Positions 1-58,732 of a stretch of 58,732 nucleotides of DNA are shown here, one piece after another (the stretch's first letter is position 1; each line of letters begins with the position of its first letter). The position numbers were made by a program, and so were the translations under genes. The notes under the pieces were generated by a model, which was not told the DNA's origin, did no database searches, and saw nothing but the letters and a program-made list of their open reading frames with translations. The stretch lies in assembly GCF_027023865.1 (NCBI RefSeq), contig NZ_JALVUC010000001.1:1-58732 (forward strand). Direction: 5' to 3'. The DNA comes from Thermococcus sp. Its GTDB lineage: Archaea > Methanobacteriota_B > Thermococci > Thermococcales > Thermococcaceae.

Positions 1-992
1 TCAAAACCTGTATTGTCCCTGAAGCTCTGGCCGTCAGCGTGGACGAGTCTGACATTTTTAATTCCTAAAATCTTTATCTTTTCTCTCATTCTCATCAACC
101 GGTCGTAGGAATAATCCACCGCTACAATCTCTCCCTTATTCTCCATCAGCGCCGCCACGTGGAAGGTCTTTGAACCTGGGGCTGCCGCTAGATCAAGGAT
201 CCTGTCTCCAGGTTCGGGGCTTAGGACGTGGGCGACGTAGGCTGAAGCCAGATCCTGGATTACGAACTTCCCTTCCCTGTACCACTCGAACCTCGTGACC
301 GGTGTTTTGTATTTAAGAACTTTCAGGACATCAGGAACAGGAGTTAAGGCAGTCCTAACGCCCTTTTCTTCAAGGTAGTCTCTCAGCGAGTCCACGTCCG
401 TCTTCAGGGTATTAGCTCTAACGTAGTATCTCTGCGGCCTGTTGTTGCTGAGGAACAGACGAACGGCTTCGTCATAGCCCAAAAGGTCGATGATGTACTC
501 AACGTACCAGCGTGGATGGGAGAATTTAACTGAGAGCCACTCTGCTCTGTCTTTTTCCTTCAGCTTCTTTAGCGCCTTTTCGATGTCGAACTTCTCTATC
601 GAGTGCATCAATGCGTTGACGAACTTAGCCCCTGAGAAATCGAGGCGCTCCTTAACAACGCGGATTATCGAGTCAGTGGCAACGGCGGGCGGGACCTTTC
701 GGAAGTGTATCTCAAATGTTCCTATCCTTAAGAGATTTGTCAGATAGGGGTCGAGGTCTTCAACCGTTGAGCCTTTAAGGGCTGAATTAATTATGAAATC
801 GATTTTAGCCCGCCACTTCTCAATCTCAAAGACGTAGGCGTGGGCCAAACCCCTCGCCTTCTCACGATCTTTTCCGGTTGCCCTTTTGAAGACCCTCTCG
901 AGGGCATGCTTCGATGACAGCTCGCGTTCCTCAACTAGGCTTAACGCGTCCGCCACCATCTCATGAAAGCCCACACGGTAAAACAGCTCCAT
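1..992 (-). CDS. RsmB/NOL1-type RNA cytosine-C5 methyltransferase, 3' part outside window
   Basis: This is an RNA m5C methyltransferase that would use S-adenosylmethionine. The first 330 codons are inside the window; the rest lies beyond base 1. The N-terminal 150 or so residues are helical and resemble the NusB-like RNA-binding domain of RsmB/Sun proteins. The SAM-binding motif I (DLAAAPGSKT) follows, then the acidic loop of motif II (VDYSYDRL). The catalytic cysteines of motifs IV and VI lie in the missing part, so activity cannot be judged. The ATG at 992 is preceded by a TATA-like TTTTTAAAG near 1014-1022, back to back with the promoter of the rightward operon. The exact RNA target cannot be read from the sequence. 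Confidence 0.85.
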   Translation of the reverse strand, partial: MELFYRVGFHEMVADALSLVEERELSSKHALERVFKRATGKDREKARGLAHAYVFEIEKWRAKIDFIINSALKGSTVEDLDPYLTNLLRIGTFEIHFRKVPPAVATDSIIRVVKERLDFSGAKFVNALMHSIEKFDIEKALKKLKEKDRAEWLSVKFSHPRWYVEYIIDLLGYDEAVRLFLSNNRPQRYYVRANTLKTDVDSLRDYLEEKGVRTALTPVPDVLKVLKYKTPVTRFEWYREGKFVIQDLASAYVAHVLSPEPGDRILDLAAAPGSKTFHVAALMENKGEIVAVDYSYDRLMRMREKIKILGIKNVRLVHADGQSFRDNTGF

Positions 993-1013
993 GGGCAGGA
1001 CTCCGATGGGAGC

Positions 1014-1042
1014 TTTAAAAATGTGGTGGTGAGGTTTATTAG
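1014..1042. promoter_or_regulatory. Divergent promoter region of the methylase and the antitoxin-polB operon
   Basis: Two TATA-like elements sit back to back. TTTATTAG at 1035-1042 on the + strand lies about 32 bases before the ATG at 1074. TTTTTAAAG on the - strand at 1014-1022 lies about 22 bases before the ATG at 992. Spacing fits archaeal TBP/TFB promoters with short leaders. Confidence 0.5.
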
Positions 1043-1073
1043 GAAGAACGTTTAACCCAGAGACGGTGGTAGC

Positions 1074-1346
1074 ATGGAGGAGGTTGATAGGTTAGTGTTC
1101 AATTTTCCCCTCTTCAAAGATTATCGGGAAAAGGAGCGGTTCCTCAAGGTCGTTGGACTCTTAGTGAGCCACCAGATAACGTTTGAGAAAGCTGCCGAGC
1201 TTCTGGACATGAGGCTAGAAGAGCTGGTGTTCCTCCTCGACAAGCTCGGGGTGGGATACTCACTTCTCGATGAGGAAGAGATAAAACTTGAGAGAGAAGA
1301 GGCCGATAAACTCATGGGGGAGCTGAAACGTGAGGACCGTCTTTAA
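1074..1346 (+). CDS. UPF0175-like small protein, putative antitoxin
   Basis: This is a 90-residue, strongly charged helical protein resembling the UPF0175 family, whose members commonly precede DUF3368/PIN-like toxins. A short helix-turn-helix-like stretch at about 35-60 (TFEKAAELLDMRLEELVFLL) would suit DNA binding, as expected of an antitoxin that represses its own operon. The start has a good ribosome site (GGTGG, 7 bases upstream) and a TATA box at 1035. The 3' end overlaps the next gene by 17 bases, a typical toxin-antitoxin arrangement. The antitoxin role is inferred from family and context. Confidence 0.65.
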   Translation: MEEVDRLVFNFPLFKDYREKERFLKVVGLLVSHQITFEKAAELLDMRLEELVFLLDKLGVGYSLLDEEEIKLEREEADKLMGELKREDRL

Positions 1347-1806
1347 TTCGTCCCCACTTATAATCCTTGGAAAGCTTGGATACTTAACTAGTTCGATAGC
1401 ACTTTTTGGAGAGGTTTACGCTCCTGAGGGAGTTCTGCTGGAGATCACCACGAAGGAGGATGAGGTAAGCGCCCTTCTGCGAGAACTTACGGAGAGGAAC
1501 CTTATCTCAGTCATGGAAATTGAGAAAATCACCGAGTTGGAGTATCTGGGACTTCACAGGGGGGAACTGGGGGCAATAACCCTTGCAAAGTGCCTCGATG
1601 CTGTGGTCGTTCTCGATGACCTGAAAGCCAGGAAAGCCGCAAGACTTGAGGGCTTGAATGTTATAGGTACGCTGGGCATACTGAGGATTTTAAACGAAAC
1701 CGGCATGCTCAAAGAATCCCCCCAAACGCTTTTGGAAATTTTAACCCATGTTGGTTTCCGGATTCGCCCCGAGCTGTTTTACAAGGTTATGGGTGAGAAA
1801 GAATGA
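1330..1806 (+). CDS. DUF3368 PIN-like protein, putative toxin nuclease
   Basis: This 158-residue protein has the layout of DUF3368, a PIN-related fold. It starts with the near-N-terminal NSSPLI motif in which the usual first PIN aspartate is replaced by Asn/Ser. It contains the [11 protein letters not shown] helix with a conserved Glu and the VVLDDLKAR segment with paired aspartates. The family is normally the toxin half of UPF0175/DUF3368 pairs and may be an RNase. The start is GTG at 1330, inside the end of the antitoxin gene. The stop overlaps the ATG of polB (ATGA), so translation of polB is probably coupled to it. Toxicity and activity are inference. Confidence 0.7.
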
Positions 1807-4800
1807 TTCTCGATACTGACTACATCACCGAAGACGGAAGGCCCGTCATCAGGGTGTTCAAGAAAGAGAACGGCGAGTTCAAGATAGACTACGACAGGAA
1901 CTTTGAGCCGTACATCTATGCTCTCCTGAGGGACGATTCAGCGATTGAAGACATCAAAAAGATCACAGCCGAGAGGCACGGCACGACGGTGAGAGTAGTT
2001 AGGGCCGAGAAGGTGAAAAAGAAGTTCCTCGGCAGGCCGATTGAGGTCTGGAAGCTCTACTTCACCCACCCCCAGGATGTTCCGGCGATAAGGGACAGAA
2101 TAAGAAAACATCCCGCCATTGTAGACATCTACGAGTACGACATACCCTTCGCAAAAAGATACCTTATCGACAAGGGCTTAATCCCGATGGAGAGAGATGA
2201 AGAACTCAAGATGCTTGCCTTCGACATTGAGACACTCTATCACGAGGGTGAAGAGTTCGCCGAGGGACCGGTTCTCATGATAAGCTATGCCAGTGAGGAA
2301 GGGGTAAGAGTTATAACCTGGAAGAAAATCAACCTTCCCTACGTCGACGTCGTCTCCACCGAGAAGGAGATGATAAAGCGCTTCCTCAAGGTCGTCAAGG
2401 AGAAGGACCCGGATGTTCTCATAACTTACAACGGTGACAACTTCGACTTCGCCTACCTCAAAAAGCGCTGTGAAAAGCTCGGTGTAAACTTCACGCTCGG
2501 CAGGGACGGTAGCGAACCGAAGATACAGAGGATGGGTGACCGTTTTGCCGTCGAGGTAAAGGGAAGGATTCACTTCGACCTCTACCCCGTCATAAGGCAC
2601 ACCGTCAACCTGCCCACTTACACGTTGGAGGCCGTCTACAAGGCCATCTTTGGGCAGCCAAAGGAGAAGGTCTATGCCGAAGAGATAGCGCAGGCCTGGG
2701 AAACGGGCGAGGGCTTAGAAAGGGTGGCACGCTACTCAATGGAGGATGCACAGGTTACCTACGAGCTGGGAAGGGAGTTCTTTCCAATGGAGGCCCAGCT
2801 CTCGCGCCTCGTCGGGCAGAGCTTCTGGGACGTCTCGCGTTCCAGCACGGGCAACCTCGTTGAGTGGTTTCTCCTGAGGAAGGCCTACGAGAGGAACGAG
2901 CTGGCACCAAACAAGCCTTCCAACCGGGAACTTGAGAGGCGCAGGGGTGGCTACACCGGTGGCTATGTCAAGGAGCCTGAGAAAGGACTGTGGGAGAATA
3001 TAGCTTACCTCGATTACAAAGCTCTTTACCCCTCGATCATCATCACCCACAACGTCTCGCCTGACACTCTCAACCGCGAGGGTTGTAAAGAGTACGACGA
3101 GGCTCCGCAGGTTGGTCACAGGTTCTGCAAGGACTTCCCCGGCTTCATCCCGAGCCTCCTCGGCGACCTCTTGGAGGAGAGGCAGAAGATAAAGAAGCGT
3201 ATGAAGGCCACGATAGATCCGCTGGAGAAGAAGCTCCTCGATTACAGGCAACGGGCCATTAAGATCTTGGCCAATTCATTCTACGGCTACTATGCCTATG
3301 CAAAGGCCCGCTGGTACTGCAAGGAATGCGCCGAGAGCGTTACCGCGTGGGGTAGGGGATACATTGAAATGACCATGAGAGAAATAGAGGAGAAGTTCGG
3401 GTTTAGAGTGCTCTACGCAGATAGCGTCACCGGGGATACGGAGATTATCATCAGAAGACGGGGCAGAATTGAGTTCGTTCCAATTAAGAACCTCTTTGAG
3501 TGCGTTGATTACAGGGTTGATGAGAAAGAGTACTGTGTTCTTAATGGGGTTGAGGCGCTAACACTGGACAACAGGGGTAGGCTAGTGTGGGAAAGAGTTC
3601 CATACGTCATGAGGCATAAAACAGACAAGAGAATTTACAGAATATGGTTCACCAACTCTTGGTATCTAGATGTTACAGAAGACCATTCTCTGATAGGCTA
3701 CCTGAACACAAGCAAGGTCAAACCCGGAAAGCCCTTAAAAGAGCACTTCGTCGAGGTCAGGCCTGAAGAACTGGGGGATATAGTTAAGTCACTCATTACA
3801 CCCAATCGGCCAATTGCTCGCCCCATCAAGGCCAACCCAATTGCCGTCAGGCTCTGGGAGCTTATTGGCCTGCTAGTTGGAGATGGTAGCTGGGGAGGGA
3901 CTTCACATTGGGCCAAATACTACGTTGGCCTCTCCTGTGGGCTGGATAAGTCTGAGATAGAGAGGAAAGCTCTAAAGCCTCTAAAGGAGGCAGGCATTAT
4001 CTCTAACTACTACGACAAAAACAAGAAGGGCGATGTTTCCATATTCTCCAAGTGGCTCGCGGGATTCATGATCAAATACTTCAAAGATGAAAACGGGGGC
4101 AAAACCATTCCCAGCTTCATGTTAAACCTTCCGAGGGAATACATAGAGGCCTTTCTACGGGGATTGTTCTCAGCGGACGGAACAGTGAGTTTACGTAGGG
4201 AAATCCCCGAAATTAGACTGACAAGCGTTAACAGAGAGCTTAGTGATGCCGTGAGGAAGTTGCTGTGGCTGGTTGGGGTCTCCAACTCACTATTCACCGA
4301 AACCAAGCCAAACCGGTATCTGGAGAAAGGAAATGGAACGCATTCAACTCACGTGAGGATAAAGAACAGGCATCGCTTTGCCGAGAGGGTAGGCTTCCTC
4401 ATAGACAGAAAATTCACCAAACTCTTGGAGAATCTAGGGGGGCATACAACCAAGAAGAGGACTTACAAATATGATTTCGATCTGGTATATCCCAAGAAAA
4501 TCGAAGAGATAGCCCACGACGGCTACGTCTACGATATAGAGGTTGAGGGAACCCACAGATTCTTTGCCAATGGAATACTCGTTCACAACACCGATGGATT
4601 TTTCGCGACTATACCCGGGGCAGACGCCGAAACCGTCAAAAAGAAGGCTAAAGAGTTCCTAGATTACATCAACCCTAGACTGCCCGGTCTTCTGGAGCTC
4701 GAGTACGAGGGCTTTTACAGGCGCGGTTTCTTCGTGACGAAGAAGAAGTACGCCGTAATCGACGAGGAGGGCAAGATAACGACACGCGGGCTTGAAATCG

Positions 4801-5297
4801 TCAGGAGGGACTGGAGCGAGATAGCGAAGGAGACGCAGGCAAGAGTCCTCGAAGCCATATTGAGACACGGTGACGTTGAAGAGGCCGTTAGGATCGTCAA
4901 AGAGGTGACGGAGAAGCTGAGCAAGTACGAGGTTCCGCCCGAAAAGCTCGTCATCCACGAGCAGATCACGAGGGATCTAAGGGACTACAAAGCAACCGGA
5001 CCACACGTGGCCATAGCGAAGCGCCTCGCTGCCAAGGGGGTTAAAATCCGGCCCGGAACGGTCATCAGCTACATCGTGCTGAAAGGCTCCGGAAGGATAG
5101 GAGACAAGGCGATACCCTTCGACGAGTTCGACCCCACGAAGCACCGCTACGATGCAGACTATTACATCGAGAACCAGGTTCTGCCAGCGGTTGAGAGGAT
5201 TCTAAAGGCCTTCAGTTACAGGAAGGAGGACCTACGCTACCAGAAGATGCGGCAGGTTGGACTGGGGGTGTGGCTGAAGCCGAAGGGAGAGAGATGA
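1803..5297 (+). CDS. polB: Family B replicative/repair DNA polymerase precursor with one intein
   Basis: The precursor has 1164 residues; removing a 389-residue intein leaves 775, the usual size of KOD/Pfu polymerases. The 3'-5' exonuclease motif Exo I (FDIETL, D141 and E143) is intact. The polymerase motif A is [10 protein letters not shown], the finger helix contains [13 protein letters not shown], and motif C (YAD/TDG) is split by the intein at its catalytic aspartates. The N-terminal uracil-sensing pocket region is also present. The start is the ATG overlapping the stop of the PIN-like gene. The product copies DNA with proofreading and works with PCNA. The polymerase cannot be active before splicing, because motif C is interrupted. 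Confidence 0.97.
3423..4589 (+). other. Intein in PolB motif C with LAGLIDADG homing endonuclease
   Basis: The intein covers residues 541-929 (389 aa). It begins with catalytic Ser (SVTGDTEI) and ends LVHN, followed by Thr as the +1 residue of TDGFFATI. Block B is DVTEDHSL with the expected Thr and His. Two LAGLIDADG motifs are visible, [12 protein letters not shown] and [12 protein letters not shown], both with their acidic residues, so the homing endonuclease may be active. The insertion point, YAD/TDG, is the well-known Pol-c site used by several Thermococcales, for example the second Thermococcus litoralis intein. Confidence 0.95.
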
Positions 5298-5493
5298 AAT
5301 TTACGTCTTTAGATGAATCCAGTACTGATATTTCCCTTTTCTTTTGATTCTGAGTTTTCCTTGAACGCAATACTCTCTAGAGGGCATCTTCCAAATTTGG
5401 GGTTGCAATGAGGTTGTGTGGCCACACCTATAGTGTGGGGGGGTTATGCAACTTTATCCTACCAGTACCAGCAGTAAATGAGCAAGATTTTTT

Positions 5494-5697
5494 TTATTCC
5501 AGAGATTGAATGAACTTTTTGTACTCTTCGATAGCCACGTCTAACTGTTCATCTCCGAATATAAATTTATGTATCCCAATAGCCCAGTTAAGGGTAGCTC
5601 TTCTAGCGTTATCGATTCCTTTGTGAGGATACTTGGTTCTGTATGAGGTATAGTAATTCTTGATTCTAAGTTTAGATATCCTCTTCATATCACTCAT
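5494..5697 (-). CDS. Small basic protein of unknown function
   Basis: This is a 67-residue basic protein rich in Tyr, Lys and Arg, with no recognised domain. It is probably a real gene: the ATG at 5697 is preceded 7 bases upstream by GGGAGGTGA, and an AT-rich TATA-like AAATTTATG lies further upstream near 5780. It sits between polB and a decayed toxin-antitoxin pair, an area that looks like accessory DNA. The 196 bases between polB and this gene hold no other reading frame, only a 12-base perfect palindrome (5416-5427) and a T-rich tract near 5490. Confidence 0.5.
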   Translation of the reverse strand: MSDMKRISKLRIKNYYTSYRTKYPHKGIDNARRATLNWAIGIHKFIFGDEQLDVAIEEYKKFIQSLE

Positions 5698-5827
5698 GGC
5701 TTCACCTCCCGTGAGTGACAGGATAAAACTGAGTTGCTAGTCTGCTCTGAATAGTACGTAGTTGATGATACTCATAAATTTAATGTTGCTACATGCGATG
5801 TAAGTTAGTTAGGTAACGAGACTTATG

Positions 5828-6011
5828 TTAGACCTTGGACTGTCCAACCCGTATCCTGTAAGTGTGCTCCTCTCCGTGGATCTTTTTGTAAGGGTAAGAA
5901 AAGGGGATTCTCCGAGAGAGTGATGATTATTTCTTTCAGTTTCCTTCTATGAGCATCCTGGAGGTTTCTAACCTGCTTGGCGGCCTTCTTTGTGAAGATG
6001 ACTTCGTACAT
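5828..6011 (-). pseudogene. RelE-like toxin, frameshifted and truncated
   Basis: The first 37 codons from the ATG at 6011 read as a RelE/ParE-type ribosome-dependent mRNA interferase (MYEVIFTKKAAKQVRNL). The frame then drifts into non-homologous sequence near 5900. Shifting by one base at a C/T run restores the family pattern (YPYKKIHGEEHTYRIRVG). That frame stops at 5828-5830, before the usual C-terminal Tyr/Asp strand, so the gene is both shifted and short (family length about 85-90). The start overlaps the end of the antitoxin remnant (TGATG). Confidence 0.65.
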
Positions 6012-6211
6012 CAGTCTTCACCGAAGAGTTCTTCGAACTTCACGAAGTTGCCCTCCTAACCTCTTCCCTCATCCCTCTGAGCTCCTCGCGCTCCCTTTTT
6101 GTCAGGCTCTCATATCCGAGAAAGTTATCCACCTTTGAGTTAAGCGCTATGAGCAACTTTTCTATTCTCTCCAGCCTCTCAATGACTCGCTCAAACCCCT
6201 CGCCGTCTCAT
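6011..6211 (-). pseudogene. RelB-like antitoxin remnant with frameshifts
   Basis: Two frames together give a charged helical antitoxin-like protein. One reads FERVIERLERIEKLL and continues to REELRGMREEVRR; another carries the C-terminal end NFVKFEELFGED and stops by overlapping the toxin ATG. The switch is needed near 6050 (CCCTCC on the + strand, one base apparently missing). A second shift near 6195, at a C run, would be needed to connect the ATG at 6211. No intact reading frame remains. The assignment rests on the typical gene order, overlap and sequence style. Confidence 0.5.
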
Positions 6212-6227
6212 ATTTCGGTGCTTTAGC

Positions 6228-6938
6228 TTAAATATCATTCCCATCAATTAGCTCCAGCACCTTTAAAATCCCCTCAACCCTTGGCACCTCAAAGCCCCTC
6301 TCGTGGATTCGCCGCACTCCCTCAGCTTCCGGATTTATCCAGACTGCCCACATTCCGGCCTTTAAAGCACCCTCAAAGTCCTCCGCGTAGGTGTCGCCGA
6401 TGTGTACTGCCTCCTCTGGATTTATCCCAAATGTCTTGAGTGGCTTCTCGAACATCTCGGGCATTGGCTTGTAGGTCTTCACCTCATCGGCGAAGAAGGT
6501 CCTGTCAATGTAATCCATCAGACCAAAGCGCTCGAGAAGGAGCCTTGTGTAAGAGCCTGGCCAGAACATCACGTTGCCCGTAACGGTGACCTTCAGGTCT
6601 CTCCTCTTGACGCCTTCCAGGGCATCCTTCGCCCCCGGCAGGACTATCCTGTCCCCAATCCCGAGGGTGGCCCTTGCCGCCGCCCTCTTGACGAGTTCAA
6701 CATCGATTCCAAGGACTTCCGCCAAAAGCTCCTGGCTCTCTTCGAGTGTTCTCTCCGGATTCCCGGCCGCTCTGGCGCGCATGGCCTTTATCCTCTCCCG
6801 AGCGAGGGTAACTCCCCTATCCGTTTTAGTCTCGTTCATTCCAGTTATCTCCGCAAGGCCCCTCGAGAGGGTGGAGAGCATGACGTTAATGTTGAGGAGG
6901 GTGTTCCAGACGTCAAAGGAGACCAGCTTTACCCTCAT
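6228..6938 (-). CDS. HAD-superfamily hydrolase
   Basis: This 236-residue HAD phosphatase-like enzyme has motif I FDVWNTLL (nucleophile D9), motif II TVTGN, motif III Lys in KTYKPMPEMF and motif IV GDTYAEDFEG, all in order. The residue two after the nucleophile is Trp rather than the usual acid, so general acid/base chemistry may differ from standard phosphatases. A longer frame extends upstream to 7220, but that part overlaps the preceding TOPRIM gene. The ATG at 6938 overlaps its TGA (ATGA) and gives the conventional N-terminus. The substrate is unknown. Confidence 0.8.
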   Translation of the reverse strand: MRVKLVSFDVWNTLLNINVMLSTLSRGLAEITGMNETKTDRGVTLARERIKAMRARAAGNPERTLEESQELLAEVLGIDVELVKRAAARATLGIGDRIVLPGAKDALEGVKRRDLKVTVTGNVMFWPGSYTRLLLERFGLMDYIDRTFFADEVKTYKPMPEMFEKPLKTFGINPEEAVHIGDTYAEDFEGALKAGMWAVWINPEAEGVRRIHERGFEVPRVEGILKVLELIDGNDI

Positions 6939-7960
6939 CTCTCCCACCCTGCAAGGTGTTGTAGCGGTTCCATCAGCCCGGCTTCCCTCAGGACGGCCTT
7001 CAGGTTCCTGAAGCGGGAGCGCATAACGAACAGTTCGTAGAAACCCTCGAGGTTGCCCCAGTGGCCATAGGCTGATAAAGCCAGGTACATAACCTCCTTC
7101 GGCTTGAGCTTCCTTCCGAGGCTCCCGTTGAGGGCCTTTAAGCCGGGTTTTATCTTCTCGAGGAGGCCTTCCCTTGCTATTAGGTGGAGCATCAGGTCTT
7201 CGACGGTTGGCTTCTTCCACTCTATCGCCTCGTCCTCGAAGGGCAGGCCGATTATGAGGGGAATTACTTCAGTCTCACCAATACGGTAGCCGAATTGAGT
7301 TTCCTCTCTCTCAAAGCCTGAGAGCTTCCCTGTTATGGACGCGAGGGCTGCGTCCCTGTCCTCGTCGATGTCTATGGCTGTGCCTATCATGTCCACTTTA
7401 AAGTCAAAGACATCCATCGCCCGGAGGAAGTTCCCGAGATTCCTGATGACGCCGGAGTTGCCCTCACTCGGGATAACCGCGAGGTAGTGGTTGTCGTGCT
7501 CCCTCATTAAGAGGTCAAAGTTGTCGCGCTCGAAAACGCGCTCTATGAACCTCGGGCCCCTCGGAGCATCCCTGCTCTCCTTGAACTCGAAGAGCTTCTT
7601 GGAGACCGCCTTGAAGAACTTGGCGTCGGTTTTGCCTTCAACGAACAGGACGCTCGTTTTAGCGTTCTCACCCGAGAATCCGCCCCTTACATCGAAGTCG
7701 AGGTACTTTCTCATCTCATAGCTCTCTTTGAGCGTGACGGAGTTTCCAGTGTTTGAGTAAATCAGAACGTTGTTCTCGTCCTTCTTAAAGCGACTCGCTA
7801 TCAAGTCAATCAGCTCAAGGCTTGCTGTTACAACTGTCTCATCCCCGTTGAGAGAGTCAGCGAGTTCTAACAGCCCGTCCCGGTTCTTTTGGTACTCCGG
7901 AAAGAGAACTGAATTCTCATCGGCAAATTTTTCCCATCTGCTTCCCGTTACAACCCGCAT
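6935..7960 (-). CDS. DUF3226 TOPRIM-domain protein
   Basis: This is a 341-residue protein with a TOPRIM fold resembling DUF3226. The catalytic Glu is in SVLFVEGKTDAKFF (E108) and the DxD pair in GTAIDIDEDRD (about D197/D199). TOPRIM domains bind Mg2+ in topoisomerases, primases and OLD-type nucleases, so a nucleic-acid role is likely but not shown. The ATG at 7960 follows directly, with no gap, the stop codon of a membrane-protein gene that has been split by an insertion element. The stop overlaps the HAD gene. These three genes therefore formed one operon. Confidence 0.8.
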   Translation of the reverse strand: MRVVTGSRWEKFADENSVLFPEYQKNRDGLLELADSLNGDETVVTASLELIDLIASRFKKDENNVLIYSNTGNSVTLKESYEMRKYLDFDVRGGFSGENAKTSVLFVEGKTDAKFFKAVSKKLFEFKESRDAPRGPRFIERVFERDNFDLLMREHDNHYLAVIPSEGNSGVIRNLGNFLRAMDVFDFKVDMIGTAIDIDEDRDAALASITGKLSGFEREETQFGYRIGETEVIPLIIGLPFEDEAIEWKKPTVEDLMLHLIAREGLLEKIKPGLKALNGSLGRKLKPKEVMYLALSAYGHWGNLEGFYELFVMRSRFRNLKAVLREAGLMEPLQHLAGWER

Positions 7961-8087
7961 TTACCCCACCATATTAATTGTTATCGCCCCAGCGACCGCG
8001 AACGTGCTCACAAGCACGTCTCGTTGAGGTAGTGAACTTGCAACTGAGTCTACCTGTTTTAAGGATATACTGGTCCGCGGATATTGT
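7961..8087 (-). pseudogene. 3' part of a small membrane-protein gene split by the tnpB element
   Basis: On the - strand the frame ending in the TAA at 7961-7963 reads ISLKQVDSVASSLPQRD followed by a hydrophobic VLVSTFAVAGAITINMVG and stop. The stop is immediately followed by the ATG of the TOPRIM gene. It lies just outside the right end of the insertion element and continues the theme of the 5' fragment on the other side (9695-9911), which ends in a hydrophobic stretch. The two together would make a helical protein of roughly 110-120 residues ending in membrane segments. Confidence 0.5.
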
Positions 8088-9428
8088 CTGACCTCCTCCC
8101 CGCCGTGAACGGCGAGGGTTCCAACGAATTAACCCCTCACCAATGACAGGGAGGTTTGAGGGGGCCTCATCAAAACCCACTAAAAAGCGGGTCTTCGACC
8201 CCTCTGGCTCGGCCTTGAGCCAATTACCCCTCCTCTGAGCGTAAAGACCGCCCAAGTTCGGGGTTATGGTTTTAACAACCTTCTTTAAGATATTAAACGC
8301 TCCAACTAAGTCCGCGTTAAAGATAAGCCCCGTTGCGGGACACTTAAATAATCCACGAACAAACCTCGCCCCATAATGAGGCTTCCCGCAAACGGGACAA
8401 ACCTTAGACGTGAAAGCCTCATCAACAACCACGACACTAATACCATACTCCTCAGCAACTTCTTTAAGACGTTTGATAACGTAATTAAACCGCCAGACGT
8501 GGGAGAGGAGGAAATTCTGCTTTTTGCCCTTATCGGAGTTCCTGCTAATGCCCTTTGGATAACCAACGACAATCCTCGAAACTCCAAGGTGATAAAGCCT
8601 CTCGAGCGTCTGTCTTACCGCCGTGTTAATGTAGTGTTTGGCTTGGAGTTTGGCCTTCTCGTGCAGTTTTCTGAGTTTTCTGCTCGTTTTAACTCCAGAC
8701 TTGTTGAGTTTGGACTGATAATCGGCAATAATTCTCCTAAAGTAGAAGTCTATGGCTTTCAAGGGTCTTCCGTTCACGAGGAAGCTTTCACCGTTCTCGA
8801 CGTAAACGGCCATTAGGTTGTTTACTCCAAGGTCTATTCCCGTTGAAAGGTCGCCCAAGGATTGTCTTGGAACGCTCACCCACTCGCCGTTGATTAGCTT
8901 CTCCTTCACCGTGAAGCTAACGTGAGCGAACCATTTTCGCTTAACGGGGTCGTAAGTTATTTCTAATCTTCCTTGCTTCCCCTTCAAGTGTATTCTGCCT
9001 TTAAACTGGATTTCCAAGCGCTTGAATTTTCCGAGGCCTTTTAGGATTAGTTTGTTCCCTTCAATCTTGTATTGGTCGTTCCTAAGGACGATTAAACCTC
9101 CTTTCTTGATGTAGTTTGGTGGTTTTGGTTTGAACCATTCCAGCAGTTCTCCGTTCCTCTTGCTCCTTAAGAGTGAGAAGAAGCTCCGCCAAGCTTCAGC
9201 ATTCTTCCTACAAATTTGCTGGACTGTTGCGGAACCGATTTCCTTCTTAAACTCTTCGTAAACTATCTTTTCGGTTTTGTTGAAGTCCACGATTTGTTCT
9301 TTGAAGAATCCTTGTCGTCTTAGGTAGTTCACCCGGTTCCAGATTTTGGCTCCAACGTCGGCTAACTCGAAGAGGATTTTCTCTTGGGCTTTCGAGGGTT
9401 GGAGTTTGAGGGTTACTGTTCTCTTCAT
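7974..9428 (-). CDS. tnpB: TnpB, RNA-guided nuclease of an IS200/IS605-type element
   Basis: This 484-residue TnpB has an N-terminal helical/WED part and a RuvC core starting STGIDLGVNNL (D199), and it ends with NADLVGAFNIL (final catalytic D373). A zinc-ribbon begins CPVCGKPH; its second half shows only FKCPATG, so a fourth Cys is not obvious. The usual RuvC-II Glu is absent from VVGYPKGIS; E337 in VVVDEAFTS may replace it. The last 37 or so residues are encoded beyond the right-end hairpin of the element, in flanking host DNA. The ATG overlaps the TGA of the upstream ribbon-helix-helix gene. No tnpA is present, so this is a tnpB-only element. Confidence 0.9.
   Translation of the reverse strand: MKRTVTLKLQPSKAQEKILFELADVGAKIWNRVNYLRRQGFFKEQIVDFNKTEKIVYEEFKKEIGSATVQQICRKNAEAWRSFFSLLRSKRNGELLEWFKPKPPNYIKKGGLIVLRNDQYKIEGNKLILKGLGKFKRLEIQFKGRIHLKGKQGRLEITYDPVKRKWFAHVSFTVKEKLINGEWVSVPRQSLGDLSTGIDLGVNNLMAVYVENGESFLVNGRPLKAIDFYFRRIIADYQSKLNKSGVKTSRKLRKLHEKAKLQAKHYINTAVRQTLERLYHLGVSRIVVGYPKGISRNSDKGKKQNFLLSHVWRFNYVIKRLKEVAEEYGISVVVVDEAFTSKVCPVCGKPHYGARFVRGLFKCPATGLIFNADLVGAFNILKKVVKTITPNLGGLYAQRRGNWLKAEPEGSKTRFLVGFDEAPSNLPVIGEGLIRWNPRRSRRGGGQTISADQYILKTGRLSCKFTTSTRRACEHVRGRWGDNN
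8088..8160 (-). ncRNA. Probable omega RNA / right-end guide scaffold region
   Basis: The 3' end of tnpB overlaps the structured right end. A GC-rich hairpin (arms 8101-8106 and 8109-8114) is followed by GGAGGAGGTCAG at the transposon boundary. In studied IS605-type elements the omega RNA spans this region and its guide begins just past the element end. The 20-base block at 8088-8107 recurs with one mismatch at 23338-23357. The 5' limit of the RNA cannot be seen. Confidence 0.4.
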
Positions 9429-9580
9429 TGTTCCTCGCTTTCGACTTTTTTAATCCAGAGTTTCATTGCTTCGGTTATGGCTACTCCTAAGGCTCCTCTG
9501 ATTTTCCCATACTTCTTTTCCACGAGTTTTCTGAATTTCCTCTCGACTTCATCGTCAATGGAGATAGTGATGACTCCCAT
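9425..9580 (-). CDS. Ribbon-helix-helix protein encoded upstream of tnpB
   Basis: This is a 51-residue protein starting MGVITISIDDEVERKFRKLV, the classic strand plus two helices of a ribbon-helix-helix DNA-binding protein. The ATG at 9580 is preceded by GGTGGAGAAT as ribosome site. Its TGA overlaps the ATG of tnpB (ATGA), so the two are co-translated. A TATA-like CTTAAATACT lies near 9620-9630. It most likely represses the element or helps control TnpB. Confidence 0.75.
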   Translation of the reverse strand: MGVITISIDDEVERKFRKLVEKKYGKIRGALGVAITEAMKLWIKKVESEEQ

Positions 9581-9674
9581 ATTCTCCACCAACATTTAAT
9601 AGTATGGCTTAGTATTTAAGCTTTTTGTTGAGTGCTTTCTCGCTTGATAGCTCTTGGGTGGTTTACTTCATCCC

Positions 9675-9688
9675 CGCCCTAAAGGGCG
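9675..9688. repeat. Left-end hairpin of the tnpB element
   Basis: This is a perfect 6-base stem (CGCCCT/AGGGCG) with a two-base loop, within the block CCCCGCCCTAAAGGGCGAGG. It marks the left (tnpB 5') end of the element and is probably recognised by a transposase acting in trans. Confidence 0.65.
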
Positions 9689-9694
9689 AGGCTT

Positions 9695-9911
9695 TCAGAA
9701 GAGAAAAGTAAGTTATCACCGCTACTGTCGCTGCCCCCACAACCTCCTGTCCTATGTCGTCCCAGCCGAGGGCATCGAGCTTTTTCCTCTTTTGTTTCAG
9801 TTTTTCAAGCCTGCTGTGTATCTCTCCCAAGGTTTTCATCCTGACCCCCATCCTTTCTCCGCGCTCAGGTTCGGGGTTCATCATCCCTTCAGTATTGGAT
9901 TCACTCATCAT
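9695..9911 (-). pseudogene. 5' part of a small membrane-protein gene split by the tnpB element
   Basis: From ATG codons at 9911/9908 the frame gives an acidic, Met-rich start, a charged coiled-coil-like helix (about residues 25-48, EIHSRLEKLKQKRKKLD) and a hydrophobic segment EVVGAATVAVITYFSLL. It then runs into the left-end hairpin of the insertion element and stops at 9663. A TATA box CCTTTATAACTT (9934-9945, read on the - strand) lies 23 bases upstream. The 3' part is at 7961-8087, in front of the TOPRIM gene. The function is unknown. Confidence 0.5.
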
Positions 9912-9933
9912 CGCATTCCATGCTTCCCGGGAA

Positions 9934-9945
9934 AAGTTATAAAGG
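9934..9945. promoter_or_regulatory. Shared, near-symmetric TATA box for divergent genes
   Basis: AAGTTATAAAGG reads as a TATA box on both strands. It lies about 31 bases before the ATG at 9976 (secreted protein) and 23 bases before the ATG at 9911 (split membrane-protein gene). Confidence 0.5.
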
Positions 9946-9975
9946 TTGAGTCCGAGCTTACTCTGGTGAAAAGAG

Positions 9976-11445
9976 ATGAAGAGGGCTTTAACGCGCCTCA
10001 TTGTGGCGTTAGTGGCGTTTTCAATGGTCATCATCCCCGCTTCTGCATCCACTCCCATTAACTCCTCCAACACGGTGATAGTTCTTCCCACGACCAAAGT
10101 TGCCAATGGCATCCCCCTCCACATCGGCGATGACGCGATAAGTGGCTCCCGCCTCGGCGCGTTCTTAGTTCTCCAGGGGATAAGGAACGGCACCTACAAC
10201 GTTACCGTCTCCGTCCCAGTGGAGTACCACAGCGTTCCAATAGTGGATGCGAACCAGTTTTACACCCTCAACCGCATTGACATGCCCGACGTCGGGATAA
10301 ACGTGAGTGATGAACCCTTGGGAAAGGCCGTCGTCGTGGCGGTCAACTTCTCAAGGGTAGGTTTCAACGAGAGTTCTGGGGCTTCTTATTTCCTTGACAG
10401 AAGCGTGGAGGTAATCTTCAACGAGAACACCACACCTATGATCCCAAAGGGAAACTATAAGGCGGTGTTCTCGACGTTTGACGGTAAGGGCACGCTCTAC
10501 GTCTACTCCGTGAACAACGTAAGTGACGAGACAAAGTCCATAGGTGAGAGTCTGAACGCAGACGGCTGGACCCTTAGGTTCCTTGATATGAACATGAACT
10601 CTTCCAAGCTGCTCGTGGAGGTTGACTACCCTGATGGGGCGAGGAAGCCGAAGATAATGCTCGAGGGAGAGTACTACCTTATGTACACGGACTTTCAGGG
10701 ACGGGGTGAGTTCCAGTCCTACGATTATTACCCTAGAAAAGAGATTAAGGAGCTTATGAGGGAAGGTACCCCGGCACTGTTCGTGTTCTCTCCAACGGAG
10801 TTCTTTGTGGGCATCAACAGTAATATGATGGTCGTTTACAACTACGCATCCTACAAAAAGGTTCGCGAATACCACGATGGAGACGTCTTCAAGGGGCAGT
10901 GGGTCTGGGACATCAACCCGACGAAGAACCTCACCACCCTCTACCTCCACGTAGACCCCTCGAAGGGCTTCAGAAGGGTCGAGGTTAAACCCGGTGGGAG
11001 GCTTGAGATACCTTTAAACTGGGGACTGAGCATTGTTCCACTCTTTGAGCGCGACTCTCAAGGGAAGGTCACGGGCGTTGAGGGTTACGTCTTTGTCAGG
11101 AGGGTTCTCGTGAAGAAAACGGTCCACTTTACGGCTCCGCTGGTCAACGTTACTAAAAATGTTAACTCCCTCATAATCAACGACACCTCCCTCAAGGCCC
11201 TGCCGAAGGACAAAAATGTTATCATAGTTGGTGGTTGGGTGAGCAACAAAGCTTGGAACCTCCTGACGAAGGTTTATGGAAACACAACGGTGGCCAAGAT
11301 AAAGGTTGAGGTGCTCGAGAAAGGTTACGTCGTGGAATCTCTACCGAACCCCTACAACCCAGACTACCACGTGATAATCCTCGCGGGGAGGACGCATTCC
11401 CTGACGTGGAAGGCAGTTCAGGAGTTTATGGCGTCCTTTGGCTGA
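9976..11445 (+). CDS. Secreted protein with S-layer-like C-terminal domain
   Basis: This 489-residue protein has a clear signal peptide (two Arg/Lys, hydrophobic LIVALVAFSMVIIPASA, cleavage near residue 24). The mature part is rich in beta-strand patterns and Asn-X-Ser/Thr sites. The C-terminus (KNVIIVGGWVSN...GYVVESLPNPYN...VIILAGRTHSLTW) resembles the repeated GG-containing domain of archaeal S-layer and surface proteins. The ATG at 9976 follows GGTGAAAAG and a TATA box at 9934-9945. It is probably exported and cell-surface associated; the exact role is unknown. It stands alone, followed by a convergent chemotaxis pseudogene. Confidence 0.65.
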   Translation: MKRALTRLIVALVAFSMVIIPASASTPINSSNTVIVLPTTKVANGIPLHIGDDAISGSRLGAFLVLQGIRNGTYNVTVSVPVEYHSVPIVDANQFYTLNRIDMPDVGINVSDEPLGKAVVVAVNFSRVGFNESSGASYFLDRSVEVIFNENTTPMIPKGNYKAVFSTFDGKGTLYVYSVNNVSDETKSIGESLNADGWTLRFLDMNMNSSKLLVEVDYPDGARKPKIMLEGEYYLMYTDFQGRGEFQSYDYYPRKEIKELMREGTPALFVFSPTEFFVGINSNMMVVYNYASYKKVREYHDGDVFKGQWVWDINPTKNLTTLYLHVDPSKGFRRVEVKPGGRLEIPLNWGLSIVPLFERDSQGKVTGVEGYVFVRRVLVKKTVHFTAPLVNVTKNVNSLIINDTSLKALPKDKNVIIVGGWVSNKAWNLLTKVYGNTTVAKIKVEVLEKGYVVESLPNPYNPDYHVIILAGRTHSLTWKAVQEFMASFG

Positions 11446-11546
11446 GCCGGTTCATCCCTGTTTCTTTTTGATAAAGTCTATCCTCTACGCCCTGTCGATG
11501 GCCGGTTTCTGGGGTTTCTTCAGGAGAGAGAAGAAGGTAAAAGGTA

Positions 11547-13761
11547 TCAGAGTTTGAACCGCTCGACGCTTTCCTTGAGTTGCTTTGCAATTTCTCTCAG
11601 CTTCTCTGCTCCCTCATTCAGGGCATCAATCTCCTCCCTCTGCTCTTGCATTGCTGAGTTGACCTCTTCGGCGCTTGCGGTGGTCTCCTCTGCACTGGCG
11701 GCAAGCGTTTCGAGGGCTTGGAGGGTTCTCTCCACTTCCTCCCTTGTCTGTAGGGCCCGGTCTTTGACCTCTGAGACCCTCTGGCCAACGTTCTGTATCA
11801 TCTCCGCTATGTAACCGAGGTAGCCTATACTCTCGTTCAGCGTCTCCGTTGAGCTTGCGACGTTCTGTACTCCCTTTCCCGTCTCCTGCACTGCGCGCTG
11901 AACCTTCTCGTCCATCTCGCTGATTATCTCGCTTATGTTCTCAGCGGCTTCCTTGCTCTCCTCCGCGAGCTTCCTTATCTCCTGGGCGACGACAGCGAAC
12001 CCCCTTCCGGCCTCTCCAGCACGGGCAGCCTCAATGGCCGCGTTCAAAGCAAGGAGATTTGTCTGCTCTGCTATGGCACTTATCGTGCGCGTTATCTCTC
12101 CTATGCGCCGACTCATCTCACTTACGGCATTTACTGCCTCCTCAATAAAGCCCATGGAACGCTTTATGCTCTGTCTCCTTTCAGCCTGCCATCCTCGGCG
12201 GTCTTTATTACCTCTTCGATTGCCTTCTCAAACTCCTCCATCGTGCTCGTTGTTTTCCCCGTAACGTCGGAGACCATGCGCATTCCTTCCGTTATCTCGT
12301 TGATGCTTTCCTGCTGTCTCTGCGCCTCGGTGCTGACCTGTTCTATGGCCTCGCTCACTTGATTCATGGAGTTCCTCACGTTGGTCGCTATCTCGGCCAG
12401 CCCGTCCGCCTGCGTGTCCAGTTCCAGGCCTATGTCCTTGATGTTTCCGATTAGGGCTTTCAGGTTGCTTGACGTCCTCTGGAGGGCGGTTATAATTTCC
12501 TGTAGATCACCTTTGGCCCTGGCGTTTACCTCCTAGTCGAGCCTCCCCTTGGCCATGGCGTCGAGCTTTGCTATGACCCCGTTGAGCGTCCCAATGACGT
12601 CCTGTGAGATGGATTCAAAGGCTGTTATCAGCTTTCCTATCTCGTCATCCCGGTGGGGATAGTCTATTGAGCCTACGATCCGCTTTGCCTCCTGGAGGTT
12701 TCCGGAGCCGATAAGCTCTGCTGCCTTGGTGAGTTGTTCAACTGGCCTGAGGGCACCGCGCAGGTATCTGACGCTTAGGTAGATTAAGGCCGCCGCAAGG
12801 ATTCCTATAATCCCGAAGCTGTAGGCAAGCTCTCTGGAGGCCTCTCTGCTGGACTCATTGAGGGCCTGCACCAGTCCCCCCAAAAGCCCCTCCTCGGGGG
12901 CGGTTGCCACCACAGTCCAGTCAGTTACCCTGCTTTTTGAAAACGCGAAGACCTGGGGCTTTCCATTGACGTCTGAGGTTACCACACCGCCCTCCGAGCC
13001 TCTCATAGCTTCTGCGAGTTTAGAATAAGAGGGATCTGTGAAGATGTTTAACCTGCCCACGAGGCTTAAGTCGGGGTGGATTATCACCGTTCCGTTGGGG
13101 CTTACCACGAAGAGGTATCCCGTTTTGCCTATCCTAGTTGACAGCATGCCATTAAATACGCTTGAGAAGTCCACGTCCACTCCCAGGGCGCCCTTAACAT
13201 GTCCCTGGTACTCCACTGGAACAACGTAGGTTATTACCTTCTTCCCGGCTACAGTATTGATGTGAGGGGGCATCCAAAAGGCACCCTTTGAGACTGCCCT
13301 TCTATACCACTGGGACTTTGTCGCGTTGTAACTTGAGAAAAGCCCGGCTTTGGGATATGCAAAGACCCTCCCGAGGTTGTCTACATAGTATGTGGTCACT
13401 ATGTTTGGATTGGAATCGTGGAGCTTCTTTAATTCTTTCATCATGGATTGATTAAAGAGTGGGCTCTTCAGGTACTCGGAGTAGATTTCTTCATTTAGGT
13501 AAAATCCTCCAATCGTATTTGCGTAGGTTTTTGCCAGTTGTTCTATTGGGGAAAGCTCGTTGTCCAGGGTGAGGGCATACTTTTCGCTCTCAAGCTGTGC
13601 GATCCTCTGTGCCTCCTCCCTCAGGTTTGGCGAGACCTGTTCCTGTATGTTGGCTCCCATGTCCCTATCGTCTTTACCTGAACGGCTGCGGTTATTAGGA
13701 GCAGGACTATGACCGTGCCAAGAAACGCCACGTAGAGCCTCTGACGGAACTTCACTGTCAT
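11547..13761 (-). pseudogene. Methyl-accepting chemotaxis protein with three lesions
   Basis: Joined across frames this is a chemoreceptor of about 738 residues. It has an N-terminal membrane helix from the ATG at 13761 (MTVKFRQRLYVAFLGTVIVL), a dCache-type periplasmic sensor (DNLGRVFAYPKAG, FVVSPNGTVIIHPD), a second membrane helix, a HAMP segment and a long cytoplasmic coiled coil. The conserved signalling tip is present (NLLALNAAIEAARAGEAGRG). Lesions: a frameshift near 13670-13690 just after the first helix, an in-frame TAG at 12533-12535 after the HAMP region, and a one-base loss near 12170. No che genes are nearby. Each lesion alone would truncate the receptor. Confidence 0.8.
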
Positions 13762-13861
13762 CCCCCCATTGTGTGAAACTGTTCCCATAAGATTTTACCG
13801 ATTTTTCAATCATATCACAAAACCGCTGGGAAATTTATAAGCGATTTGTGTAGGGTGGGAT

Positions 13862-13884
13862 GTAGGTTTGAACTACGAACCTAC
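13862..13884. repeat. Inverted repeat upstream of the DHH nuclease gene
   Basis: GTAGGTT and AACCTAC arms of 7 bases flank a 9-base centre that is itself nearly symmetric (TGAACTACG). It lies between the divergent chemoreceptor pseudogene and the DHH gene, about 80 bases before the latter's start. It could be an operator or a transcript hairpin. A TATA-like GTTTTTAAGC near 13927 probably serves the DHH gene. Confidence 0.35.
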
Positions 13885-13966
13885 TTCTTAGCGGTTATAT
13901 CCCCAAGTTGGTTCCCGCTGATTAACGTTTTTAAGCCTGCACTTCAACTTAGGCCGGGTGAGAAAT

Positions 13967-16258
13967 ATGGTCGTTAAGGACTGCCCCGAGTGCCACGGCA
14001 CCGGAAAGATTAAGGTGGGCGAGAAGGAGTGCCCCGTCTGCGGGGGCTGGGGATACGTTCCCGCTGATTTCAAGGTAGGAGACAAGCTGAAGGGCTACCG
14101 CAACCTCAACTACCTCGGAGTTGAGGATGAGGTTGATGAGATACCCTGCCCCGAGTGTCACGGGAAGGGAACTGTTCCGGTCTACGACACCTGCCCTGTC
14201 TGCGGTGGGACAGGCAAGGTTCTGGCCTGCGACATCTGCGGTAGGGTTAAAGGCCCGTGGGAGCCGGGGATGGAAACGACGTGGGTCTGCCCAGACTGCC
14301 TGAGGAAGTACAAGGTCGTCTACGTCCTCGACAAGACGTGTGACTACGAGGACGTTGAGGTCGGGAGTGTCTATAAGGGAATCATTGAAAGGGTGGAGCG
14401 CTTTGGCGTCTTCGTTGCCCTGAACCCGCACGTTACGGGACTGATAAAGCGGAAAGACCTTCTCGGTGGCAGAGAATACAAGCCCGGTGACGAGATTCTC
14501 GTTCAGGTTCTCGATGTGAGGCCAGACAAGCGCGAGGTTGACCTCGTTGAGTCGGCCCTCAGGCATTACAAGGAAGTGGTTGTTAGGAAGGAGCTTCCGG
14601 TGACCCTCACAAAGGACCTCAGTAAGGACATGGCCGGCAGGACGGTGAGGCTTCGCGGTGAGGTGACGCAGATACAGGTTACCGGTGGACCGACGGTCTT
14701 CACGATAACCGACGGGACGGGGATAACATGGGTTGCCGCCTTCGAGGCCCCTGGAGTCAGGGCTTATCCAAACATCAACGTTGGGGACATAGTAGAAGTC
14801 ATTGGGAAGATAGCCTTCCACTCGGGCGAGATTCAGATAGAGGCAAGTGACATGGTTCGCCTCTGGGGTCCCGAGGCCGCCGAGGTAAAGAAGCGTATAG
14901 GAGAGGAGCTTGACAGGCGTGCCCAGCCACAGGACGTTGGATTTCTCGTGGAGAGCGAGGTCCTTGAGAAGCTCAAGCCGAAGATAATAAAGGCGGCTTT
15001 CATGATAAGGCGCGCGGTATACGAGGGCAGGCCCATACTGCTGAGGCACCACTCCGATGCAGATGGCTACACCTCCGGTCTCGCCCTGGAGTACGCGATA
15101 GTCCCATTAATAGAGCAGATTTCACCTGATTCCCAGGCCAGATGGAAGCTCTTCAAGAGGAGGCCTAGCAGGGCGCCCTTCTACGAGATTGAAGATGTGC
15201 TTAAGGACATAATCTTTATGGTTGAGGACCACGAGAAGTTCGGTGACCCCCTGCCGCTGGTTGTAATAGTGGACAACGGCGGGACGAGCGAAGACATACC
15301 CGCTTACAAGCGCATAAGGGCCTACGGCGTTCCAATAGTTGTAATAGATCACCACGACCCGCGTGAGTGGGTGAGCGAGGATAAAGCCAAGGTCGATGAC
15401 TACGTTGATGTCCACGTCAACCCCCACCACGTAAAGCGCGGCTATTATGAACTTACCGCCGGAATGCTGGCGACAGAGGTGGCCCGTTTCATCAACCCGG
15501 AGGTCGAGGACAGAATCAAGCATCTGCCGGCAATAGCGGGAACCGGAGACAGGAGCAAGGCACCGGAGTTCTACCAGTACGTCAAGATAGCGAAGGAGGC
15601 CAAGGGCCTCACCGAGGAGGATCTCAAGAGGATAGCGGAGGTCATAGACCACGAGGCCTTCTACTGGAAGTTCATGGACGGACACGGCATCATAGATGAA
15701 ATCCTCCTCCTGACGGGTAACCTCCAGAGGCACAGGGCGCTGATAGATGCGATTTACCCAGAGGTGAAGGAAAAGCAGGAGAAAGCCCTTAAGGCTTCCC
15801 TGCCTCACGTCAAGAGCGTCGTCCTTCCGAATGGCATAAGGTTCAACACGATAGACATCGAGCTGTTCGCCCCGAAGTTTTCTTACCCCTCCCCGGGCAA
15901 GCTCTCCGGCTTGATTCACGACCACTTTAAGGAGGAGTACGGTGAGGATGCGCCGATACTAACGCTTGCTTACGGCCCGGACTTCGCGGTGGTGAGGGCC
16001 GCGGACGGGATGGCGGCATACAACTTTGACCTGAACGAGATAATCCCAAAACTCCAGGAAGCGTTACCGAGCGCCGGAATAGAGGGCGGCGGCCACAGTT
16101 ACGCCGGTTCGATTAAATTTTTCGAGGGTATGAGGAAGGAAGTCCTCGAGGAGTTCGCCAAGCAGGTGGTTAAGCTGAAGCGGGTTGACCCCCTTAACCT
16201 TTTTAACCCACCGCGAGAAACCTCTGAACGGAGGAATGCGAATGAAAGTTGTTCTTGA
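13967..16258 (+). CDS. DHH/RecJ-like nuclease with DnaJ-type zinc fingers and S1/OB domains (HAN type)
   Basis: The protein has 763 residues from the ATG at 13967, which has GGGTGAG just upstream; a GTG at 13958 is the alternative. In order: DnaJ-like CxxCxGxG zinc fingers (residues 5-105), an S1 domain (VGSVYKGIIERVERFGVFVAL), an OB-fold (about 210-290), then the DHH catalytic core with RHHSDADGYTSG (about 360), VVIVDNGG, IDHHDPRE (about 460) and GTGDRSKAPE, and a DHHA1 end with GGGHSYAG. All metal ligands appear intact. This matches the second RecJ homologue of Thermococcales, described as a 3'-5' exonuclease associated with helicase Hel308 (HAN), distinct from GAN. A role at stalled replication forks follows from that family. 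Confidence 0.85.
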   Translation: MVVKDCPECHGTGKIKVGEKECPVCGGWGYVPADFKVGDKLKGYRNLNYLGVEDEVDEIPCPECHGKGTVPVYDTCPVCGGTGKVLACDICGRVKGPWEPGMETTWVCPDCLRKYKVVYVLDKTCDYEDVEVGSVYKGIIERVERFGVFVALNPHVTGLIKRKDLLGGREYKPGDEILVQVLDVRPDKREVDLVESALRHYKEVVVRKELPVTLTKDLSKDMAGRTVRLRGEVTQIQVTGGPTVFTITDGTGITWVAAFEAPGVRAYPNINVGDIVEVIGKIAFHSGEIQIEASDMVRLWGPEAAEVKKRIGEELDRRAQPQDVGFLVESEVLEKLKPKIIKAAFMIRRAVYEGRPILLRHHSDADGYTSGLALEYAIVPLIEQISPDSQARWKLFKRRPSRAPFYEIEDVLKDIIFMVEDHEKFGDPLPLVVIVDNGGTSEDIPAYKRIRAYGVPIVVIDHHDPREWVSEDKAKVDDYVDVHVNPHHVKRGYYELTAGMLATEVARFINPEVEDRIKHLPAIAGTGDRSKAPEFYQYVKIAKEAKGLTEEDLKRIAEVIDHEAFYWKFMDGHGIIDEILLLTGNLQRHRALIDAIYPEVKEKQEKALKASLPHVKSVVLPNGIRFNTIDIELFAPKFSYPSPGKLSGLIHDHFKEEYGEDAPILTLAYGPDFAVVRAADGMAAYNFDLNEIIPKLQEALPSAGIEGGGHSYAGSIKFFEGMRKEVLEEFAKQVVKLKRVDPLNLFNPPRETSERRNANESCS

Positions 16259-16496
16259 AGTGACCTTCAGGATGGGCGGTGTTTCCTACCGCGGCTACCG
16301 CTGGGAGGAGGATGCGCTTGTTTTTGAGTTTGAGAGGCTTGGAGATGCCTTCATCCAGGTTCTCAGTGACAGGAAGGTTGAGGAGGAAATTGAAAAGGCT
16401 CCTGCCAGAGTTCTGGTCGAGCTGAAGACGAAAGAAGGAGGAAAGGTCTTCGAGGCCTTTGAGAGGGATGGCCTCTACCTTGCGACCGAGCCTTAG
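16242..16496 (+). CDS. Small conserved-looking protein of unknown function
   Basis: This is an 84-residue acidic protein beginning MKVVLEVTFRMGGVSYRGYRW, with alternating hydrophobic strands followed by helices. No domain was recognised. The start at 16242 is chosen because GGAGG lies 7 bases upstream; another in-frame ATG at 16236 is too close to that site. A TATA-like CTTTTTAAC at 16197-16205, inside the end of the DHH gene, gives it its own promoter. Confidence 0.55.
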   Translation: MKVVLEVTFRMGGVSYRGYRWEEDALVFEFERLGDAFIQVLSDRKVEEEIEKAPARVLVELKTKEGGKVFEAFERDGLYLATEP

Positions 16497-16535
16497 GTTT
16501 TTATATTCCCTCTCTAACTTTCTCCGGTGATGCCC

Positions 16536-16751
16536 ATGTTTATGGCCGAGTTCAAGCTCAGGTTTGGGGAGAAAAAGTGGTACGTTCGGAGAATCGTCGA
16601 GGCATCTAATGTGAAGGAGGCAGAGGAGAAGGCGAGGCACTACGCGGAGCTTATGAACCGCGGAGAAATCGAGTGGAAGCTGAGTTATGTTATCGAAGCC
16701 GGGAGGCCGCTCCTCATCGGCGACGAGGAGCTTGAGAAGCTCTCAGCGTGA
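16536..16751 (+). CDS. Small protein of unknown function
   Basis: This protein of about 71 residues begins MFMAEFKLRFGEKKWYVRRIVEA and has a central helix rich in Glu/Lys (NVKEAEEKARHYAELMNRG), a dsRBD- or SHOCT-like size but no recognised family. GGTGATG lies just upstream. Starts at 16530, 16536 and 16542 are all in frame and the choice is uncertain. A TATA-like TTTTTATATT near 16497 precedes it. The end runs 9 bases into the convergent asparaginase gene. Confidence 0.5.
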   Translation: MFMAEFKLRFGEKKWYVRRIVEASNVKEAEEKARHYAELMNRGEIEWKLSYVIEAGRPLLIGDEELEKLSA

Positions 16752-17723
16752 TATCTCGCAGGCAAGGTTTTCTTCCATTATTCCCCTCACTTCTTCGACC
16801 CTTTTGGTGTGACCGAGGGCGTACATGAGCTTCGTGAGCGTTGTCTCCTTCGTCATATCCCCAGCGGGTATAATCCCCGCCTCGAGCGCCCTCCTTCCCA
16901 CCTCGTACCTCGTGAGGTCAACACCGCCATAGAGGGCCTGGGTCGTCATGACCACAGGTTTCTCCGGGACGACCTTAGAAACTGCCTCAAGCAGGTTCCT
17001 CCCACGGTAGGGTATTCCACCGGCGCCGTAGCCCTCGAGCACTATCCCGTCAGCTTCTCCGGCTATTGAGAGAAAGACCTCCGGCGAAAGGCCAGGAGTG
17101 AGTCTTATGTGAACGACGTTCGGGTCTATCCTGGGGTCGAAGGAGGTTTCACCCGCAAAGGCCGGCCTGTGCATCACGACGAGGGAACCGCCGCGGATGT
17201 ATGCCACGTCCGGGTAGTTAATGCTCTGAAAGGCGTTCAGCCCGAGGGAGTGAACCTTTGAGACGCGGGTTCCTAGCATAATCTTGTTCCTGAAGGCGAC
17301 GTAAACCCCGGGAATCCCGTCCCTGGCGAAGGTGATGGCCGTTCTGAGGTTCTCGGGTGCGTCGCTCCCGGGTTCTGTTATAGGGAGCATCGAACCCGTT
17401 ATGACGACCGGAATCGGCGGGTTCCTCAGCATGAAGCTTAGGGCCGAGGAGGTGTAAGCTAAGGTATCCGTCCCGTGGGTTATCACTATCCCATCATAGT
17501 CGTCCAGTGATTCCCAGACGGCCTTCCCTATTGTTATCCAGTCCTCCGGCTGAATGAGCGTGCTGTCAACCCTCATGAGATCCCAGGAGTCGATGCTGAT
17601 CCCGTCGTTCCTTTTTATTCCCGCTAATTCAATGAGTTCCTCCACTCCAAGCCCGGCTTTGTATCCCTTCTCCGTCATCCTGCTCGCTATCGTTCCCCCT
17701 GTGCCTATGATGAGAACCTTCAC
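16743..17723 (-). CDS. ansA: L-asparaginase
   Basis: This 326-residue cytoplasmic-type L-asparaginase hydrolyses asparagine to aspartate and ammonia. It carries both catalytic signatures: GTGGTIAS with nucleophile T11 and ITHGTDTLAYT with T85-D86. A downstream region, VLEGYGAGGIPYRG, is also typical. Length equals that of the well-studied thermostable Pyrococcus and Thermococcus enzymes. There is no signal peptide. It appears to be transcribed alone, convergent with two small genes on its 3' side. Confidence 0.95.
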   Translation of the reverse strand: MKVLIIGTGGTIASRMTEKGYKAGLGVEELIELAGIKRNDGISIDSWDLMRVDSTLIQPEDWITIGKAVWESLDDYDGIVITHGTDTLAYTSSALSFMLRNPPIPVVITGSMLPITEPGSDAPENLRTAITFARDGIPGVYVAFRNKIMLGTRVSKVHSLGLNAFQSINYPDVAYIRGGSLVVMHRPAFAGETSFDPRIDPNVVHIRLTPGLSPEVFLSIAGEADGIVLEGYGAGGIPYRGRNLLEAVSKVVPEKPVVMTTQALYGGVDLTRYEVGRRALEAGIIPAGDMTKETTLTKLMYALGHTKRVEEVRGIMEENLACEISR

Positions 17724-17809
17724 GCAATCACCGCCCTTGGTATTCTCTTCCCCCTTTTAGTCTTTTTGACAAATTTAACCCGAATTCCCGAATAGAATAT
17801 GGAAAATAT

Positions 17810-19009
17810 TCAGTTTTTACCCTTTATCATGAGCATCATGACGAAAGCTATGACGTTCATGGCTGAGGAGTAAAGAAAGGCTGCCTCAAGGGAGTGAACC
17901 TGCCACAGGTAGCCGGCTATTACTGAGGCCGGGAAGACGAAGACCCCGAATACCGTGTGGTACGCCCCAATTATTGTTCCCTTCTCATACTCCCTTGCCA
18001 AGTCCGCCATGTATGCCCTCGGCACTGTATCCTCGATAGCCACATAGAGGCCGTAGAGAACGAACGCAACCAGGAGCACAGGTAGGTTGCGAGCGTAGGC
18101 GAAGGCAAGTGCAGCCAGTGCTGCTATCCCAAAGCTGACTGTAATCATTCTCTTCTTCCCAAAACTGTCCGAGTAGGTTCCTATTGGATAGCTGAAAAAC
18201 GCGTAGACGATGTTAAACAGTACGTAGAACGCGGTGCTCTGAATGACGGTGTATCCTAGTGATTCCGCCTTCCAGAGTGTAAACGCGTAGCTGTACCTCC
18301 CAAGTGCCCCTATGGCAACGACCGCTAGGAAGAACTGGAGGTTTCTATCATGAAGGGTTGAGATTCCTGTTATCTGCTTCTTAATCTCTGCCCCCCTGTC
18401 CTTCACGAACAATAGAATTACTATGAGAACCAGAACACCGGGAAGCACTGAGAGTGCGAAGAGGTAGCGGTAGGTCTTCTCCACAGGCATGTTCTTCATC
18501 AGCTCAAGGAGTCCTATGGCAACAATGGGGCCCGTTACCGCACCGAGCGTGTCCATCATTCTGTGAAATCCGAATGACCTACCGACCTTCCCCTTCTTAC
18601 TGGATTCCGCTATGAGTGCGTCTCTTGGGGCCGTCCTCACTCCCTTTCCAAGCCTATCTAGGATCCTCAGGCTCAGAAAATCCCACCAGTAATGGGTGAT
18701 GGCGAGGGCTCCCCTGGCCGCTATTGAGGTTAGGTATCCGAGGAAGATGAAAGCCTTTCTCTTCCTGAGCTTGTCGCTTACGTAGCCGAATATAACTTTA
18801 AAAAGTGAGCCAAAGCTCTCTATTGCTCCCATGATGGATCCACTGGCGAACTCTCCAACCTTAAGTACCTCGGTTAGGTAGCTTGGAATCACGGGGATTA
18901 CCATCTCGCTGCTCATATCGTTTAGGAAGCTGACGATTCCGAGCAGGAAGACGTTCCAACTTACTCCAAAGATCCTCCTCTCTTTCTCATCCTCTAGGCC
19001 TTTTTCCAT
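17810..19009 (-). CDS. MFS transporter
   Basis: This 399-residue integral membrane protein has about 12 hydrophobic segments. The Major Facilitator loop-2/3 motif appears as GYVSDKLRKRKAF, with a second-half copy GTYSDSFGKKRM. Conserved features around LGKGVRTAPRDALIAESS and HRMMDTLGAVTGP resemble a subgroup of archaeal and bacterial MFS proteins annotated as multidrug or unknown-substrate permeases. The ATG at 19009 is 16 bases after the thioesterase gene's stop and has GGGGGAA upstream, so the two form an operon. The substrate cannot be inferred. Confidence 0.85.
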   Translation of the reverse strand: MEKGLEDEKERRIFGVSWNVFLLGIVSFLNDMSSEMVIPVIPSYLTEVLKVGEFASGSIMGAIESFGSLFKVIFGYVSDKLRKRKAFIFLGYLTSIAARGALAITHYWWDFLSLRILDRLGKGVRTAPRDALIAESSKKGKVGRSFGFHRMMDTLGAVTGPIVAIGLLELMKNMPVEKTYRYLFALSVLPGVLVLIVILLFVKDRGAEIKKQITGISTLHDRNLQFFLAVVAIGALGRYSYAFTLWKAESLGYTVIQSTAFYVLFNIVYAFFSYPIGTYSDSFGKKRMITVSFGIAALAALAFAYARNLPVLLVAFVLYGLYVAIEDTVPRAYMADLAREYEKGTIIGAYHTVFGVFVFPASVIAGYLWQVHSLEAAFLYSSAMNVIAFVMMLMIKGKN

Positions 19010-19025
19010 TCTTTATTCCCCCGGT

Positions 19026-19421
19026 TCATCCGAGCACGTGCTTTTCCAACACGTAGCAGTGGAAAGTTCCCTCGAAGACTTTCTCGTTTCTCTCGTTGAA
19101 AACTTCCGCTTCTACTACCCTCTCTCTGCCAAGGTCTTCCTTTATCTCCGCCCGGGCGATGAGTTTCTCCCCTACTTTCACCGGCTTGATGAACTTCACC
19201 TCCGCCTTTCCAAGGACGACAGTAGGCTCGTTCACGGCCAACATCGCAGCGTAATCCGCCAAACCGAAGGTGAAACCGCCGTGAACGAGTCCGTAATCAT
19301 CGACGGCCATCTCCTCAGTGGTCAAAAGCTCGACCTCTGCATAGCCAGGTTCTATCCTGAGCGGTCTCCCTATAAGCCTCTCACTTGCCAGCCTGTGCGT
19401 TCTCTGCTCCACCTTGGTCAC
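19026..19421 (-). CDS. Hotdog-fold thioesterase (PaaI-like)
   Basis: This 131-residue single hotdog domain has the sequence VDDYGLVHGGFTFGLADYAAM, the usual HGG active-site region of PaaI/4HBT thioesterases. The following strand VVLGKAEVKFIKPVKVGEKL is also typical. It would hydrolyse a CoA thioester; the acyl group is unknown. The ATG is at 19421, with GGTGACC-like sequence upstream. It is the first gene of an operon with the MFS transporter. Confidence 0.85.
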   Translation of the reverse strand: MTKVEQRTHRLASERLIGRPLRIEPGYAEVELLTTEEMAVDDYGLVHGGFTFGLADYAAMLAVNEPTVVLGKAEVKFIKPVKVGEKLIARAEIKEDLGRERVVEAEVFNERNEKVFEGTFHCYVLEKHVLG

Positions 19422-19493
19422 CCCAATTTTATGGGTTCACCTGAGGGGTAAAAGTTTATCTATTCCAGTACCCTAAGAAAGTTAGGTGATTGT

Positions 19494-19892
19494 GTGCACC
19501 CTCTGAAACGTGCGGTGGAGTACAAAGGCTCGGCCGAGTTCACGCGGAGCGAGCTTGTAGGGATACTCTCCTTCACCCTCAGGATTATGAGCATCAAGGA
19601 GGCCAAGGAGTTCGTAAACGAGGCCGTTGAGAAGGGTATGCTCACCGAGCGGGATGGGAAGCTCATCGTTGATGAGACCTTACTGGAAGAAGAGCGGAGC
19701 GAAGGAGACCTCTTTGAGGAGATGGTGGGGTACATAGCGAAGTCCTTAGGTTGGGAGAAGGAGGATGTCCTCGAGGGCATAAGCGAAATGCGGGAGCGCT
19801 ACGGTGACCTGGATAGAAAGGTGTTGGTTTATCTCTTTGGTATGGGTAAAGGCGTTGATATGTCTAAGTTTAGAGAGAGACTTGAGTTATGA
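19494..19892 (+). CDS. DUF2240 family protein
   Basis: This 132-residue protein matches DUF2240: a winged-helix-like start (RSELVGILSFTLRIMSIKEAKEFVNEAVEKGML) with a short wing (DGKLIVDET), followed by a helical C-terminal part. Such architecture suggests DNA binding, but no function is established. The start is GTG at 19494 with AGGTGATT just upstream. It is divergent from the thioesterase operon; the 160 bases after it show no gene. Confidence 0.75.
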   Translation: MHPLKRAVEYKGSAEFTRSELVGILSFTLRIMSIKEAKEFVNEAVEKGMLTERDGKLIVDETLLEEERSEGDLFEEMVGYIAKSLGWEKEDVLEGISEMRERYGDLDRKVLVYLFGMGKGVDMSKFRERLEL

Positions 19893-20052
19893 GCCTTTAC
19901 GTTTTTCCCATTTGTGGTCCTTGGAAGTCACCATCCATCGTTGCCAAGTTCATGTCGTGAACCGCAGGTTAACTCTGTTTAAATTACTAAGCTTTTGATG
20001 ATGCCCGCAAAACCATTTTAACATCCTCGTCGAACTCTTTTTGGGTGGTATC

Positions 20053-20589
20053 ATGCCCAAGGAGGTCCTTATACTTGTTGACATGCAGCGTGATTTTATG
20101 CCGGGCGGAGCTTTGCCGGTTCCAGACGGGGACAGGATAATTCCAAGGTGCAATGAATACATAGGGGAGTTTAGAAAGCACGGCGCGCTGATAGTGGCAA
20201 CGAGGGACTGGCATCCGCCGAACCACGTCAGCTTTAAAGAACATGGTGGGCCGTGGCCAGCGCACTGCGTCCAGAACACGCCAGGGGCGGAGTTTGTGGT
20301 TAACCTACCGGCCGATGCGGTGGTAGTCTCCAAAGCTACGGAACCGGATAAGGAAGCCTACTCCGGCTTCGAGGGCACTGATCTTGCCGAGATCCTCAGA
20401 AAGAATGGGGTGAAAAGGGTTTACATCTGCGGTGTTGCCACGGAATATTGCGTCAAAGCGACGGCCCTCGACGCGGTGAAGTACGGCTTTAAAGCCTATC
20501 TCCTTGGTGATGCCGTGAGGGGAATTAATCCAAGGGACGAGGAGCTGGCTTTGGAGGAGATGAAGAAGGCCGGTGTGACGGTTCTTTAA
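20053..20589 (+). CDS. pncA: Nicotinamidase
   Basis: This 178-residue isochorismatase-fold enzyme converts nicotinamide to nicotinate in the NAD salvage pathway. The catalytic triad is visible: D10 in LILVDMQRDF, a Lys in VVVSKATEPDK and the nucleophile Cys in CGVATEYCVKATA. The metal-binding DxH is in RDWHPPNHVSF. The ATG at 20053 is chosen because GGGTGG lies just upstream; an in-frame TTG at 20041 is less likely. Size and residues match the characterised Pyrococcus horikoshii enzyme. The 3' end overlaps the convergent permease gene by 65 bases. Confidence 0.93.
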   Translation: MPKEVLILVDMQRDFMPGGALPVPDGDRIIPRCNEYIGEFRKHGALIVATRDWHPPNHVSFKEHGGPWPAHCVQNTPGAEFVVNLPADAVVVSKATEPDKEAYSGFEGTDLAEILRKNGVKRVYICGVATEYCVKATALDAVKYGFKAYLLGDAVRGINPRDEELALEEMKKAGVTVL

Positions 20590-21568
20590 CGACCCTCCCT
20601 TTCCACTCCTTCAGCAGAACTAGGAGAAGGTTGAGGACTATCGGGCCGATTATGAGACCTTTTATCCCCATTGCCCAAGTCCCACCGACCATGCCGATGA
20701 AAACGAGGGTCTCGTCGAGGTCTGTATCCCTCGCGACCATCATGGGCCTTATCGTATAATCTGGCATCGGAGAGACGAGGGAGAAGCCGTAGAGGGCTAT
20801 CCCGATAGCATGGAAGTAAGCACCGTTCATGGCGAAGTAAGCGGCGGCAATAAGCCATGCCATCCATCCCTCAAAGAAGGGGACGAAACTGGAGAGAAAG
20901 GTTAAGAAACCAGCAACTATGGCCGTGTAGATGTTAGAAACCCCGAATATCAGGAAACCCACGGTCATGAGAACGCCTTTTAAGATGTTTAGAACGAGCC
21001 AGGCCCTGACGAGCGCTCCGAGGGTCCTGTCAAGACTTGCGAGTATCTCCTCGCCAAGCTCGCGGTTTCTCTCAGGCAGGGAAAGGACTATCTGGCTGTA
21101 TATCTCTTCCGCGTAGGCTAGGGTGTAATAGAAGGTGAGGAGGAAGATGAGGACCTGCAGTAGGTACATCGGGATGGAAAAAGCGCCCTGTGATATGTAC
21201 CCTGACAGTCTGGGAATCAGCTGGTTGAGAAAGCTCTGGATGAAGTTTCTGATGTCTGGAGGAAGGGGTTGCTGGAGAAGCCAGTCAAAGAAGTTCACAA
21301 CACCGTTGTAAAACGAAAGGGCCACCTGGAAGGATATCATGAGAAGTTCAAACGTCAGTACCCCCCCAACCCCCACGGTTATGATGGTGAGAGCTACCGC
21401 TGACAGGGTTTTTCCCAGTTTTGGGGCTATTCTGCGGTGCACGGGATAGAATGCATAGGCTATGACAACCCCGAAAAAGACGGCAGTAACGAGGGGCTCA
21501 ACCGTAGCCCACGCCACGTATGCAATGGCAATTATCGCAATCGCCCAAACCAACGTTTCAGCGCGCAT
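20525..21568 (-). CDS. AI-2E family transporter (PerM/YhhQ-like)
   Basis: This 347-residue membrane protein has about eight hydrophobic segments and the family's long amphipathic central region (FNQL-like IQSFLNQLIPRLSGYISQ). The conserved C-terminal pattern is also present (PMMVARDTDLDETLVFIGMVGG, then GIKGLIIGPIVLNLL). The family includes putative quorum-signal exporters and Na+/H+ antiporters, so the substrate here is unknown. The ATG at 21568 is preceded by GAGAGGA. The Pro/Ser-rich tail (HRPSSSPPKPAPRPLD) is encoded over the end of the nicotinamidase gene. Confidence 0.85.
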   Translation of the reverse strand: MRAETLVWAIAIIAIAYVAWATVEPLVTAVFFGVVIAYAFYPVHRRIAPKLGKTLSAVALTIITVGVGGVLTFELLMISFQVALSFYNGVVNFFDWLLQQPLPPDIRNFIQSFLNQLIPRLSGYISQGAFSIPMYLLQVLIFLLTFYYTLAYAEEIYSQIVLSLPERNRELGEEILASLDRTLGALVRAWLVLNILKGVLMTVGFLIFGVSNIYTAIVAGFLTFLSSFVPFFEGWMAWLIAAAYFAMNGAYFHAIGIALYGFSLVSPMPDYTIRPMMVARDTDLDETLVFIGMVGGTWAMGIKGLIIGPIVLNLLLVLLKEWKGRVVKEPSHRPSSSPPKPAPRPLD

Positions 21569-21621
21569 TCCTCTCGACAGCTTTATTAACGCTCCCCTTA
21601 TAAACCCTGTGTGGTGGGATT

Positions 21622-21945
21622 ATGGAGGAGGAACTGGTGCAAGAGGTTTACTCCTACATCAGAAAGGCCGAGAGGAAACTCAAGGAGGAGCGCGTTGAAG
21701 CCGCCTACGACTTGTACATGGACGCACTTCATACAATAGCAGGCTATTTAGTTTACAGGGAATCGGGAATGCTCCTCTCTGGGAGAGAGCTGATGGGAAT
21801 CGTTAGGGTTAGACACGGGGAGGTTTATTCCATCATCAAAAGGTACGAGGGTGTAACCGACGTTGACAGGGATACCCTGAGAGTCCTCGACGAGGACGTA
21901 AAGGGCCTCATGGAAAGGGTTCTACCCCCACTACTCCGGGAGTGA
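21622..21945 (+). CDS. Small helical protein of unknown function
   Basis: This 107-residue, almost entirely helical and charged protein begins MEEELVQEVYSYIRKAERKLKEERVEAAYDLYMDAL. The two long helices and size recall HEPN- or TPR-like domains, but the HEPN R-x4-6-H motif is not seen. The ATG at 21622 has GTGGTGGG upstream, and a TATA-like CCTTATAAAC lies near 21597. It is divergent from the AI-2E permease and overlaps the 3' end of the next, convergent gene by 38 bases. Confidence 0.6.
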   Translation: MEEELVQEVYSYIRKAERKLKEERVEAAYDLYMDALHTIAGYLVYRESGMLLSGRELMGIVRVRHGEVYSIIKRYEGVTDVDRDTLRVLDEDVKGLMERVLPPLLRE

Positions 21946-22348
21946 GCTCTAGCTTTTCATTCTTGACTGCTCTGCACGATTCAACAGCACCCTTAAGGGT
22001 TTTGAAAAATTCCCTGTCCCCCCTTAGTATCACGATGACCTCATTACCCCCTGGAGCGGAAAAGGCAATCTCGATGGTCTCGCTCGATCCGTCGTAGGAG
22101 ACGCTTTTCGGTCCCATCCGAAGGTTGAGGGAGTGCTCTCCGTCTATCGAGAGGATCTCAAACTCGCCCTTGGAGTAGAAGATGCTTATGAACGGGGTGG
22201 AACCTTCTGCCGTCAAAGGGACGCGGCGCTCCCCGTAGAAAACCGCACTCCCGCGGGCAGTTCCGAGGTAGAGGGAATGACAGAGGCTGTGGACGTAATC
22301 GCCCAAAGCTTCATAAACCTTTGAGTGTTCACTCAATGACATCACCAT
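21908..22348 (-). CDS. Protein of unknown function
   Basis: This 146-residue protein has a helical N-terminal part (YEALGDYVHSLCHSLYLG) and then a series of alternating beta strands, without membrane segments. No family was recognised. The ATG lies at 22342-22348 (MVMSLSEHSK) with GGTGATG overlapping the first ATG, so the second ATG at 22342 is the likelier start. It is divergent from the DUF4152 gene, with about 50 bases between. Confidence 0.55.
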   Translation of the reverse strand: MVMSLSEHSKVYEALGDYVHSLCHSLYLGTARGSAVFYGERRVPLTAEGSTPFISIFYSKGEFEILSIDGEHSLNLRMGPKSVSYDGSSETIEIAFSAPGGNEVIVILRGDREFFKTLKGAVESCRAVKNEKLELTPGVVGVEPFP

Positions 22349-22399
22349 AATCAGTTTGCAACTAAGTATATTGGTAATTGCCCGTTAACGGTGGTTTCG

Positions 22400-23083
22400 A
22401 TGAGGGTAGTCTCAGCGGATACAGGGGGTGCGCTCCTCACCGAGGATTATGAGCCAGTTGGGCTCATAGCAACGGCCGCTGTCCTCGCGGAGAAGCCCTA
22501 CAGAACGGCAACGCTAAACAGGGTGCGCTACGCCGACCCCTTCAACTACGACATGAGCGGTAGGCAGGCCGTCAGGGATGAGGCGTTTTTAGCGGTCGAA
22601 CTCTCGAGAGAAGTCAAACCGGACGTTGTTCACCTAGACTCGACCATCGGTGGAATAGAGGTCAGAAAGCTCGACGAACCGACGATAGACGCTTTGACCA
22701 TAACCGACCGTGGGAAAGAGGTCTGGAAGGACCTTGCGAGAGATTTACAGCCGCTGGCAAAGAAGTTCTGGGAGGAAACCGGTATCGAGATAATCGCCAT
22801 CGGAAAGTCGAGCGTCCCCGTGAGGATAGCGGAGATTTACTCCGGTCTCTACACGGCCAAGTGGGCAATCGACTACGCGAGGAAGAATGGAAAAGTCATG
22901 GTTGGCCTTCCCCGTTACATGGGGGTCGAGATAAGGCCCGGAAAGATCTACGGCGAGAGCCTTGATCCAAGGGAGGGCGGCCTCTTCGGGGAAATCGATG
23001 CAGAAACGGAGGGAATCGGTTGGGAGCTTTACCCAAACCCGCTCGTGAGGAGATACATGGTTCTTGAGGTTTGGAGGGAGTGA
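22400..23083 (+). CDS. DUF4152 family protein, RNase H-like fold
   Basis: This 227-residue protein of a Thermococcales family (DUF4152) has acidic residues at strand ends that suit an RNase H-like fold: VVSADTGGALL, VVHLDSTIGGI and GEIDAETEGIG. A Pyrococcus relative has, as I recall, been solved as an RNase H-like protein with exonuclease or ssDNA-binding activity; that is family knowledge, not seen here. The ATG at 22400 is chosen for the GGTGG upstream; a GTG at 22391 is in frame. No operon partner: the insertion-element remnant follows. Confidence 0.75.
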   Translation: MRVVSADTGGALLTEDYEPVGLIATAAVLAEKPYRTATLNRVRYADPFNYDMSGRQAVRDEAFLAVELSREVKPDVVHLDSTIGGIEVRKLDEPTIDALTITDRGKEVWKDLARDLQPLAKKFWEETGIEIIAIGKSSVPVRIAEIYSGLYTAKWAIDYARKNGKVMVGLPRYMGVEIRPGKIYGESLDPREGGLFGEIDAETEGIGWELYPNPLVRRYMVLEVWRE

Positions 23084-23599
23084 GAGACTCTTAACTCCAA
23101 TGTTTAACTTTTTTTGATAGCCATACCAATAGTAGCGGCTGTATACCCCCTCGTGGTCGTGCTAGAGTTGGCTTTCATGGTGGTTAAGGCGACTGGGTTC
23201 TTTTACCCCAATCCGGGTTTCCCGGTAGGGGTAACGGGCACGAGACCGTGCCCTCGGGCTGAGCCGAAACTGGTGACAGGAGTAGGTGAATGAGTGCCCG
23301 TAAACTTCCCCATCTTTAGCGAGGGGTTAAAGCCCCTCACGGCGGGGAGGAAGTCAGTACTTCCACGACCGCTTCGATCCTGTGAACGTTTGGAACCGGT
23401 TATCTCGGCCCGGAAAACTGGAGGAGGGGCCTGGGGGAGCTTTCATGATCACCGTCCAGTGCTGGCTATCATGTGGGCGATCGACTGCATCAACGAGTAC
23501 TACATGGTGGCAGTTGGGTTTCCCTCCATTTTTTGTGCAACGCCCTGATATGGGGAATTATTCCATATAACATGAGGGGGGAAGAAAAAGGGACTGGCG
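23084..23599. other. Gene-poor interval of 516 bases between DUF4152 and iorA
   Basis: The interval contains the orphan insertion-element end at about 23150-23360. The rest (23360-23599) has short open frames on the + strand with no recognisable product, no ribosome sites and no tRNA-like structure. It is placed exactly where iorB usually follows iorA. Confidence 0.5.
23150..23360 (+). mobile_element. Orphan right end of a tnpB-type insertion element
   Basis: Bases 23338-23357 match the right-end block of the complete element at 8088-8107 in 19 of 20 positions, in the direction running out of the element. A hairpin (arms 23321-23326 and 23333-23338) precedes it, in the same place as in the complete copy. 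Upstream, a frame ending at the TGA at 23291 (VVKATGFFYPNPGFPVG, RPCPRAEPKLVTGVGE) looks like the low-complexity C-terminal tail of a TnpB. No catalytic part is left, so this is a remnant or a stand-alone guide-RNA-type end. Confidence 0.55.
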
Positions 23600-25504
23600 C
23601 TACGGCTGGTTCTGATCCAGCTCGCTCGGGAACTTTATGGCATCGAAGGGGCACGTCTGGTTGCAGACACCGCAGCCGGTGCAGAGGAGCTCGTCTATGT
23701 GAACTTTCTTCTTCTCCGGGTCGTAGACGAGAGCCGGACAGCCTGTTAAGAGGATGCAGGCCTTACAGCCCGTGCACTTGTCCTCGATGACTATCGGCTT
23801 CTCCCCGATTTCCCCACGCCTTATCACAGGTATAACGCACTCGCGCCTCGCTATGATCACCGCGGGCCCTTCAATTTCCATTGCCTCCTCAATGGCCTCC
23901 CTCGTAGCGTTAAGGTCGTAGGGGTCGACAGTCTTGACGTACTTAACGCCGAGCGCCTTAACCAGAGCCTCGATGTCTATCTCGTTGAACTTCCTGCCGG
24001 TTTCGCTCCCGCCGGTTGCCGGGTTCGGCTGGTGGCCTGTCATTGCCGTCGTCCTGTTGTCGAGTATCATAACCAGGACGTTCAGGTTCTTGTAAACGGC
24101 GTCGACCAGCGGCTGGATTCCGTTGTGGAAGAAGGTGGAATCGCCTATCGTCGCGATTATCTTCTTGTCCATGACGATGCCCTGCCCGTTCGCCAAGCTG
24201 ATGCTTGCGCCCATAACATATTCCGTCCATATCGCCTCAAGCGGCGGGAGGAGCGATAACGCGTAGCAGCCTATGTCGCCGTGTATCGGGATGGAGTAAC
24301 GGCCGAGCTTTAAATCTCTGAGCGCATCCAGAGCGGCCCTGTAAGAACCGCGGTGCGGACAGCCGGGGCACATAACGGGGGGCCTCTTTGGGGCAAGGCT
24401 CTCCGCGCGGGCAACCCCCCCCGGCTTCTCATAAGTCTTCTCTTCCTCGCCGATGAGCTTTAAGAGGGCATTTTTGACGAGGCTCGGTGTAAGCTCGCCC
24501 TCTAGAGGGAGGTGGCCGGTCCTCTTGCCGTAAATCGGGGCTTTAAGCCCGGCCTCGTAGGCCGCTATTTTGACCTCCTCCTCAAGGAACGGGGCACCGT
24601 CCTCGATGACTATCGCAAAGTCCACACTCCTGAGGAAATCCACCACGAGTTTCCTTGGGAGCGGATGGGGTGTCGAGAGTTTGAGAATCCTGAAGTCCTT
24701 CCCAACTTCCGGCAGGACCTCCCTTACGTAGTTGTAGGGTGCGCCCTCAACGATTATGCCGATTCTACCGCTCCCCTCGATCCAGTTGAAGGGCATGCCG
24801 TTGAACTCTTCCTCGATTTTAATTAGAGTCTCATTTAACCAGCGGTGCCTCTTCCTGTTGCCATCCATGCTTGCTCTGACGTAGCGCTCGATGTCCTTCT
24901 TGAAGACGGGCTTTCTGTTAAGCTCAATGAACTCGCCGACCTCAACGTCCGAGGTGGTGTGGTTTACCCTTGTCGTCGTGCGGAAGATTACGGGAACCTT
25001 GTAGCGCTCGCTGAACTTGTAGGCGTATTTTACCAAATCATGGGCCTCCTGCGGGTCTGCGGGTTCGAGAACCGGGAGGAGGGAGATTTTGCTGTAATAT
25101 CTGTCGTCCTGCTCGGTCTGGGAGGTGTGCGGCCCCGGGTCGTCCGCCACGAGGATAACGAGACCGCCTTCAACACCGGAATAAGCCAGGCTCATGAGCG
25201 GGTCGGCGGCGACGTTGAGACCAACGCACTTCATGGTTACAAGCGCTCTCAGTCCGGTGTAAGCAACTCCAGCGGCCTCTTCTAGGGCCACCTTTTCGTT
25301 GGGTGCCCACTCGGCGAAGACCTCTGGTTTTAGTCTTGCTATGGTCTCGACGACTTCAGTTGAGGGCGTTCCGGGATAACCCGTTGCAAAAACGACGCCG
25401 CTCTCGAGGGCACCGTAAGCTATGGCCTCGTTGCCCATGAGAAGCTTTTTCACCCCGGTTCGGGGTTTAAAACCGGTAGAACCGTAATCCTGAACTCTGT
25501 CCAT
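23600..25504 (-). CDS. iorA: Indolepyruvate:ferredoxin oxidoreductase, alpha subunit
   Basis: This 634-residue thiamine-diphosphate, iron-sulfur enzyme subunit oxidises aryl pyruvates from aromatic amino acids to aryl-acetyl-CoA, reducing ferredoxin. An N-terminal pyrimidine-binding domain starts LLMGNEAIAYGALESGVVFATGYPGTPSTE. The TPP pyrophosphate site is GDIGCYAL and GDSTFFHNGIQPLVDAVYKN. Two C-terminal 4Fe-4S clusters are marked by CTGCKAC and CTGCGVCNQTCP. The ATG at 25504 is preceded by GGTGGTG; longer in-frame starts to 25585 lack this. The beta subunit gene iorB, normally next to iorA, is not in the window. Confidence 0.93.
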   Translation of the reverse strand: MDRVQDYGSTGFKPRTGVKKLLMGNEAIAYGALESGVVFATGYPGTPSTEVVETIARLKPEVFAEWAPNEKVALEEAAGVAYTGLRALVTMKCVGLNVAADPLMSLAYSGVEGGLVILVADDPGPHTSQTEQDDRYYSKISLLPVLEPADPQEAHDLVKYAYKFSERYKVPVIFRTTTRVNHTTSDVEVGEFIELNRKPVFKKDIERYVRASMDGNRKRHRWLNETLIKIEEEFNGMPFNWIEGSGRIGIIVEGAPYNYVREVLPEVGKDFRILKLSTPHPLPRKLVVDFLRSVDFAIVIEDGAPFLEEEVKIAAYEAGLKAPIYGKRTGHLPLEGELTPSLVKNALLKLIGEEEKTYEKPGGVARAESLAPKRPPVMCPGCPHRGSYRAALDALRDLKLGRYSIPIHGDIGCYALSLLPPLEAIWTEYVMGASISLANGQGIVMDKKIIATIGDSTFFHNGIQPLVDAVYKNLNVLVMILDNRTTAMTGHQPNPATGGSETGRKFNEIDIEALVKALGVKYVKTVDPYDLNATREAIEEAMEIEGPAVIIARRECVIPVIRRGEIGEKPIVIEDKCTGCKACILLTGCPALVYDPEKKKVHIDELLCTGCGVCNQTCPFDAIKFPSELDQNQP

Positions 25505-25598
25505 CAACACCACCTGTTGAGTGTTGCCCTCCGGAGTTAAAACTCTATGCCCAGCGAAAGGAAGACAAAACCGAAAAATTTTCAATATCTGCGCAGGT

Positions 25599-25733
25599 TC
25601 ATTCTGTAGGCCCCACGCTCGACGTCCGCGTTTCTGTTTCTGCCCTCCCTCTGGAGAGAAGGATGTAGAGACTTATCCCAATGATGACGAAAACCGCCAC
25701 GATAAGCAGCGCCGTGCAGCCATAGCGTTCCAT
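25599..25733 (-). CDS. Possible 44-residue single-helix membrane protein
   Basis: A short frame reads MERYGCTALLIVAVFVIIGISLYILLSRGRA, a convincing single membrane helix, then a Thr/Glu-rich tail. No strong ribosome site precedes the ATG, and an in-frame stop lies just before, so it could also be the remnant of a longer gene. It lies about 95 bases upstream of iorA on the same strand. Confidence 0.3.
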   Translation of the reverse strand: MERYGCTALLIVAVFVIIGISLYILLSRGRAETETRTSSVGPTE

Positions 25734-25816
25734 AACGTAGCCGAGTCATGGGAGCGTTCTTTATCTTCCAAGCGGCATTCATTTAAAAGGTCTACCCTAA
25801 AACATAAGGGGATAAT

Positions 25817-26104
25817 ATGAAAGTGGGTGAGATACTGAAAATGGTTGATGAGGCCGTGGCGAACCTTGAGATAGCCGTGATAGCTAACCAGAACCGGGTG
25901 TTTGAAAGTCCCCAGACGAGCTACGAGTTCGCCCAGCGCGTTGTTGAACTCCAGGAGGATCTTGATGACCTCAAAAAACTCCGGGAGGAACTATCAAAGC
26001 TCAACCCTGAGGATGAGATGGAGGACCACTATCCGAAGGAGGACGTTAAGAGACTCGTTAAAATGCTCAACCTCTTGGGAGGAATCGACACCCACTTCTA
26101 TTGA
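25817..26104 (+). CDS. Small coiled-coil-like protein of unknown function
   Basis: This is a 95-residue acidic helical protein with no recognised domain. Heptad-like spacing is seen in FAQRVVELQEDLDDLKKLREEL. The ATG at 25817 has GGGGATAAT upstream and a TATA-like CATTTAAAAGG near 25780. Between its stop and the convergent HIT gene (about 120 bases) there is a GGTGG and a short 41-codon frame from 26113 of low complexity that I do not regard as established. Confidence 0.5.
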   Translation: MKVGEILKMVDEAVANLEIAVIANQNRVFESPQTSYEFAQRVVELQEDLDDLKKLREELSKLNPEDEMEDHYPKEDVKRLVKMLNLLGGIDTHFY

Positions 26105-26222
26105 GGTGGTCGTATGGATCTCGGGGAGCCGGGGAGAAGTTGGTCACCTTCTAGGACGCAAGGGCTGGGGAGTCTCTGGAGCACTTCCAGTGGAAGAACG
26201 CAGGGGAGGATACTCGAGGTCG

Positions 26223-26678
26223 TTAAAGTTTCTGTTTAAAGAGCCTCCTCAGCGCTTTAATTTCCTTATCTCTTAGCCTGTTCTCCTCCCATCGCTCCCT
26301 CATACTCAAGCTCTCGTCCTCCAACTCCAGAACGGCCTTCCTTACTCCACCGCGCGGATGGCCGCAGTCGCCCTCCCACCGTGGAATCAGGTGGAGGTGT
26401 AAATGAGGAACCGTCTGGCCCGCCGCCCTTCCAAGGTTCATGCCGACGTTGAAGGCATCTGGCTTCAGCGTTTCCCTCAGGGCCCCCATTGCGAGTTCCA
26501 TCCCCTGGATTAACGCCAGTTTTTCATCCTCCCTCAGATTCTCCCAGCGCTCGACGTGCCTGGCGGGGACGACGAGGAGATGCCCCCTGTTCGCTGGATA
26601 AGCATCGAGCAGAACTTTTATCAGGTCGTCCTCGTAGAGGAGCTGTTCTAGGGGGGGTCTACAGAACGGGCACTCCAT
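26223..26678 (-). CDS. HIT-family nucleotide-binding protein
   Basis: This 151-residue HIT protein contains the defining HLHLHLIPR motif (His-x-His-x-His) near residue 100. It begins with a zinc-like MECPFC and ends with a helical tail. HIT enzymes hydrolyse or transfer nucleotidyl groups (dinucleoside polyphosphates, AMP conjugates). The start at 26678 gives the canonical MECPFC; an in-frame GTG/ATG at 26690 is possible. Length is close to the archaeal norm. It appears monocistronic. Confidence 0.88.
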   Translation of the reverse strand: MECPFCRPPLEQLLYEDDLIKVLLDAYPANRGHLLVVPARHVERWENLREDEKLALIQGMELAMGALRETLKPDAFNVGMNLGRAAGQTVPHLHLHLIPRWEGDCGHPRGGVRKAVLELEDESLSMRERWEENRLRDKEIKALRRLFKQKL

Positions 26679-26732
26679 CACCAACACCAAAGGCTTAAAA
26701 CCGGTTCCTTATAAAAAGTCGCCGGTGGGAGG

Positions 26733-26957
26733 ATGGGTGAGGAAGCACTTGAAGAGATGAAGAGAACCTATCGGAAGTTTCTGGCAACCGGTCTTGGGCT
26801 GATGCTGGTTGCCTTTGCGTTGATGATATCGCACCCCCTTGGGAGAACTGCGTCGCTGGCGCTGGCGATAGTGATATTCCTATTCGCGTTCGTCCCCCTT
26901 GAGTTTGCGCGCAGGATAGCTAGGAGGATGGCGATGGTCACCTTAAGGGACCAATAG
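26733..26957 (+). CDS. Small two-helix membrane protein
   Basis: This 74-residue protein has a charged N-terminus, two adjacent hydrophobic helices (ATGLGLMLVAFALMI and ASLALAIVIFLFAFVPL) and an Arg-rich end, predicting both termini inside. No family was recognised. A TATA-like CCTTATAAAAAG lies at about 26708-26719 and GGTGGGAGG is the ribosome site. It precedes the proteasome operon by about 70 bases and is probably separate from it. Confidence 0.55.
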   Translation: MGEEALEEMKRTYRKFLATGLGLMLVAFALMISHPLGRTASLALAIVIFLFAFVPLEFARRIARRMAMVTLRDQ

Positions 26958-27028
26958 AAAAGCTTAATTAACTGCCCTCCAATTTACATGGGAGAAGGAC
27001 ATAGCGATGATTTATGAGGTGATGTAAA

Positions 27029-27811
27029 ATGGCGTTTGTACCACCACAGGCCGGTTATGACAGGGCTATTACTGTTTTCAGCCCTGACGGAAGGCTTTTC
27101 CAGGTGAACTATGCTAGAGAGGCAGTGAAGCGTGGAGCGACGGCCGTTGGCGTTAAGTGGAAGGATGGTGTTGTTCTGGCCGTTGAGAAGAGGATAACAA
27201 GCAAGCTGATCGAGCCGAGTAGCTACGAGAAGATTTTCCAGATCGACGACCACATAGCGGCCGCCCCGAGCGGTATAATAGCGGACGCGAGGGTTCTCGT
27301 TGACAGGGCCAGGCTGGAGGCCCAAGTTTACCGTCTCACCTACGGCGAACCCGTTCCGCTCAACGTTCTAGTGAAGAAGATATGCGACCTCAAACAGGCC
27401 CACACCCAGTACGGCGGTGTGAGGCCCTTTGGCGCCGCTCTCCTCATGGCCGGCGTCAACGACAAGCCGGAGCTTTATGAGACGGACCCGAGTGGTGCAT
27501 ACTTTGAGTGGAAGGCTGTCGCGATAGGAAGCGGAAGGAACGTGGCAATGGCCATCTTCGAGGAGCACTATAAGGACGACCTTGACATGAAGGGCGCGAT
27601 AAAGCTCGCCATACTCGCCCTGGCCAAGACCCTTGAGGAGCCAAGTGCAGAGGGGATAGAGGTCGCCTACGTAACCATGGATGATAGGAGCTGGAAGAAG
27701 CTCTCTAGGGAAGACGTGGAGAAATACCTCTCTGAAATAGTTGAGGAAGCCAAGGAAGAGGAAGTCGAGGAGAGGGAAGAGGACTACTCCGAACTCGACC
27801 AGAACTACTGA
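27029..27811 (+). CDS. psmA: Proteasome alpha subunit
   Basis: The 260-residue alpha subunit forms the outer rings and gate of the archaeal 20S proteasome. The N-terminal gate segment ([29 protein letters not shown]) is typical, including the YDR motif. The C-terminal tail is a long acidic helix ending in DQNY. The ribosome site is GAGGTGATG. It is the first gene of a five-gene unit with SBDS and the exosome genes, separated by only 11 bases from the next, an order common in archaea that links protein and RNA degradation. Confidence 0.97.
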
Positions 27812-27822
27812 GGTGGCGGGCG

Positions 27823-28533
27823 ATGCCTGTAAGCCTTGATAAAGCTGTCATCGCCCGGCTCAAGACCCACGGCGAGACCTTTGAGGTACTCGTTGACCCT
27901 TACCTTGCGAGGGACTTCAAGGAGGGCAAGGAGGTTCCCATTGAGGAAGTCCTCGCCACGCCCTTCGTTTTCAAAGATGCACACAAGGGAGATAAGGCGA
28001 GCGAACACGAGATGGAGAAGATATTCGGCACCAGCGACCCCTACGAGGTTGCGAAGACCATCCTGAGGAAGGGTGAGGTTCAGCTCACCGCAGAACAGAG
28101 ACGGCAGATGATTGAGGAGAAGAGGCGTTACATAGCGACGGTCATACACAGGCACGCCGTTGATCCAAGAACCGGCTATCCCCATCCCGTCGATAGGATC
28201 CTCAAGGCCATGGAAGAGGCTGGAGTTCACGTTGATCTCTTCAAGGACGCGGAAGCACAGGTTCCGGGGGTCATCAAGGCGATAAGGCCGCTCCTTCCAA
28301 TAAAACTGGAGATGAAGATTATCGCCGTCAAAGTACCCGGCGACTACGTTGGAAAGACCTACGGTGAGGTTAGGAGATTCGGGACGGTTAAAAGGGAGGA
28401 GTGGGCCAGCGACGGCTCGTGGATGCTCCTCATCGAGATTCCTGGGGGAGTTGAGGAGGAATTTTACGAGAAGCTTAACGCCCTTACCAGGGGCAGTGCT
28501 GTAACTAAACTGATAGAGAGGAAGGGGCTATGA
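27823..28533 (+). CDS. SBDS/Sdo1 ribosome maturation factor
   Basis: This 236-residue three-domain protein is orthologous to eukaryotic SBDS, which helps release aIF6/eIF6 from the large ribosomal subunit. The N-terminal FYSH domain ([22 protein letters not shown]) contains the expected basic loop. The middle helical domain ([27 protein letters not shown]) and the C-terminal ferredoxin-like domain ([16 protein letters not shown]) follow. The ATG has GAGGTGG upstream. The stop overlaps the rrp4 start by 4 bases. Confidence 0.95.
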
Positions 28534-29297
28534 AGAGGATTTTTGTTAAGCCAAGGGAGCTTGTTGTTCCTGGGACTCTACTCGCCCAGGGACCGTATAA
28601 GAACGGAAGAGGAACTTTCAGGGAAGGGAACAGGGTCTACTCAACGGTGGTCGGTCTGGTGGAAGCCAGGGGCGACCTCATACGTGTTATCCCGCTCGAA
28701 GGCCCTTATATGCCTGAGATGGGAGATAACGTCCTTGGAAAGGTAGTGGACGTCCGTTTCTCCAACTGGGCCGTTGACATAGGTGCACCTTACGAGGCCA
28801 GCCTTCGCGTCCAGGACGCCACAGAGGAGCGTATCGACCTCATGAAGACAGACCTAAGAAGGATATTTGATATAGGCGACATAATCTATGCCAAGATAAA
28901 GGGCTACAACGAGATAAACCAGATAGACCTCACCACAAGGGGCATGCCATTCCACGGCGGTCCACTCAGGGGCGGCCGACTAGTGACCATAACGCCGTCG
29001 AAGGTACCGAGGCTCATAGGTAAGGGCGGTTCGATGATCAACCTCATCAAGAAGCTGACCAACACCCGGATAATAGTCGGCCAGAACGGCTGGGTTTGGG
29101 TCAGCGGCAGGAACGACGAGCTTGAAAAGCTCGCCATCGAGGCCATTCTCAAGGTTGACCGCGAGAGCCACACCCAGGGGCTCACCGACAGGATGAAGGA
29201 ATTCCTAACCAAGAGGCTTCAGTCCCTTAAGGAAGAGGGAGTTATCGATGAGGTACCTCAGGTTGAGGAGAGCAACGGTGAAGGTGAGGCAGAATGA
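28530..29297 (+). CDS. rrp4: Exosome RNA-binding subunit Rrp4
   Basis: This 255-residue cap subunit of the archaeal exosome guides RNA to the catalytic ring. An N-terminal domain ([18 protein letters not shown]) is followed by an S1 domain (about 65-135). A KH domain contains [15 protein letters not shown], then an acidic tail follows. Its ATG overlaps the SBDS stop, and its own stop overlaps the rrp41 start, so translation is coupled along the operon. Confidence 0.96.
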
Positions 29298-30043
29298 TGG
29301 GGAGACCAGAGGGTTTAAAGCTCATAGATGAGAACGGTAGAAGGGTTGATGGCAGGAAGAAGTACGAACTCAGGCCGATAAAGATGGAAATAGGCGTTCT
29401 CAAAAACGCAGATGGTTCGGCCTATGTTGAGTGGGGCAAGAACAAGATTTTGGCGGCCGTTTATGGCCCAAGGGAGATACACCCTAAGCACCTTCAGCGG
29501 CCTGACAGGGGGATCCTGCGCGTTCGCTACAACATGGCCCCCTTCAGCGTTGAGGAGAGGAAGAAGCCCGGCCCGGATAGAAGGAGTGTTGAGATAAGCA
29601 AGGTCGTCCGCGGCGCCCTTGAGCCGGCCCTTCTCCTTGACGCGTTTCCGAGGACGGCAGTTGATGTCTTCATAGAGGTTCTCCAGGCTGATGCCGGGAC
29701 CCGCGTCGCTGGCATAACCGCCGCCTCACTTGCCCTGGCGGATGCAGGCGTCCCGATGAGGGATCTCGTTGCGGCATGTGCCTCTGGAAAGATAGACGGG
29801 GAGATAGTGCTTGACCTCAACAAGGACGAGGACAACTACGGTGAATCTGACATTCCTGTTGCTATAATGCCCCTGAAAAACGACATAACGCTCCTCCAGA
29901 TGGACGGCTACCTCACAAGGGAAGAGTTTATGGAAGCAGTCAAGCTCGCCATCAAGGGTGCAAAGGCCGTATACCAGAAGCAGAGGGAAGCCCTCCGGGA
30001 GAAGTACCTCAAAATAGCAGAGGAGGTCGGTGGAAATGAGTGA
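29294..30043 (+). CDS. rrp41: Exosome catalytic subunit Rrp41
   Basis: This 249-residue RNase PH-type phosphorolytic 3'-5' exoribonuclease starts with [14 protein letters not shown]. The phosphate/active-site region includes [24 protein letters not shown], with the conserved Asp-Gly-Thr-Arg motif as DAGTR. The metal-binding Asp is in [19 protein letters not shown]. It forms the hexameric ring with Rrp42. It overlaps rrp4 by 4 and rrp42 by 8 bases. Confidence 0.96.
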
Positions 30044-30854
30044 TACGGAAGTTATGGCGGGCATAATACGTGACAGGATCCTCTCTCTCCTCAGGGATGG
30101 GAAGCGCATCGACGGCAGGGGGCTTGAGGACTACCGTGAGCTGGAGATCAAGGTCAACGTCATTGAAAAGGCAGAAGGTTCCGCCTGGGTCAAGCTCGGG
30201 AACACGCAGGTCCTCGTAGGGATAAAGGTGGACATGGGCGAGCCGTTCCCGGATTTGCCGGATAGGGGGGTTATAACCACCAACGTTGAGCTCGTGCCAC
30301 TCGCTTCACCAAACTTTGAACCCGGTCCACCCGATGAGAACGCCATCGAGCTGGCGAGGGTAGTTGATAGAGGCATAAGGGAGAGCGAGGCGGTTGAGCT
30401 GGAGAAACTCGTTATAGTACCGGGCAAGCTCGTCCGCGTCGTCTTCATAGACGTCCACGTCCTGGACCACGACGGCAACCTCCTCGATGCAACAGGTATA
30501 GGAGCCATAGCCGCACTACTCACCACAAAAATGCCGAAGGTGGCATACAACGAGGGAACTGAGGAAGTAGAGGTGCTCGACGAGTACGAGCCTCTTCCGG
30601 TCAGGCGGATTCCAATACCGGTGACAATGGCCAAGATAGGAAACACCCTGATCGTCGACCCGAGCCTTGACGAGGAGCTCGTCATGGACGGTAGGATAAC
30701 CATAACCGCCGACGAGAATGGCATGATATCCGCGGCCCAGAAAGGTGAAGGCGGGAGCTTCAAGCTTGAGGAGGTAATGTACGCCATAGACACCTCAATA
30801 AAGAAGGGCGCGGAGCTTAGGGAAAAGGTGCTTGAGGTGGTTAAGTCCACCTGA
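30036..30854 (+). CDS. rrp42: Exosome non-catalytic ring subunit Rrp42
   Basis: This 272-residue RNase PH-fold protein begins [16 protein letters not shown] and contains [15 protein letters not shown]. The catalytic residues of Rrp41 are replaced, as in all Rrp42 proteins, so it serves as structural ring partner. The ATG at 30036 is chosen for the GGTGG 5 bases upstream; a GTG at 30030 is also in frame. The operon appears to end here, followed by 120 bases before sepF. Confidence 0.95.
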
Positions 30855-30916
30855 GGACTTTTCACTGTTCTCATTCTTTTGTCGGTTCCTTTTCATCCTC
30901 TAGTCATTTCAGAAAG

Positions 30917-30926
30917 AAATATAAAC
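30917..30926 (+). promoter_or_regulatory. TATA box of sepF
   Basis: AAATATAAAC lies about 55 bases before the sepF ATG at 30978, in the 123-base gap after rrp42. GAAAG before it may be the BRE. The longer leader distinguishes it from most promoters in the window. Confidence 0.4.
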
Positions 30927-30977
30927 ACAAACGCCTAGAATAGTTCCAGCCCTTACGATTAACCGGGGGGAACAATC

Positions 30978-31382
30978 ATGGGTTTGTTTGACAGTATTAA
31001 AAAGAAGGATGAAAAGTCAAGGCCGATCAGGAAGCCTCCTGCGTCAGTCAAGAAGGAGGTTTCTTCTTCTAGGCATGACATCGATGTGGTGCCCCTTGAG
31101 GAAGATGTTCTTGCTAAGGAGATAGTTAAACCGCAGATACGCTACCTCAGGAAGGTGGTTGTGACCAGCTACTCGGACCTTGAAAGGATTTCAGAGGAGC
31201 TCCAAAACGGCAATATAATCCTCGTTGATCTCGGTCCGCTTGAGGTCAAGCCTGAGGTTCTTGAGAAAGTTGCGGAACAGCTCAAGGGTATGGTCAGTGC
31301 CCTCGGTGGACAGGCGGCCAAGGTGTGCAAGAACGAGATAAAGCTCATCTTAGTGCCGTCGGACATAAAAATCGCCAAGTGA
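30978..31382 (+). CDS. sepF: Archaeal SepF cell-division protein
   Basis: This 134-residue SepF protein anchors FtsZ to the membrane in archaea. The start MGLFDSIKKKDEK is the amphipathic membrane-binding helix, followed by a basic Pro/Ser linker and the SepF core (RKVVVTSYSDLERISEELQNGNIILVDLG...LKGMVSALGGQAAKVCKNEIKLILVP). The ribosome site is GGGGGGAA. Length and layout match the family. The ATG is kept because it gives the membrane helix. Confidence 0.92.
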   Translation: MGLFDSIKKKDEKSRPIRKPPASVKKEVSSSRHDIDVVPLEEDVLAKEIVKPQIRYLRKVVVTSYSDLERISEELQNGNIILVDLGPLEVKPEVLEKVAEQLKGMVSALGGQAAKVCKNEIKLILVPSDIKIAK

Positions 31383-31405
31383 TTTCGCCTTTCTTCTTCC
31401 TATGA

Positions 31406-31416
31406 CTTTATAAAGG
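31406..31416 (+). promoter_or_regulatory. TATA box of the ZPR1 gene
   Basis: CTTTATAAAGG, a perfect palindromic TATA box, lies 31 bases before the ATG at 31447. Confidence 0.55.
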
Positions 31417-31446
31417 AGACCCCGCCCTATTCTCCGGTGGTGTGAG

Positions 31447-32118
31447 ATGATCGAAAAGCGTGAGAACGAGCTTGGATCAGAAGACGTTAAGGTTGTCACC
31501 CTTGGGAACTGCCCTATATGCGGGGGAAAGGGAACGCTCAAGGCAATCCAGTACGTCCATGATATCCCCTACTTCGGGAAGGTCATGGAGAGCACGATAA
31601 TCTGTGAGAAATGCGGCTACCGTAACGCAGACGTTATTCCGCTGGAGGACAGACCGCCGAAGCTCTACACCGTCAGGGTTGAAAACGAGAAGGACCTTTT
31701 CACTCGCGTTGTGAGGAGCAAGAGTGGAACAATAGAGCTTGACGAGATAGGTGTCAAGGTAGAACCCGGACCCGCTGCGGAAGGCTTCATCACGAACGTT
31801 GAGGGTGTTCTCGAGCGCGTCAAGGAAGCCCTCCTAATGGCGAGGGGATTCAAGGAGGGGGAAGGCGATGAGGAGGCCGTTAAGAAAACCGATGAGATAC
31901 TGGGGTATATTGAAGAGGTTAGGAGAGGCAGGAAGCCGCTCACGATTAAAATAGCCGATCCCCTTGGCAACAGCGCGCTGATAGGAGAGAAGGTCAAAAG
32001 CAGATTTCTAACGCAGGAAGAGGTTGATAGTCTGAGCCTTGGCCCCTATGTGAGGGTCAACCCGGAGGAGTTTGAAGAGTCTTCAGAGAACGCAGAGAAT
32101 AGATCCACTCAGAGATAA
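31447..32118 (+). CDS. ZPR1-type zinc-finger protein
   Basis: This 223-residue archaeal ZPR1 homologue has a zinc finger formed by CPICGGKG and CEKCGYRN, separated by the family's VHDIPYFGKVMESTI. The single beta-sandwich domain follows (VVRSKSGTIELDEIGVKVEPGP). In eukaryotes ZPR1 is a chaperone for eEF1A; an equivalent role here is inference. The ATG at 31447 follows GGTGGTGTG. Confidence 0.92.
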   Translation: MIEKRENELGSEDVKVVTLGNCPICGGKGTLKAIQYVHDIPYFGKVMESTIICEKCGYRNADVIPLEDRPPKLYTVRVENEKDLFTRVVRSKSGTIELDEIGVKVEPGPAAEGFITNVEGVLERVKEALLMARGFKEGEGDEEAVKKTDEILGYIEEVRRGRKPLTIKIADPLGNSALIGEKVKSRFLTQEEVDSLSLGPYVRVNPEEFEESSENAENRSTQR

Positions 32119-32156
32119 ACGACCTCTTTCGCCAGGAGGTTCCTCCTACGGAGAAA

Positions 32157-33167
32157 TCAACTTTCCCCAAGGGCAAGGGAGGCCTTTAGAACATCGCTCA
32201 CGACCCCGCTTGCAGTCTCCTTCGGCCCTGCTCCGGCCCCCCTTATGACCAACTTCCCGAGGAGGTCGGTCTTTATCACCGCCGCGTTCTCGTGACTTCC
32301 AACGGCGAGGGGGCTGCTCCTGAGGATCTCTCTCGGCTCGACGGTTACATTTCCCTCCTCGACCGTCGCGACGAGCCTCACGGTTCTACCCCTTTTCTTC
32401 GCCCTTTGGACTTTCTCCATGTTTACTCTTGATATTCCCCTCACCCTTGCTTCGTCGAAGGTTACCGGCTCGAAGGCGACGCAGTGAAGTATGGTGGCCT
32501 TGTAACCTGCGTCTATTCCTAAAATATCCCCGTCTGGATTTTTCTCGGCTATTCCAAGTGATTGGGCTTCCCTCAGTGCTCCTTCGAAGGTCTCTCCCTC
32601 TTCCATCCGGTTCAGGATGAACGTCGTTGTCGCGTTTAAGACCGCCTCAACCCTCTCAACATCGTCCCCTAAGAGGTTCTCGCGCAGAAGGCCGATTACC
32701 GGCGTCCCCGCCATCACCGTCGCCTCGAATAAGTATGGGAGATCCCTCCTCTCAGCTTCTCTCGTCAACTTCGCATAATGGAATGCCAAGGGAGGCTTGT
32801 TACTTGTGATGACAGCCTTCCCACCCCTTAGTGCTGCCAGATGCCATCTCCAGGCGTTTTCCCCGTTAGTAACGTCGATGACGGCCCCAGAGTCAACCTC
32901 ATTAACGGCTTCCACCGGAGTGAAATTGTAGACCTCGTAGTCGTTTGTCCAGGAGGAGAGCTTTCCAAAGGTCTCTTTGACGAGCAGGGCTTCCTTGAGG
33001 TTTATTCCTTCTGGGAGCCAGATCGTTCCACTAGTGTCGGTGATGCTTACAATCTTAACGTTTATGCCGTACCTCTCACGGAAGAGCTGCTCCTTCTCAA
33101 TAATAACCCTCGCGACGGCCTTTCCAACGTTGCCGAAACCGAGGAGGGAAAGTTTAATCTCCTGCAT
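32157..33167 (-). CDS. hom: Homoserine dehydrogenase
   Basis: This 336-residue enzyme makes homoserine from aspartate semialdehyde for threonine and methionine synthesis. The N-terminal Rossmann motif is LLGFGNVGKAV. The catalytic domain contains VTNGENAW, TSNKPPLAFHY and LGIDAGYKATILHCVAF. There is no C-terminal ACT domain, as usual in archaea. The ATG at 33167 is preceded by GGTGGTG; an in-frame GTG at 33176 is less likely. It is convergent with the ZPR1 gene. Confidence 0.94.
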   Translation of the reverse strand: MQEIKLSLLGFGNVGKAVARVIIEKEQLFRERYGINVKIVSITDTSGTIWLPEGINLKEALLVKETFGKLSSWTNDYEVYNFTPVEAVNEVDSGAVIDVTNGENAWRWHLAALRGGKAVITSNKPPLAFHYAKLTREAERRDLPYLFEATVMAGTPVIGLLRENLLGDDVERVEAVLNATTTFILNRMEEGETFEGALREAQSLGIAEKNPDGDILGIDAGYKATILHCVAFEPVTFDEARVRGISRVNMEKVQRAKKRGRTVRLVATVEEGNVTVEPREILRSSPLAVGSHENAAVIKTDLLGKLVIRGAGAGPKETASGVVSDVLKASLALGES

Positions 33168-33206
33168 TGACACCACCTAAGAGAAAATGGGGGGACTTTA
33201 AAACGC

Positions 33207-34052
33207 TCACCTGTTGAGGATTACCTTTATGATGTCCATATCCCTGGCGATTCCGACTAGCTCGTCCTCTCCTTTTATGACGGGCAGCTGCTCGATCTTG
33301 TACTGCACCATCTTCTGGGCCACGTCGTAGATGCTCATATGTGGTGTGGCCACGATAAGCTCGCGGTTCATTATCTCCTCGACCGGCTTTTTGGGGAGCT
33401 GAAGTTCTGCCTTCTCGAAGAGCAGTGTGGGGTTACTCTCGAGGATCCAATCCTCCTCACTTGAAGCTGCCAGAGCCGTCTGCTTCATCACTCTAATTAC
33501 TTCGCTATCACTTAGGAGATCCGTCTCATCCACCATTCCAACGAGGTTCCCGTCGTCGTCTATGACTGGGATTGCCATTGCATTGCAGAGGAGGAGGCTC
33601 TTGAGGGCGGCTTTAAGTGGCGTTCCGTGCCAGACTACACCGACGTTTCTCTGATAATACTCCTTAATCGTTATGTCCTTCATCTTCTCGTTCTTCGCCA
33701 GATAACGCCGCACGATGTCCCCAACCGTTAGGACACCGAGGACGTGGCTCTCATTATCAACCACCACTACCCTTCTGTAGTCAAGCTCAATCATCTTCCT
33801 AACGGCCTTTTTGAGGTCGTCATCCGGCTTTACGGTGGGAACCTCCCTCCTTATGAGCATCGCTAGCTGATCTTCGTCTGGATGGAGCAGAATCCGCTTT
33901 ACGCTTATGACCCCCGTCAGGGTCTTGGTCTTTTTGTTGATGACTGGGAATGACCTAACCTTGTACTTTCTAAAAAGCTCCAGTGCGTACTCCCTTGTTG
34001 CGGGCAACTCTATGGCCACTGGATCCGGGGTCATCAGGGTTTTCACGCGCAT
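33207..34052 (-). CDS. Protein with four CBS domains
   Basis: The 281-residue protein consists of two Bateman modules (four CBS repeats): VKTLMTPDPVAIELP, VPTVKPDDDLKKAVRKM, the region ending GNLVGMVDETDLLSDSEV, and PVEEIMNRELIVATPHMS. Each ends with a GVLTVGDI-type strand. CBS pairs bind adenine nucleotides and act as energy sensors. No catalytic domain is attached, so it probably regulates another protein. It lies 30 bases upstream of hom on the same strand and may be co-transcribed with it. Confidence 0.9.
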   Translation of the reverse strand: MRVKTLMTPDPVAIELPATREYALELFRKYKVRSFPVINKKTKTLTGVISVKRILLHPDEDQLAMLIRREVPTVKPDDDLKKAVRKMIELDYRRVVVVDNESHVLGVLTVGDIVRRYLAKNEKMKDITIKEYYQRNVGVVWHGTPLKAALKSLLLCNAMAIPVIDDDGNLVGMVDETDLLSDSEVIRVMKQTALAASSEEDWILESNPTLLFEKAELQLPKKPVEEIMNRELIVATPHMSIYDVAQKMVQYKIEQLPVIKGEDELVGIARDMDIIKVILNR

Positions 34053-34137
34053 TTTCTCACCACCGCTTTAAGTTAAAGCGCCCTCACCCTATTTTAATCT
34101 TTTCATGGACATCAGTAAAGGGTTAAAGAAAAGGGGG

Positions 34138-35343
34138 TCAGCCGAGGACGGCTAGGAAAACACCCGCGGCAACCGCCGTTCCTATGACACCAGCAACGTT
34201 CGGACCCATTGCATGCATCAGGATGAAGTTGCCTGGGTCTTCTTCGCTCGCCATCCTCTGGACAACACGCGCTGACATCGGCACCGCTGAAACACCGGCC
34301 GCGCCTATCATCGGGTTGATCTTTCCACCACTGATCTTTTCCATGAACTTCCCAAAGAGTACCCCCCCGGCGGTTGCCGTGGCGAAGGCGACTATGCCGA
34401 GACCTAGGATCATAAGGGTCTGTGCGGTGAGGAAGCTGCTGGCGCGCATCGTGGAGCCGACGCCGAGGCCAAGGAATATTGTGACGATGTTCATAAGCTC
34501 TTCCTGTGCCGCTTTGCTGAGCCTCTCGACGACGCCGCTCTCGCGGAAGAGGTTGCCTATCATGAGCATTCCAACGAGCGGGGCCGCGCTTGGGACGAGG
34601 AGGCCGATGGTTATCATGGCCACTATCGGGAAGAGGATCTTCTCGCGCTTTGAAACCGGCCTGAGTTGTTCCATCCTTATGCGTCTCTCCTCGGGGCTGG
34701 TGAGTGCCTTGATGATGGGCGGCTGGATGAGCGGGACGAGGCTCATATAGGAGTAAGCGGCAACCGCGGTCGCTCCAAGTATCTCCGGCGCGAGTTTTGT
34801 GGTTAGGTAGATGGTGGTTGGTCCGTCGGCGCCTCCAATGATGCCTATGCTTGCCGCCTGGTGGAGGTTAAAGCCGAGGGCTATTGCGGTGAGCATCGCT
34901 ATGAAAACGCCTATCTGCGCCGCCGCGCCCATCAGTGCCGTCTTAGGGTCTGCTATGAGCGGGCCAAAGTCGGTCATTGCCCCAAGGCCGAAGAATATCA
35001 GGAGAGGCACTATCTCCGTCCTTATGAGGGTGTAGTATACTATGTCAAAGAGACCTGGTGGTCCGTAATGTTGGTTCAGGTAACCCAGCATGGCGAATAT
35101 GTTGTCCCCTATGTGCGCGGGCAGATTCGGAGCAACGGGCCAGTTGACTAGGTTCCCGAGGGGTATGTTGACGAGGACGGCGCTTATGCCTATTGGGAGT
35201 AGAAGAAGGGGCTCCATCTTGTACCTGATGGCAAGGTATGCAAGCGTCAGCCCCACTATTATCATAACGATGTTGCCCCACGTTAGGTGGAGCAGACCCA
35301 TCCCCTGGAAGAACGTCATTACTTGGTCTATCATTCCCGCCAT
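34138..35343 (-). CDS. Sodium-pumping decarboxylase beta subunit (OadB/MmdB)
   Basis: This 401-residue polytopic membrane subunit couples decarboxylation of the biotin carboxyl group to Na+ export. It has about nine hydrophobic segments. The conserved Na+-site regions include GGADGPTTIYLTTKLAP, with the key Asp, and the Asn/Ser-rich C-terminal segment LMHAMGPNVAGVIGTAVAAG. The ATG at 35343 has GGTGAG 5 bases upstream. It is the last gene of the four-gene operon. Confidence 0.93.
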   Translation of the reverse strand: MAGMIDQVMTFFQGMGLLHLTWGNIVMIIVGLTLAYLAIRYKMEPLLLLPIGISAVLVNIPLGNLVNWPVAPNLPAHIGDNIFAMLGYLNQHYGPPGLFDIVYYTLIRTEIVPLLIFFGLGAMTDFGPLIADPKTALMGAAAQIGVFIAMLTAIALGFNLHQAASIGIIGGADGPTTIYLTTKLAPEILGATAVAAYSYMSLVPLIQPPIIKALTSPEERRIRMEQLRPVSKREKILFPIVAMITIGLLVPSAAPLVGMLMIGNLFRESGVVERLSKAAQEELMNIVTIFLGLGVGSTMRASSFLTAQTLMILGLGIVAFATATAGGVLFGKFMEKISGGKINPMIGAAGVSAVPMSARVVQRMASEEDPGNFILMHAMGPNVAGVIGTAVAAGVFLAVLG

Positions 35344-35348
35344 GGCCC

Positions 35349-35813
35349 TCACCCAAGTTCGATTAGTGGTTGTCTGGTGTCGACTGTGTCGCCTTCTTTG
35401 ACGAGGATTTTCTTTACTGTCCCGTTTCTTGGTGATGGGATTTCGTTCTCCATTTTCATTGCTTCTAGGATTATTAATCCTTGACCGGTTTTAACCTCTT
35501 CACCCTCTTTAACGAGGATTTTTAGAATTTTACCCGGCATTGGGGACGTAACAACACCCTCTCCCGCTGGAGCGGGTGTTGAGGTTGCTGGAGTGGCTGG
35601 GGCAACTGGAGCCGATACTGGAGAAGAAGCAGCGGCCGGAACACCCAAACCAGAGACCTGGGATGGTGTGCTCAAAGCTCCGACGTTGATTCCCAGCCCC
35701 TTCGCTTCAACATCGTAGCTCTTCTCGTTGAACATTACCCGGAACTTCCCCCCAGGGAGTTCCTCGACATCAACTTCGTACTCAACACCGTCAACGATGA
35801 CCTTGACTTTCAT
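35349..35813 (-). CDS. Biotin carboxyl-carrier subunit of the decarboxylase
   Basis: This 154-residue protein has a C-terminal biotinyl domain with the biotinylated Lys in EAMKMENEI. A Pro/Ala/Thr-rich flexible linker (about residues 58-82) lets the biotin swing between the carboxyltransferase and the membrane pump. The N-terminal part (KVKVIVDGVEYEVDVEEL) is a small beta domain. The ATG at 35813 has GGTGA upstream and overlaps the stop of the preceding gene's frame region at 35816 closely. Confidence 0.93.
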   Translation of the reverse strand: MKVKVIVDGVEYEVDVEELPGGKFRVMFNEKSYDVEAKGLGINVGALSTPSQVSGLGVPAAASSPVSAPVAPATPATSTPAPAGEGVVTSPMPGKILKILVKEGEEVKTGQGLIILEAMKMENEIPSPRNGTVKKILVKEGDTVDTRQPLIELG

Positions 35814-35815
35814 CT

Positions 35816-36199
35816 TCACCACTTCCCTAACTCGTAGTTGAAATCCTCACCATCCTCCATTGAACTCTGCAGGCCGTAGAGACGCCACGCGTCGGAAACC
35901 TTTCTCCTGAAGGGTAGGGGTCTGAGCTGGCTTGCCTTCTCGGCGGTGTAAGCCAAAACCGCGGCCGTTATAACCGCGAGGTCCCTCGGCGGTATCTCCT
36001 GTTTCTCCTCCGCCTCTGTTTTGGGGACTGGAGTGGGTGCTGGAGATGAAGCGGCCGCAGTCTCCCTCTCAACGAGTCTTCTCTCAGTCCAGCCAACGGC
36101 GTAGAGAACCACCGCGAGTATTGACAGCACGGTGAAAACTATTGTAACACCCAGCACGGTGAGGTCAAGTCCCTCTATGAACTCCGCCATCGTCGTCAT
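35816..36199 (-). CDS. Decarboxylase small membrane subunit (OadG/MmdD-like)
   Basis: This 127-residue protein has one N-terminal membrane helix (LDLTVLGVTIVFTVLSILAVVLYAVGW), a Pro/Ala/Glu linker and a short C-terminal helix, the layout of OadG-type subunits that hold the complex together. The ATG at 36199 has GAGGTG upstream; 36190 is an alternative. It is located between the carboxyltransferase and biotin-carrier genes. Confidence 0.88.
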   Translation of the reverse strand: MTTMAEFIEGLDLTVLGVTIVFTVLSILAVVLYAVGWTERRLVERETAAASSPAPTPVPKTEAEEKQEIPPRDLAVITAAVLAYTAEKASQLRPLPFRRKVSDAWRLYGLQSSMEDGEDFNYELGKW

Positions 36200-36208
36200 G
36201 CTAACACC

Positions 36209-37777
36209 TCACAGCGGTATGTTGCCGTGTTTCTTCGGCGGGAGCTTGACGCGCTTGCTCCCCAGGGCCTCTAGCGACATGATTATCTTCGCCCTCGTTT
36301 CAGCAGGGTCTATGACGTCGTCGATGTAGCCGCGAGCAGCTGCCACATACGGGTTGGCGAACTTCTCTCTGTACTCGGCTATCTTCTGCTGTCTGACTTC
36401 CTCAGGCTTCTCGGCCGCGGCTATCTCCTTGCGGAAGATTATGTTCGCCGCCCCCTCCGGACCCATGACCGCTATCTCCGCGGTGGGCCACGCATAGACG
36501 AAGTCGGCACCGAGGTGCTTGCTTCCCATCGCGAGATACGCCCCACCGTAGGCCTTTCTCAGCACAACTGTAACCATCGGCACCGTCGCCTCGGCGTAGG
36601 CGTAGAGTATCTTCGCGCCGTGCCTGATGATTCCGCCGTACTCCTGCTGCGTTCCAGGGAGATATCCCGGAACGTCGACGAGCGTAACTATCGGGATGTT
36701 GAAGGCGTCACAGGTTCTCACGAAGCGCGCAATCTTGTCTGAGCTGTCTATGTCGAGAACGCCGGCGAGATGAATCGGGTTGTTCGCTACGATGCCAACC
36801 GTCCCCCCGTTCATCCTTCCAAAGCCAACGACGGCGTTCGGAGCGAAGTACGGAAGAATCTCGAGGAAATCCGGGTTGCCGTTCTCGTCGCGGTCAACTA
36901 TCTCATAGATGACCCCCCTCACGTCATAGCCCTTGTTCGGATCATCTGGAACGATGGTGTAGAGGTTTTCGGTCTTCCTGAACGGCAAGTCGCTGGTTTT
37001 GACGCGCGGCGGCTTCTCCACGTTGTTTGACGGGAGGTAGCCGATGAGCCTCCTGATGAGGGCAAGAACCTCCTCGTCGCTCTTTCCTATAAGGTGAGCC
37101 TGGCCGGCCCTCTGGGCGTGAACCATCGCTCCACCGAGCTGTACCGGTGTAACCTCTACGCCGGTAACGGCCTTGACGACCTGCGGCCCAGTGATGAACA
37201 TGAAGCTCGCCGGATTATCCACCATGAGGATGAAGTCACCTATGGCGGGGCTGTAGACGGCTCCTCCAGCACAAGGACCCATTATAGCCGTAATCTGTGG
37301 AACCACCCCGCTCAGGAGGGTGTTCATCTTGAAGATGTCGCCGTAGCCCTTGAGCGAGTCGACGCCCTCCTGAATCCTCGCTCCCCCGGAGTCGTTGAGG
37401 CCTATAATCGGTGCACCGGCCTCAAGGGCTAGCTCCATGACGCGCTTTATCTTCGCCGCGTGCATCTCCCCCAGAGAGCCGCCCATGACGGTGAAGTCTT
37501 GGGCGAAGACGAAGACCAAACGGCCGTCGATGGTTCCATAGCCGGTTATGACACCGTCCGCCGGAAGCTCTTTCCTGTCCATTCCGAACTCCGTTCCGCG
37601 GTGTTTGACGAACATTCCAATCTCGACAAAGCTCCCAGGATCGAGGAGTTTTTCAACCCTCTCGCGGGCGGTGAGCTTTCCCTTGGCGTGCTGCTTCTCC
37701 ACGGCCTTTTCGCCGCCCATCGCCAAAATCTCTCTCTTCCTCTCATACAGTTCGTTGACCTTCTCCTCCATGCTCAT
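36209..37777 (-). CDS. mmdA: Methylmalonyl-CoA decarboxylase alpha subunit (carboxyltransferase)
   Basis: This 522-residue carboxyltransferase moves the carboxyl group from methylmalonyl-CoA to biotin. It has the acyl-CoA carboxylase beta fold: SGGARIQEGVDSLKGYGDIF, the oxyanion-type GPCAGGAVYSPAI in the first half and LVDVPGYLPGTQQEYGGIIRHGAKILYAY in the second. The ATG at 37777 (or 37771) follows GGGGGAG. Gene order alpha-gamma-biotin carrier-beta indicates a complete Na+-translocating decarboxylase. The close relation to propionyl-CoA carboxylase means the preferred acyl-CoA is an inference. Confidence 0.92.
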   Translation of the reverse strand: MSMEEKVNELYERKREILAMGGEKAVEKQHAKGKLTARERVEKLLDPGSFVEIGMFVKHRGTEFGMDRKELPADGVITGYGTIDGRLVFVFAQDFTVMGGSLGEMHAAKIKRVMELALEAGAPIIGLNDSGGARIQEGVDSLKGYGDIFKMNTLLSGVVPQITAIMGPCAGGAVYSPAIGDFILMVDNPASFMFITGPQVVKAVTGVEVTPVQLGGAMVHAQRAGQAHLIGKSDEEVLALIRRLIGYLPSNNVEKPPRVKTSDLPFRKTENLYTIVPDDPNKGYDVRGVIYEIVDRDENGNPDFLEILPYFAPNAVVGFGRMNGGTVGIVANNPIHLAGVLDIDSSDKIARFVRTCDAFNIPIVTLVDVPGYLPGTQQEYGGIIRHGAKILYAYAEATVPMVTVVLRKAYGGAYLAMGSKHLGADFVYAWPTAEIAVMGPEGAANIIFRKEIAAAEKPEEVRQQKIAEYREKFANPYVAAARGYIDDVIDPAETRAKIIMSLEALGSKRVKLPPKKHGNIPL

Positions 37778-37920
37778 GAGAACTCCCCCTTGGGTGGCAT
37801 GATGCCTGGCACTTGTAGTTTGTAAAGTTTAAAAGGGTTTTCAACCCTTAGAATGCCCTAATGGATAAAACATCCATTGAGTTTGGACTGAAAGTAAAAC
37901 GCCGGAAGAAAAAAAGGGGA

Positions 37921-38352
37921 TCAAATGTGTTGTATCGGCGTCTCAGCTCCACAGGCCTCACACTTGAGGAAGTAGAAGCGACCCTTTTTGATGATCTTCG
38001 TGTCCGGTGAGCCGCAGACCGGGCAGATGACGAACTCTCTGAGGTACTTTTTGAGCTTGTTACTTATGAGGTATGGCGTGAAGCGTCCTTGAAGGATAAC
38101 GCGCCTTCCCTCAAGCGTTCCAGCGGTTCCGACCTCCCTCAGCAGGAACTTAAGAAGGTGGTTCGGTTCGCGGTTCATAGCCTCGGCTATGTCTAGGAAG
38201 TTCTCGATTATCGTCCTGTTGCCGGCTATCGTAACCTGCGCCGCGGGAACCTCAAAACGTGAAGCGTGATTTTTGACGTTCTCTGGAAGCTCATCATGGG
38301 CCTTCTCCAGAAGACCTTCGAAATCGTAAAAGTCAACCTTTTTCTCGCTCAT
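37921..38352 (-). CDS. Translation initiation factor aIF2 beta
   Basis: This 143-residue beta subunit of the heterotrimeric initiator-tRNA carrier aIF2 has an N-terminal helix ([18 protein letters not shown]) that binds the gamma subunit. A middle alpha-beta domain ([26 protein letters not shown]) follows. The C-terminal zinc ribbon uses [10 protein letters not shown] and CEACG. The ATG at 38352 has GGAGGTGAG upstream. It lies 80 bases after the MCM gene on the same strand, an association seen in other Thermococcales. Confidence 0.96.
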
Positions 38353-38432
38353 GCTCTCACCTCCATCTTACCTCCCCTGCCCCGTTTATAACCTTTTGGC
38401 GTGGGTTGTCAAGAAAGAGTGGAAATGAAAAC

Positions 38433-41400
38433 TCAAAGCACCCTGTAGAACCCAGCCCTTGGCTCATATATCCTCGCATCCCTCTTCAGGTCGTTCAGCA
38501 GTTTCCTAATATCATTCTCCGTGCCAATTCCGGCCTGCTTCGCCGCCTCGATAACCCTATCCTCCGGTGCTCCGAACTCGCCCTCACTCTCAAGGTTCTT
38601 GATGACGTCAAGGAGCCTGTCAATCTTGTTTATCTTCTTGGAGCTTTTACCGACCTCGAGGATGGATATGTCGAGCGTTCCTTCCTCATCAGTAGCGATG
38701 GTCCTTATCATCTCCTCGATTATCTGAATTGCCGCCCTTGCATCCTCCCTGGTTACCGTCTCGCTCAGCCGCATCCTCGCGTGGGCCTCACTGAGTCTTA
38801 TCAGGGCCTCTAACTGTCTGGCAGTCACTGGAATCGGTTGTACGCCTTCCTCCTCGCCGGAGTGCTTGAACCCCTTCCTCATCCTCACGTAGTAGCGCTT
38901 TATCTCATCCATCGCTTCCCTACTGAGAGTGGGATGGACGTTCTTCCTTGCGTAGGCTATGTACTTCTTGAGCAGGTCGTAGGGTATCTTCGGCGTTACG
39001 GCCTCAGCCTCCCCCCTGCGGACCTTAAGGATGTGCTCAGCTATGCTCGCGTCAACCTTCTCATCAGGTTCATCCAACAGGAGGAAGATAAGGTCGAAAC
39101 GGCTGAGCAATGTGGGCGGGAGGTCGAGCTGCTCCGGGAGGCTCTTATGTCTATTGAAGCGGCCGTACTTCGGATTTGCGGCCGCTATGACGGTTGTCCT
39201 CGAGTTAAGCGTCGCAGTGATGCCCGCCTTACTGATGCTGATGCTTTGCTGTTCCAGCGCTTCATGTATGGCGCTCCTATCCCTGTCACTCATCTTGTCG
39301 AACTCGTCTATGCAGTTGTGAACGATTATTCCCTCGGCGACGAAGTTGTGCTCTCCCGGAACGTAGAGGTCATAAACGTAGCCTTCATAGGGGATCTTTT
39401 TGATTGAGGTGATTTCATCCAAGAAATAATCCCTTGTCGATAGAATCTCAAGCTTAAGTCTGATCTCAGGGGTTAGGACATCGCTGAGTTTTACTACAAG
39501 TTTTCTCAGCTGGATTCTACTGGGCTGATACTTGTCCTTGGCGTAGGAGTAAACCGTACTCCAAAGCCCCCTCTCTTGAAGTAGCTTAGTCGGAACACTT
39601 TTAATGATCTCCTTTGCAACTCTCATTACAGGTTCAGCGGGAACCTTATCGCTTCTCGAAGAAACAAGGTGCTTTTTGGATGGTATGTCTTTGGCTTTAA
39701 CGCTGTAACCTTTGACCGCGTTAAGCAGGTTTGTCACGTCTTCTCTTCCAGTTATCCGAATTTTGTTAGCGTTATCCCCCTGAATTACGCGCGCGTACAC
39801 ATCGAATCTCCTGAGCAGGAGTGCAAAGGCCCTATCCTTTTCAAAGTCGCTTGAGAGCATGAATTCTATATGAACAATGCTGCCTTTCTTGCTCCTCTTA
39901 ATGGACACGCAGCCATCAGAGTCAAGTGCTCCTGCAACAAAGCCCTTCAGGGCCTCATCGTCCAAGGAGAAAGTATTCTTGAGGCTGTCTCCGGTGATAT
40001 ACTCGTAGAGGTAAGCGAGCAGTGGTGAACTGACGTGGAAGGTGACCGTCTCGCTTCTCATTGTCCGCTCGTATTCTCTCAGCTGTCCACCGTAGAAGCT
40101 TGAAAAGGCGCTCTTAATCTCCTGTATCTGGTCTCTGTGAATCTTTGACTGCACAATGCGGACGTGAACCTTCGAGCCATCTCGTTTTATCCACCCGTCT
40201 CCATAGAGGAAACCCAAGAAGTAGGCAAGCTCTGGGGTTATGTAAGCGACCTTAAGGCGCTCCCTGCGGTAGTTTGGACCGTAGGTTAACGGTCTTTCAC
40301 GCCATTTTTCGTAAATCCCAAGTTCCCAGAGTATCTTCCTGAACTTCCCAATGCTGATGGAACCCTTTCCTGAAAGGAAATCCTTAGAAACGTTGTGCTT
40401 CCTGTTGAACTCAGCAAGGGTCTTGAACCTCTTGAGGACCTCTGCCTTCAGTTCTTCCTTTTCTTCCCGGGTCAATTTGACCTTCCAGTTTGATGGCAGA
40501 ATGTCGAGTATGTAAACCCGTTCTTTAACTTGGGAAAGTTTAAGCGGGGCGACAATCCTATCTCCAACCCTGAACTTCTCAGCCTCCTTCCACTCAAGCG
40601 TCCTTCCGTCCACCAGGAGGTGGTCTGGAGTTAGGGTTACCTCGTTGCCGGAGTGGAACTTTATCCTGAGGAGATCTCCCTTCCAGGGCTTCCTGCGGAT
40701 TATTGTTGCCTTTGAACCCTTTGTCTTCATGCTTTCAAGGTCGAGGGCAACAACGTTTATCTCCTTCTCCTGAATGTCCACGACCTGACCGTCTGAGAGG
40801 GCCTTGTAGGACTTGTTCAGCTCAAAGAGGTCTTCAATTCTCTGATATCTTCCGTCAACGAGAACCCTTGAGTCCGGATGCAGGCAGGCGAATCCACCGT
40901 CCGCTAAGACGAGAACACCCGCTTCTAAGACCCACGAGCCGGTGAACTCGTCTCTTACTGCCGCCGCTGTGTTGTGGACAACGAAGCCGTTGGCTATGAA
41001 GCTGTGAGAACCTTCCACCGTGAGATCGTAGACGTACTCGTAGGGGGAGGGAATGAATTCTTTTGTTATTCTTACCGGTTCCTCGGGAGTTAGAACCTGC
41101 CCGTTTATCTCCCGTGCCTGTACCCATCCATTTGGTGTCAGGAGCTTCGTCTCGGGGGTCACTGTTATCTCTTTCCTGTTCTCCCCTTTAATGCGAACGA
41201 GTTCTTTGGGAGCCTTTAGCTTCCAGAGGCGCAGGACTTTTCTCTCGCCGTCTTTGGTCTTCACTGCAAGTCCAAGGACCTCTGCGTCAACGCTCTTGTA
41301 ATCATCAACTTCCCCAGGGGTGACCTTCTCAATGAGTTTTCCTATTTCAATCCTGCCCATGTTTGTCTCAATAATCGAATCCGGAGAGACACACAGCCCA

Positions 41401-43031
41401 GCCGCAGAACTGCTTTTACCACTCGTGTAAATCGCCCTTGGAGCTAAATTAGCCACGTAGCGGAGAATCTGGCTGTTGTGGACAAAGATATCGTTGGCAA
41501 TGAAGTTGTGGTGCTCCGGAACCTGGAGGTCGTAGACCCAGGGGTGCTCCGGTTTGTACTCCTCGATCTCTTCAATCCTATCCCAGAAGATGTCGGACTC
41601 CGCTAGAAGTTTTCTGAGGTTCTCATCCTCCGTTTCAGGTATAATTCTCGGTTCGCTTTCTTTTCTCGGTGTTGCTATGAAACCCCCTTCTCTAAGCTCT
41701 TCCGCTTTCCTCGTCTTAAACTGTCCGTCCTCAAAGACGAAGAAGGGATGAGTTGGCGTTACCTTAATCTCCCTGCCGCTGCCGGTCTTTACCCTAAACA
41801 TTCTCTCTGGAGCGGTTCTCTTCCAGGCTATATTGGCCTTGACCTTTCTTACCTTCAGGGTCTTCGCGTCGAGGGTGTAAAGTTCAAGGTCGATAGGAGC
41901 GTAGGCACCATCGTCAACCTTCCCGAGTGTCCCATCCTTTTCCGCCCTCTCAACGGCTTCTTCAACAATCTCTCCAATTTTTTTCAGGCTCCCATCGGCC
42001 AAAACAACCTCTGTGTTGTAATCAACGCACTTAGCTACTCCGGGGTCTCCCACAAGCAGGACGTGGCTCTCTCCCCTCAATTTGGTCCCGTCGGGCAGGT
42101 TTCTCTGAACTCCGCCGAACAGAGCTAAAGCTATGCCCTTCTTCACCGTCCTGTGGCCCCATATCGCCGGTGCTATTGAGTCCACTATCGCGTCAACTAT
42201 ATCCTTCCTCCTGGCAAGCTCGCGTATCTTCTGCTCGTCCTCTGGAGAGATCTCAAGCTCCTCTATCTCCTTGCTGAGTTGCTCTATGTGGTTGACCTCA
42301 AGAACCTTCTTAAAGATGGGCCTCTTGTCCTTCTGCTCGAGGATAACCCTGAGGATTCCGGTAACGAGAACGCGGTCACCCGGCAGAGCCGTGTCAACGA
42401 GGTCGTCGAGCAGAATTGCATCGACGAAGCGGGGCATCTGACCACCCTTCAAGCTCTCGGGTCTGTCCTGAAGGCGGAAACTCTGGAAGTTTATGAAACG
42501 ACTCTTCTCTACGTTAAGGTCGACGTTTCTGCTTCCACAGGCGTCGCACTTGGCAGGCTTGACGAGGTTCTCGTATGGTCTCTGGAGTCTTACCATCTCG
42601 TTGCCGCAGTCCTTACAGACGAAGACGGCTTTTTCAACGAAGGGCTTGACCTCGCTGACGCGTGTGATGATTCCCTCAACCTGTATAAGACGGTTTATGT
42701 GCTCGCTCCCTATCTCCTTCACCAAGAGCGTCTTAGGGAGGTTAAAGAAGCGCGCATGAACCTTAAATTCCTCCTCTTTCAGGAGCTGTTCGCGGAGGAC
42801 TATTTGAATCGCGTCCTCGGCCGCTAAAATGCTCTCCTCTGGGTTCTCCAAGAGTTCTGCCGCAAGCTCCGGGTCGTATGAATTGAGGTGCGTCCAATCT
42901 ATCGAGAGTGAGCGCTTTGGGGTGAGCGTCAGCAGGTCCTTCAGCTTGTTTAGATAAACTCCTCTGCCCTCGTTGTCCACGTAACCCTTCAGGAAGTTCG
43001 CGTATCTCCCAATCATATCCTCGCGGTCCAT
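38433..43031 (-). CDS. mcm: Replicative helicase MCM precursor with three inteins
   Basis: The precursor is 1532 residues from the ATG at 43031; removing inteins of 185, 141 and 524 residues leaves 682, the normal size of archaeal MCM. The N-terminal domain has the zinc motif CKDCGNEM...CDACGSRN. The AAA+ core has Walker A (GDPGVAK/SQ), the SSSAAGL/TAAA loop, Walker B (LADGGFA/CIDEFDKM), sensor 1 (AAANPKYGRF) and the arginine finger (LLSRFDLIF). A winged helix ends the protein. Each of the three inteins interrupts an essential ATPase element, so all three must splice. The start overlaps the stop of the GINS gene (TGATG). Confidence 0.96.
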   Translation of the reverse strand: MDREDMIGRYANFLKGYVDNEGRGVYLNKLKDLLTLTPKRSLSIDWTHLNSYDPELAAELLENPEESILAAEDAIQIVLREQLLKEEEFKVHARFFNLPKTLLVKEIGSEHINRLIQVEGIITRVSEVKPFVEKAVFVCKDCGNEMVRLQRPYENLVKPAKCDACGSRNVDLNVEKSRFINFQSFRLQDRPESLKGGQMPRFVDAILLDDLVDTALPGDRVLVTGILRVILEQKDKRPIFKKVLEVNHIEQLSKEIEELEISPEDEQKIRELARRKDIVDAIVDSIAPAIWGHRTVKKGIALALFGGVQRNLPDGTKLRGESHVLLVGDPGVAKCVDYNTEVVLADGSLKKIGEIVEEAVERAEKDGTLGKVDDGAYAPIDLELYTLDAKTLKVRKVKANIAWKRTAPERMFRVKTGSGREIKVTPTHPFFVFEDGQFKTRKAEELREGGFIATPRKESEPRIIPETEDENLRKLLAESDIFWDRIEEIEEYKPEHPWVYDLQVPEHHNFIANDIFVHNSQILRYVANLAPRAIYTSGKSSSAAGLCVSPDSIIETNMGRIEIGKLIEKVTPGEVDDYKSVDAEVLGLAVKTKDGERKVLRLWKLKAPKELVRIKGENRKEITVTPETKLLTPNGWVQAREINGQVLTPEEPVRITKEFIPSPYEYVYDLTVEGSHSFIANGFVVHNTAAAVRDEFTGSWVLEAGVLVLADGGFACLHPDSRVLVDGRYQRIEDLFELNKSYKALSDGQVVDIQEKEINVVALDLESMKTKGSKATIIRRKPWKGDLLRIKFHSGNEVTLTPDHLLVDGRTLEWKEAEKFRVGDRIVAPLKLSQVKERVYILDILPSNWKVKLTREEKEELKAEVLKRFKTLAEFNRKHNVSKDFLSGKGSISIGKFRKILWELGIYEKWRERPLTYGPNYRRERLKVAYITPELAYFLGFLYGDGWIKRDGSKVHVRIVQSKIHRDQIQEIKSAFSSFYGGQLREYERTMRSETVTFHVSSPLLAYLYEYITGDSLKNTFSLDDEALKGFVAGALDSDGCVSIKRSKKGSIVHIEFMLSSDFEKDRAFALLLRRFDVYARVIQGDNANKIRITGREDVTNLLNAVKGYSVKAKDIPSKKHLVSSRSDKVPAEPVMRVAKEIIKSVPTKLLQERGLWSTVYSYAKDKYQPSRIQLRKLVVKLSDVLTPEIRLKLEILSTRDYFLDEITSIKKIPYEGYVYDLYVPGEHNFVAEGIIVHNCIDEFDKMSDRDRSAIHEALEQQSISISKAGITATLNSRTTVIAAANPKYGRFNRHKSLPEQLDLPPTLLSRFDLIFLLLDEPDEKVDASIAEHILKVRRGEAEAVTPKIPYDLLKKYIAYARKNVHPTLSREAMDEIKRYYVRMRKGFKHSGEEEGVQPIPVTARQLEALIRLSEAHARMRLSETVTREDARAAIQIIEEMIRTIATDEEGTLDISILEVGKSSKKINKIDRLLDVIKNLESEGEFGAPEDRVIEAAKQAGIGTENDIRKLLNDLKRDARIYEPRAGFYRVL
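39315..40886 (-). other. MCM intein 3, in Walker B, with LAGLIDADG endonuclease
   Basis: This 524-residue intein begins CLHPDSRVLVDG and ends HNFVAEGIIVHN, with host Cys as +1 (CIDEFDKM). Block B is VTLTPDHLLVDG, with Thr and His present. Two LAGLIDADG motifs, LGFLYGDGWI and VAGALDSDGC, retain acidic residues, and a long helical insertion lies between block B and the first. It is inserted directly before the Walker B aspartates. Confidence 0.93.
40971..41393 (-). other. MCM intein 2, mini-intein after SSSAAGL
   Basis: This 141-residue intein begins CVSPDSIIETNMG and ends HSFIANGFVVHN, with host Thr as +1. It is very short and has no endonuclease. The block-B position usually holding His (TxxH) reads TPETK, so the conserved His is missing, while Lys follows. 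A T. kodakarensis CDC21 intein lacking this His has been reported, as I recall, to splice by a compensatory mechanism. Confidence 0.9.
41475..42029 (-). other. MCM intein 1, mini-intein in Walker A
   Basis: This 185-residue intein has a Cys1 start (CVDYNTEVVLADGS), block B with VTPTHPFFV, the C-terminal block F/G HNFIANDIFVHN, and +1 Ser of the host. No LAGLIDADG motif is visible, so it is a splicing-only mini-intein. The site, between GDPGVAK and SQ, corresponds to the CDC21-a position known from Pyrococcus. Confidence 0.93.
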
Positions 43032-43525
43032 CACTCCTCACCGAGCCACTCGTTTCTTATCTTTGAAAGCTGGAGGTAAACGCGCCTCTCCTCGGGCGAA
43101 AGGCGGGAAAGCAGTTCAAGGCTGTTTGGGCGCCACATTACGGCCTTCAGTATCTTGTTGAAGCGCAGCTTTTTTAGGTACTCGGTCTTCTTCTTGAGGT
43201 TGGCCAGCTTGGTGAGCTTGACGTTTATGGTTTCTATGCCCTCACCGGCGTTCATTCTGACGTAGTTTTCGAGGTAGTGCATGTAGAACTCGGCCCTGTC
43301 GTATAGGCCGGCCGGAAGCGGCATCACAGGCTCGTTCTCCCTCTCCTCGGCTATCGCCCTGTCTATTTCACCTATTATCTTGTCAGTCTCGTCAATGACC
43401 TCAACCACACCGGCCCCCCACAGCTCCCTCGCCTTCCAGTCCTCCACGAGAACGACGTCCCCGGCATTCCAATCGCCGAAGGGCCTGAGGATTTTAACGG
43501 CTACGAGTGCCCTCCCAGTGAGCAT
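43031..43525 (-). CDS. gins23: GINS complex subunit, Gins23 type
   Basis: This 164-residue protein is, by size and position directly upstream of MCM, the Gins23 subunit of the archaeal GINS complex. GINS joins MCM and the GAN/RecJ nuclease in the CMG-like helicase. It begins with a beta domain (KILRPFGDWNAGDVVLVEDWKARELWGAGVVEVID) followed by the helical domain, the order expected for the B-A type. The stop overlaps the MCM start. A TATA-like TTTATTAG (- strand, near 43556-43563) lies about 33 bases before its ATG and probably serves the whole GINS-MCM-aIF2beta set. Confidence 0.88.
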   Translation of the reverse strand: MLTGRALVAVKILRPFGDWNAGDVVLVEDWKARELWGAGVVEVIDETDKIIGEIDRAIAEERENEPVMPLPAGLYDRAEFYMHYLENYVRMNAGEGIETINVKLTKLANLKKKTEYLKKLRFNKILKAVMWRPNSLELLSRLSPEERRVYLQLSKIRNEWLGEE

Positions 43526-43555
43526 GATACCACCTGAACGACCTAAGATTTTTGG

Positions 43556-43563
43556 CTAATAAA
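43556..43563 (-). promoter_or_regulatory. TATA box of the GINS-MCM operon
   Basis: TTTATTAG on the - strand lies about 33 bases from the ATG at 43525, and GGTGGTATC forms the ribosome site. The rest of the 190-base gap to the rightward phosphoesterase gene shows a second TATA-like CCTATAAAC on the + strand near 43672. Confidence 0.45.
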
Positions 43564-43714
43564 CCTTGCCGGAACAGCTTGGAACCCTGCTGAACTCGAT
43601 TGTGCCAGTTCCTTTTCCACTCGAATGAATTCATGGGTACATACGAACCCCTGGACAATGGAGTCCTCGATAACCCTATAAACTTGGGGAGAAATTCGTA
43701 TGGGGTGAGTGATA

Positions 43715-44227
43715 GTGCTGATAGGGATAATGAGTGATACTCACGACAACCTTCCCGCTATAGCGAAGGCGGTGGAGCTTTTCAACCGCGAGAACGTTGA
43801 ACTCGTCATCCATGCCGGGGACTATGTTGCTCCATTCGTCGCGGGTGAGCTTAAAAAGCTCAAGGCGCCGCTTAGAGGGGTCTTCGGCAACAACGACGGT
43901 GAGAGGAAGGGTCTCTACGAAGCGCTTGGCATCTACGACGAGCTGATAGAACTTAAGGCAGATGGCATGAAGATAGCTGTAACCCACGGGACGAACGAGG
44001 TCCTCGTCAGGGCGCTGGCAAGGAGCAGGCTCTACGATGTGGTCGTCGTCGGCCACACCCACCGCTACGAGATACGCGAGGTGGGTAGGACGATACTCAT
44101 CAACCCGGGGGAGGTCTGCGGCTACCTGACTGGGGTCAAGAGCGTCGCTTTGCTTGACACGAGGAAGAGGGAAGTGAAGATCATCAACCTCGACACAGGG
44201 GAGCTTCTTGGGGCGATGGGCCTCTGA
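43715..44227 (+). CDS. MJ0936/YfcE-type metallophosphodiesterase
   Basis: This calcineurin-like phosphoesterase of about 170 residues has the metal ligands in order: IMSDTHDN (D, H), VIHAGDYV (D), GVFGNNDGE (N), AVTHGT (H) and VVVGHTHRYE (H x H). The family hydrolyses phosphodiesters such as cyclic nucleotides or small substrates. The start is uncertain: GTG at 43715 has GGGGTGA 6 bases upstream; GTG at 43709 overlaps it. No ATG gives a full-length fold. It is followed after 25 bases by a gene of unknown function, probably co-transcribed. Confidence 0.88.
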   Translation: MLIGIMSDTHDNLPAIAKAVELFNRENVELVIHAGDYVAPFVAGELKKLKAPLRGVFGNNDGERKGLYEALGIYDELIELKADGMKIAVTHGTNEVLVRALARSRLYDVVVVGHTHRYEIREVGRTILINPGEVCGYLTGVKSVALLDTRKREVKIINLDTGELLGAMGL

Positions 44228-44252
44228 TGAGCGCCTCTAACTGGCGGTGAGT

Positions 44253-45116
44253 ATGGAGGACATCCTCATTCCGAAGGAGAGGACCGACGCGGTCGTGTTC
44301 ATCGGCGTTGACAGGCGAGAGAACGTTGAGTTCATAAAGGTCTATGCGGTCAGCGAGGAAACCGCTTTGGAGGCGTTAGAGGCTTTTATGAATGCGAAAG
44401 GCCTTCATCCAGCCGATTACCGTCTCGTGGGCAGAGGCAGGGAGAAGACCTCGGGAAAGCGGGCGATAACCACACGCACCGAGGAGGAGCTGTCCGCCCT
44501 CGCCTCAAGGCTCGGCCTCAAACTCCTCTCGAATGGCGTTCTTCACGTTGGTGATGCAGAGGAACTCTACCAGCTCACGCTCCTCAGCGAGGAACTCTAC
44601 GGGAGGCTGAAGGAGGAGCGCTCCGGGGGGAGCCTGGAGAAGAGGAATAGAGGACTGACCATCAGCATCAGAAAAACCCTTGAACTCGGCCTTCCCACGC
44701 TGGTCGTCAACCTGCGCGGAATCAACCTCGAACCCCTGATTCCAGATGGGGCACTTCTACTTAGGGAGCCTTCCCTTACTGAGGTTTTGGAGATGATGAA
44801 TGAGAAGGTTGTCGTCGTGGAGACGGTTTGGCCAGAAAAATACACTAGGATTCCTTTCGCGGTTAGGATGAACCTTCCACCCATGGCAAGGGAGGAGTTT
44901 GCCGGCGAGCTGGGGAGGAGGCTTGGCCTTCCGGTTGACCCGTCCCTCTTCACGGACTACCCTGAGTGGCTTCTAAACTACAGGAACCTCGACTTCCTTG
45001 TGGCAATTGTTAAGAAACTCATGGAAAAAGGGATAAATAGAGATGCCGCCCTTGAGACGGCCGTCGTGGTCAACCTCGGCTTCATCCCATCAGATTTTGG
45101 AGGACTCGGGGATTAG
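44253..45116 (+). CDS. Protein of unknown function, 287 residues
   Basis: No family was recognised. The N-terminal part (TDAVVFIGVDRRENVEFIKVYAVSEETALEALEAFM) looks like an alternating alpha/beta domain. A later region (GLTISIRKTLELGLPTLVVNLRGINLEP...REPSLTEVLEMM) suggests a second one, and the C-terminus is helical. There are no membrane segments and no obvious catalytic motif. The ATG at 44253 has GGCGGTGAG upstream; a GTG at 44247 is in frame. It follows the phosphoesterase gene and overlaps the next, convergent gene by 4 bases. Confidence 0.6.
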   Translation: MEDILIPKERTDAVVFIGVDRRENVEFIKVYAVSEETALEALEAFMNAKGLHPADYRLVGRGREKTSGKRAITTRTEEELSALASRLGLKLLSNGVLHVGDAEELYQLTLLSEELYGRLKEERSGGSLEKRNRGLTISIRKTLELGLPTLVVNLRGINLEPLIPDGALLLREPSLTEVLEMMNEKVVVVETVWPEKYTRIPFAVRMNLPPMAREEFAGELGRRLGLPVDPSLFTDYPEWLLNYRNLDFLVAIVKKLMEKGINRDAALETAVVVNLGFIPSDFGGLGD

Positions 45117-45700
45117 CTTCTCAGGGCCGAGAAGTATCTTTTGACCGCTCCTTTAAAGTCGGGGTTGTGTTTTCCGAGCGCGGCATTGATAAGCTCCTTC
45201 AGCTTTTCATCCTCGGCGATATACCCCAGGAGAAGGCCCTCGTCGACGCTCAGCTCAGAGAGAAAAGATGCCCCATCCAAGAAAGCTTTTCTGTCTCCCT
45301 CTTCCGCGAGAACCTTGAGCCACTCGAGGTATGGCCTGACCTTTTTGACCCTCCCCTGGAACTCCAGCCAGTCTACTGAGAGTCTACCGCCGGGTGAGAT
45401 GTATTTTCCTGGGCTTTCAAGGTATGGCCTCAGCCTTTCTCCAAGCTTTGAGCCTAGGAGCTTCCCTTTGAAGGCCTCCAGTGAGTTGTAGTCTCCGCTC
45501 AGCCTTTTCTTGTCAACGAAGTCAAGGGAGTCGAAGAGCGCTACTCCCGTCAGATAACAGAGGGCTGCGAAGGGGATTTCCGACAGGATGATGCCCTCTT
45601 TTGTGACCCTGATGGGGCTTCCTATCTTTCTCTCACGCCCTTCCAAAAGGGTTCCCAAGGGATAGCTGAGGCTTTTTAGGCAGAACTCAAGCTCGTCCAT
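45113..45700 (-). CDS. Protein of unknown function, 195 residues
   Basis: This is a mostly helical soluble protein with no recognised family. It includes CLKSLSYPLGTLLEG near the start, DFVDKKRLSGDYNSLEAFKGKLLGSKLGERL in the middle and AALGKHNPDFKGAVKRYFSALRS at the end. The ATG at 45700 is chosen for the GGTGGGAGA directly upstream; longer in-frame starts to 45778 lack this. It is divergent from rtcA, which has a similar GGTGGGAG site. Confidence 0.6.
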   Translation of the reverse strand: MDELEFCLKSLSYPLGTLLEGRERKIGSPIRVTKEGIILSEIPFAALCYLTGVALFDSLDFVDKKRLSGDYNSLEAFKGKLLGSKLGERLRPYLESPGKYISPGGRLSVDWLEFQGRVKKVRPYLEWLKVLAEEGDRKAFLDGASFLSELSVDEGLLLGYIAEDEKLKELINAALGKHNPDFKGAVKRYFSALRS

Positions 45701-45759
45701 TCTCCCACCACTGGAGTTTTTACCCTGGATACTAAAAGCCTTTTCGTCAGGTTTTTTAG

Positions 45760-46824
<1,065 letters not shown>

Positions 46825-46861
46825 CGAAGGGATTAGATACTCCCACTCCGAATTCTTTGTG

Positions 46862-47282
46862 ATGTCTATGTTCAGGCGGGTCGAACACGAGAGGTGGATG
46901 GAGCAGGCGGAGAAGACCCTTCGCTCCGTCCTCAGGGACTTGGAAGGTGGAGATTATGAGTGGGTGAGCTTCAAGGCCCAGCAGGTGGCAGAGCTGGCGG
47001 TTAAGGCACTCCTTCGGGAAGTGGGCTTTGCCCCCATCGGCCACTCCATAACAAGACTTCTCAGAAACCTGTGAGATGAATGCTTTGATGTCTTGAGAGA
47101 CTTGTTCCACATGGCTATGGAACTTAACTATGAACTAATAGCACCCCACTGTCCAGATGCCTACCCTGAGGGTTCTCCCTTTGAGTACTACTCGGAGGGC
47201 GTGGCCCCTGGAGATGATTGATTATGCTGAGGAAGTCCTCAACTTCGTCAAAAGAACGGCAGAGCGCCTCACTGGGGATTGA
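46862..47282 (+). pseudogene. HEPN-domain gene with a stop codon and a frameshift
   Basis: Read through, this gives a HEPN domain protein of about 140 residues: HERWMEQAEKTLRSVLRDLEGGDYEWVSFKAQQVAELAVKA is the typical first half. An in-frame TGA at 47072-47074 interrupts it, followed by CFDVLRDLFHMAMELNYELIAPHCPDAYPEG. Near 47212 an extra C shifts the frame; corrected, it continues EMIDYAEEVLNFVKRTAERL. HEPN proteins pair with MNT nucleotidyltransferases as toxin-antitoxin modules, and a broken MNT gene follows directly. Confidence 0.75.
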
Positions 47283-47574
47283 GAGTTTTGTGCAGAGTAG
47301 TTGGCTACTCCAACGGTGACGTCACGGTTGTTCCCTTTGGCTCCACGGCGAGGGTAACTACGACGAGGAGAGCTACATAGACGTGCTCATAGTGTCTGAA
47401 GTTGATTTCGATAGGCTACTGATAGGCGTTGTAATTGAGGTCCTTTTCAAATATGGCGAGCTGGTAGATCCCATCATTATTAAGCCGGAAGAGCTCAAAA
47501 GAAGAAGTAATGGCTTCCTTAAAACGATAATTAGTGGAGAAAACTCTCTCTACTCCTCCACCTCAACCCCATAG
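47279..47574 (+). pseudogene. MNT nucleotidyltransferase (antitoxin) gene, frameshifted
   Basis: One frame reads GYSNGDVTVVPFGSTAR, the MNT start with the GSxAR motif. A one-base loss near 47352 then moves the frame to NYDEESYIDVLIVSEVDFDRLL and on to a stop at 47574. The catalytic SDxD motif reads SYID, so the first catalytic Asp is replaced by Tyr. The gene is therefore doubly damaged. Its 3' end overlaps the end of the convergent TatD-like gene. Confidence 0.7.
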
Positions 47575-48395
47575 ACCTTCTCTGGATTCTCGACATGGAT
47601 TTTGTAAACGTCCTCCTCTGTGAAAACTCCGTTCTGCAGGAAAGCCTTCGTTCTCTTTGGAACGGTTTTCGGTCCCAGGACAGCCCCCGGCCGCCTTTTG
47701 TCGTCTATGTAGTCCGTCTCCATCATAAACCTGTTTCCCTGCTCTATCGCGGCTTTTATGTTCTTCCTGCTCGCGATTACGCTTGGGAAGACGCCGACCT
47801 CCTCAGCCACCTTGATCAGCGGTGGAGAGAAGTGTTTGACAACCTTGTACGGCTTTATTCCAACCTCTTTCACATACCCCCCGAGTTCTCTGAACTTCTC
47901 CTCGTCGAAGCTCTCCGTGTGCAGCTGGACTGCGCAGTCTGCCTCCTTAGCAAGGCTCATGCCATACTTCATAAGCTCTATGCTTGCCTGCCATATCTCC
48001 GCGGGAACCTCGTAGTGTGGCCTGCCTATCTCACCTATGCCTATCGCCTTCCCATCGAGGCAGAGCTTTTGCGCGTATTCCAAAGCTCTCATGACTTCGC
48101 TCTTTGCATATTCGAGGCCCTTTTCCCTCGCTAGGTAGTCGAACTCGGCAGGGTGGACGCCAACGATGGCGTAGGCCTTCACAGGGGTCTCTTTGTTAAT
48201 CCTCTCAACCAGCTCAATGTGGAAGTCCATTGCCTTGGTGAAGTCCTCCGTCTTGAGGCCTGGGAAACCGTAGTCGTGGGCACTCTTATAGACGACGACG
48301 AGATGAGTGCCTCCGGCTTTGTGGAACTCCTCAACAGCATCGAGAAACAGCCCGTGATAAGGGTCGACGTGAAAGTGGTTGTCCCAGATTATCAT
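47550..48395 (-). CDS. TatD-related metal-dependent hydrolase
   Basis: This 281-residue amidohydrolase-superfamily TIM barrel begins with the metal-binding HFHVDPYHG. It continues with VGVHPAEF, the Glu in GIGEIGRPHYEVP, the His in VQLHTESFD and KHFSPP, and the Asp in METDYIDD, all in TatD order. TatD enzymes are often DNases, but this archaeal branch is uncharacterised. The start is the ATG at 48395, with GTGATGTT upstream. The neighbouring EF-Tu-like gene lies 10 bases upstream on the same strand, so co-transcription is likely. Confidence 0.88.
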   Translation of the reverse strand: MIIWDNHFHVDPYHGLFLDAVEEFHKAGGTHLVVVYKSAHDYGFPGLKTEDFTKAMDFHIELVERINKETPVKAYAIVGVHPAEFDYLAREKGLEYAKSEVMRALEYAQKLCLDGKAIGIGEIGRPHYEVPAEIWQASIELMKYGMSLAKEADCAVQLHTESFDEEKFRELGGYVKEVGIKPYKVVKHFSPPLIKVAEEVGVFPSVIASRKNIKAAIEQGNRFMMETDYIDDKRRPGAVLGPKTVPKRTKAFLQNGVFTEEDVYKIHVENPEKVYGVEVEE

Positions 48396-48404
48396 AACAT
48401 CACC

Positions 48405-48725
48405 TCACGATTGATAAACTTCAATGGCATCACCGTCCCTAAGCTTTAGCGTTCCCTCAAGAACCAGTGCCACCCGGTCGCCTTCGACTGCGAAATCCAC
48501 TTTCCGGTTCTGGATGTGTATCTCCCTTACAAGGGCTATCCCATCGCCCTTCAGCTTGTAGCCCGGGTAGATTACTCCGTCAAGGACGACCCCGCCAAGA
48601 ACCTGCCTCCCGAGTATGGAAGTAACCCCAGCCACTTGAAATCTTCCGACAGGTTTCTTTGACACCACCTCCTCCTTATCCGTTTTCCTGTCAGTCCATC
48701 GGCGAATTCTGCTCCAGATACTCAT
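48405..48725 (-). CDS. Small EF-Tu-domain-2-like, probable tRNA-binding protein
   Basis: This protein of about 106 residues has a basic N-terminus (SIWSRIRRWTDRKTDKEE) and a beta-barrel resembling domain 2 of translational GTPases (VGRFQVAGVTSILGRQVLGGVVLDGVIYPGYKLKG...VREIHIQNRKVDFAVEGDRVALVLEG). Thermococcales proteins of this kind have been named tRNA-binding Pbp11; the match is from memory. The ATG at 48725 overlaps the stop of the upstream DUF257 gene (ATGA). It is the third gene of an operon with two DUF257 paralogues. Confidence 0.65.
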   Translation of the reverse strand: MSIWSRIRRWTDRKTDKEEVVSKKPVGRFQVAGVTSILGRQVLGGVVLDGVIYPGYKLKGDGIALVREIHIQNRKVDFAVEGDRVALVLEGTLKLRDGDAIEVYQS

Positions 48726-49420
48726 TCCCACCATCGGACTATTTCCCTTGGGGAGATGAGGATATGACCCTTATGGGCTAGGAGAGTGAACGGAGACTTC
48801 CTGAACCTTATCTTTACGAGTTCTTCCTCATCACTGAGCTGGACGACCGACGTTGCTATGTCCTCTAGGAAAGGCAGGGGGTTGAACTTCAGCTTTTCGA
48901 CCACTGGGCGCTCGATTATGTAGACGTTCTTGCTCCTTCTGCTGCCGAGTTTTCTGCGGATAAGGTTGAGGAGGGTGTATGTGTTGTATATCCCCTTCTG
49001 GAACACCAGAAGCCGCTCAAGCCCGAGGACTAGGTGGATGTATCTCTCGTAGGACAGTTTCTCAAGCTCGCGCTCCAGCTTTCTCTGGTAGACGTTTGGA
49101 TCCTCTTCGAACTCTATCCTGCCGACAACGTTGCCGACTTCCTGACTCCCACCTACCTTTATGACGTTGACGTCCTTCATTCCGGGGGAGAATCCCATAA
49201 GCTTGAGGTGGGTCGCATAAACCGGGAGTGTGTCGAAGATGTCCTCAATTACGAGGGGTATACCGTTTTTCTCGGAAAATGCCTTAAAGAAGTAAAGGGT
49301 GAACTCCGTCCCGAAGACTGAGCTGTTCTCCACTATGGTAAGTCCGCCGGTTTTTATGTTCTCTATAAGCTTTTCCAGGTCCTCGGCGGTCGTCAACACG
49401 GGCTTTTTCAGCTCCATCAT
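48722..49420 (-). CDS. DUF257 family protein, copy 2
   Basis: This 232-residue member of the Thermococcales-restricted DUF257 family has a RecA/KaiC-like overall pattern without a Walker A: an early strand-helix (GGLTIVENSSVFGTEFTLYFFKAFSEKNGIPLVIEDIFDTL), then VIKVGGSQEVGNVVGRI and YIHLVLGLERLLVF. It shares this series of blocks with the upstream gene (for example IDDDFDTL, TGGKEEEVGNVVARV, LNLVLGIENLFLF). The start is ATG at 49420 (or 49417), overlapping the upstream stop. The function is unknown. Confidence 0.8.
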   Translation of the reverse strand: MMELKKPVLTTAEDLEKLIENIKTGGLTIVENSSVFGTEFTLYFFKAFSEKNGIPLVIEDIFDTLPVYATHLKLMGFSPGMKDVNVIKVGGSQEVGNVVGRIEFEEDPNVYQRKLERELEKLSYERYIHLVLGLERLLVFQKGIYNTYTLLNLIRRKLGSRRSKNVYIIERPVVEKLKFNPLPFLEDIATSVVQLSDEEELVKIRFRKSPFTLLAHKGHILISPREIVRWWE

Positions 49421-50088
49421 GCTCCCAGCCCCCTGACGGCGATGTCGAACTTCTTCCCCGTGAGGGAGGGATTGACGCTCTTCTTTACATTTCCCCTGGC
49501 TCCCGTTGGGTAGGGATTCATTTTTATCACCGTGGTGGATATCCGTTCGAGTTCCTCCAGGACACCGCTTGATAGGGTTTCAAGTGCCTCCCTGTTCACG
49601 AGGTAGAATGCTTTCCTTCTCCTGTTCCCCAAGAAGCGTTGAATGCTGAGTATGAGCTGGTAGGAGTTGAGTGAGCTTCTCATAAAGAGGAACAGGTTCT
49701 CAATTCCCAAAACGAGGTTCAGCATGGGGTACTGTGCATCGCCGAGAACTCTCCTCCCCGCTTCCTCATAGTTCCTTATATAAACCCCCGCGTCCGGGTG
49801 GAAAGCTACTCTCGCCACAACGTTTCCAACTTCTTCCTCCTTTCCTCCGGTTTTTATGACCTTAGCACCGCTGAGATCCATTTCAACCCCCAAGAACCTC
49901 GCGCGAGTGGCTATCGTGTGCAGGGTGTCGAAGTCGTCGTCTATGAGTAGCGGAACCTTCCGCTCTTTGGAATATTCAACGAATGCCTTCAGAACGAACT
50001 CGGGGATATAGGATGGGGTGTACTCAAGCAGAACCGTCTCCCCTGGAAGAATGGAGTCGAGTATCTCAAAAGCGTCCTCCCATTCCAT
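49417..50088 (-). CDS. DUF257 family protein, copy 1
   Basis: This 223-residue paralogue of the following gene has the same order of conserved blocks: GETVLLEYTPSYIPEFVLKAFVEY, PLLIDDDFDTLHTIATRARFLG, TGGKEEEVGNVVARVAF, LNLVLGIENLFLFMRS and RFLGNRRRKAFYLVN. The loss of a P-loop in a RecA-like layout suggests a binding rather than ATPase role, which is inference. It is the first gene of a three-gene operon with overlapping starts and stops. The ATG at 50088 follows GGTGAGACC. Confidence 0.8.
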   Translation of the reverse strand: MEWEDAFEILDSILPGETVLLEYTPSYIPEFVLKAFVEYSKERKVPLLIDDDFDTLHTIATRARFLGVEMDLSGAKVIKTGGKEEEVGNVVARVAFHPDAGVYIRNYEEAGRRVLGDAQYPMLNLVLGIENLFLFMRSSLNSYQLILSIQRFLGNRRRKAFYLVNREALETLSSGVLEELERISTTVIKMNPYPTGARGNVKKSVNPSLTGKKFDIAVRGLGA

Positions 50089-50180
50089 GGTCTCACCATG
50101 TAGAACTGTCCACGGAAGGATATAAACCTTTCACCCGCTTCGGAGGTGCTTTAAATAAAGAAATATTAAATAAGAAATAG

Positions 50181-51083
50181 CTAAATCACAGCAGGAGTCC
50201 CCGGAATCCTCGGGAAGGGTTGCACCTCGGCTATGTGCTCCGCTCCCACCATATACCGAACCAGTCTTTCTACGCCTATCCCTGCCCCCGCGCTGGGCCG
50301 CAACAGGCCAGCTTTGGCGACTTCAAGGTAGGGCCTGAACGCTTCGAGGCTTATCCCGGCTTTCCTCATCTTCCTGACTATAACCTTATACTCCCACTCC
50401 CTCTCGCCACCGCTGGAAACTTCTCCATAGCCCCCGGGTAGGTAGAGGTCATAGTTCCTGAAGTGGCCGGGCTTCTCGGGGTCTTCCCTGTCGTAAAACT
50501 CCCTCTCAATGTCCGTTATCCAGAATGGCTCCTTCATAAGTCTGCTTGCCTCTTCTTCACTCCCGAATTCCTCTTTTATCTCCTCCAGGGTAAAGCGCCT
50601 GAATGGTGGTCTCACCCGAGGTATCCTTCTCTCAAGTCCCCAGCTTCTCGCCTCCTTAAAGAGGCCACTGATGAGGTCCTCGATGAGTTTTATAACGTCG
50701 GCCATGCTCGCTCCGGCAATCTCAAAGTCGAACTGGGTAAACTCGTAGGTATGCCTTCCGTCGTCGGCGCTCCTTCCCTCAAGTCTGATGTTCGGTGAGA
50801 GGATGAATAGTTTGTCTATCCCCATCGCCACCGCCATCTGTTTGTGAAGTATCATACTATGAGTTAGTCTAAGCCTTTCCCCGTATACTTCAACTTCCAG
50901 AGGCTTCAGGGCTTCTCGTGCGGCAGGGTCTGGCCAGAGTGGGTCAGTTATCGAGCTGAGCATCACGGGAAGGAGCCACTTGAAGCCCCTGCCCACCATG
51001 TATCTTGTCATGTAGTCAATGACTCTCGTCTGAACTTCCATAATTGGTTCAATTTTTCTGGTCACGATTTGGAGAGCGTCCAT
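50181..51083 (-). CDS. Archaeal asparagine synthetase related to AsnRS
   Basis: This 300-residue class II aminoacyl-tRNA synthetase catalytic core lacks an anticodon-binding domain. Motif 2 is FILSPNIRLEGR with RHTYEFTQFDFEIAG, and motif 3 is GAGIGVERLVRY. It matches the archaeal AsnRS-like family, shown in Pyrococcus to make asparagine from aspartate and ammonia like AsnA. The ATG at 51083 is chosen for GGGTGAT just upstream. The AT-rich 110 bases upstream contain palindromic-looking TTTTATGCAAGAAATT segments that may hold its promoter. It forms an interesting counterpart to the asparaginase at 16.7-17.7 kb. Confidence 0.88.
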   Translation of the reverse strand: MDALQIVTRKIEPIMEVQTRVIDYMTRYMVGRGFKWLLPVMLSSITDPLWPDPAAREALKPLEVEVYGERLRLTHSMILHKQMAVAMGIDKLFILSPNIRLEGRSADDGRHTYEFTQFDFEIAGASMADVIKLIEDLISGLFKEARSWGLERRIPRVRPPFRRFTLEEIKEEFGSEEEASRLMKEPFWITDIEREFYDREDPEKPGHFRNYDLYLPGGYGEVSSGGEREWEYKVIVRKMRKAGISLEAFRPYLEVAKAGLLRPSAGAGIGVERLVRYMVGAEHIAEVQPFPRIPGTPAVI

Positions 51084-51281
51084 ATCAATCACCCATTTGT
51101 TGTCAAATCGCTCTCCCTTTATGCATTTTATGCAAGAAATTTTGGATTTTAGGCAAAATATGACATTTGACTGGCTAATTTTTTGGATGAATAACTGAAT
51201 TTATGGCTTTAAACTGACGTTTGCTTCTTCCTTTGTCGATAACGTTATAACCTTCTACAGGAAACCCTACTTGGTGGTAAG

Positions 51282-51863
51282 ATGGGAGTTTACATATCCA
51301 CCCCCGAAGACCTCGTTCGCTATGGTTCCGCCACAGAGGAACAGCTTGAAACCCTGAAGAAGGCCCTCCTTGAGAGGAAGGACGTCCTAATCGTTGGTTC
51401 AAGCCGCTCTGGAAAGACGAAGCTCGTCGAAGCCCTTATGGGGTTCATACCCGACAACAGGAAGGTGGCGGTCATTACCGCCTATGGTGAGTTCAAGCCA
51501 TTCAAGCCTAACATCGTTGTCATAGATACACAGTTTGACAGCCGCTCCATGAAAGTGAGGACCTCTGAGGTTATCTCGAAGATTCGCGCTATAAACCCTG
51601 ATTACGTCGTCATCGACACGGTTCACACGATAGATGCTGCTAGGATATTCAGGGAGTTAATAGACGACTACTCATTCATCGTCACATCGCTCGCGCTCAT
51701 CGACAACATAGAGGACGAGGTAAAGCACTGGCTGGGGATAGACGGTGGGACATTCGACAAGTTCGATGTCGTTGTTGAACTCAGGAGGGACTGGAGGACG
51801 GGGAAAAAGACCATAGATCGGATTTATGAAGTAAAAGACGGGACATTGAAAGTCCTTTTATAA
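51282..51863 (+). CDS. Small P-loop ATPase of the VirB11/CpaF-like (T2SS/T4P) type
   Basis: This 193-residue ATPase contains only the C-terminal core of VirB11/secretion ATPases. It starts VYISTPEDLVRYGSATEEQLETLKKALLERKDVLIVG and has Walker A GSSRSGKTK, an Asp-box-like KAVITAYGEF..FKPNIVVID and Walker B-like NPDYVVIDTVHT. The N-terminal domain of pilus ATPases is missing, so it may be a free-standing regulator. The ATG has TTGGTGGTAAG upstream and a TATA-like CGTTATAACC near 51240. It is convergent with a membrane protein gene, one base apart. Confidence 0.75.
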   Translation: MGVYISTPEDLVRYGSATEEQLETLKKALLERKDVLIVGSSRSGKTKLVEALMGFIPDNRKVAVITAYGEFKPFKPNIVVIDTQFDSRSMKVRTSEVISKIRAINPDYVVIDTVHTIDAARIFRELIDDYSFIVTSLALIDNIEDEVKHWLGIDGGTFDKFDVVVELRRDWRTGKKTIDRIYEVKDGTLKVLL

Positions 51864-52646
51864 TCATTCCTTCTTGACTTTCCTTGACTTTATCATATTT
51901 CCGATTTCCCTTATAACCCGTGTTTGGCTCTTCATGTTTAGGTAGCCGAGGCGCCAGGCAGTATACAGGAAAATGTTGAAGGCCAGTGTTACAACCAGCG
52001 CCAGCGTGAGCGAGCTGAAGGTTATCCCCGCCATACTGTATCGGGTTCTCCTGAACATCCCCAGGGAAACGTAGTCCTCGGGTGTCATGTGCCTTATCTC
52101 CAGATGCGCCCTTACAGTTCCGTTCTCGGGCAGAAGGGAAAGCATGTGGTTCCAAGTCACGACGTAGACTTTGATGTGGGTTCCTTTCTCGATGCAGTGG
52201 GGGACTGTGATGTTCTTTTCCACCCAAAGACAGCTCCCATCCGGCAGAATCCTACCGCGAACGTCCGCGTGGCCGTAGGTCTGGAAGTAGAACGTCCCAT
52301 TGTTTGGATTGATTTTAATGACCTCTATATCCTGCGTAGCCCCGCTGTAGACCAGCCCTCTAAAGAAGCGGTAGAGTCTGTCTATGAGTGAATTTGAGAA
52401 GTACTCGTCCCCCCAGACGATGTAGTAGCTTATGGTCCCGTCGTAATCCACCGTGTAAAGCACTCCAAGAGGGAGGTCGTCTGGTTTTGAGTAGATCGTC
52501 GGTAGATACTGGTTAACCTTCGCACTCTGCCAGGGAAGGTAGCCCTCAAGTGAATAGTCGCTTGAGGCTAGTCCTGCGAACCAGAAGATGAGAAAGTTCA
52601 GGACCAGCCATACGGTCAACCACTTCTTTGACACCGCGTTCCCCAC
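51864..52646 (-). CDS. Membrane protein of unknown function with extracellular domain
   Basis: This 260-residue protein has an N-terminal membrane helix or uncleaved signal (WLTVWLVLNFLIFWFAGLA), an external domain of about 170 residues with aromatic-rich strands and Asn-X-Thr sites, and a second helix (TFSSLTLALVVTLAFNIFLYTAW). A basic cytoplasmic tail follows (MIKSRKVKKE). This layout (two helices around an outside domain) also occurs in DUF5305-like and signal-peptidase-related proteins, but no catalytic residues were recognised. Confidence 0.65.
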   Translation of the reverse strand: MGNAVSKKWLTVWLVLNFLIFWFAGLASSDYSLEGYLPWQSAKVNQYLPTIYSKPDDLPLGVLYTVDYDGTISYYIVWGDEYFSNSLIDRLYRFFRGLVYSGATQDIEVIKINPNNGTFYFQTYGHADVRGRILPDGSCLWVEKNITVPHCIEKGTHIKVYVVTWNHMLSLLPENGTVRAHLEIRHMTPEDYVSLGMFRRTRYSMAGITFSSLTLALVVTLAFNIFLYTAWRLGYLNMKSQTRVIREIGNMIKSRKVKKE

Positions 52647-52663
52647 TAAAGAAAGAAGGAAAA

Positions 52664-53818
52664 TCAGCCCTTAAGCTTTTCCACGACCTCCCTCAGGTTG
52701 TCAAGCATCTCTTGAATATCCTCAAATGTCATGTACCCCATGTTGCCTATGCGGAAGGTCTTCTCCGCCACGCTTCCATAACCTTTAGCCAGCTCAAAGC
52801 CCCTCTCGCGCATCGCGTTGTAAAAGTCAACGCCCTTCATGCCCTCTGGAACGACGACCGCTGTAATGGTTGGACTCTCGTAGCCGGGCTCGGCCAGGAC
52901 GCTGAGCCCCATGTCATTGACACCCTCGCGTATGGTCTCACTCCTCTTTCTGTACATTCCAAGCCACTCTCCCTTACCTCCCATCTTCTCCACGATGCGG
53001 AGGGTGATGTTGAGGCCGAATATCTGCGGGAGCGGCGGGGTTGACGGCGTTCCCTTCTTCTTCTCGTTGAACTTCCTGTAAAGCGGAAGGTCGAAGTACC
53101 AGCCCCTCTCGGGCATCTTCTCTGCTATCTCGAAAACGCGCTCGCTGACGGCGGACACGGCCAGTCCCGGCGGGACACCGAAGGCCTTCTGGCTGCTCGC
53201 GAAGACGAGGTCGATGCCCCATTCATCGAACTTTATGTCTGCACCGCCCATCGCTGAAACGGCATCGACGAAGAGCAGTTTGTCGTGCTCGTGAACCACT
53301 TTCGCCAGCTCCGGGAGCGGGTTGAGAACGCCGGTCGAGGTCTCGTTGTAAGTTACAGTGACGGCATGAACGTCGGGGTTCTTCCTGAGTGCGTCATCAA
53401 GCTCCTCCGGCTTAACGGCCTGTCCGGGGTTCTTCTCTAAGACAACAGCCTTCCTTCCGTTGGCCCTGACGACGTCGGCGAAGCGTTTTCCGAAGGCACC
53501 TATGATGGTGACGAGAACCTTCCCGCCGCGGGGGACGGTGTTCCTCACAGTGGCCTCCATGAAGCCGGTGCCGGAGCTTGGGAAGAGTATAACCTCGCCA
53601 TTCTCTGCCTCCAAGAAGGCCTTAAGCCTGTTTAGTGTGTCAACGTGAACCTCTTTAGCCTCGGTAGAGCGGTGGCTGAACATCTGGACGGACATTATCG
53701 CGAGAACCTCGGGGAAGCAGGCGACTGGACCGGCAGTGAAAAGCTTGTATTTGGGCTTAACAAGCTCGTAGAGTTCCCTGTAAGCATCCTCATGCTCCAT
53801 GTCGAACCTGAGTTCCAT
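52664..53818 (-). CDS. Class V aminotransferase (alanine-glyoxylate/serine-pyruvate type)
   Basis: This 384-residue PLP enzyme has the PLP-binding Lys in FASSQKAFGVPPG. The upstream aspartate is in LLFVDAVSAMGGADIKFDEWGID, the nucleotide-phosphate loop is PSSGTGFMEATVRN, and GPVACFPEV is typical of the group. It exchanges amino groups between alanine or serine and glyoxylate or pyruvate; the actual pair is not evident. The ATG at 53818 has GAGGTGG upstream; the longer frame to 53941 is rejected as it runs into the promoter region of the divergent MFS gene. Confidence 0.92.
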   Translation of the reverse strand: MELRFDMEHEDAYRELYELVKPKYKLFTAGPVACFPEVLAIMSVQMFSHRSTEAKEVHVDTLNRLKAFLEAENGEVILFPSSGTGFMEATVRNTVPRGGKVLVTIIGAFGKRFADVVRANGRKAVVLEKNPGQAVKPEELDDALRKNPDVHAVTVTYNETSTGVLNPLPELAKVVHEHDKLLFVDAVSAMGGADIKFDEWGIDLVFASSQKAFGVPPGLAVSAVSERVFEIAEKMPERGWYFDLPLYRKFNEKKKGTPSTPPLPQIFGLNITLRIVEKMGGKGEWLGMYRKRSETIREGVNDMGLSVLAEPGYESPTITAVVVPEGMKGVDFYNAMRERGFELAKGYGSVAEKTFRIGNMGYMTFEDIQEMLDNLREVVEKLKG

Positions 53819-53982
53819 GATACCACCTCGGCGGGGGTTGAGGCGGAATCTATAAAAGGGTTCCTCCCGGCGGTGATGGGGTTTTGTTGAAGTTTTTTCT
53901 GATTTGAGTTCGGTGATGTGAAATCCCTTCAACCCGGCCAAGGCTTTTAAAATGTTTGAGACAACGCTTAGAAGGTGGTTTA

Positions 53983-55179
53983 ATGAAACGCCCCCGTCTC
54001 ATGGGAATAGCTCTGTTGGTACTCTCAGCCTTTACTGGAACCCTTGCCTTCCGGCTGGCAACCCCCGCAATAGCTTTCTACACCCGTGACATCCTCAGAG
54101 CTAGTATGCTGTCGGTTTCAATTGTTTCTATGTCCTTCGTCATCGCTAGGGCCTTTTCTTCAATTCTCGGAGGGCTGATACTCGAGCGGGGTAAGAAGCT
54201 CGTCTACATTGGTGCCGTGGCAATGATGCTCAATGGTTTCGCGGTTCAGCTCTATCCTTTAACCTCAAGCTGGGCACAGGTGGCAGGGATAAAGCTCCTC
54301 AATGGCTTTCTAAATGGCCTAGGCTGGCCGACAGCGCAGTTTGTCATAGCAGTGACGACGCCCAGTGAGATAAGGGCGAGGGTGACGTCAGTTTACTTCT
54401 TCTTTGGTAGCATAGCATCACTGCTTGGGAACTACGTCTACGCGTACACTGTTAGGTGGGGGCTCGGGGGACAGATGTGGATTTCTTCGGCATTCTTCAT
54501 TCTCACCAGTCTGATAATGGTAGGTAGCTACGTTCTCCTCAGTGAGTGGATAATTCCGAGAAGGCCAAAAAGCCCTGGGAATGAAAGAACAGCTCTTGAC
54601 CCAAAGCGCATCCTGATAATAGCCTCACTCATGGCGGTCATAGTGGCCTTCACCTCAGGTGAGATAACCTACGTCTACGTCTCCGAGGCGCTTGGGCTGA
54701 ACAGGGAAACCACTGCAATGCTCATAGGCTGGGCCGGATTCCTGGCTGCCCTCCTAAGCTATGGGGCTTCATGGATGGCCGACATTGGAAGCGAGCGGAG
54801 AACTGTCACCATGACCACGATTTTGGCCGCGGTTTCGCCAGTACTGGCCGGGATAAAAACTGCCCCAACGGTTTTCCTTGGAATATTCCTGGCACTCTTT
54901 GCCTTCCAGAGCTTCCGTCCGATTTCGAGGAAGGTTTTAGCTTCCTACCACCGCTCCTCCCTTGCGATAGGCGGCGTCAACGGGGTTCAGAACCTGTCCA
55001 CTTTCTTTGGAGGGATGATCTTCGGTTTAACATACTCGTTGGGAGAGCTCCACGGCGTTGTAACACTCAATATTGCCCTCCTTAGCTTCCTGCCGGTTTC
55101 CCTTGCACTGCTTTGGGAAACTGTTAAGCTTAAAGAGGAGGGTAATGGTCCCAAGCCGTCTGTCCCAAAACTTTTATAA
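53983..55179 (+). CDS. MFS transporter
   Basis: This 398-residue permease has about 12 hydrophobic segments. The MFS signature between helices 2 and 3 is represented by [16 protein letters not shown] and in the second half by [45 protein letters not shown] resembles the conserved helix 4-5 region. The substrate is unknown. The ATG at 53983 has GAAGGTGG upstream, and a TATA-like GCTTTTAAAATG near 53942 supports the start. The end of the gene contains the promoter of the ribosomal protein gene. Confidence 0.85.
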
Positions 55180-55181
55180 GG
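55171..55181 (+). promoter_or_regulatory. TATA box of the L10e gene
   Basis: CTTTTATAAGG lies within the last codons of the MFS gene, about 54 bases before the ATG at 55235. GGAGGTGA forms a strong ribosome site at 55222-55229. Confidence 0.5.
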
Positions 55182-55234
55182 GACTCAACTCGTCTGAGTT
55201 TAGGCTTAGCTTACGCTCATTTGGAGGTGAGAGC

Positions 55235-55783
55235 ATGGGATTGAGACCAGCCAAGATTGATAGGGATGTTACCAAGCCCGCTTACACGAGGAGGGAGTAC
55301 ATACGCGGTGCTCCGGGACCGAAGATAACGATATTCGATATGGGCAACCTTTCGGCCGACTTTCAGTACGAGGTCAGCCTTCACGCAGAACAGGCCATGC
55401 AGATAAGACAGAATGCCCTTGAAGCCATCCGTATCCAGGTCAACAGGTACCTTCAGAAGAACGTTGGAAGGAGCAATTTCCACTTCAAGATAAGGGTTTT
55501 CCCGTTCCAGGTTCTTCGCGAGAACCCGATGGCAACTGGAAGGAAGGCTGACCGTTACGGAAACGGTATGCGCAGACCGTTCGGAAAGCCGATAGGCCTT
55601 GCTGCCCGCGTTAGAAAGGACCAGAAGATACTCTCCGTTTACCTCAACGAGAGCCACCTCAAGTTCGCCCTCGGTGCCATGCATAGGGCTAAGATGAAGC
55701 TGCCCTACAGCGCTTACTACAGGATTTATGACAAAGAGGGCAATGATGTCACCACCAAGGTCCTCTCGATCATGAAACGCTGA
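55235..55783 (+). CDS. rpl10e: Large-subunit ribosomal protein L10e (uL16)
   Basis: This 182-residue archaeal L10e/uL16 protein belongs to the large subunit near the peptidyl-transferase centre. It begins [20 protein letters not shown] and contains the characteristic [31 protein letters not shown]. The ATG at 55235 has an ideal GGAGGTGA. A longer frame upstream overlaps the MFS gene and is not used. It appears to be transcribed alone. Confidence 0.97.
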
Positions 55784-55802
55784 CGCGCAACGCTGACGCG
55801 CA
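55777..55802. repeat. Tandem 13-base direct repeat at the end of L10e
   Basis: ACGCTGACGCGCA occurs twice back to back, the first copy containing the L10e stop codon. It may be a slippage duplication. The remaining 200 bases to the next gene show no frame or clear hairpin. Confidence 0.6.
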
Positions 55803-56010
55803 GTGTAATTTTCTTCCTTTTACACATTTCAGGCTGTTCTCGTGGGTTTTGCCGTGTCTCCTGTTTCACGATTGCTACCAACTATGTGGGCTGGTAGTGG
55901 CGTGCATTCTCTTTTGGATTTGGCTGCCCTTCAAGAGATGCTCTCACTGTTACAATTATAAAACGGGGCGAGTTTGGAAGAGAGGGGGATAAAGAGACCC
56001 TGAGCGAGCT

Positions 56011-57144
56011 TTAGAATTCTCTGAAGACCCTCTCAAGAACGGGGTCTGAAACTTTATATCCTCCGTTTCTTTTCTCAACATAACTCGATTTCACGAGATT
56101 CCCAAGTAGAGACGAGAAGTTGGAGTCGTTGACGTAGCCGAACTTGAGCGTCAGGTAGTCCTTTATGTCCTTCCAGCGGGAATAGCCGAGGCTTATCGCC
56201 TTCAGTATCACCCGGTATCTTGAACTGTAGGCGAAGAGCTTTGACAGCTCACTGTTCACAACTGATTTCGCCTCCCTGAGGATTCCCTCTATGGCATTTT
56301 CGTGTTCTACTCCTCTCGTGATCCTGACGTAGCCGTAGAGGGCCAGTCAGCCGACTATTCCATCGAGTTCCTCAATGGCCCCCTTAATCTCACGCTCGCT
56401 TACCTTGACTTCCCCCCCATTAAAGCCCCTTCTTAGAAACTCGGCGCTCAGCTCCGGACTGAACCTGTTGAGGATTATGTCGTGGTGGTACCTGCCGAAG
56501 AGCGGAGCGTTTGGGTCATTGAACTTGAGGAAGTCAAAGAGCAGACCCACTTCCGAGCCTGCCAAGACAAAGCTCAGGTTCTCGGGATTGTCGATTGCGT
56601 AAGCCAAGATCCCGTCGTACTTTGTAGCCTCACCGAACCGGAGGTACTGGGCTTCATCGAAGGCTATGATGATCCTTCCCGCCCTCTCGCCGTAATCGTT
56701 GGGGGCCTCAAGCAGTTCCGTTATCGAGAACTCCTTGGAGGTTATCTCAATCCTAACCCCTGAGACGCTTACCCCTCTAACCCTTTCGAGGAAGGTCTTT
56801 GCCTCTTCGATGATCCTCTGCCTTCCACTCATCGCTGAGAGCAGCATCTTCCCGATCACGTATCTGTTTACGGAAGAGAACTCCGAGTACGTTTTTCGCA
56901 CGTCTATCTTGATAGATGAGTTGGAAAGCTCGTTGAGGGCAACATTTAGGAGGGAGCTTTTTCCAAGCCTTCTGAGTTCGAGGAGGGGTATCAACCTCTC
57001 CCCGCGTCCTATTGCCTCTTCAAACTCCCTAAGCTCTCGTTCCCTGTCGAACAGTTCCTTCCTCTTCGTCTTTGGGTATGGTGAAAACAGTATTAACTTG
57101 CACCCCCACGAGTTAAAAGGTTTTCCTAGAAACTCTGCCTTCAC
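56011..57144 (-). pseudogene. Archaeal AAA-type ATPase (COG1672-like) with an in-frame TGA
   Basis: Both parts are in one frame and together form a 377-codon ATPase of the archaeal PF01637 group. These carry an N-terminal P-loop NTPase and a C-terminal winged helix. The start region has LFDRERELREFEEAI and a P-loop LRRLGKSSLLNVAL, where the usual first Gly is Glu (LLELRR). Walker B is IIIAFDEAQYLRF and a sensor region is SFVLAGSEVGLL. At 56347-56349 a TGA replaces what is normally a Trp (DGIVG-stop-LALYGY). The winged-helix part then continues to 56011 (GYSRWKDIKDYL). The ATG at 57144 overlaps a weak ribosome site. Confidence 0.75.
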
Positions 57145-57258
57145 AAAGTTTTATCAAAACACTTAAAGCATTCAGAGGGAGAGGTTGATGCCGTGCACGC
57201 TAAAACTAATGGTTTTGGAGGAGGTTTGACTAAAAATCCGGTTGTGGTTGTACAGGGT

Positions 57259-57411
57259 TCACCTTATGAGCAGTTCCGTTCCGCGGTCGAGCTTCCCGAA
57301 GGAGAAGACTCCACTGGCCGTTACGAACTTGAAGCAGTAGCCCCTAAGGCAGACCCCTATCGTTTTGGTCTTCAGCGGAGTGCTTGGCTCTTCGGAGTAG
57401 TAGTGGCCCAT
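57259..57411 (-). pseudogene. N-terminal fragment of an RsmC-like (MJ0882 type) rRNA methyltransferase
   Basis: Fifty codons from the ATG at 57411 read HYYSEEPSTPLKTKTIGVC, then LRGYCFKFVTASGVFSFGK and LDRGTELLIR, then stop. This matches the N-terminal part of archaeal MJ0882-type SAM-dependent methyltransferases (LRG..FKF.T.SGVFS.GKVD.GT..L). The SAM-binding DLGCGYG motif and everything after it are missing. A full gene would have about 200 codons. The promoter and start appear intact, so a short transcript may still be made. Confidence 0.65.
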
Positions 57412-57431
57412 GGTCGGAGATATAGGAAGGG

Positions 57432-57441
57432 GTTTATAAAG
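57432..57441 (-). promoter_or_regulatory. TATA box of the methyltransferase fragment
   Basis: On the - strand CTTTATAAACC lies about 21-30 bases before the ATG at 57411, a strong consensus TATA element retained upstream of a gene that has lost most of its coding part. Confidence 0.5.
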
Positions 57442-57520
57442 GTACACTACTAACATGTCTAACAGAACTCGAATTCTGAATCTCTGATATTGTACCATGA
57501 GAAAAATATCAAAAAGAGTT

Positions 57521-57775
57521 TCACAATAAATAAAAGTCAAACCCCCTAAAGGCTAAAAATCCAATGAGTACCCCTAAAATAGATCCAACAGCTACTATAA
57601 TCGAACAAGAGGAATTAACAGCAAAAAACTTTCCACATATAAAAATCAGTAAACCTGTTACAATACCAATTACAAAGCGGATGGGGTCTTTTACCAGAAG
57701 ATATACGAGACCACCAGCTAAAATCAGAATAAAAGAAGTAAAGAACGCAAATATAAAGCTCTCAACACAGTTCAT
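57521..57775 (-). CDS. Small three-helix membrane protein, possible immunity partner
   Basis: This 84-residue protein is almost wholly hydrophobic with three membrane segments: SFIFAFFTSFILILAGGLVYLLV, FVIGIVTGLLIFICGKFFAV and CSIIVAVGSILGVLIGFLAF. The ATG at 57775 has GGGGGTG 8 bases upstream, and the gene begins 30 bases after the stop of the cysteine-rich protein gene, so the two form an operon. Small multi-helix proteins beside bacteriocin genes are often immunity factors, which is the inference here. AT content is higher than in the surrounding genes, suggesting acquired DNA. Confidence 0.55.
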   Translation of the reverse strand: MNCVESFIFAFFTSFILILAGGLVYLLVKDPIRFVIGIVTGLLIFICGKFFAVNSSCSIIVAVGSILGVLIGFLAFRGFDFYLL

Positions 57776-57805
57776 GCCAGTACACCCCCTAGCATCAATT
57801 AGGCA

Positions 57806-58657
57806 TCAACAGTATCTACTACAAACTGCGTCCGCCCCAAGCATACACCCCCCACCAATTAGTACCCCTTGGACATAATCACATGTTGGATAACATACAG
57901 CGAAACAGAGTGGAGCTGCTAGCCCAAAAGGAAGACAAACTTCCCCACAGGCAACGTCACATCCAACATACCCAACCCCAATGGAACAAAGAACCCATAC
58001 TAACGCCTTGCACACACTACATTTACTAATGTCCATCACTACATTTATACCAACTGCTTTCTGCTGGTTGTATTCTGGAAGTTTGAGCCTCACCAAGTGC
58101 GATAAGTGCCTCAGCTCGTAAGCACTCCTGCCCCAAATCCAGTTCGTCTCATCGTGCTTTCTAAGCTTCATGAGGACCCTGTTGAGAGTCCAGTAATACT
58201 GCGAGAGAGTCAAGTTATTGGCTGTTAGTATCACGTCCCCAACAGGAAGAGACTTCTTCTCATTAGCAGGGGCAATGTTCATTCCAGTTAGATAAGCCCT
58301 GTACTCGCCAGTCTTAGGGTCGGTAAATATCCTCGTGACGATAGTGAAGTTGTACTGGCTCCTCTCGGCGCGATAAACGAGCGCATACATCGTGTAGTTA
58401 AACGTGCTGTTGTACAGGCTAATTCCAAAGAACAATAACTGCTCATGCTTCTTACTCATGTTGTAGAGGGTAACAACTGAGACATTCAGCTTCGGAGTTA
58501 CGTTGGACTTGTGAAGCGGACAACCCTTAGTCAGGTTGGTGAAGTTCACAACCTTGTTCACCCAGGTAACGTTCATCTGGAGTCTACCCTTGTTGTCATA
58601 CCAGGCAACGACAGCCCTGCGGAAGGTTATGCTCGTGCTGTTCGTGCTCATTGCCAT
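57806..58657 (-). CDS. Halocin C8-like cysteine-rich secreted protein (bacteriocin precursor candidate)
   Basis: This is a 283-residue protein. The N-terminal 205 residues are rich in Asn-X-Ser/Thr sites and aromatic strands, as in an extracellular protein. The last 75 or so form a hydrophobic, Gly/Ala-rich domain with 12 cysteines, beginning DISKCSVCKALVWVLCSIG and ending CSRYC with Cys as last residue. CSxCK, VxCxIG, the central LxFGLAAPxC and the Cys-terminated end recall halocin C8. The ATG at 58657 has no signal peptide. Upstream in frame, after a TAG at 58661-58663, lies RRTAFGVFLVAMVLSLQLIAAP, a signal sequence reaching the window edge. So the gene may be longer and broken by the TAG. 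Confidence 0.6.
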   Translation of the reverse strand: MAMSTNSTSITFRRAVVAWYDNKGRLQMNVTWVNKVVNFTNLTKGCPLHKSNVTPKLNVSVVTLYNMSKKHEQLLFFGISLYNSTFNYTMYALVYRAERSQYNFTIVTRIFTDPKTGEYRAYLTGMNIAPANEKKSLPVGDVILTANNLTLSQYYWTLNRVLMKLRKHDETNWIWGRSAYELRHLSHLVRLKLPEYNQQKAVGINVVMDISKCSVCKALVWVLCSIGVGYVGCDVACGEVCLPFGLAAPLCFAVCYPTCDYVQGVLIGGGCMLGADAVCSRYC

Positions 58658-58732
58658 GGTCTACGGAGCCGCAATCAACTGCAGACTTAACACCATGGCA
58701 ACGAGGAAAACTCCAAACGCGGTCCTCCTCCA

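What the first reader, a model, noticed from the sequence alone, without database searches (positions are those of the whole stretch)
57806..58732. Halocin C8-like bacteriocin candidate in a Thermococcales genome
The C-terminal domain has 12 cysteines in about 72 residues with hydrophobic, Gly-rich spacers. Its start (DI..CSxCK, then VxCxIG), central GL.AP.C and Cys as the final residue follow the layout I remember for halocin C8, a disulfide-rich archaeal antimicrobial released from a long secreted precursor. Here too the domain ends a long precursor with a signal sequence upstream and is followed by a small membrane protein. If right, this is a hyperthermophile antimicrobial peptide system, little described in this order.
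Basis: partly seen in the sequence, partly recalled or inferred. Interest (0 to 1): 0.85.

Follow-up and report, generated by a model that had tools for sequence, protein, structure and literature searches.

The report
Mix-and-match archaeal peptide-toxin genes
This hyperthermophilic archaeon and about a third of its relatives carry secreted precursor proteins that share one constant front half but end in many different cysteine-rich, halocin C8-like tips, each followed by its own matching membrane gene that probably protects the producer, which looks like a swappable antimicrobial system; the copy in this window appears broken by a stop codon.

Summary
The C-terminal 75 residues (12 Cys) match NCBIfam halocin_C8_dom TIGR04449 end to end: E 1.1e-4, 23.1 bits, cut-off 24. 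Same-framework relatives on the same precursor exceed the cut-off. The window domain scores 68.3 bits on a profile of those relatives; the best of 500 Cys-preserving shuffles scores 41.4.

The larger finding is modular. A conserved ~230-residue secreted chassis occurs in 29 of 94 Thermococcales genomes, three times in this one. It carries at least a dozen different Cys-rich end modules. The next gene, mostly a membrane protein, follows the module and not the chassis: homologous in 98 of 104 same-module pairs and 0 of 840 different-module pairs, including 58 with chassis at least 85% identical. Homologues of other modules' membrane genes follow as apparent orphans and occur in genomes lacking the chassis.

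I read this as a polymorphic bacteriocin family with cognate membrane immunity. HalC8 itself draws immunity from its own precursor. The window's copy has a TAG at the end of its signal peptide and is probably silent; its neighbour gene is intact. Toxicity and immunity are inferred, not shown.

The parts
57809..58033 (-). 12-Cys halocin C8-like module, 75 aa from the conserved junction Asp to the C-terminal Cys
   Evidence: TIGR04449 1-69/69, E 1.1e-4; 68.3 bits vs max 41.4 in Cys-preserving shuffles; 44% identical to the over-cut-off module in L058; 94% identical in L075
58034..58732 (-). Conserved precursor chassis (mature part 58034-58657) plus signal-peptide coding stretch, cut by the window end; the first 5' codons are on contig C23 (locus L051)
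   Evidence: 88.6% identical to own-genome paralogue; 29 of 94 Thermococcales genomes
58661..58663 (-). In-frame TAG at the end of the signal peptide (AP*TMAM; APQAMAM in most relatives)
   Evidence: the same codon is TAG in L080
57521..57775 (-). 84-aa membrane protein with three predicted TM segments, candidate cognate immunity protein
   Evidence: homologue (46%) directly downstream of the same module in G041; module/next-gene association
57806..58657 (-). 283-aa ORF as listed (chassis without signal peptide plus module)

Best explanation
This is one member of a modular (polymorphic) archaeal bacteriocin family of Thermococcales. Shown: a constant chassis with a signal peptide and many N-x-S/T sites, an exchangeable Cys-rich module joined at a conserved junction (a Gly followed within about ten residues by an Asp), and a module-specific next gene that is usually a membrane protein. 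Inferred: Sec export; disulfide formation; the chassis holding the hydrophobic module inert until a protease cuts near the junction Asp; the freed peptide acting on membranes or surfaces of related competitors; the paired membrane protein giving self-immunity; extra membrane genes giving immunity to rivals' modules. In this window the toxin gene is probably inactivated by a nonsense codon while the immunity gene is kept.
For: TIGR04449 match and shuffle control. Over-cut-off modules on the same chassis. Three own-genome copies with 82-86% DNA identity that ends at the chassis/module junction. Module swapping both ways: chassis 96% with module 49%, and chassis 56% with module 98%. Next gene follows the module, 98/104 vs 0/840 pairs; label-shuffle control, 0 of 2000 reach the observed value. 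Orphan homologues of other modules' membrane genes behind toxins, including own-genome C23 and C25, and in genomes without the chassis. Even Cys counts in all but one module. Purifying selection on modules. Conserved TATA-like upstream region. Many broken copies beside 30 intact ones.
Against: No activity data. The window module alone misses the TIGR04449 cut-off by 0.9 bits, and the model gives weak hits in unrelated control genomes at loose thresholds. The paired membrane genes diverge faster than the modules (94% vs 45% for the window pair), which is odd for strict one-to-one immunity. For several module types the next gene has only one predicted TM segment. No protease gene was identified. 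Structure models were too poor to use.
Confidence: 0.76

Rival explanations
1. Self/non-self recognition or adhesion system like VARTIG: the variable tip stays on the cell surface and is recognised by kin rather than released as a toxin.
For: Variable C-terminal region on a conserved secreted protein with subfamily-specific membrane genes is also what is described for VARTIG in Thermococcales (PMC8416519).
Against: Some modules are TIGR04449 halocin C8-like; no Ig domain was found by Pfam; orphan membrane genes in genomes without the chassis fit immunity better.
Confidence: 0.1
2. Secreted signalling peptide system: the module is a pheromone and the paired membrane protein its receptor.
For: Paired polymorphic peptide and membrane protein is also the pattern of pherotypes; orphan receptors could exist.
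Against: Modules of about 60-126 aa with 6-20 Cys are unlike typical peptide pheromones; the paired genes tested have no recognised receptor or kinase domain; halocin C8 homology points to a toxin.
Confidence: 0.06
3. Metal-binding or redox domain, i.e. the Cys cluster coordinates metal rather than forming disulfides.
For: Cys-rich.
Against: No metal-binding family hit; even Cys counts in 44 of 45 modules; secreted context; hydrophobic Gly/Ala-rich spacers; TIGR04449 match.
Confidence: 0.03
4. A plain halocin C8 orthologue in which the N-terminal part of the precursor gives immunity, as HalI does.
For: Same overall layout: long secreted precursor, domain at the C-terminus, similar length (283 aa reported for ProC8, PMC11509114).
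Against: The N-terminus is nearly constant while modules differ completely, so it cannot easily be module-specific; no similarity to a haloarchaeal precursor N-terminus.
Confidence: 0.05

Closest known systems
Halocin C8 (ProC8/HalI/HalC8), NCBIfam TIGR04449
   Same: Cys-rich hydrophobic domain at the C-terminus of a long exported precursor; full-length profile match
   Different: The chassis has a hydrophobic Sec-like signal and is unrelated to the haloarchaeal precursor tested; 12 Cys instead of the 10 in the haloarchaeal domain read here; immunity probably from a separate membrane gene; many alternative modules, most not TIGR04449
Polymorphic toxin systems (PMC3482391)
   Same: Constant N-terminal part, exchangeable C-terminal toxin, cognate immunity gene directly downstream, orphan immunity genes
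   Different: Modules are small disulfide-rich peptides and not enzymes; the precursor is small; no dedicated secretion machinery seen; paired genes encode membrane proteins
VARTIG modules of Thermococcales (PMC8416519)
   Same: Order-specific hypervariable loci with subfamily-specific downstream membrane genes
   Different: VARTIG proteins are large with Ig domains and no identified toxin; here the chassis is about 230 aa and the tips are Cys-rich, some halocin C8-like
Second precursor type in Thermococcales with a TIGR04449 domain (L052, L080:10635, L095, L096)
   Same: Secreted precursor ending in a TIGR04449 domain, followed by a membrane-protein gene
   Different: Unrelated N-terminal part and an additional ~170-aa secreted protein gene behind it

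Membership tests
Halocin C8 domain family (TIGR04449) | Profile match over the curated cut-off (24 bits) | tested here: inconclusive
   Window module 23.1 bits, full length; relatives with the same 12-Cys framework on the same chassis score 33-45 bits; window is 44% identical to one of them
Halocin C8 domain family (TIGR04449) | Conserved Cys framework, C-terminal position | tested here: met
   Spacing matches over-cut-off member L058 in 9 of 11 intervals; ends in Cys; shuffle control
Halocin C8 precursor (ProC8 type) | HalI-type N-terminal part that gives immunity | tested here: not met
   No similarity between chassis and a haloarchaeal halocin C8-like precursor; chassis constant across unrelated modules. 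HalI itself was not held; one Haloferax precursor was used
Halocin C8 precursor (ProC8 type) | Export of the precursor by the Tat pathway | tested here: not met
   Chassis has a hydrophobic signal without a twin Arg in most copies; in the window copy the signal is cut by TAG
Halocin C8 | Growth inhibition of related archaea by the released peptide | not testable with these tools
   needs experiment
Polymorphic toxin system | Constant N-terminal part with exchangeable C-terminal modules | tested here: met
Polymorphic toxin system | Module-specific immunity gene directly downstream, plus orphan immunity genes | tested here: met
   Genomic association only: 98/104 vs 0/840, orphans; protective function not tested
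VARTIG | Ig domains in a large surface protein | tested here: not met
   No Ig family in Pfam scans; precursor about 300-360 aa

The most novel reading that the evidence does not exclude
A hyperthermophile-specific polymorphic bacteriocin arsenal: one secreted chassis displays a dozen or more unrelated disulfide-rich peptide toxins, and producers and bystanders collect matching membrane immunity genes, so immunity is encoded separately from the precursor, unlike halocin C8. The many broken toxin genes and the orphan immunity genes would record an arms race among Thermococcales at vents.
Probability: 0.65. Interest if true: 0.82.

Novelty: new variant of a known kind. Interest (0 to 1): 0.73.

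Why it matters
Characterised peptide antimicrobials of archaea are few and come mainly from haloarchaea and Sulfolobales. A modular, order-wide family in genetically tractable Thermococcales would give many disulfide-rich, presumably heat-stable peptides. It would also give a direct test of how archaea gain self-immunity: separate membrane proteins against the precursor-derived HalI of halocin C8. Pairs sharing a chassis but not a module, or a module but not a chassis, are natural swap experiments.

Tried and rejected
Distant chassis relative in a Woesearchaeota contig (L102): it is glutamate dehydrogenase, a chance pattern match. Chassis outside Thermococcales: none in the other genomes of the phylum set, viral contigs or plasmids. 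Fold of chassis and full protein: pLDDT 46 and 36, fold search without a significant hit; not used. PDB sequence search: nothing. PADLOC: nothing. Homology of the two Thermococcales precursor types' N-termini: not seen. Weak Pfam hits (Borrelia_P13, Claudin_3, DUF5357 and others) lie below gathering scores and were ignored. Operator-like palindrome TGACCANNTGGTCA: exact only once in the own genome, left open. TAG at the same codon in two genomes: treated as recurrent loss; translation as an amino acid has no support here. Makarova et al. 2019 (mBio), which from memory expands the halocin C8 family to diverse archaea, is not held, so earlier mention of Thermococcales members cannot be excluded. 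Script: the paralogue breakpoint part failed for the window row because the gene is truncated, so the breakpoint rests. One call failed on wrong coordinates and was redone.

Full report
Observation. The ORF at 57806-58657 (-) is as described: 283 aa, with a C-terminal 75 residues holding 12 Cys. TIGR04449 (halocin_C8_dom) matches the isolated domain over all 69 positions at E 1.1e-4, 23.1 bits against a cut-off of 24; in the whole protein it gives 18.6 bits. Because this model also gives weak hits in unrelated control genomes at loose thresholds, I built a separate profile from five over-cut-off modules of Thermococcales and one Haloferax domain. The window scored 68.3 bits; 500 shuffles keeping all Cys in place reached at most 41.4, and full shuffles at most 30.2. 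The nearest over-cut-off member, L058, is 44% identical with nearly the same framework. The module is therefore a real halocin C8-like domain by relationship, though not by the curated cut-off alone.

State of this copy. Upstream in frame, the C25 paralogue reads ...LQLIVAPQAMAMSTN; the window reads LQLIAAP*TMAMSTN, with TAG at 58661-58663 where the two own-genome paralogues have CAA. The window ends inside the signal peptide; contig C23 overlaps the last 127 bases at 100% and carries the rest with a TATA-like upstream region. Both contig ends probably share reads, so this is not independent confirmation of the TAG. The simplest reading is a disabled toxin gene next to an intact 84-aa membrane gene.

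A modular family. The own genome has two further chassis copies, at C25 and C23, with 82-86% DNA identity that stops at the chassis/module junction. The chassis is found in 29 of 94 Thermococcales genomes, and in no other genome of a 115-genome phylum set. Across loci, 45 modules of 49-126 aa fall into 17 groups, with some groups related. Cys counts are 6, 8, 10, 12, 16 or 20, with one exception of 7. Each module has an Asp shortly after the last conserved Gly of the chassis, and in most before the first Cys, a candidate processing site (inference). Modules and chassis exchange: L071/L065 share a 98% identical module on 56% identical chassis; L066/L068 share a 96% identical chassis with 49% identical modules; the window and L075 share a 94% module on 72% chassis. 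dN is far below dS in modules, so they are maintained as proteins. About 30 precursors are intact and roughly 18 are broken by stops, frameshifts or deletions (some may be assembly errors).

Paired gene. For every module I took the longest ORF starting within 130 nt downstream. With related groups merged, the next gene is homologous in 98 of 104 same-module pairs and in 0 of 840 different-module pairs. This holds where chassis are below 75% identical (44 of 46) and where upstream flanks are unrelated (67 of 70). None of the 58 different-module pairs with chassis at least 85% identical shares a homologous next gene. Pairs are not independent because of shared ancestry, but the chassis and flank controls show that the association is with the module. 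Label shuffles gave at most 28 against 83 observed in an earlier, unmerged version. By a simple hydropathy scan the next genes are mostly membrane proteins with 1-7 predicted segments. No specific known family was found for those tested.

Orphans. In the own genome, C23 carries its own paired gene and then genes matching the partners of two other module types; C25 carries one for another type, plus a truncated relative of the 20-Cys partner upstream (by inspection). The partner of module type 1 is found in genomes with no chassis match, such as G056, G057, G080 and G091. A relative of the window's partner lies in G029, also without chassis. Orphan immunity is the usual explanation for such genes in toxin systems (general knowledge of polymorphic toxins, PMC3482391).

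Mechanism. I infer export by the signal peptide, oxidation to a disulfide-rich peptide, cleavage near the junction Asp and action on related cells, with the partner protecting the producer's membrane. None of these steps is shown. The faster divergence of the partner than of the module is unexplained.

Comparison. Halocin C8 is made from a 283-aa precursor whose N-terminal part, HalI, gives immunity (PMC11509114). Here the N-terminal part is constant over unrelated modules, has no similarity to the Haloferax precursor tested, and a separate gene tracks the module. The system thus looks like a halocin C8-type bacteriocin in polymorphic-toxin format, and only some modules are TIGR04449 members. 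The library searched holds no description of it in Thermococcales that I could find; one key paper was not held.

Noticed in passing
L052:4955-5719 (-), L080:10635-11426 (+), L095:5216-5998 (-), L096:4602-5384 (+): A second Thermococcales precursor type with a TIGR04449 domain and an unrelated N-terminus, followed by a membrane-protein gene and a ~170-aa secreted protein (the two apparently fused in this genome).
   Followed up: partly
window 57262-57411 (-): Fragment of a methyltransferase-like gene (MGHYYSEEPSTPLKTKT...GTELLIR) that is full length downstream of other loci of this family (L064, L079, L090, L091); a sign of recombination at this site.
   Followed up: no
window 56011-57144 (-): ATPase-like gene apparently split into 265-aa and 82-aa ORFs by an in-frame stop or frameshift.
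   Followed up: no
L049, L053, L057 and others, about 15-30 nt upstream of the start codon: Conserved palindrome-like TGACCAACTGGTCA between a TATA-like element and the start of most chassis genes, possibly an operator; exact only once in the own genome.
   Followed up: partly
L080:5261-5986 (+): Same signal-peptide codon is TAG as in the window, in another genome.
   Followed up: partly
L103:4293-5451 (+), Haloferax larsenii plasmid NZ_CP078064.1: Haloarchaeal halocin C8-like gene is also followed directly by a 68-aa hydrophobic protein gene, so separate immunity may exist there too.
   Followed up: no
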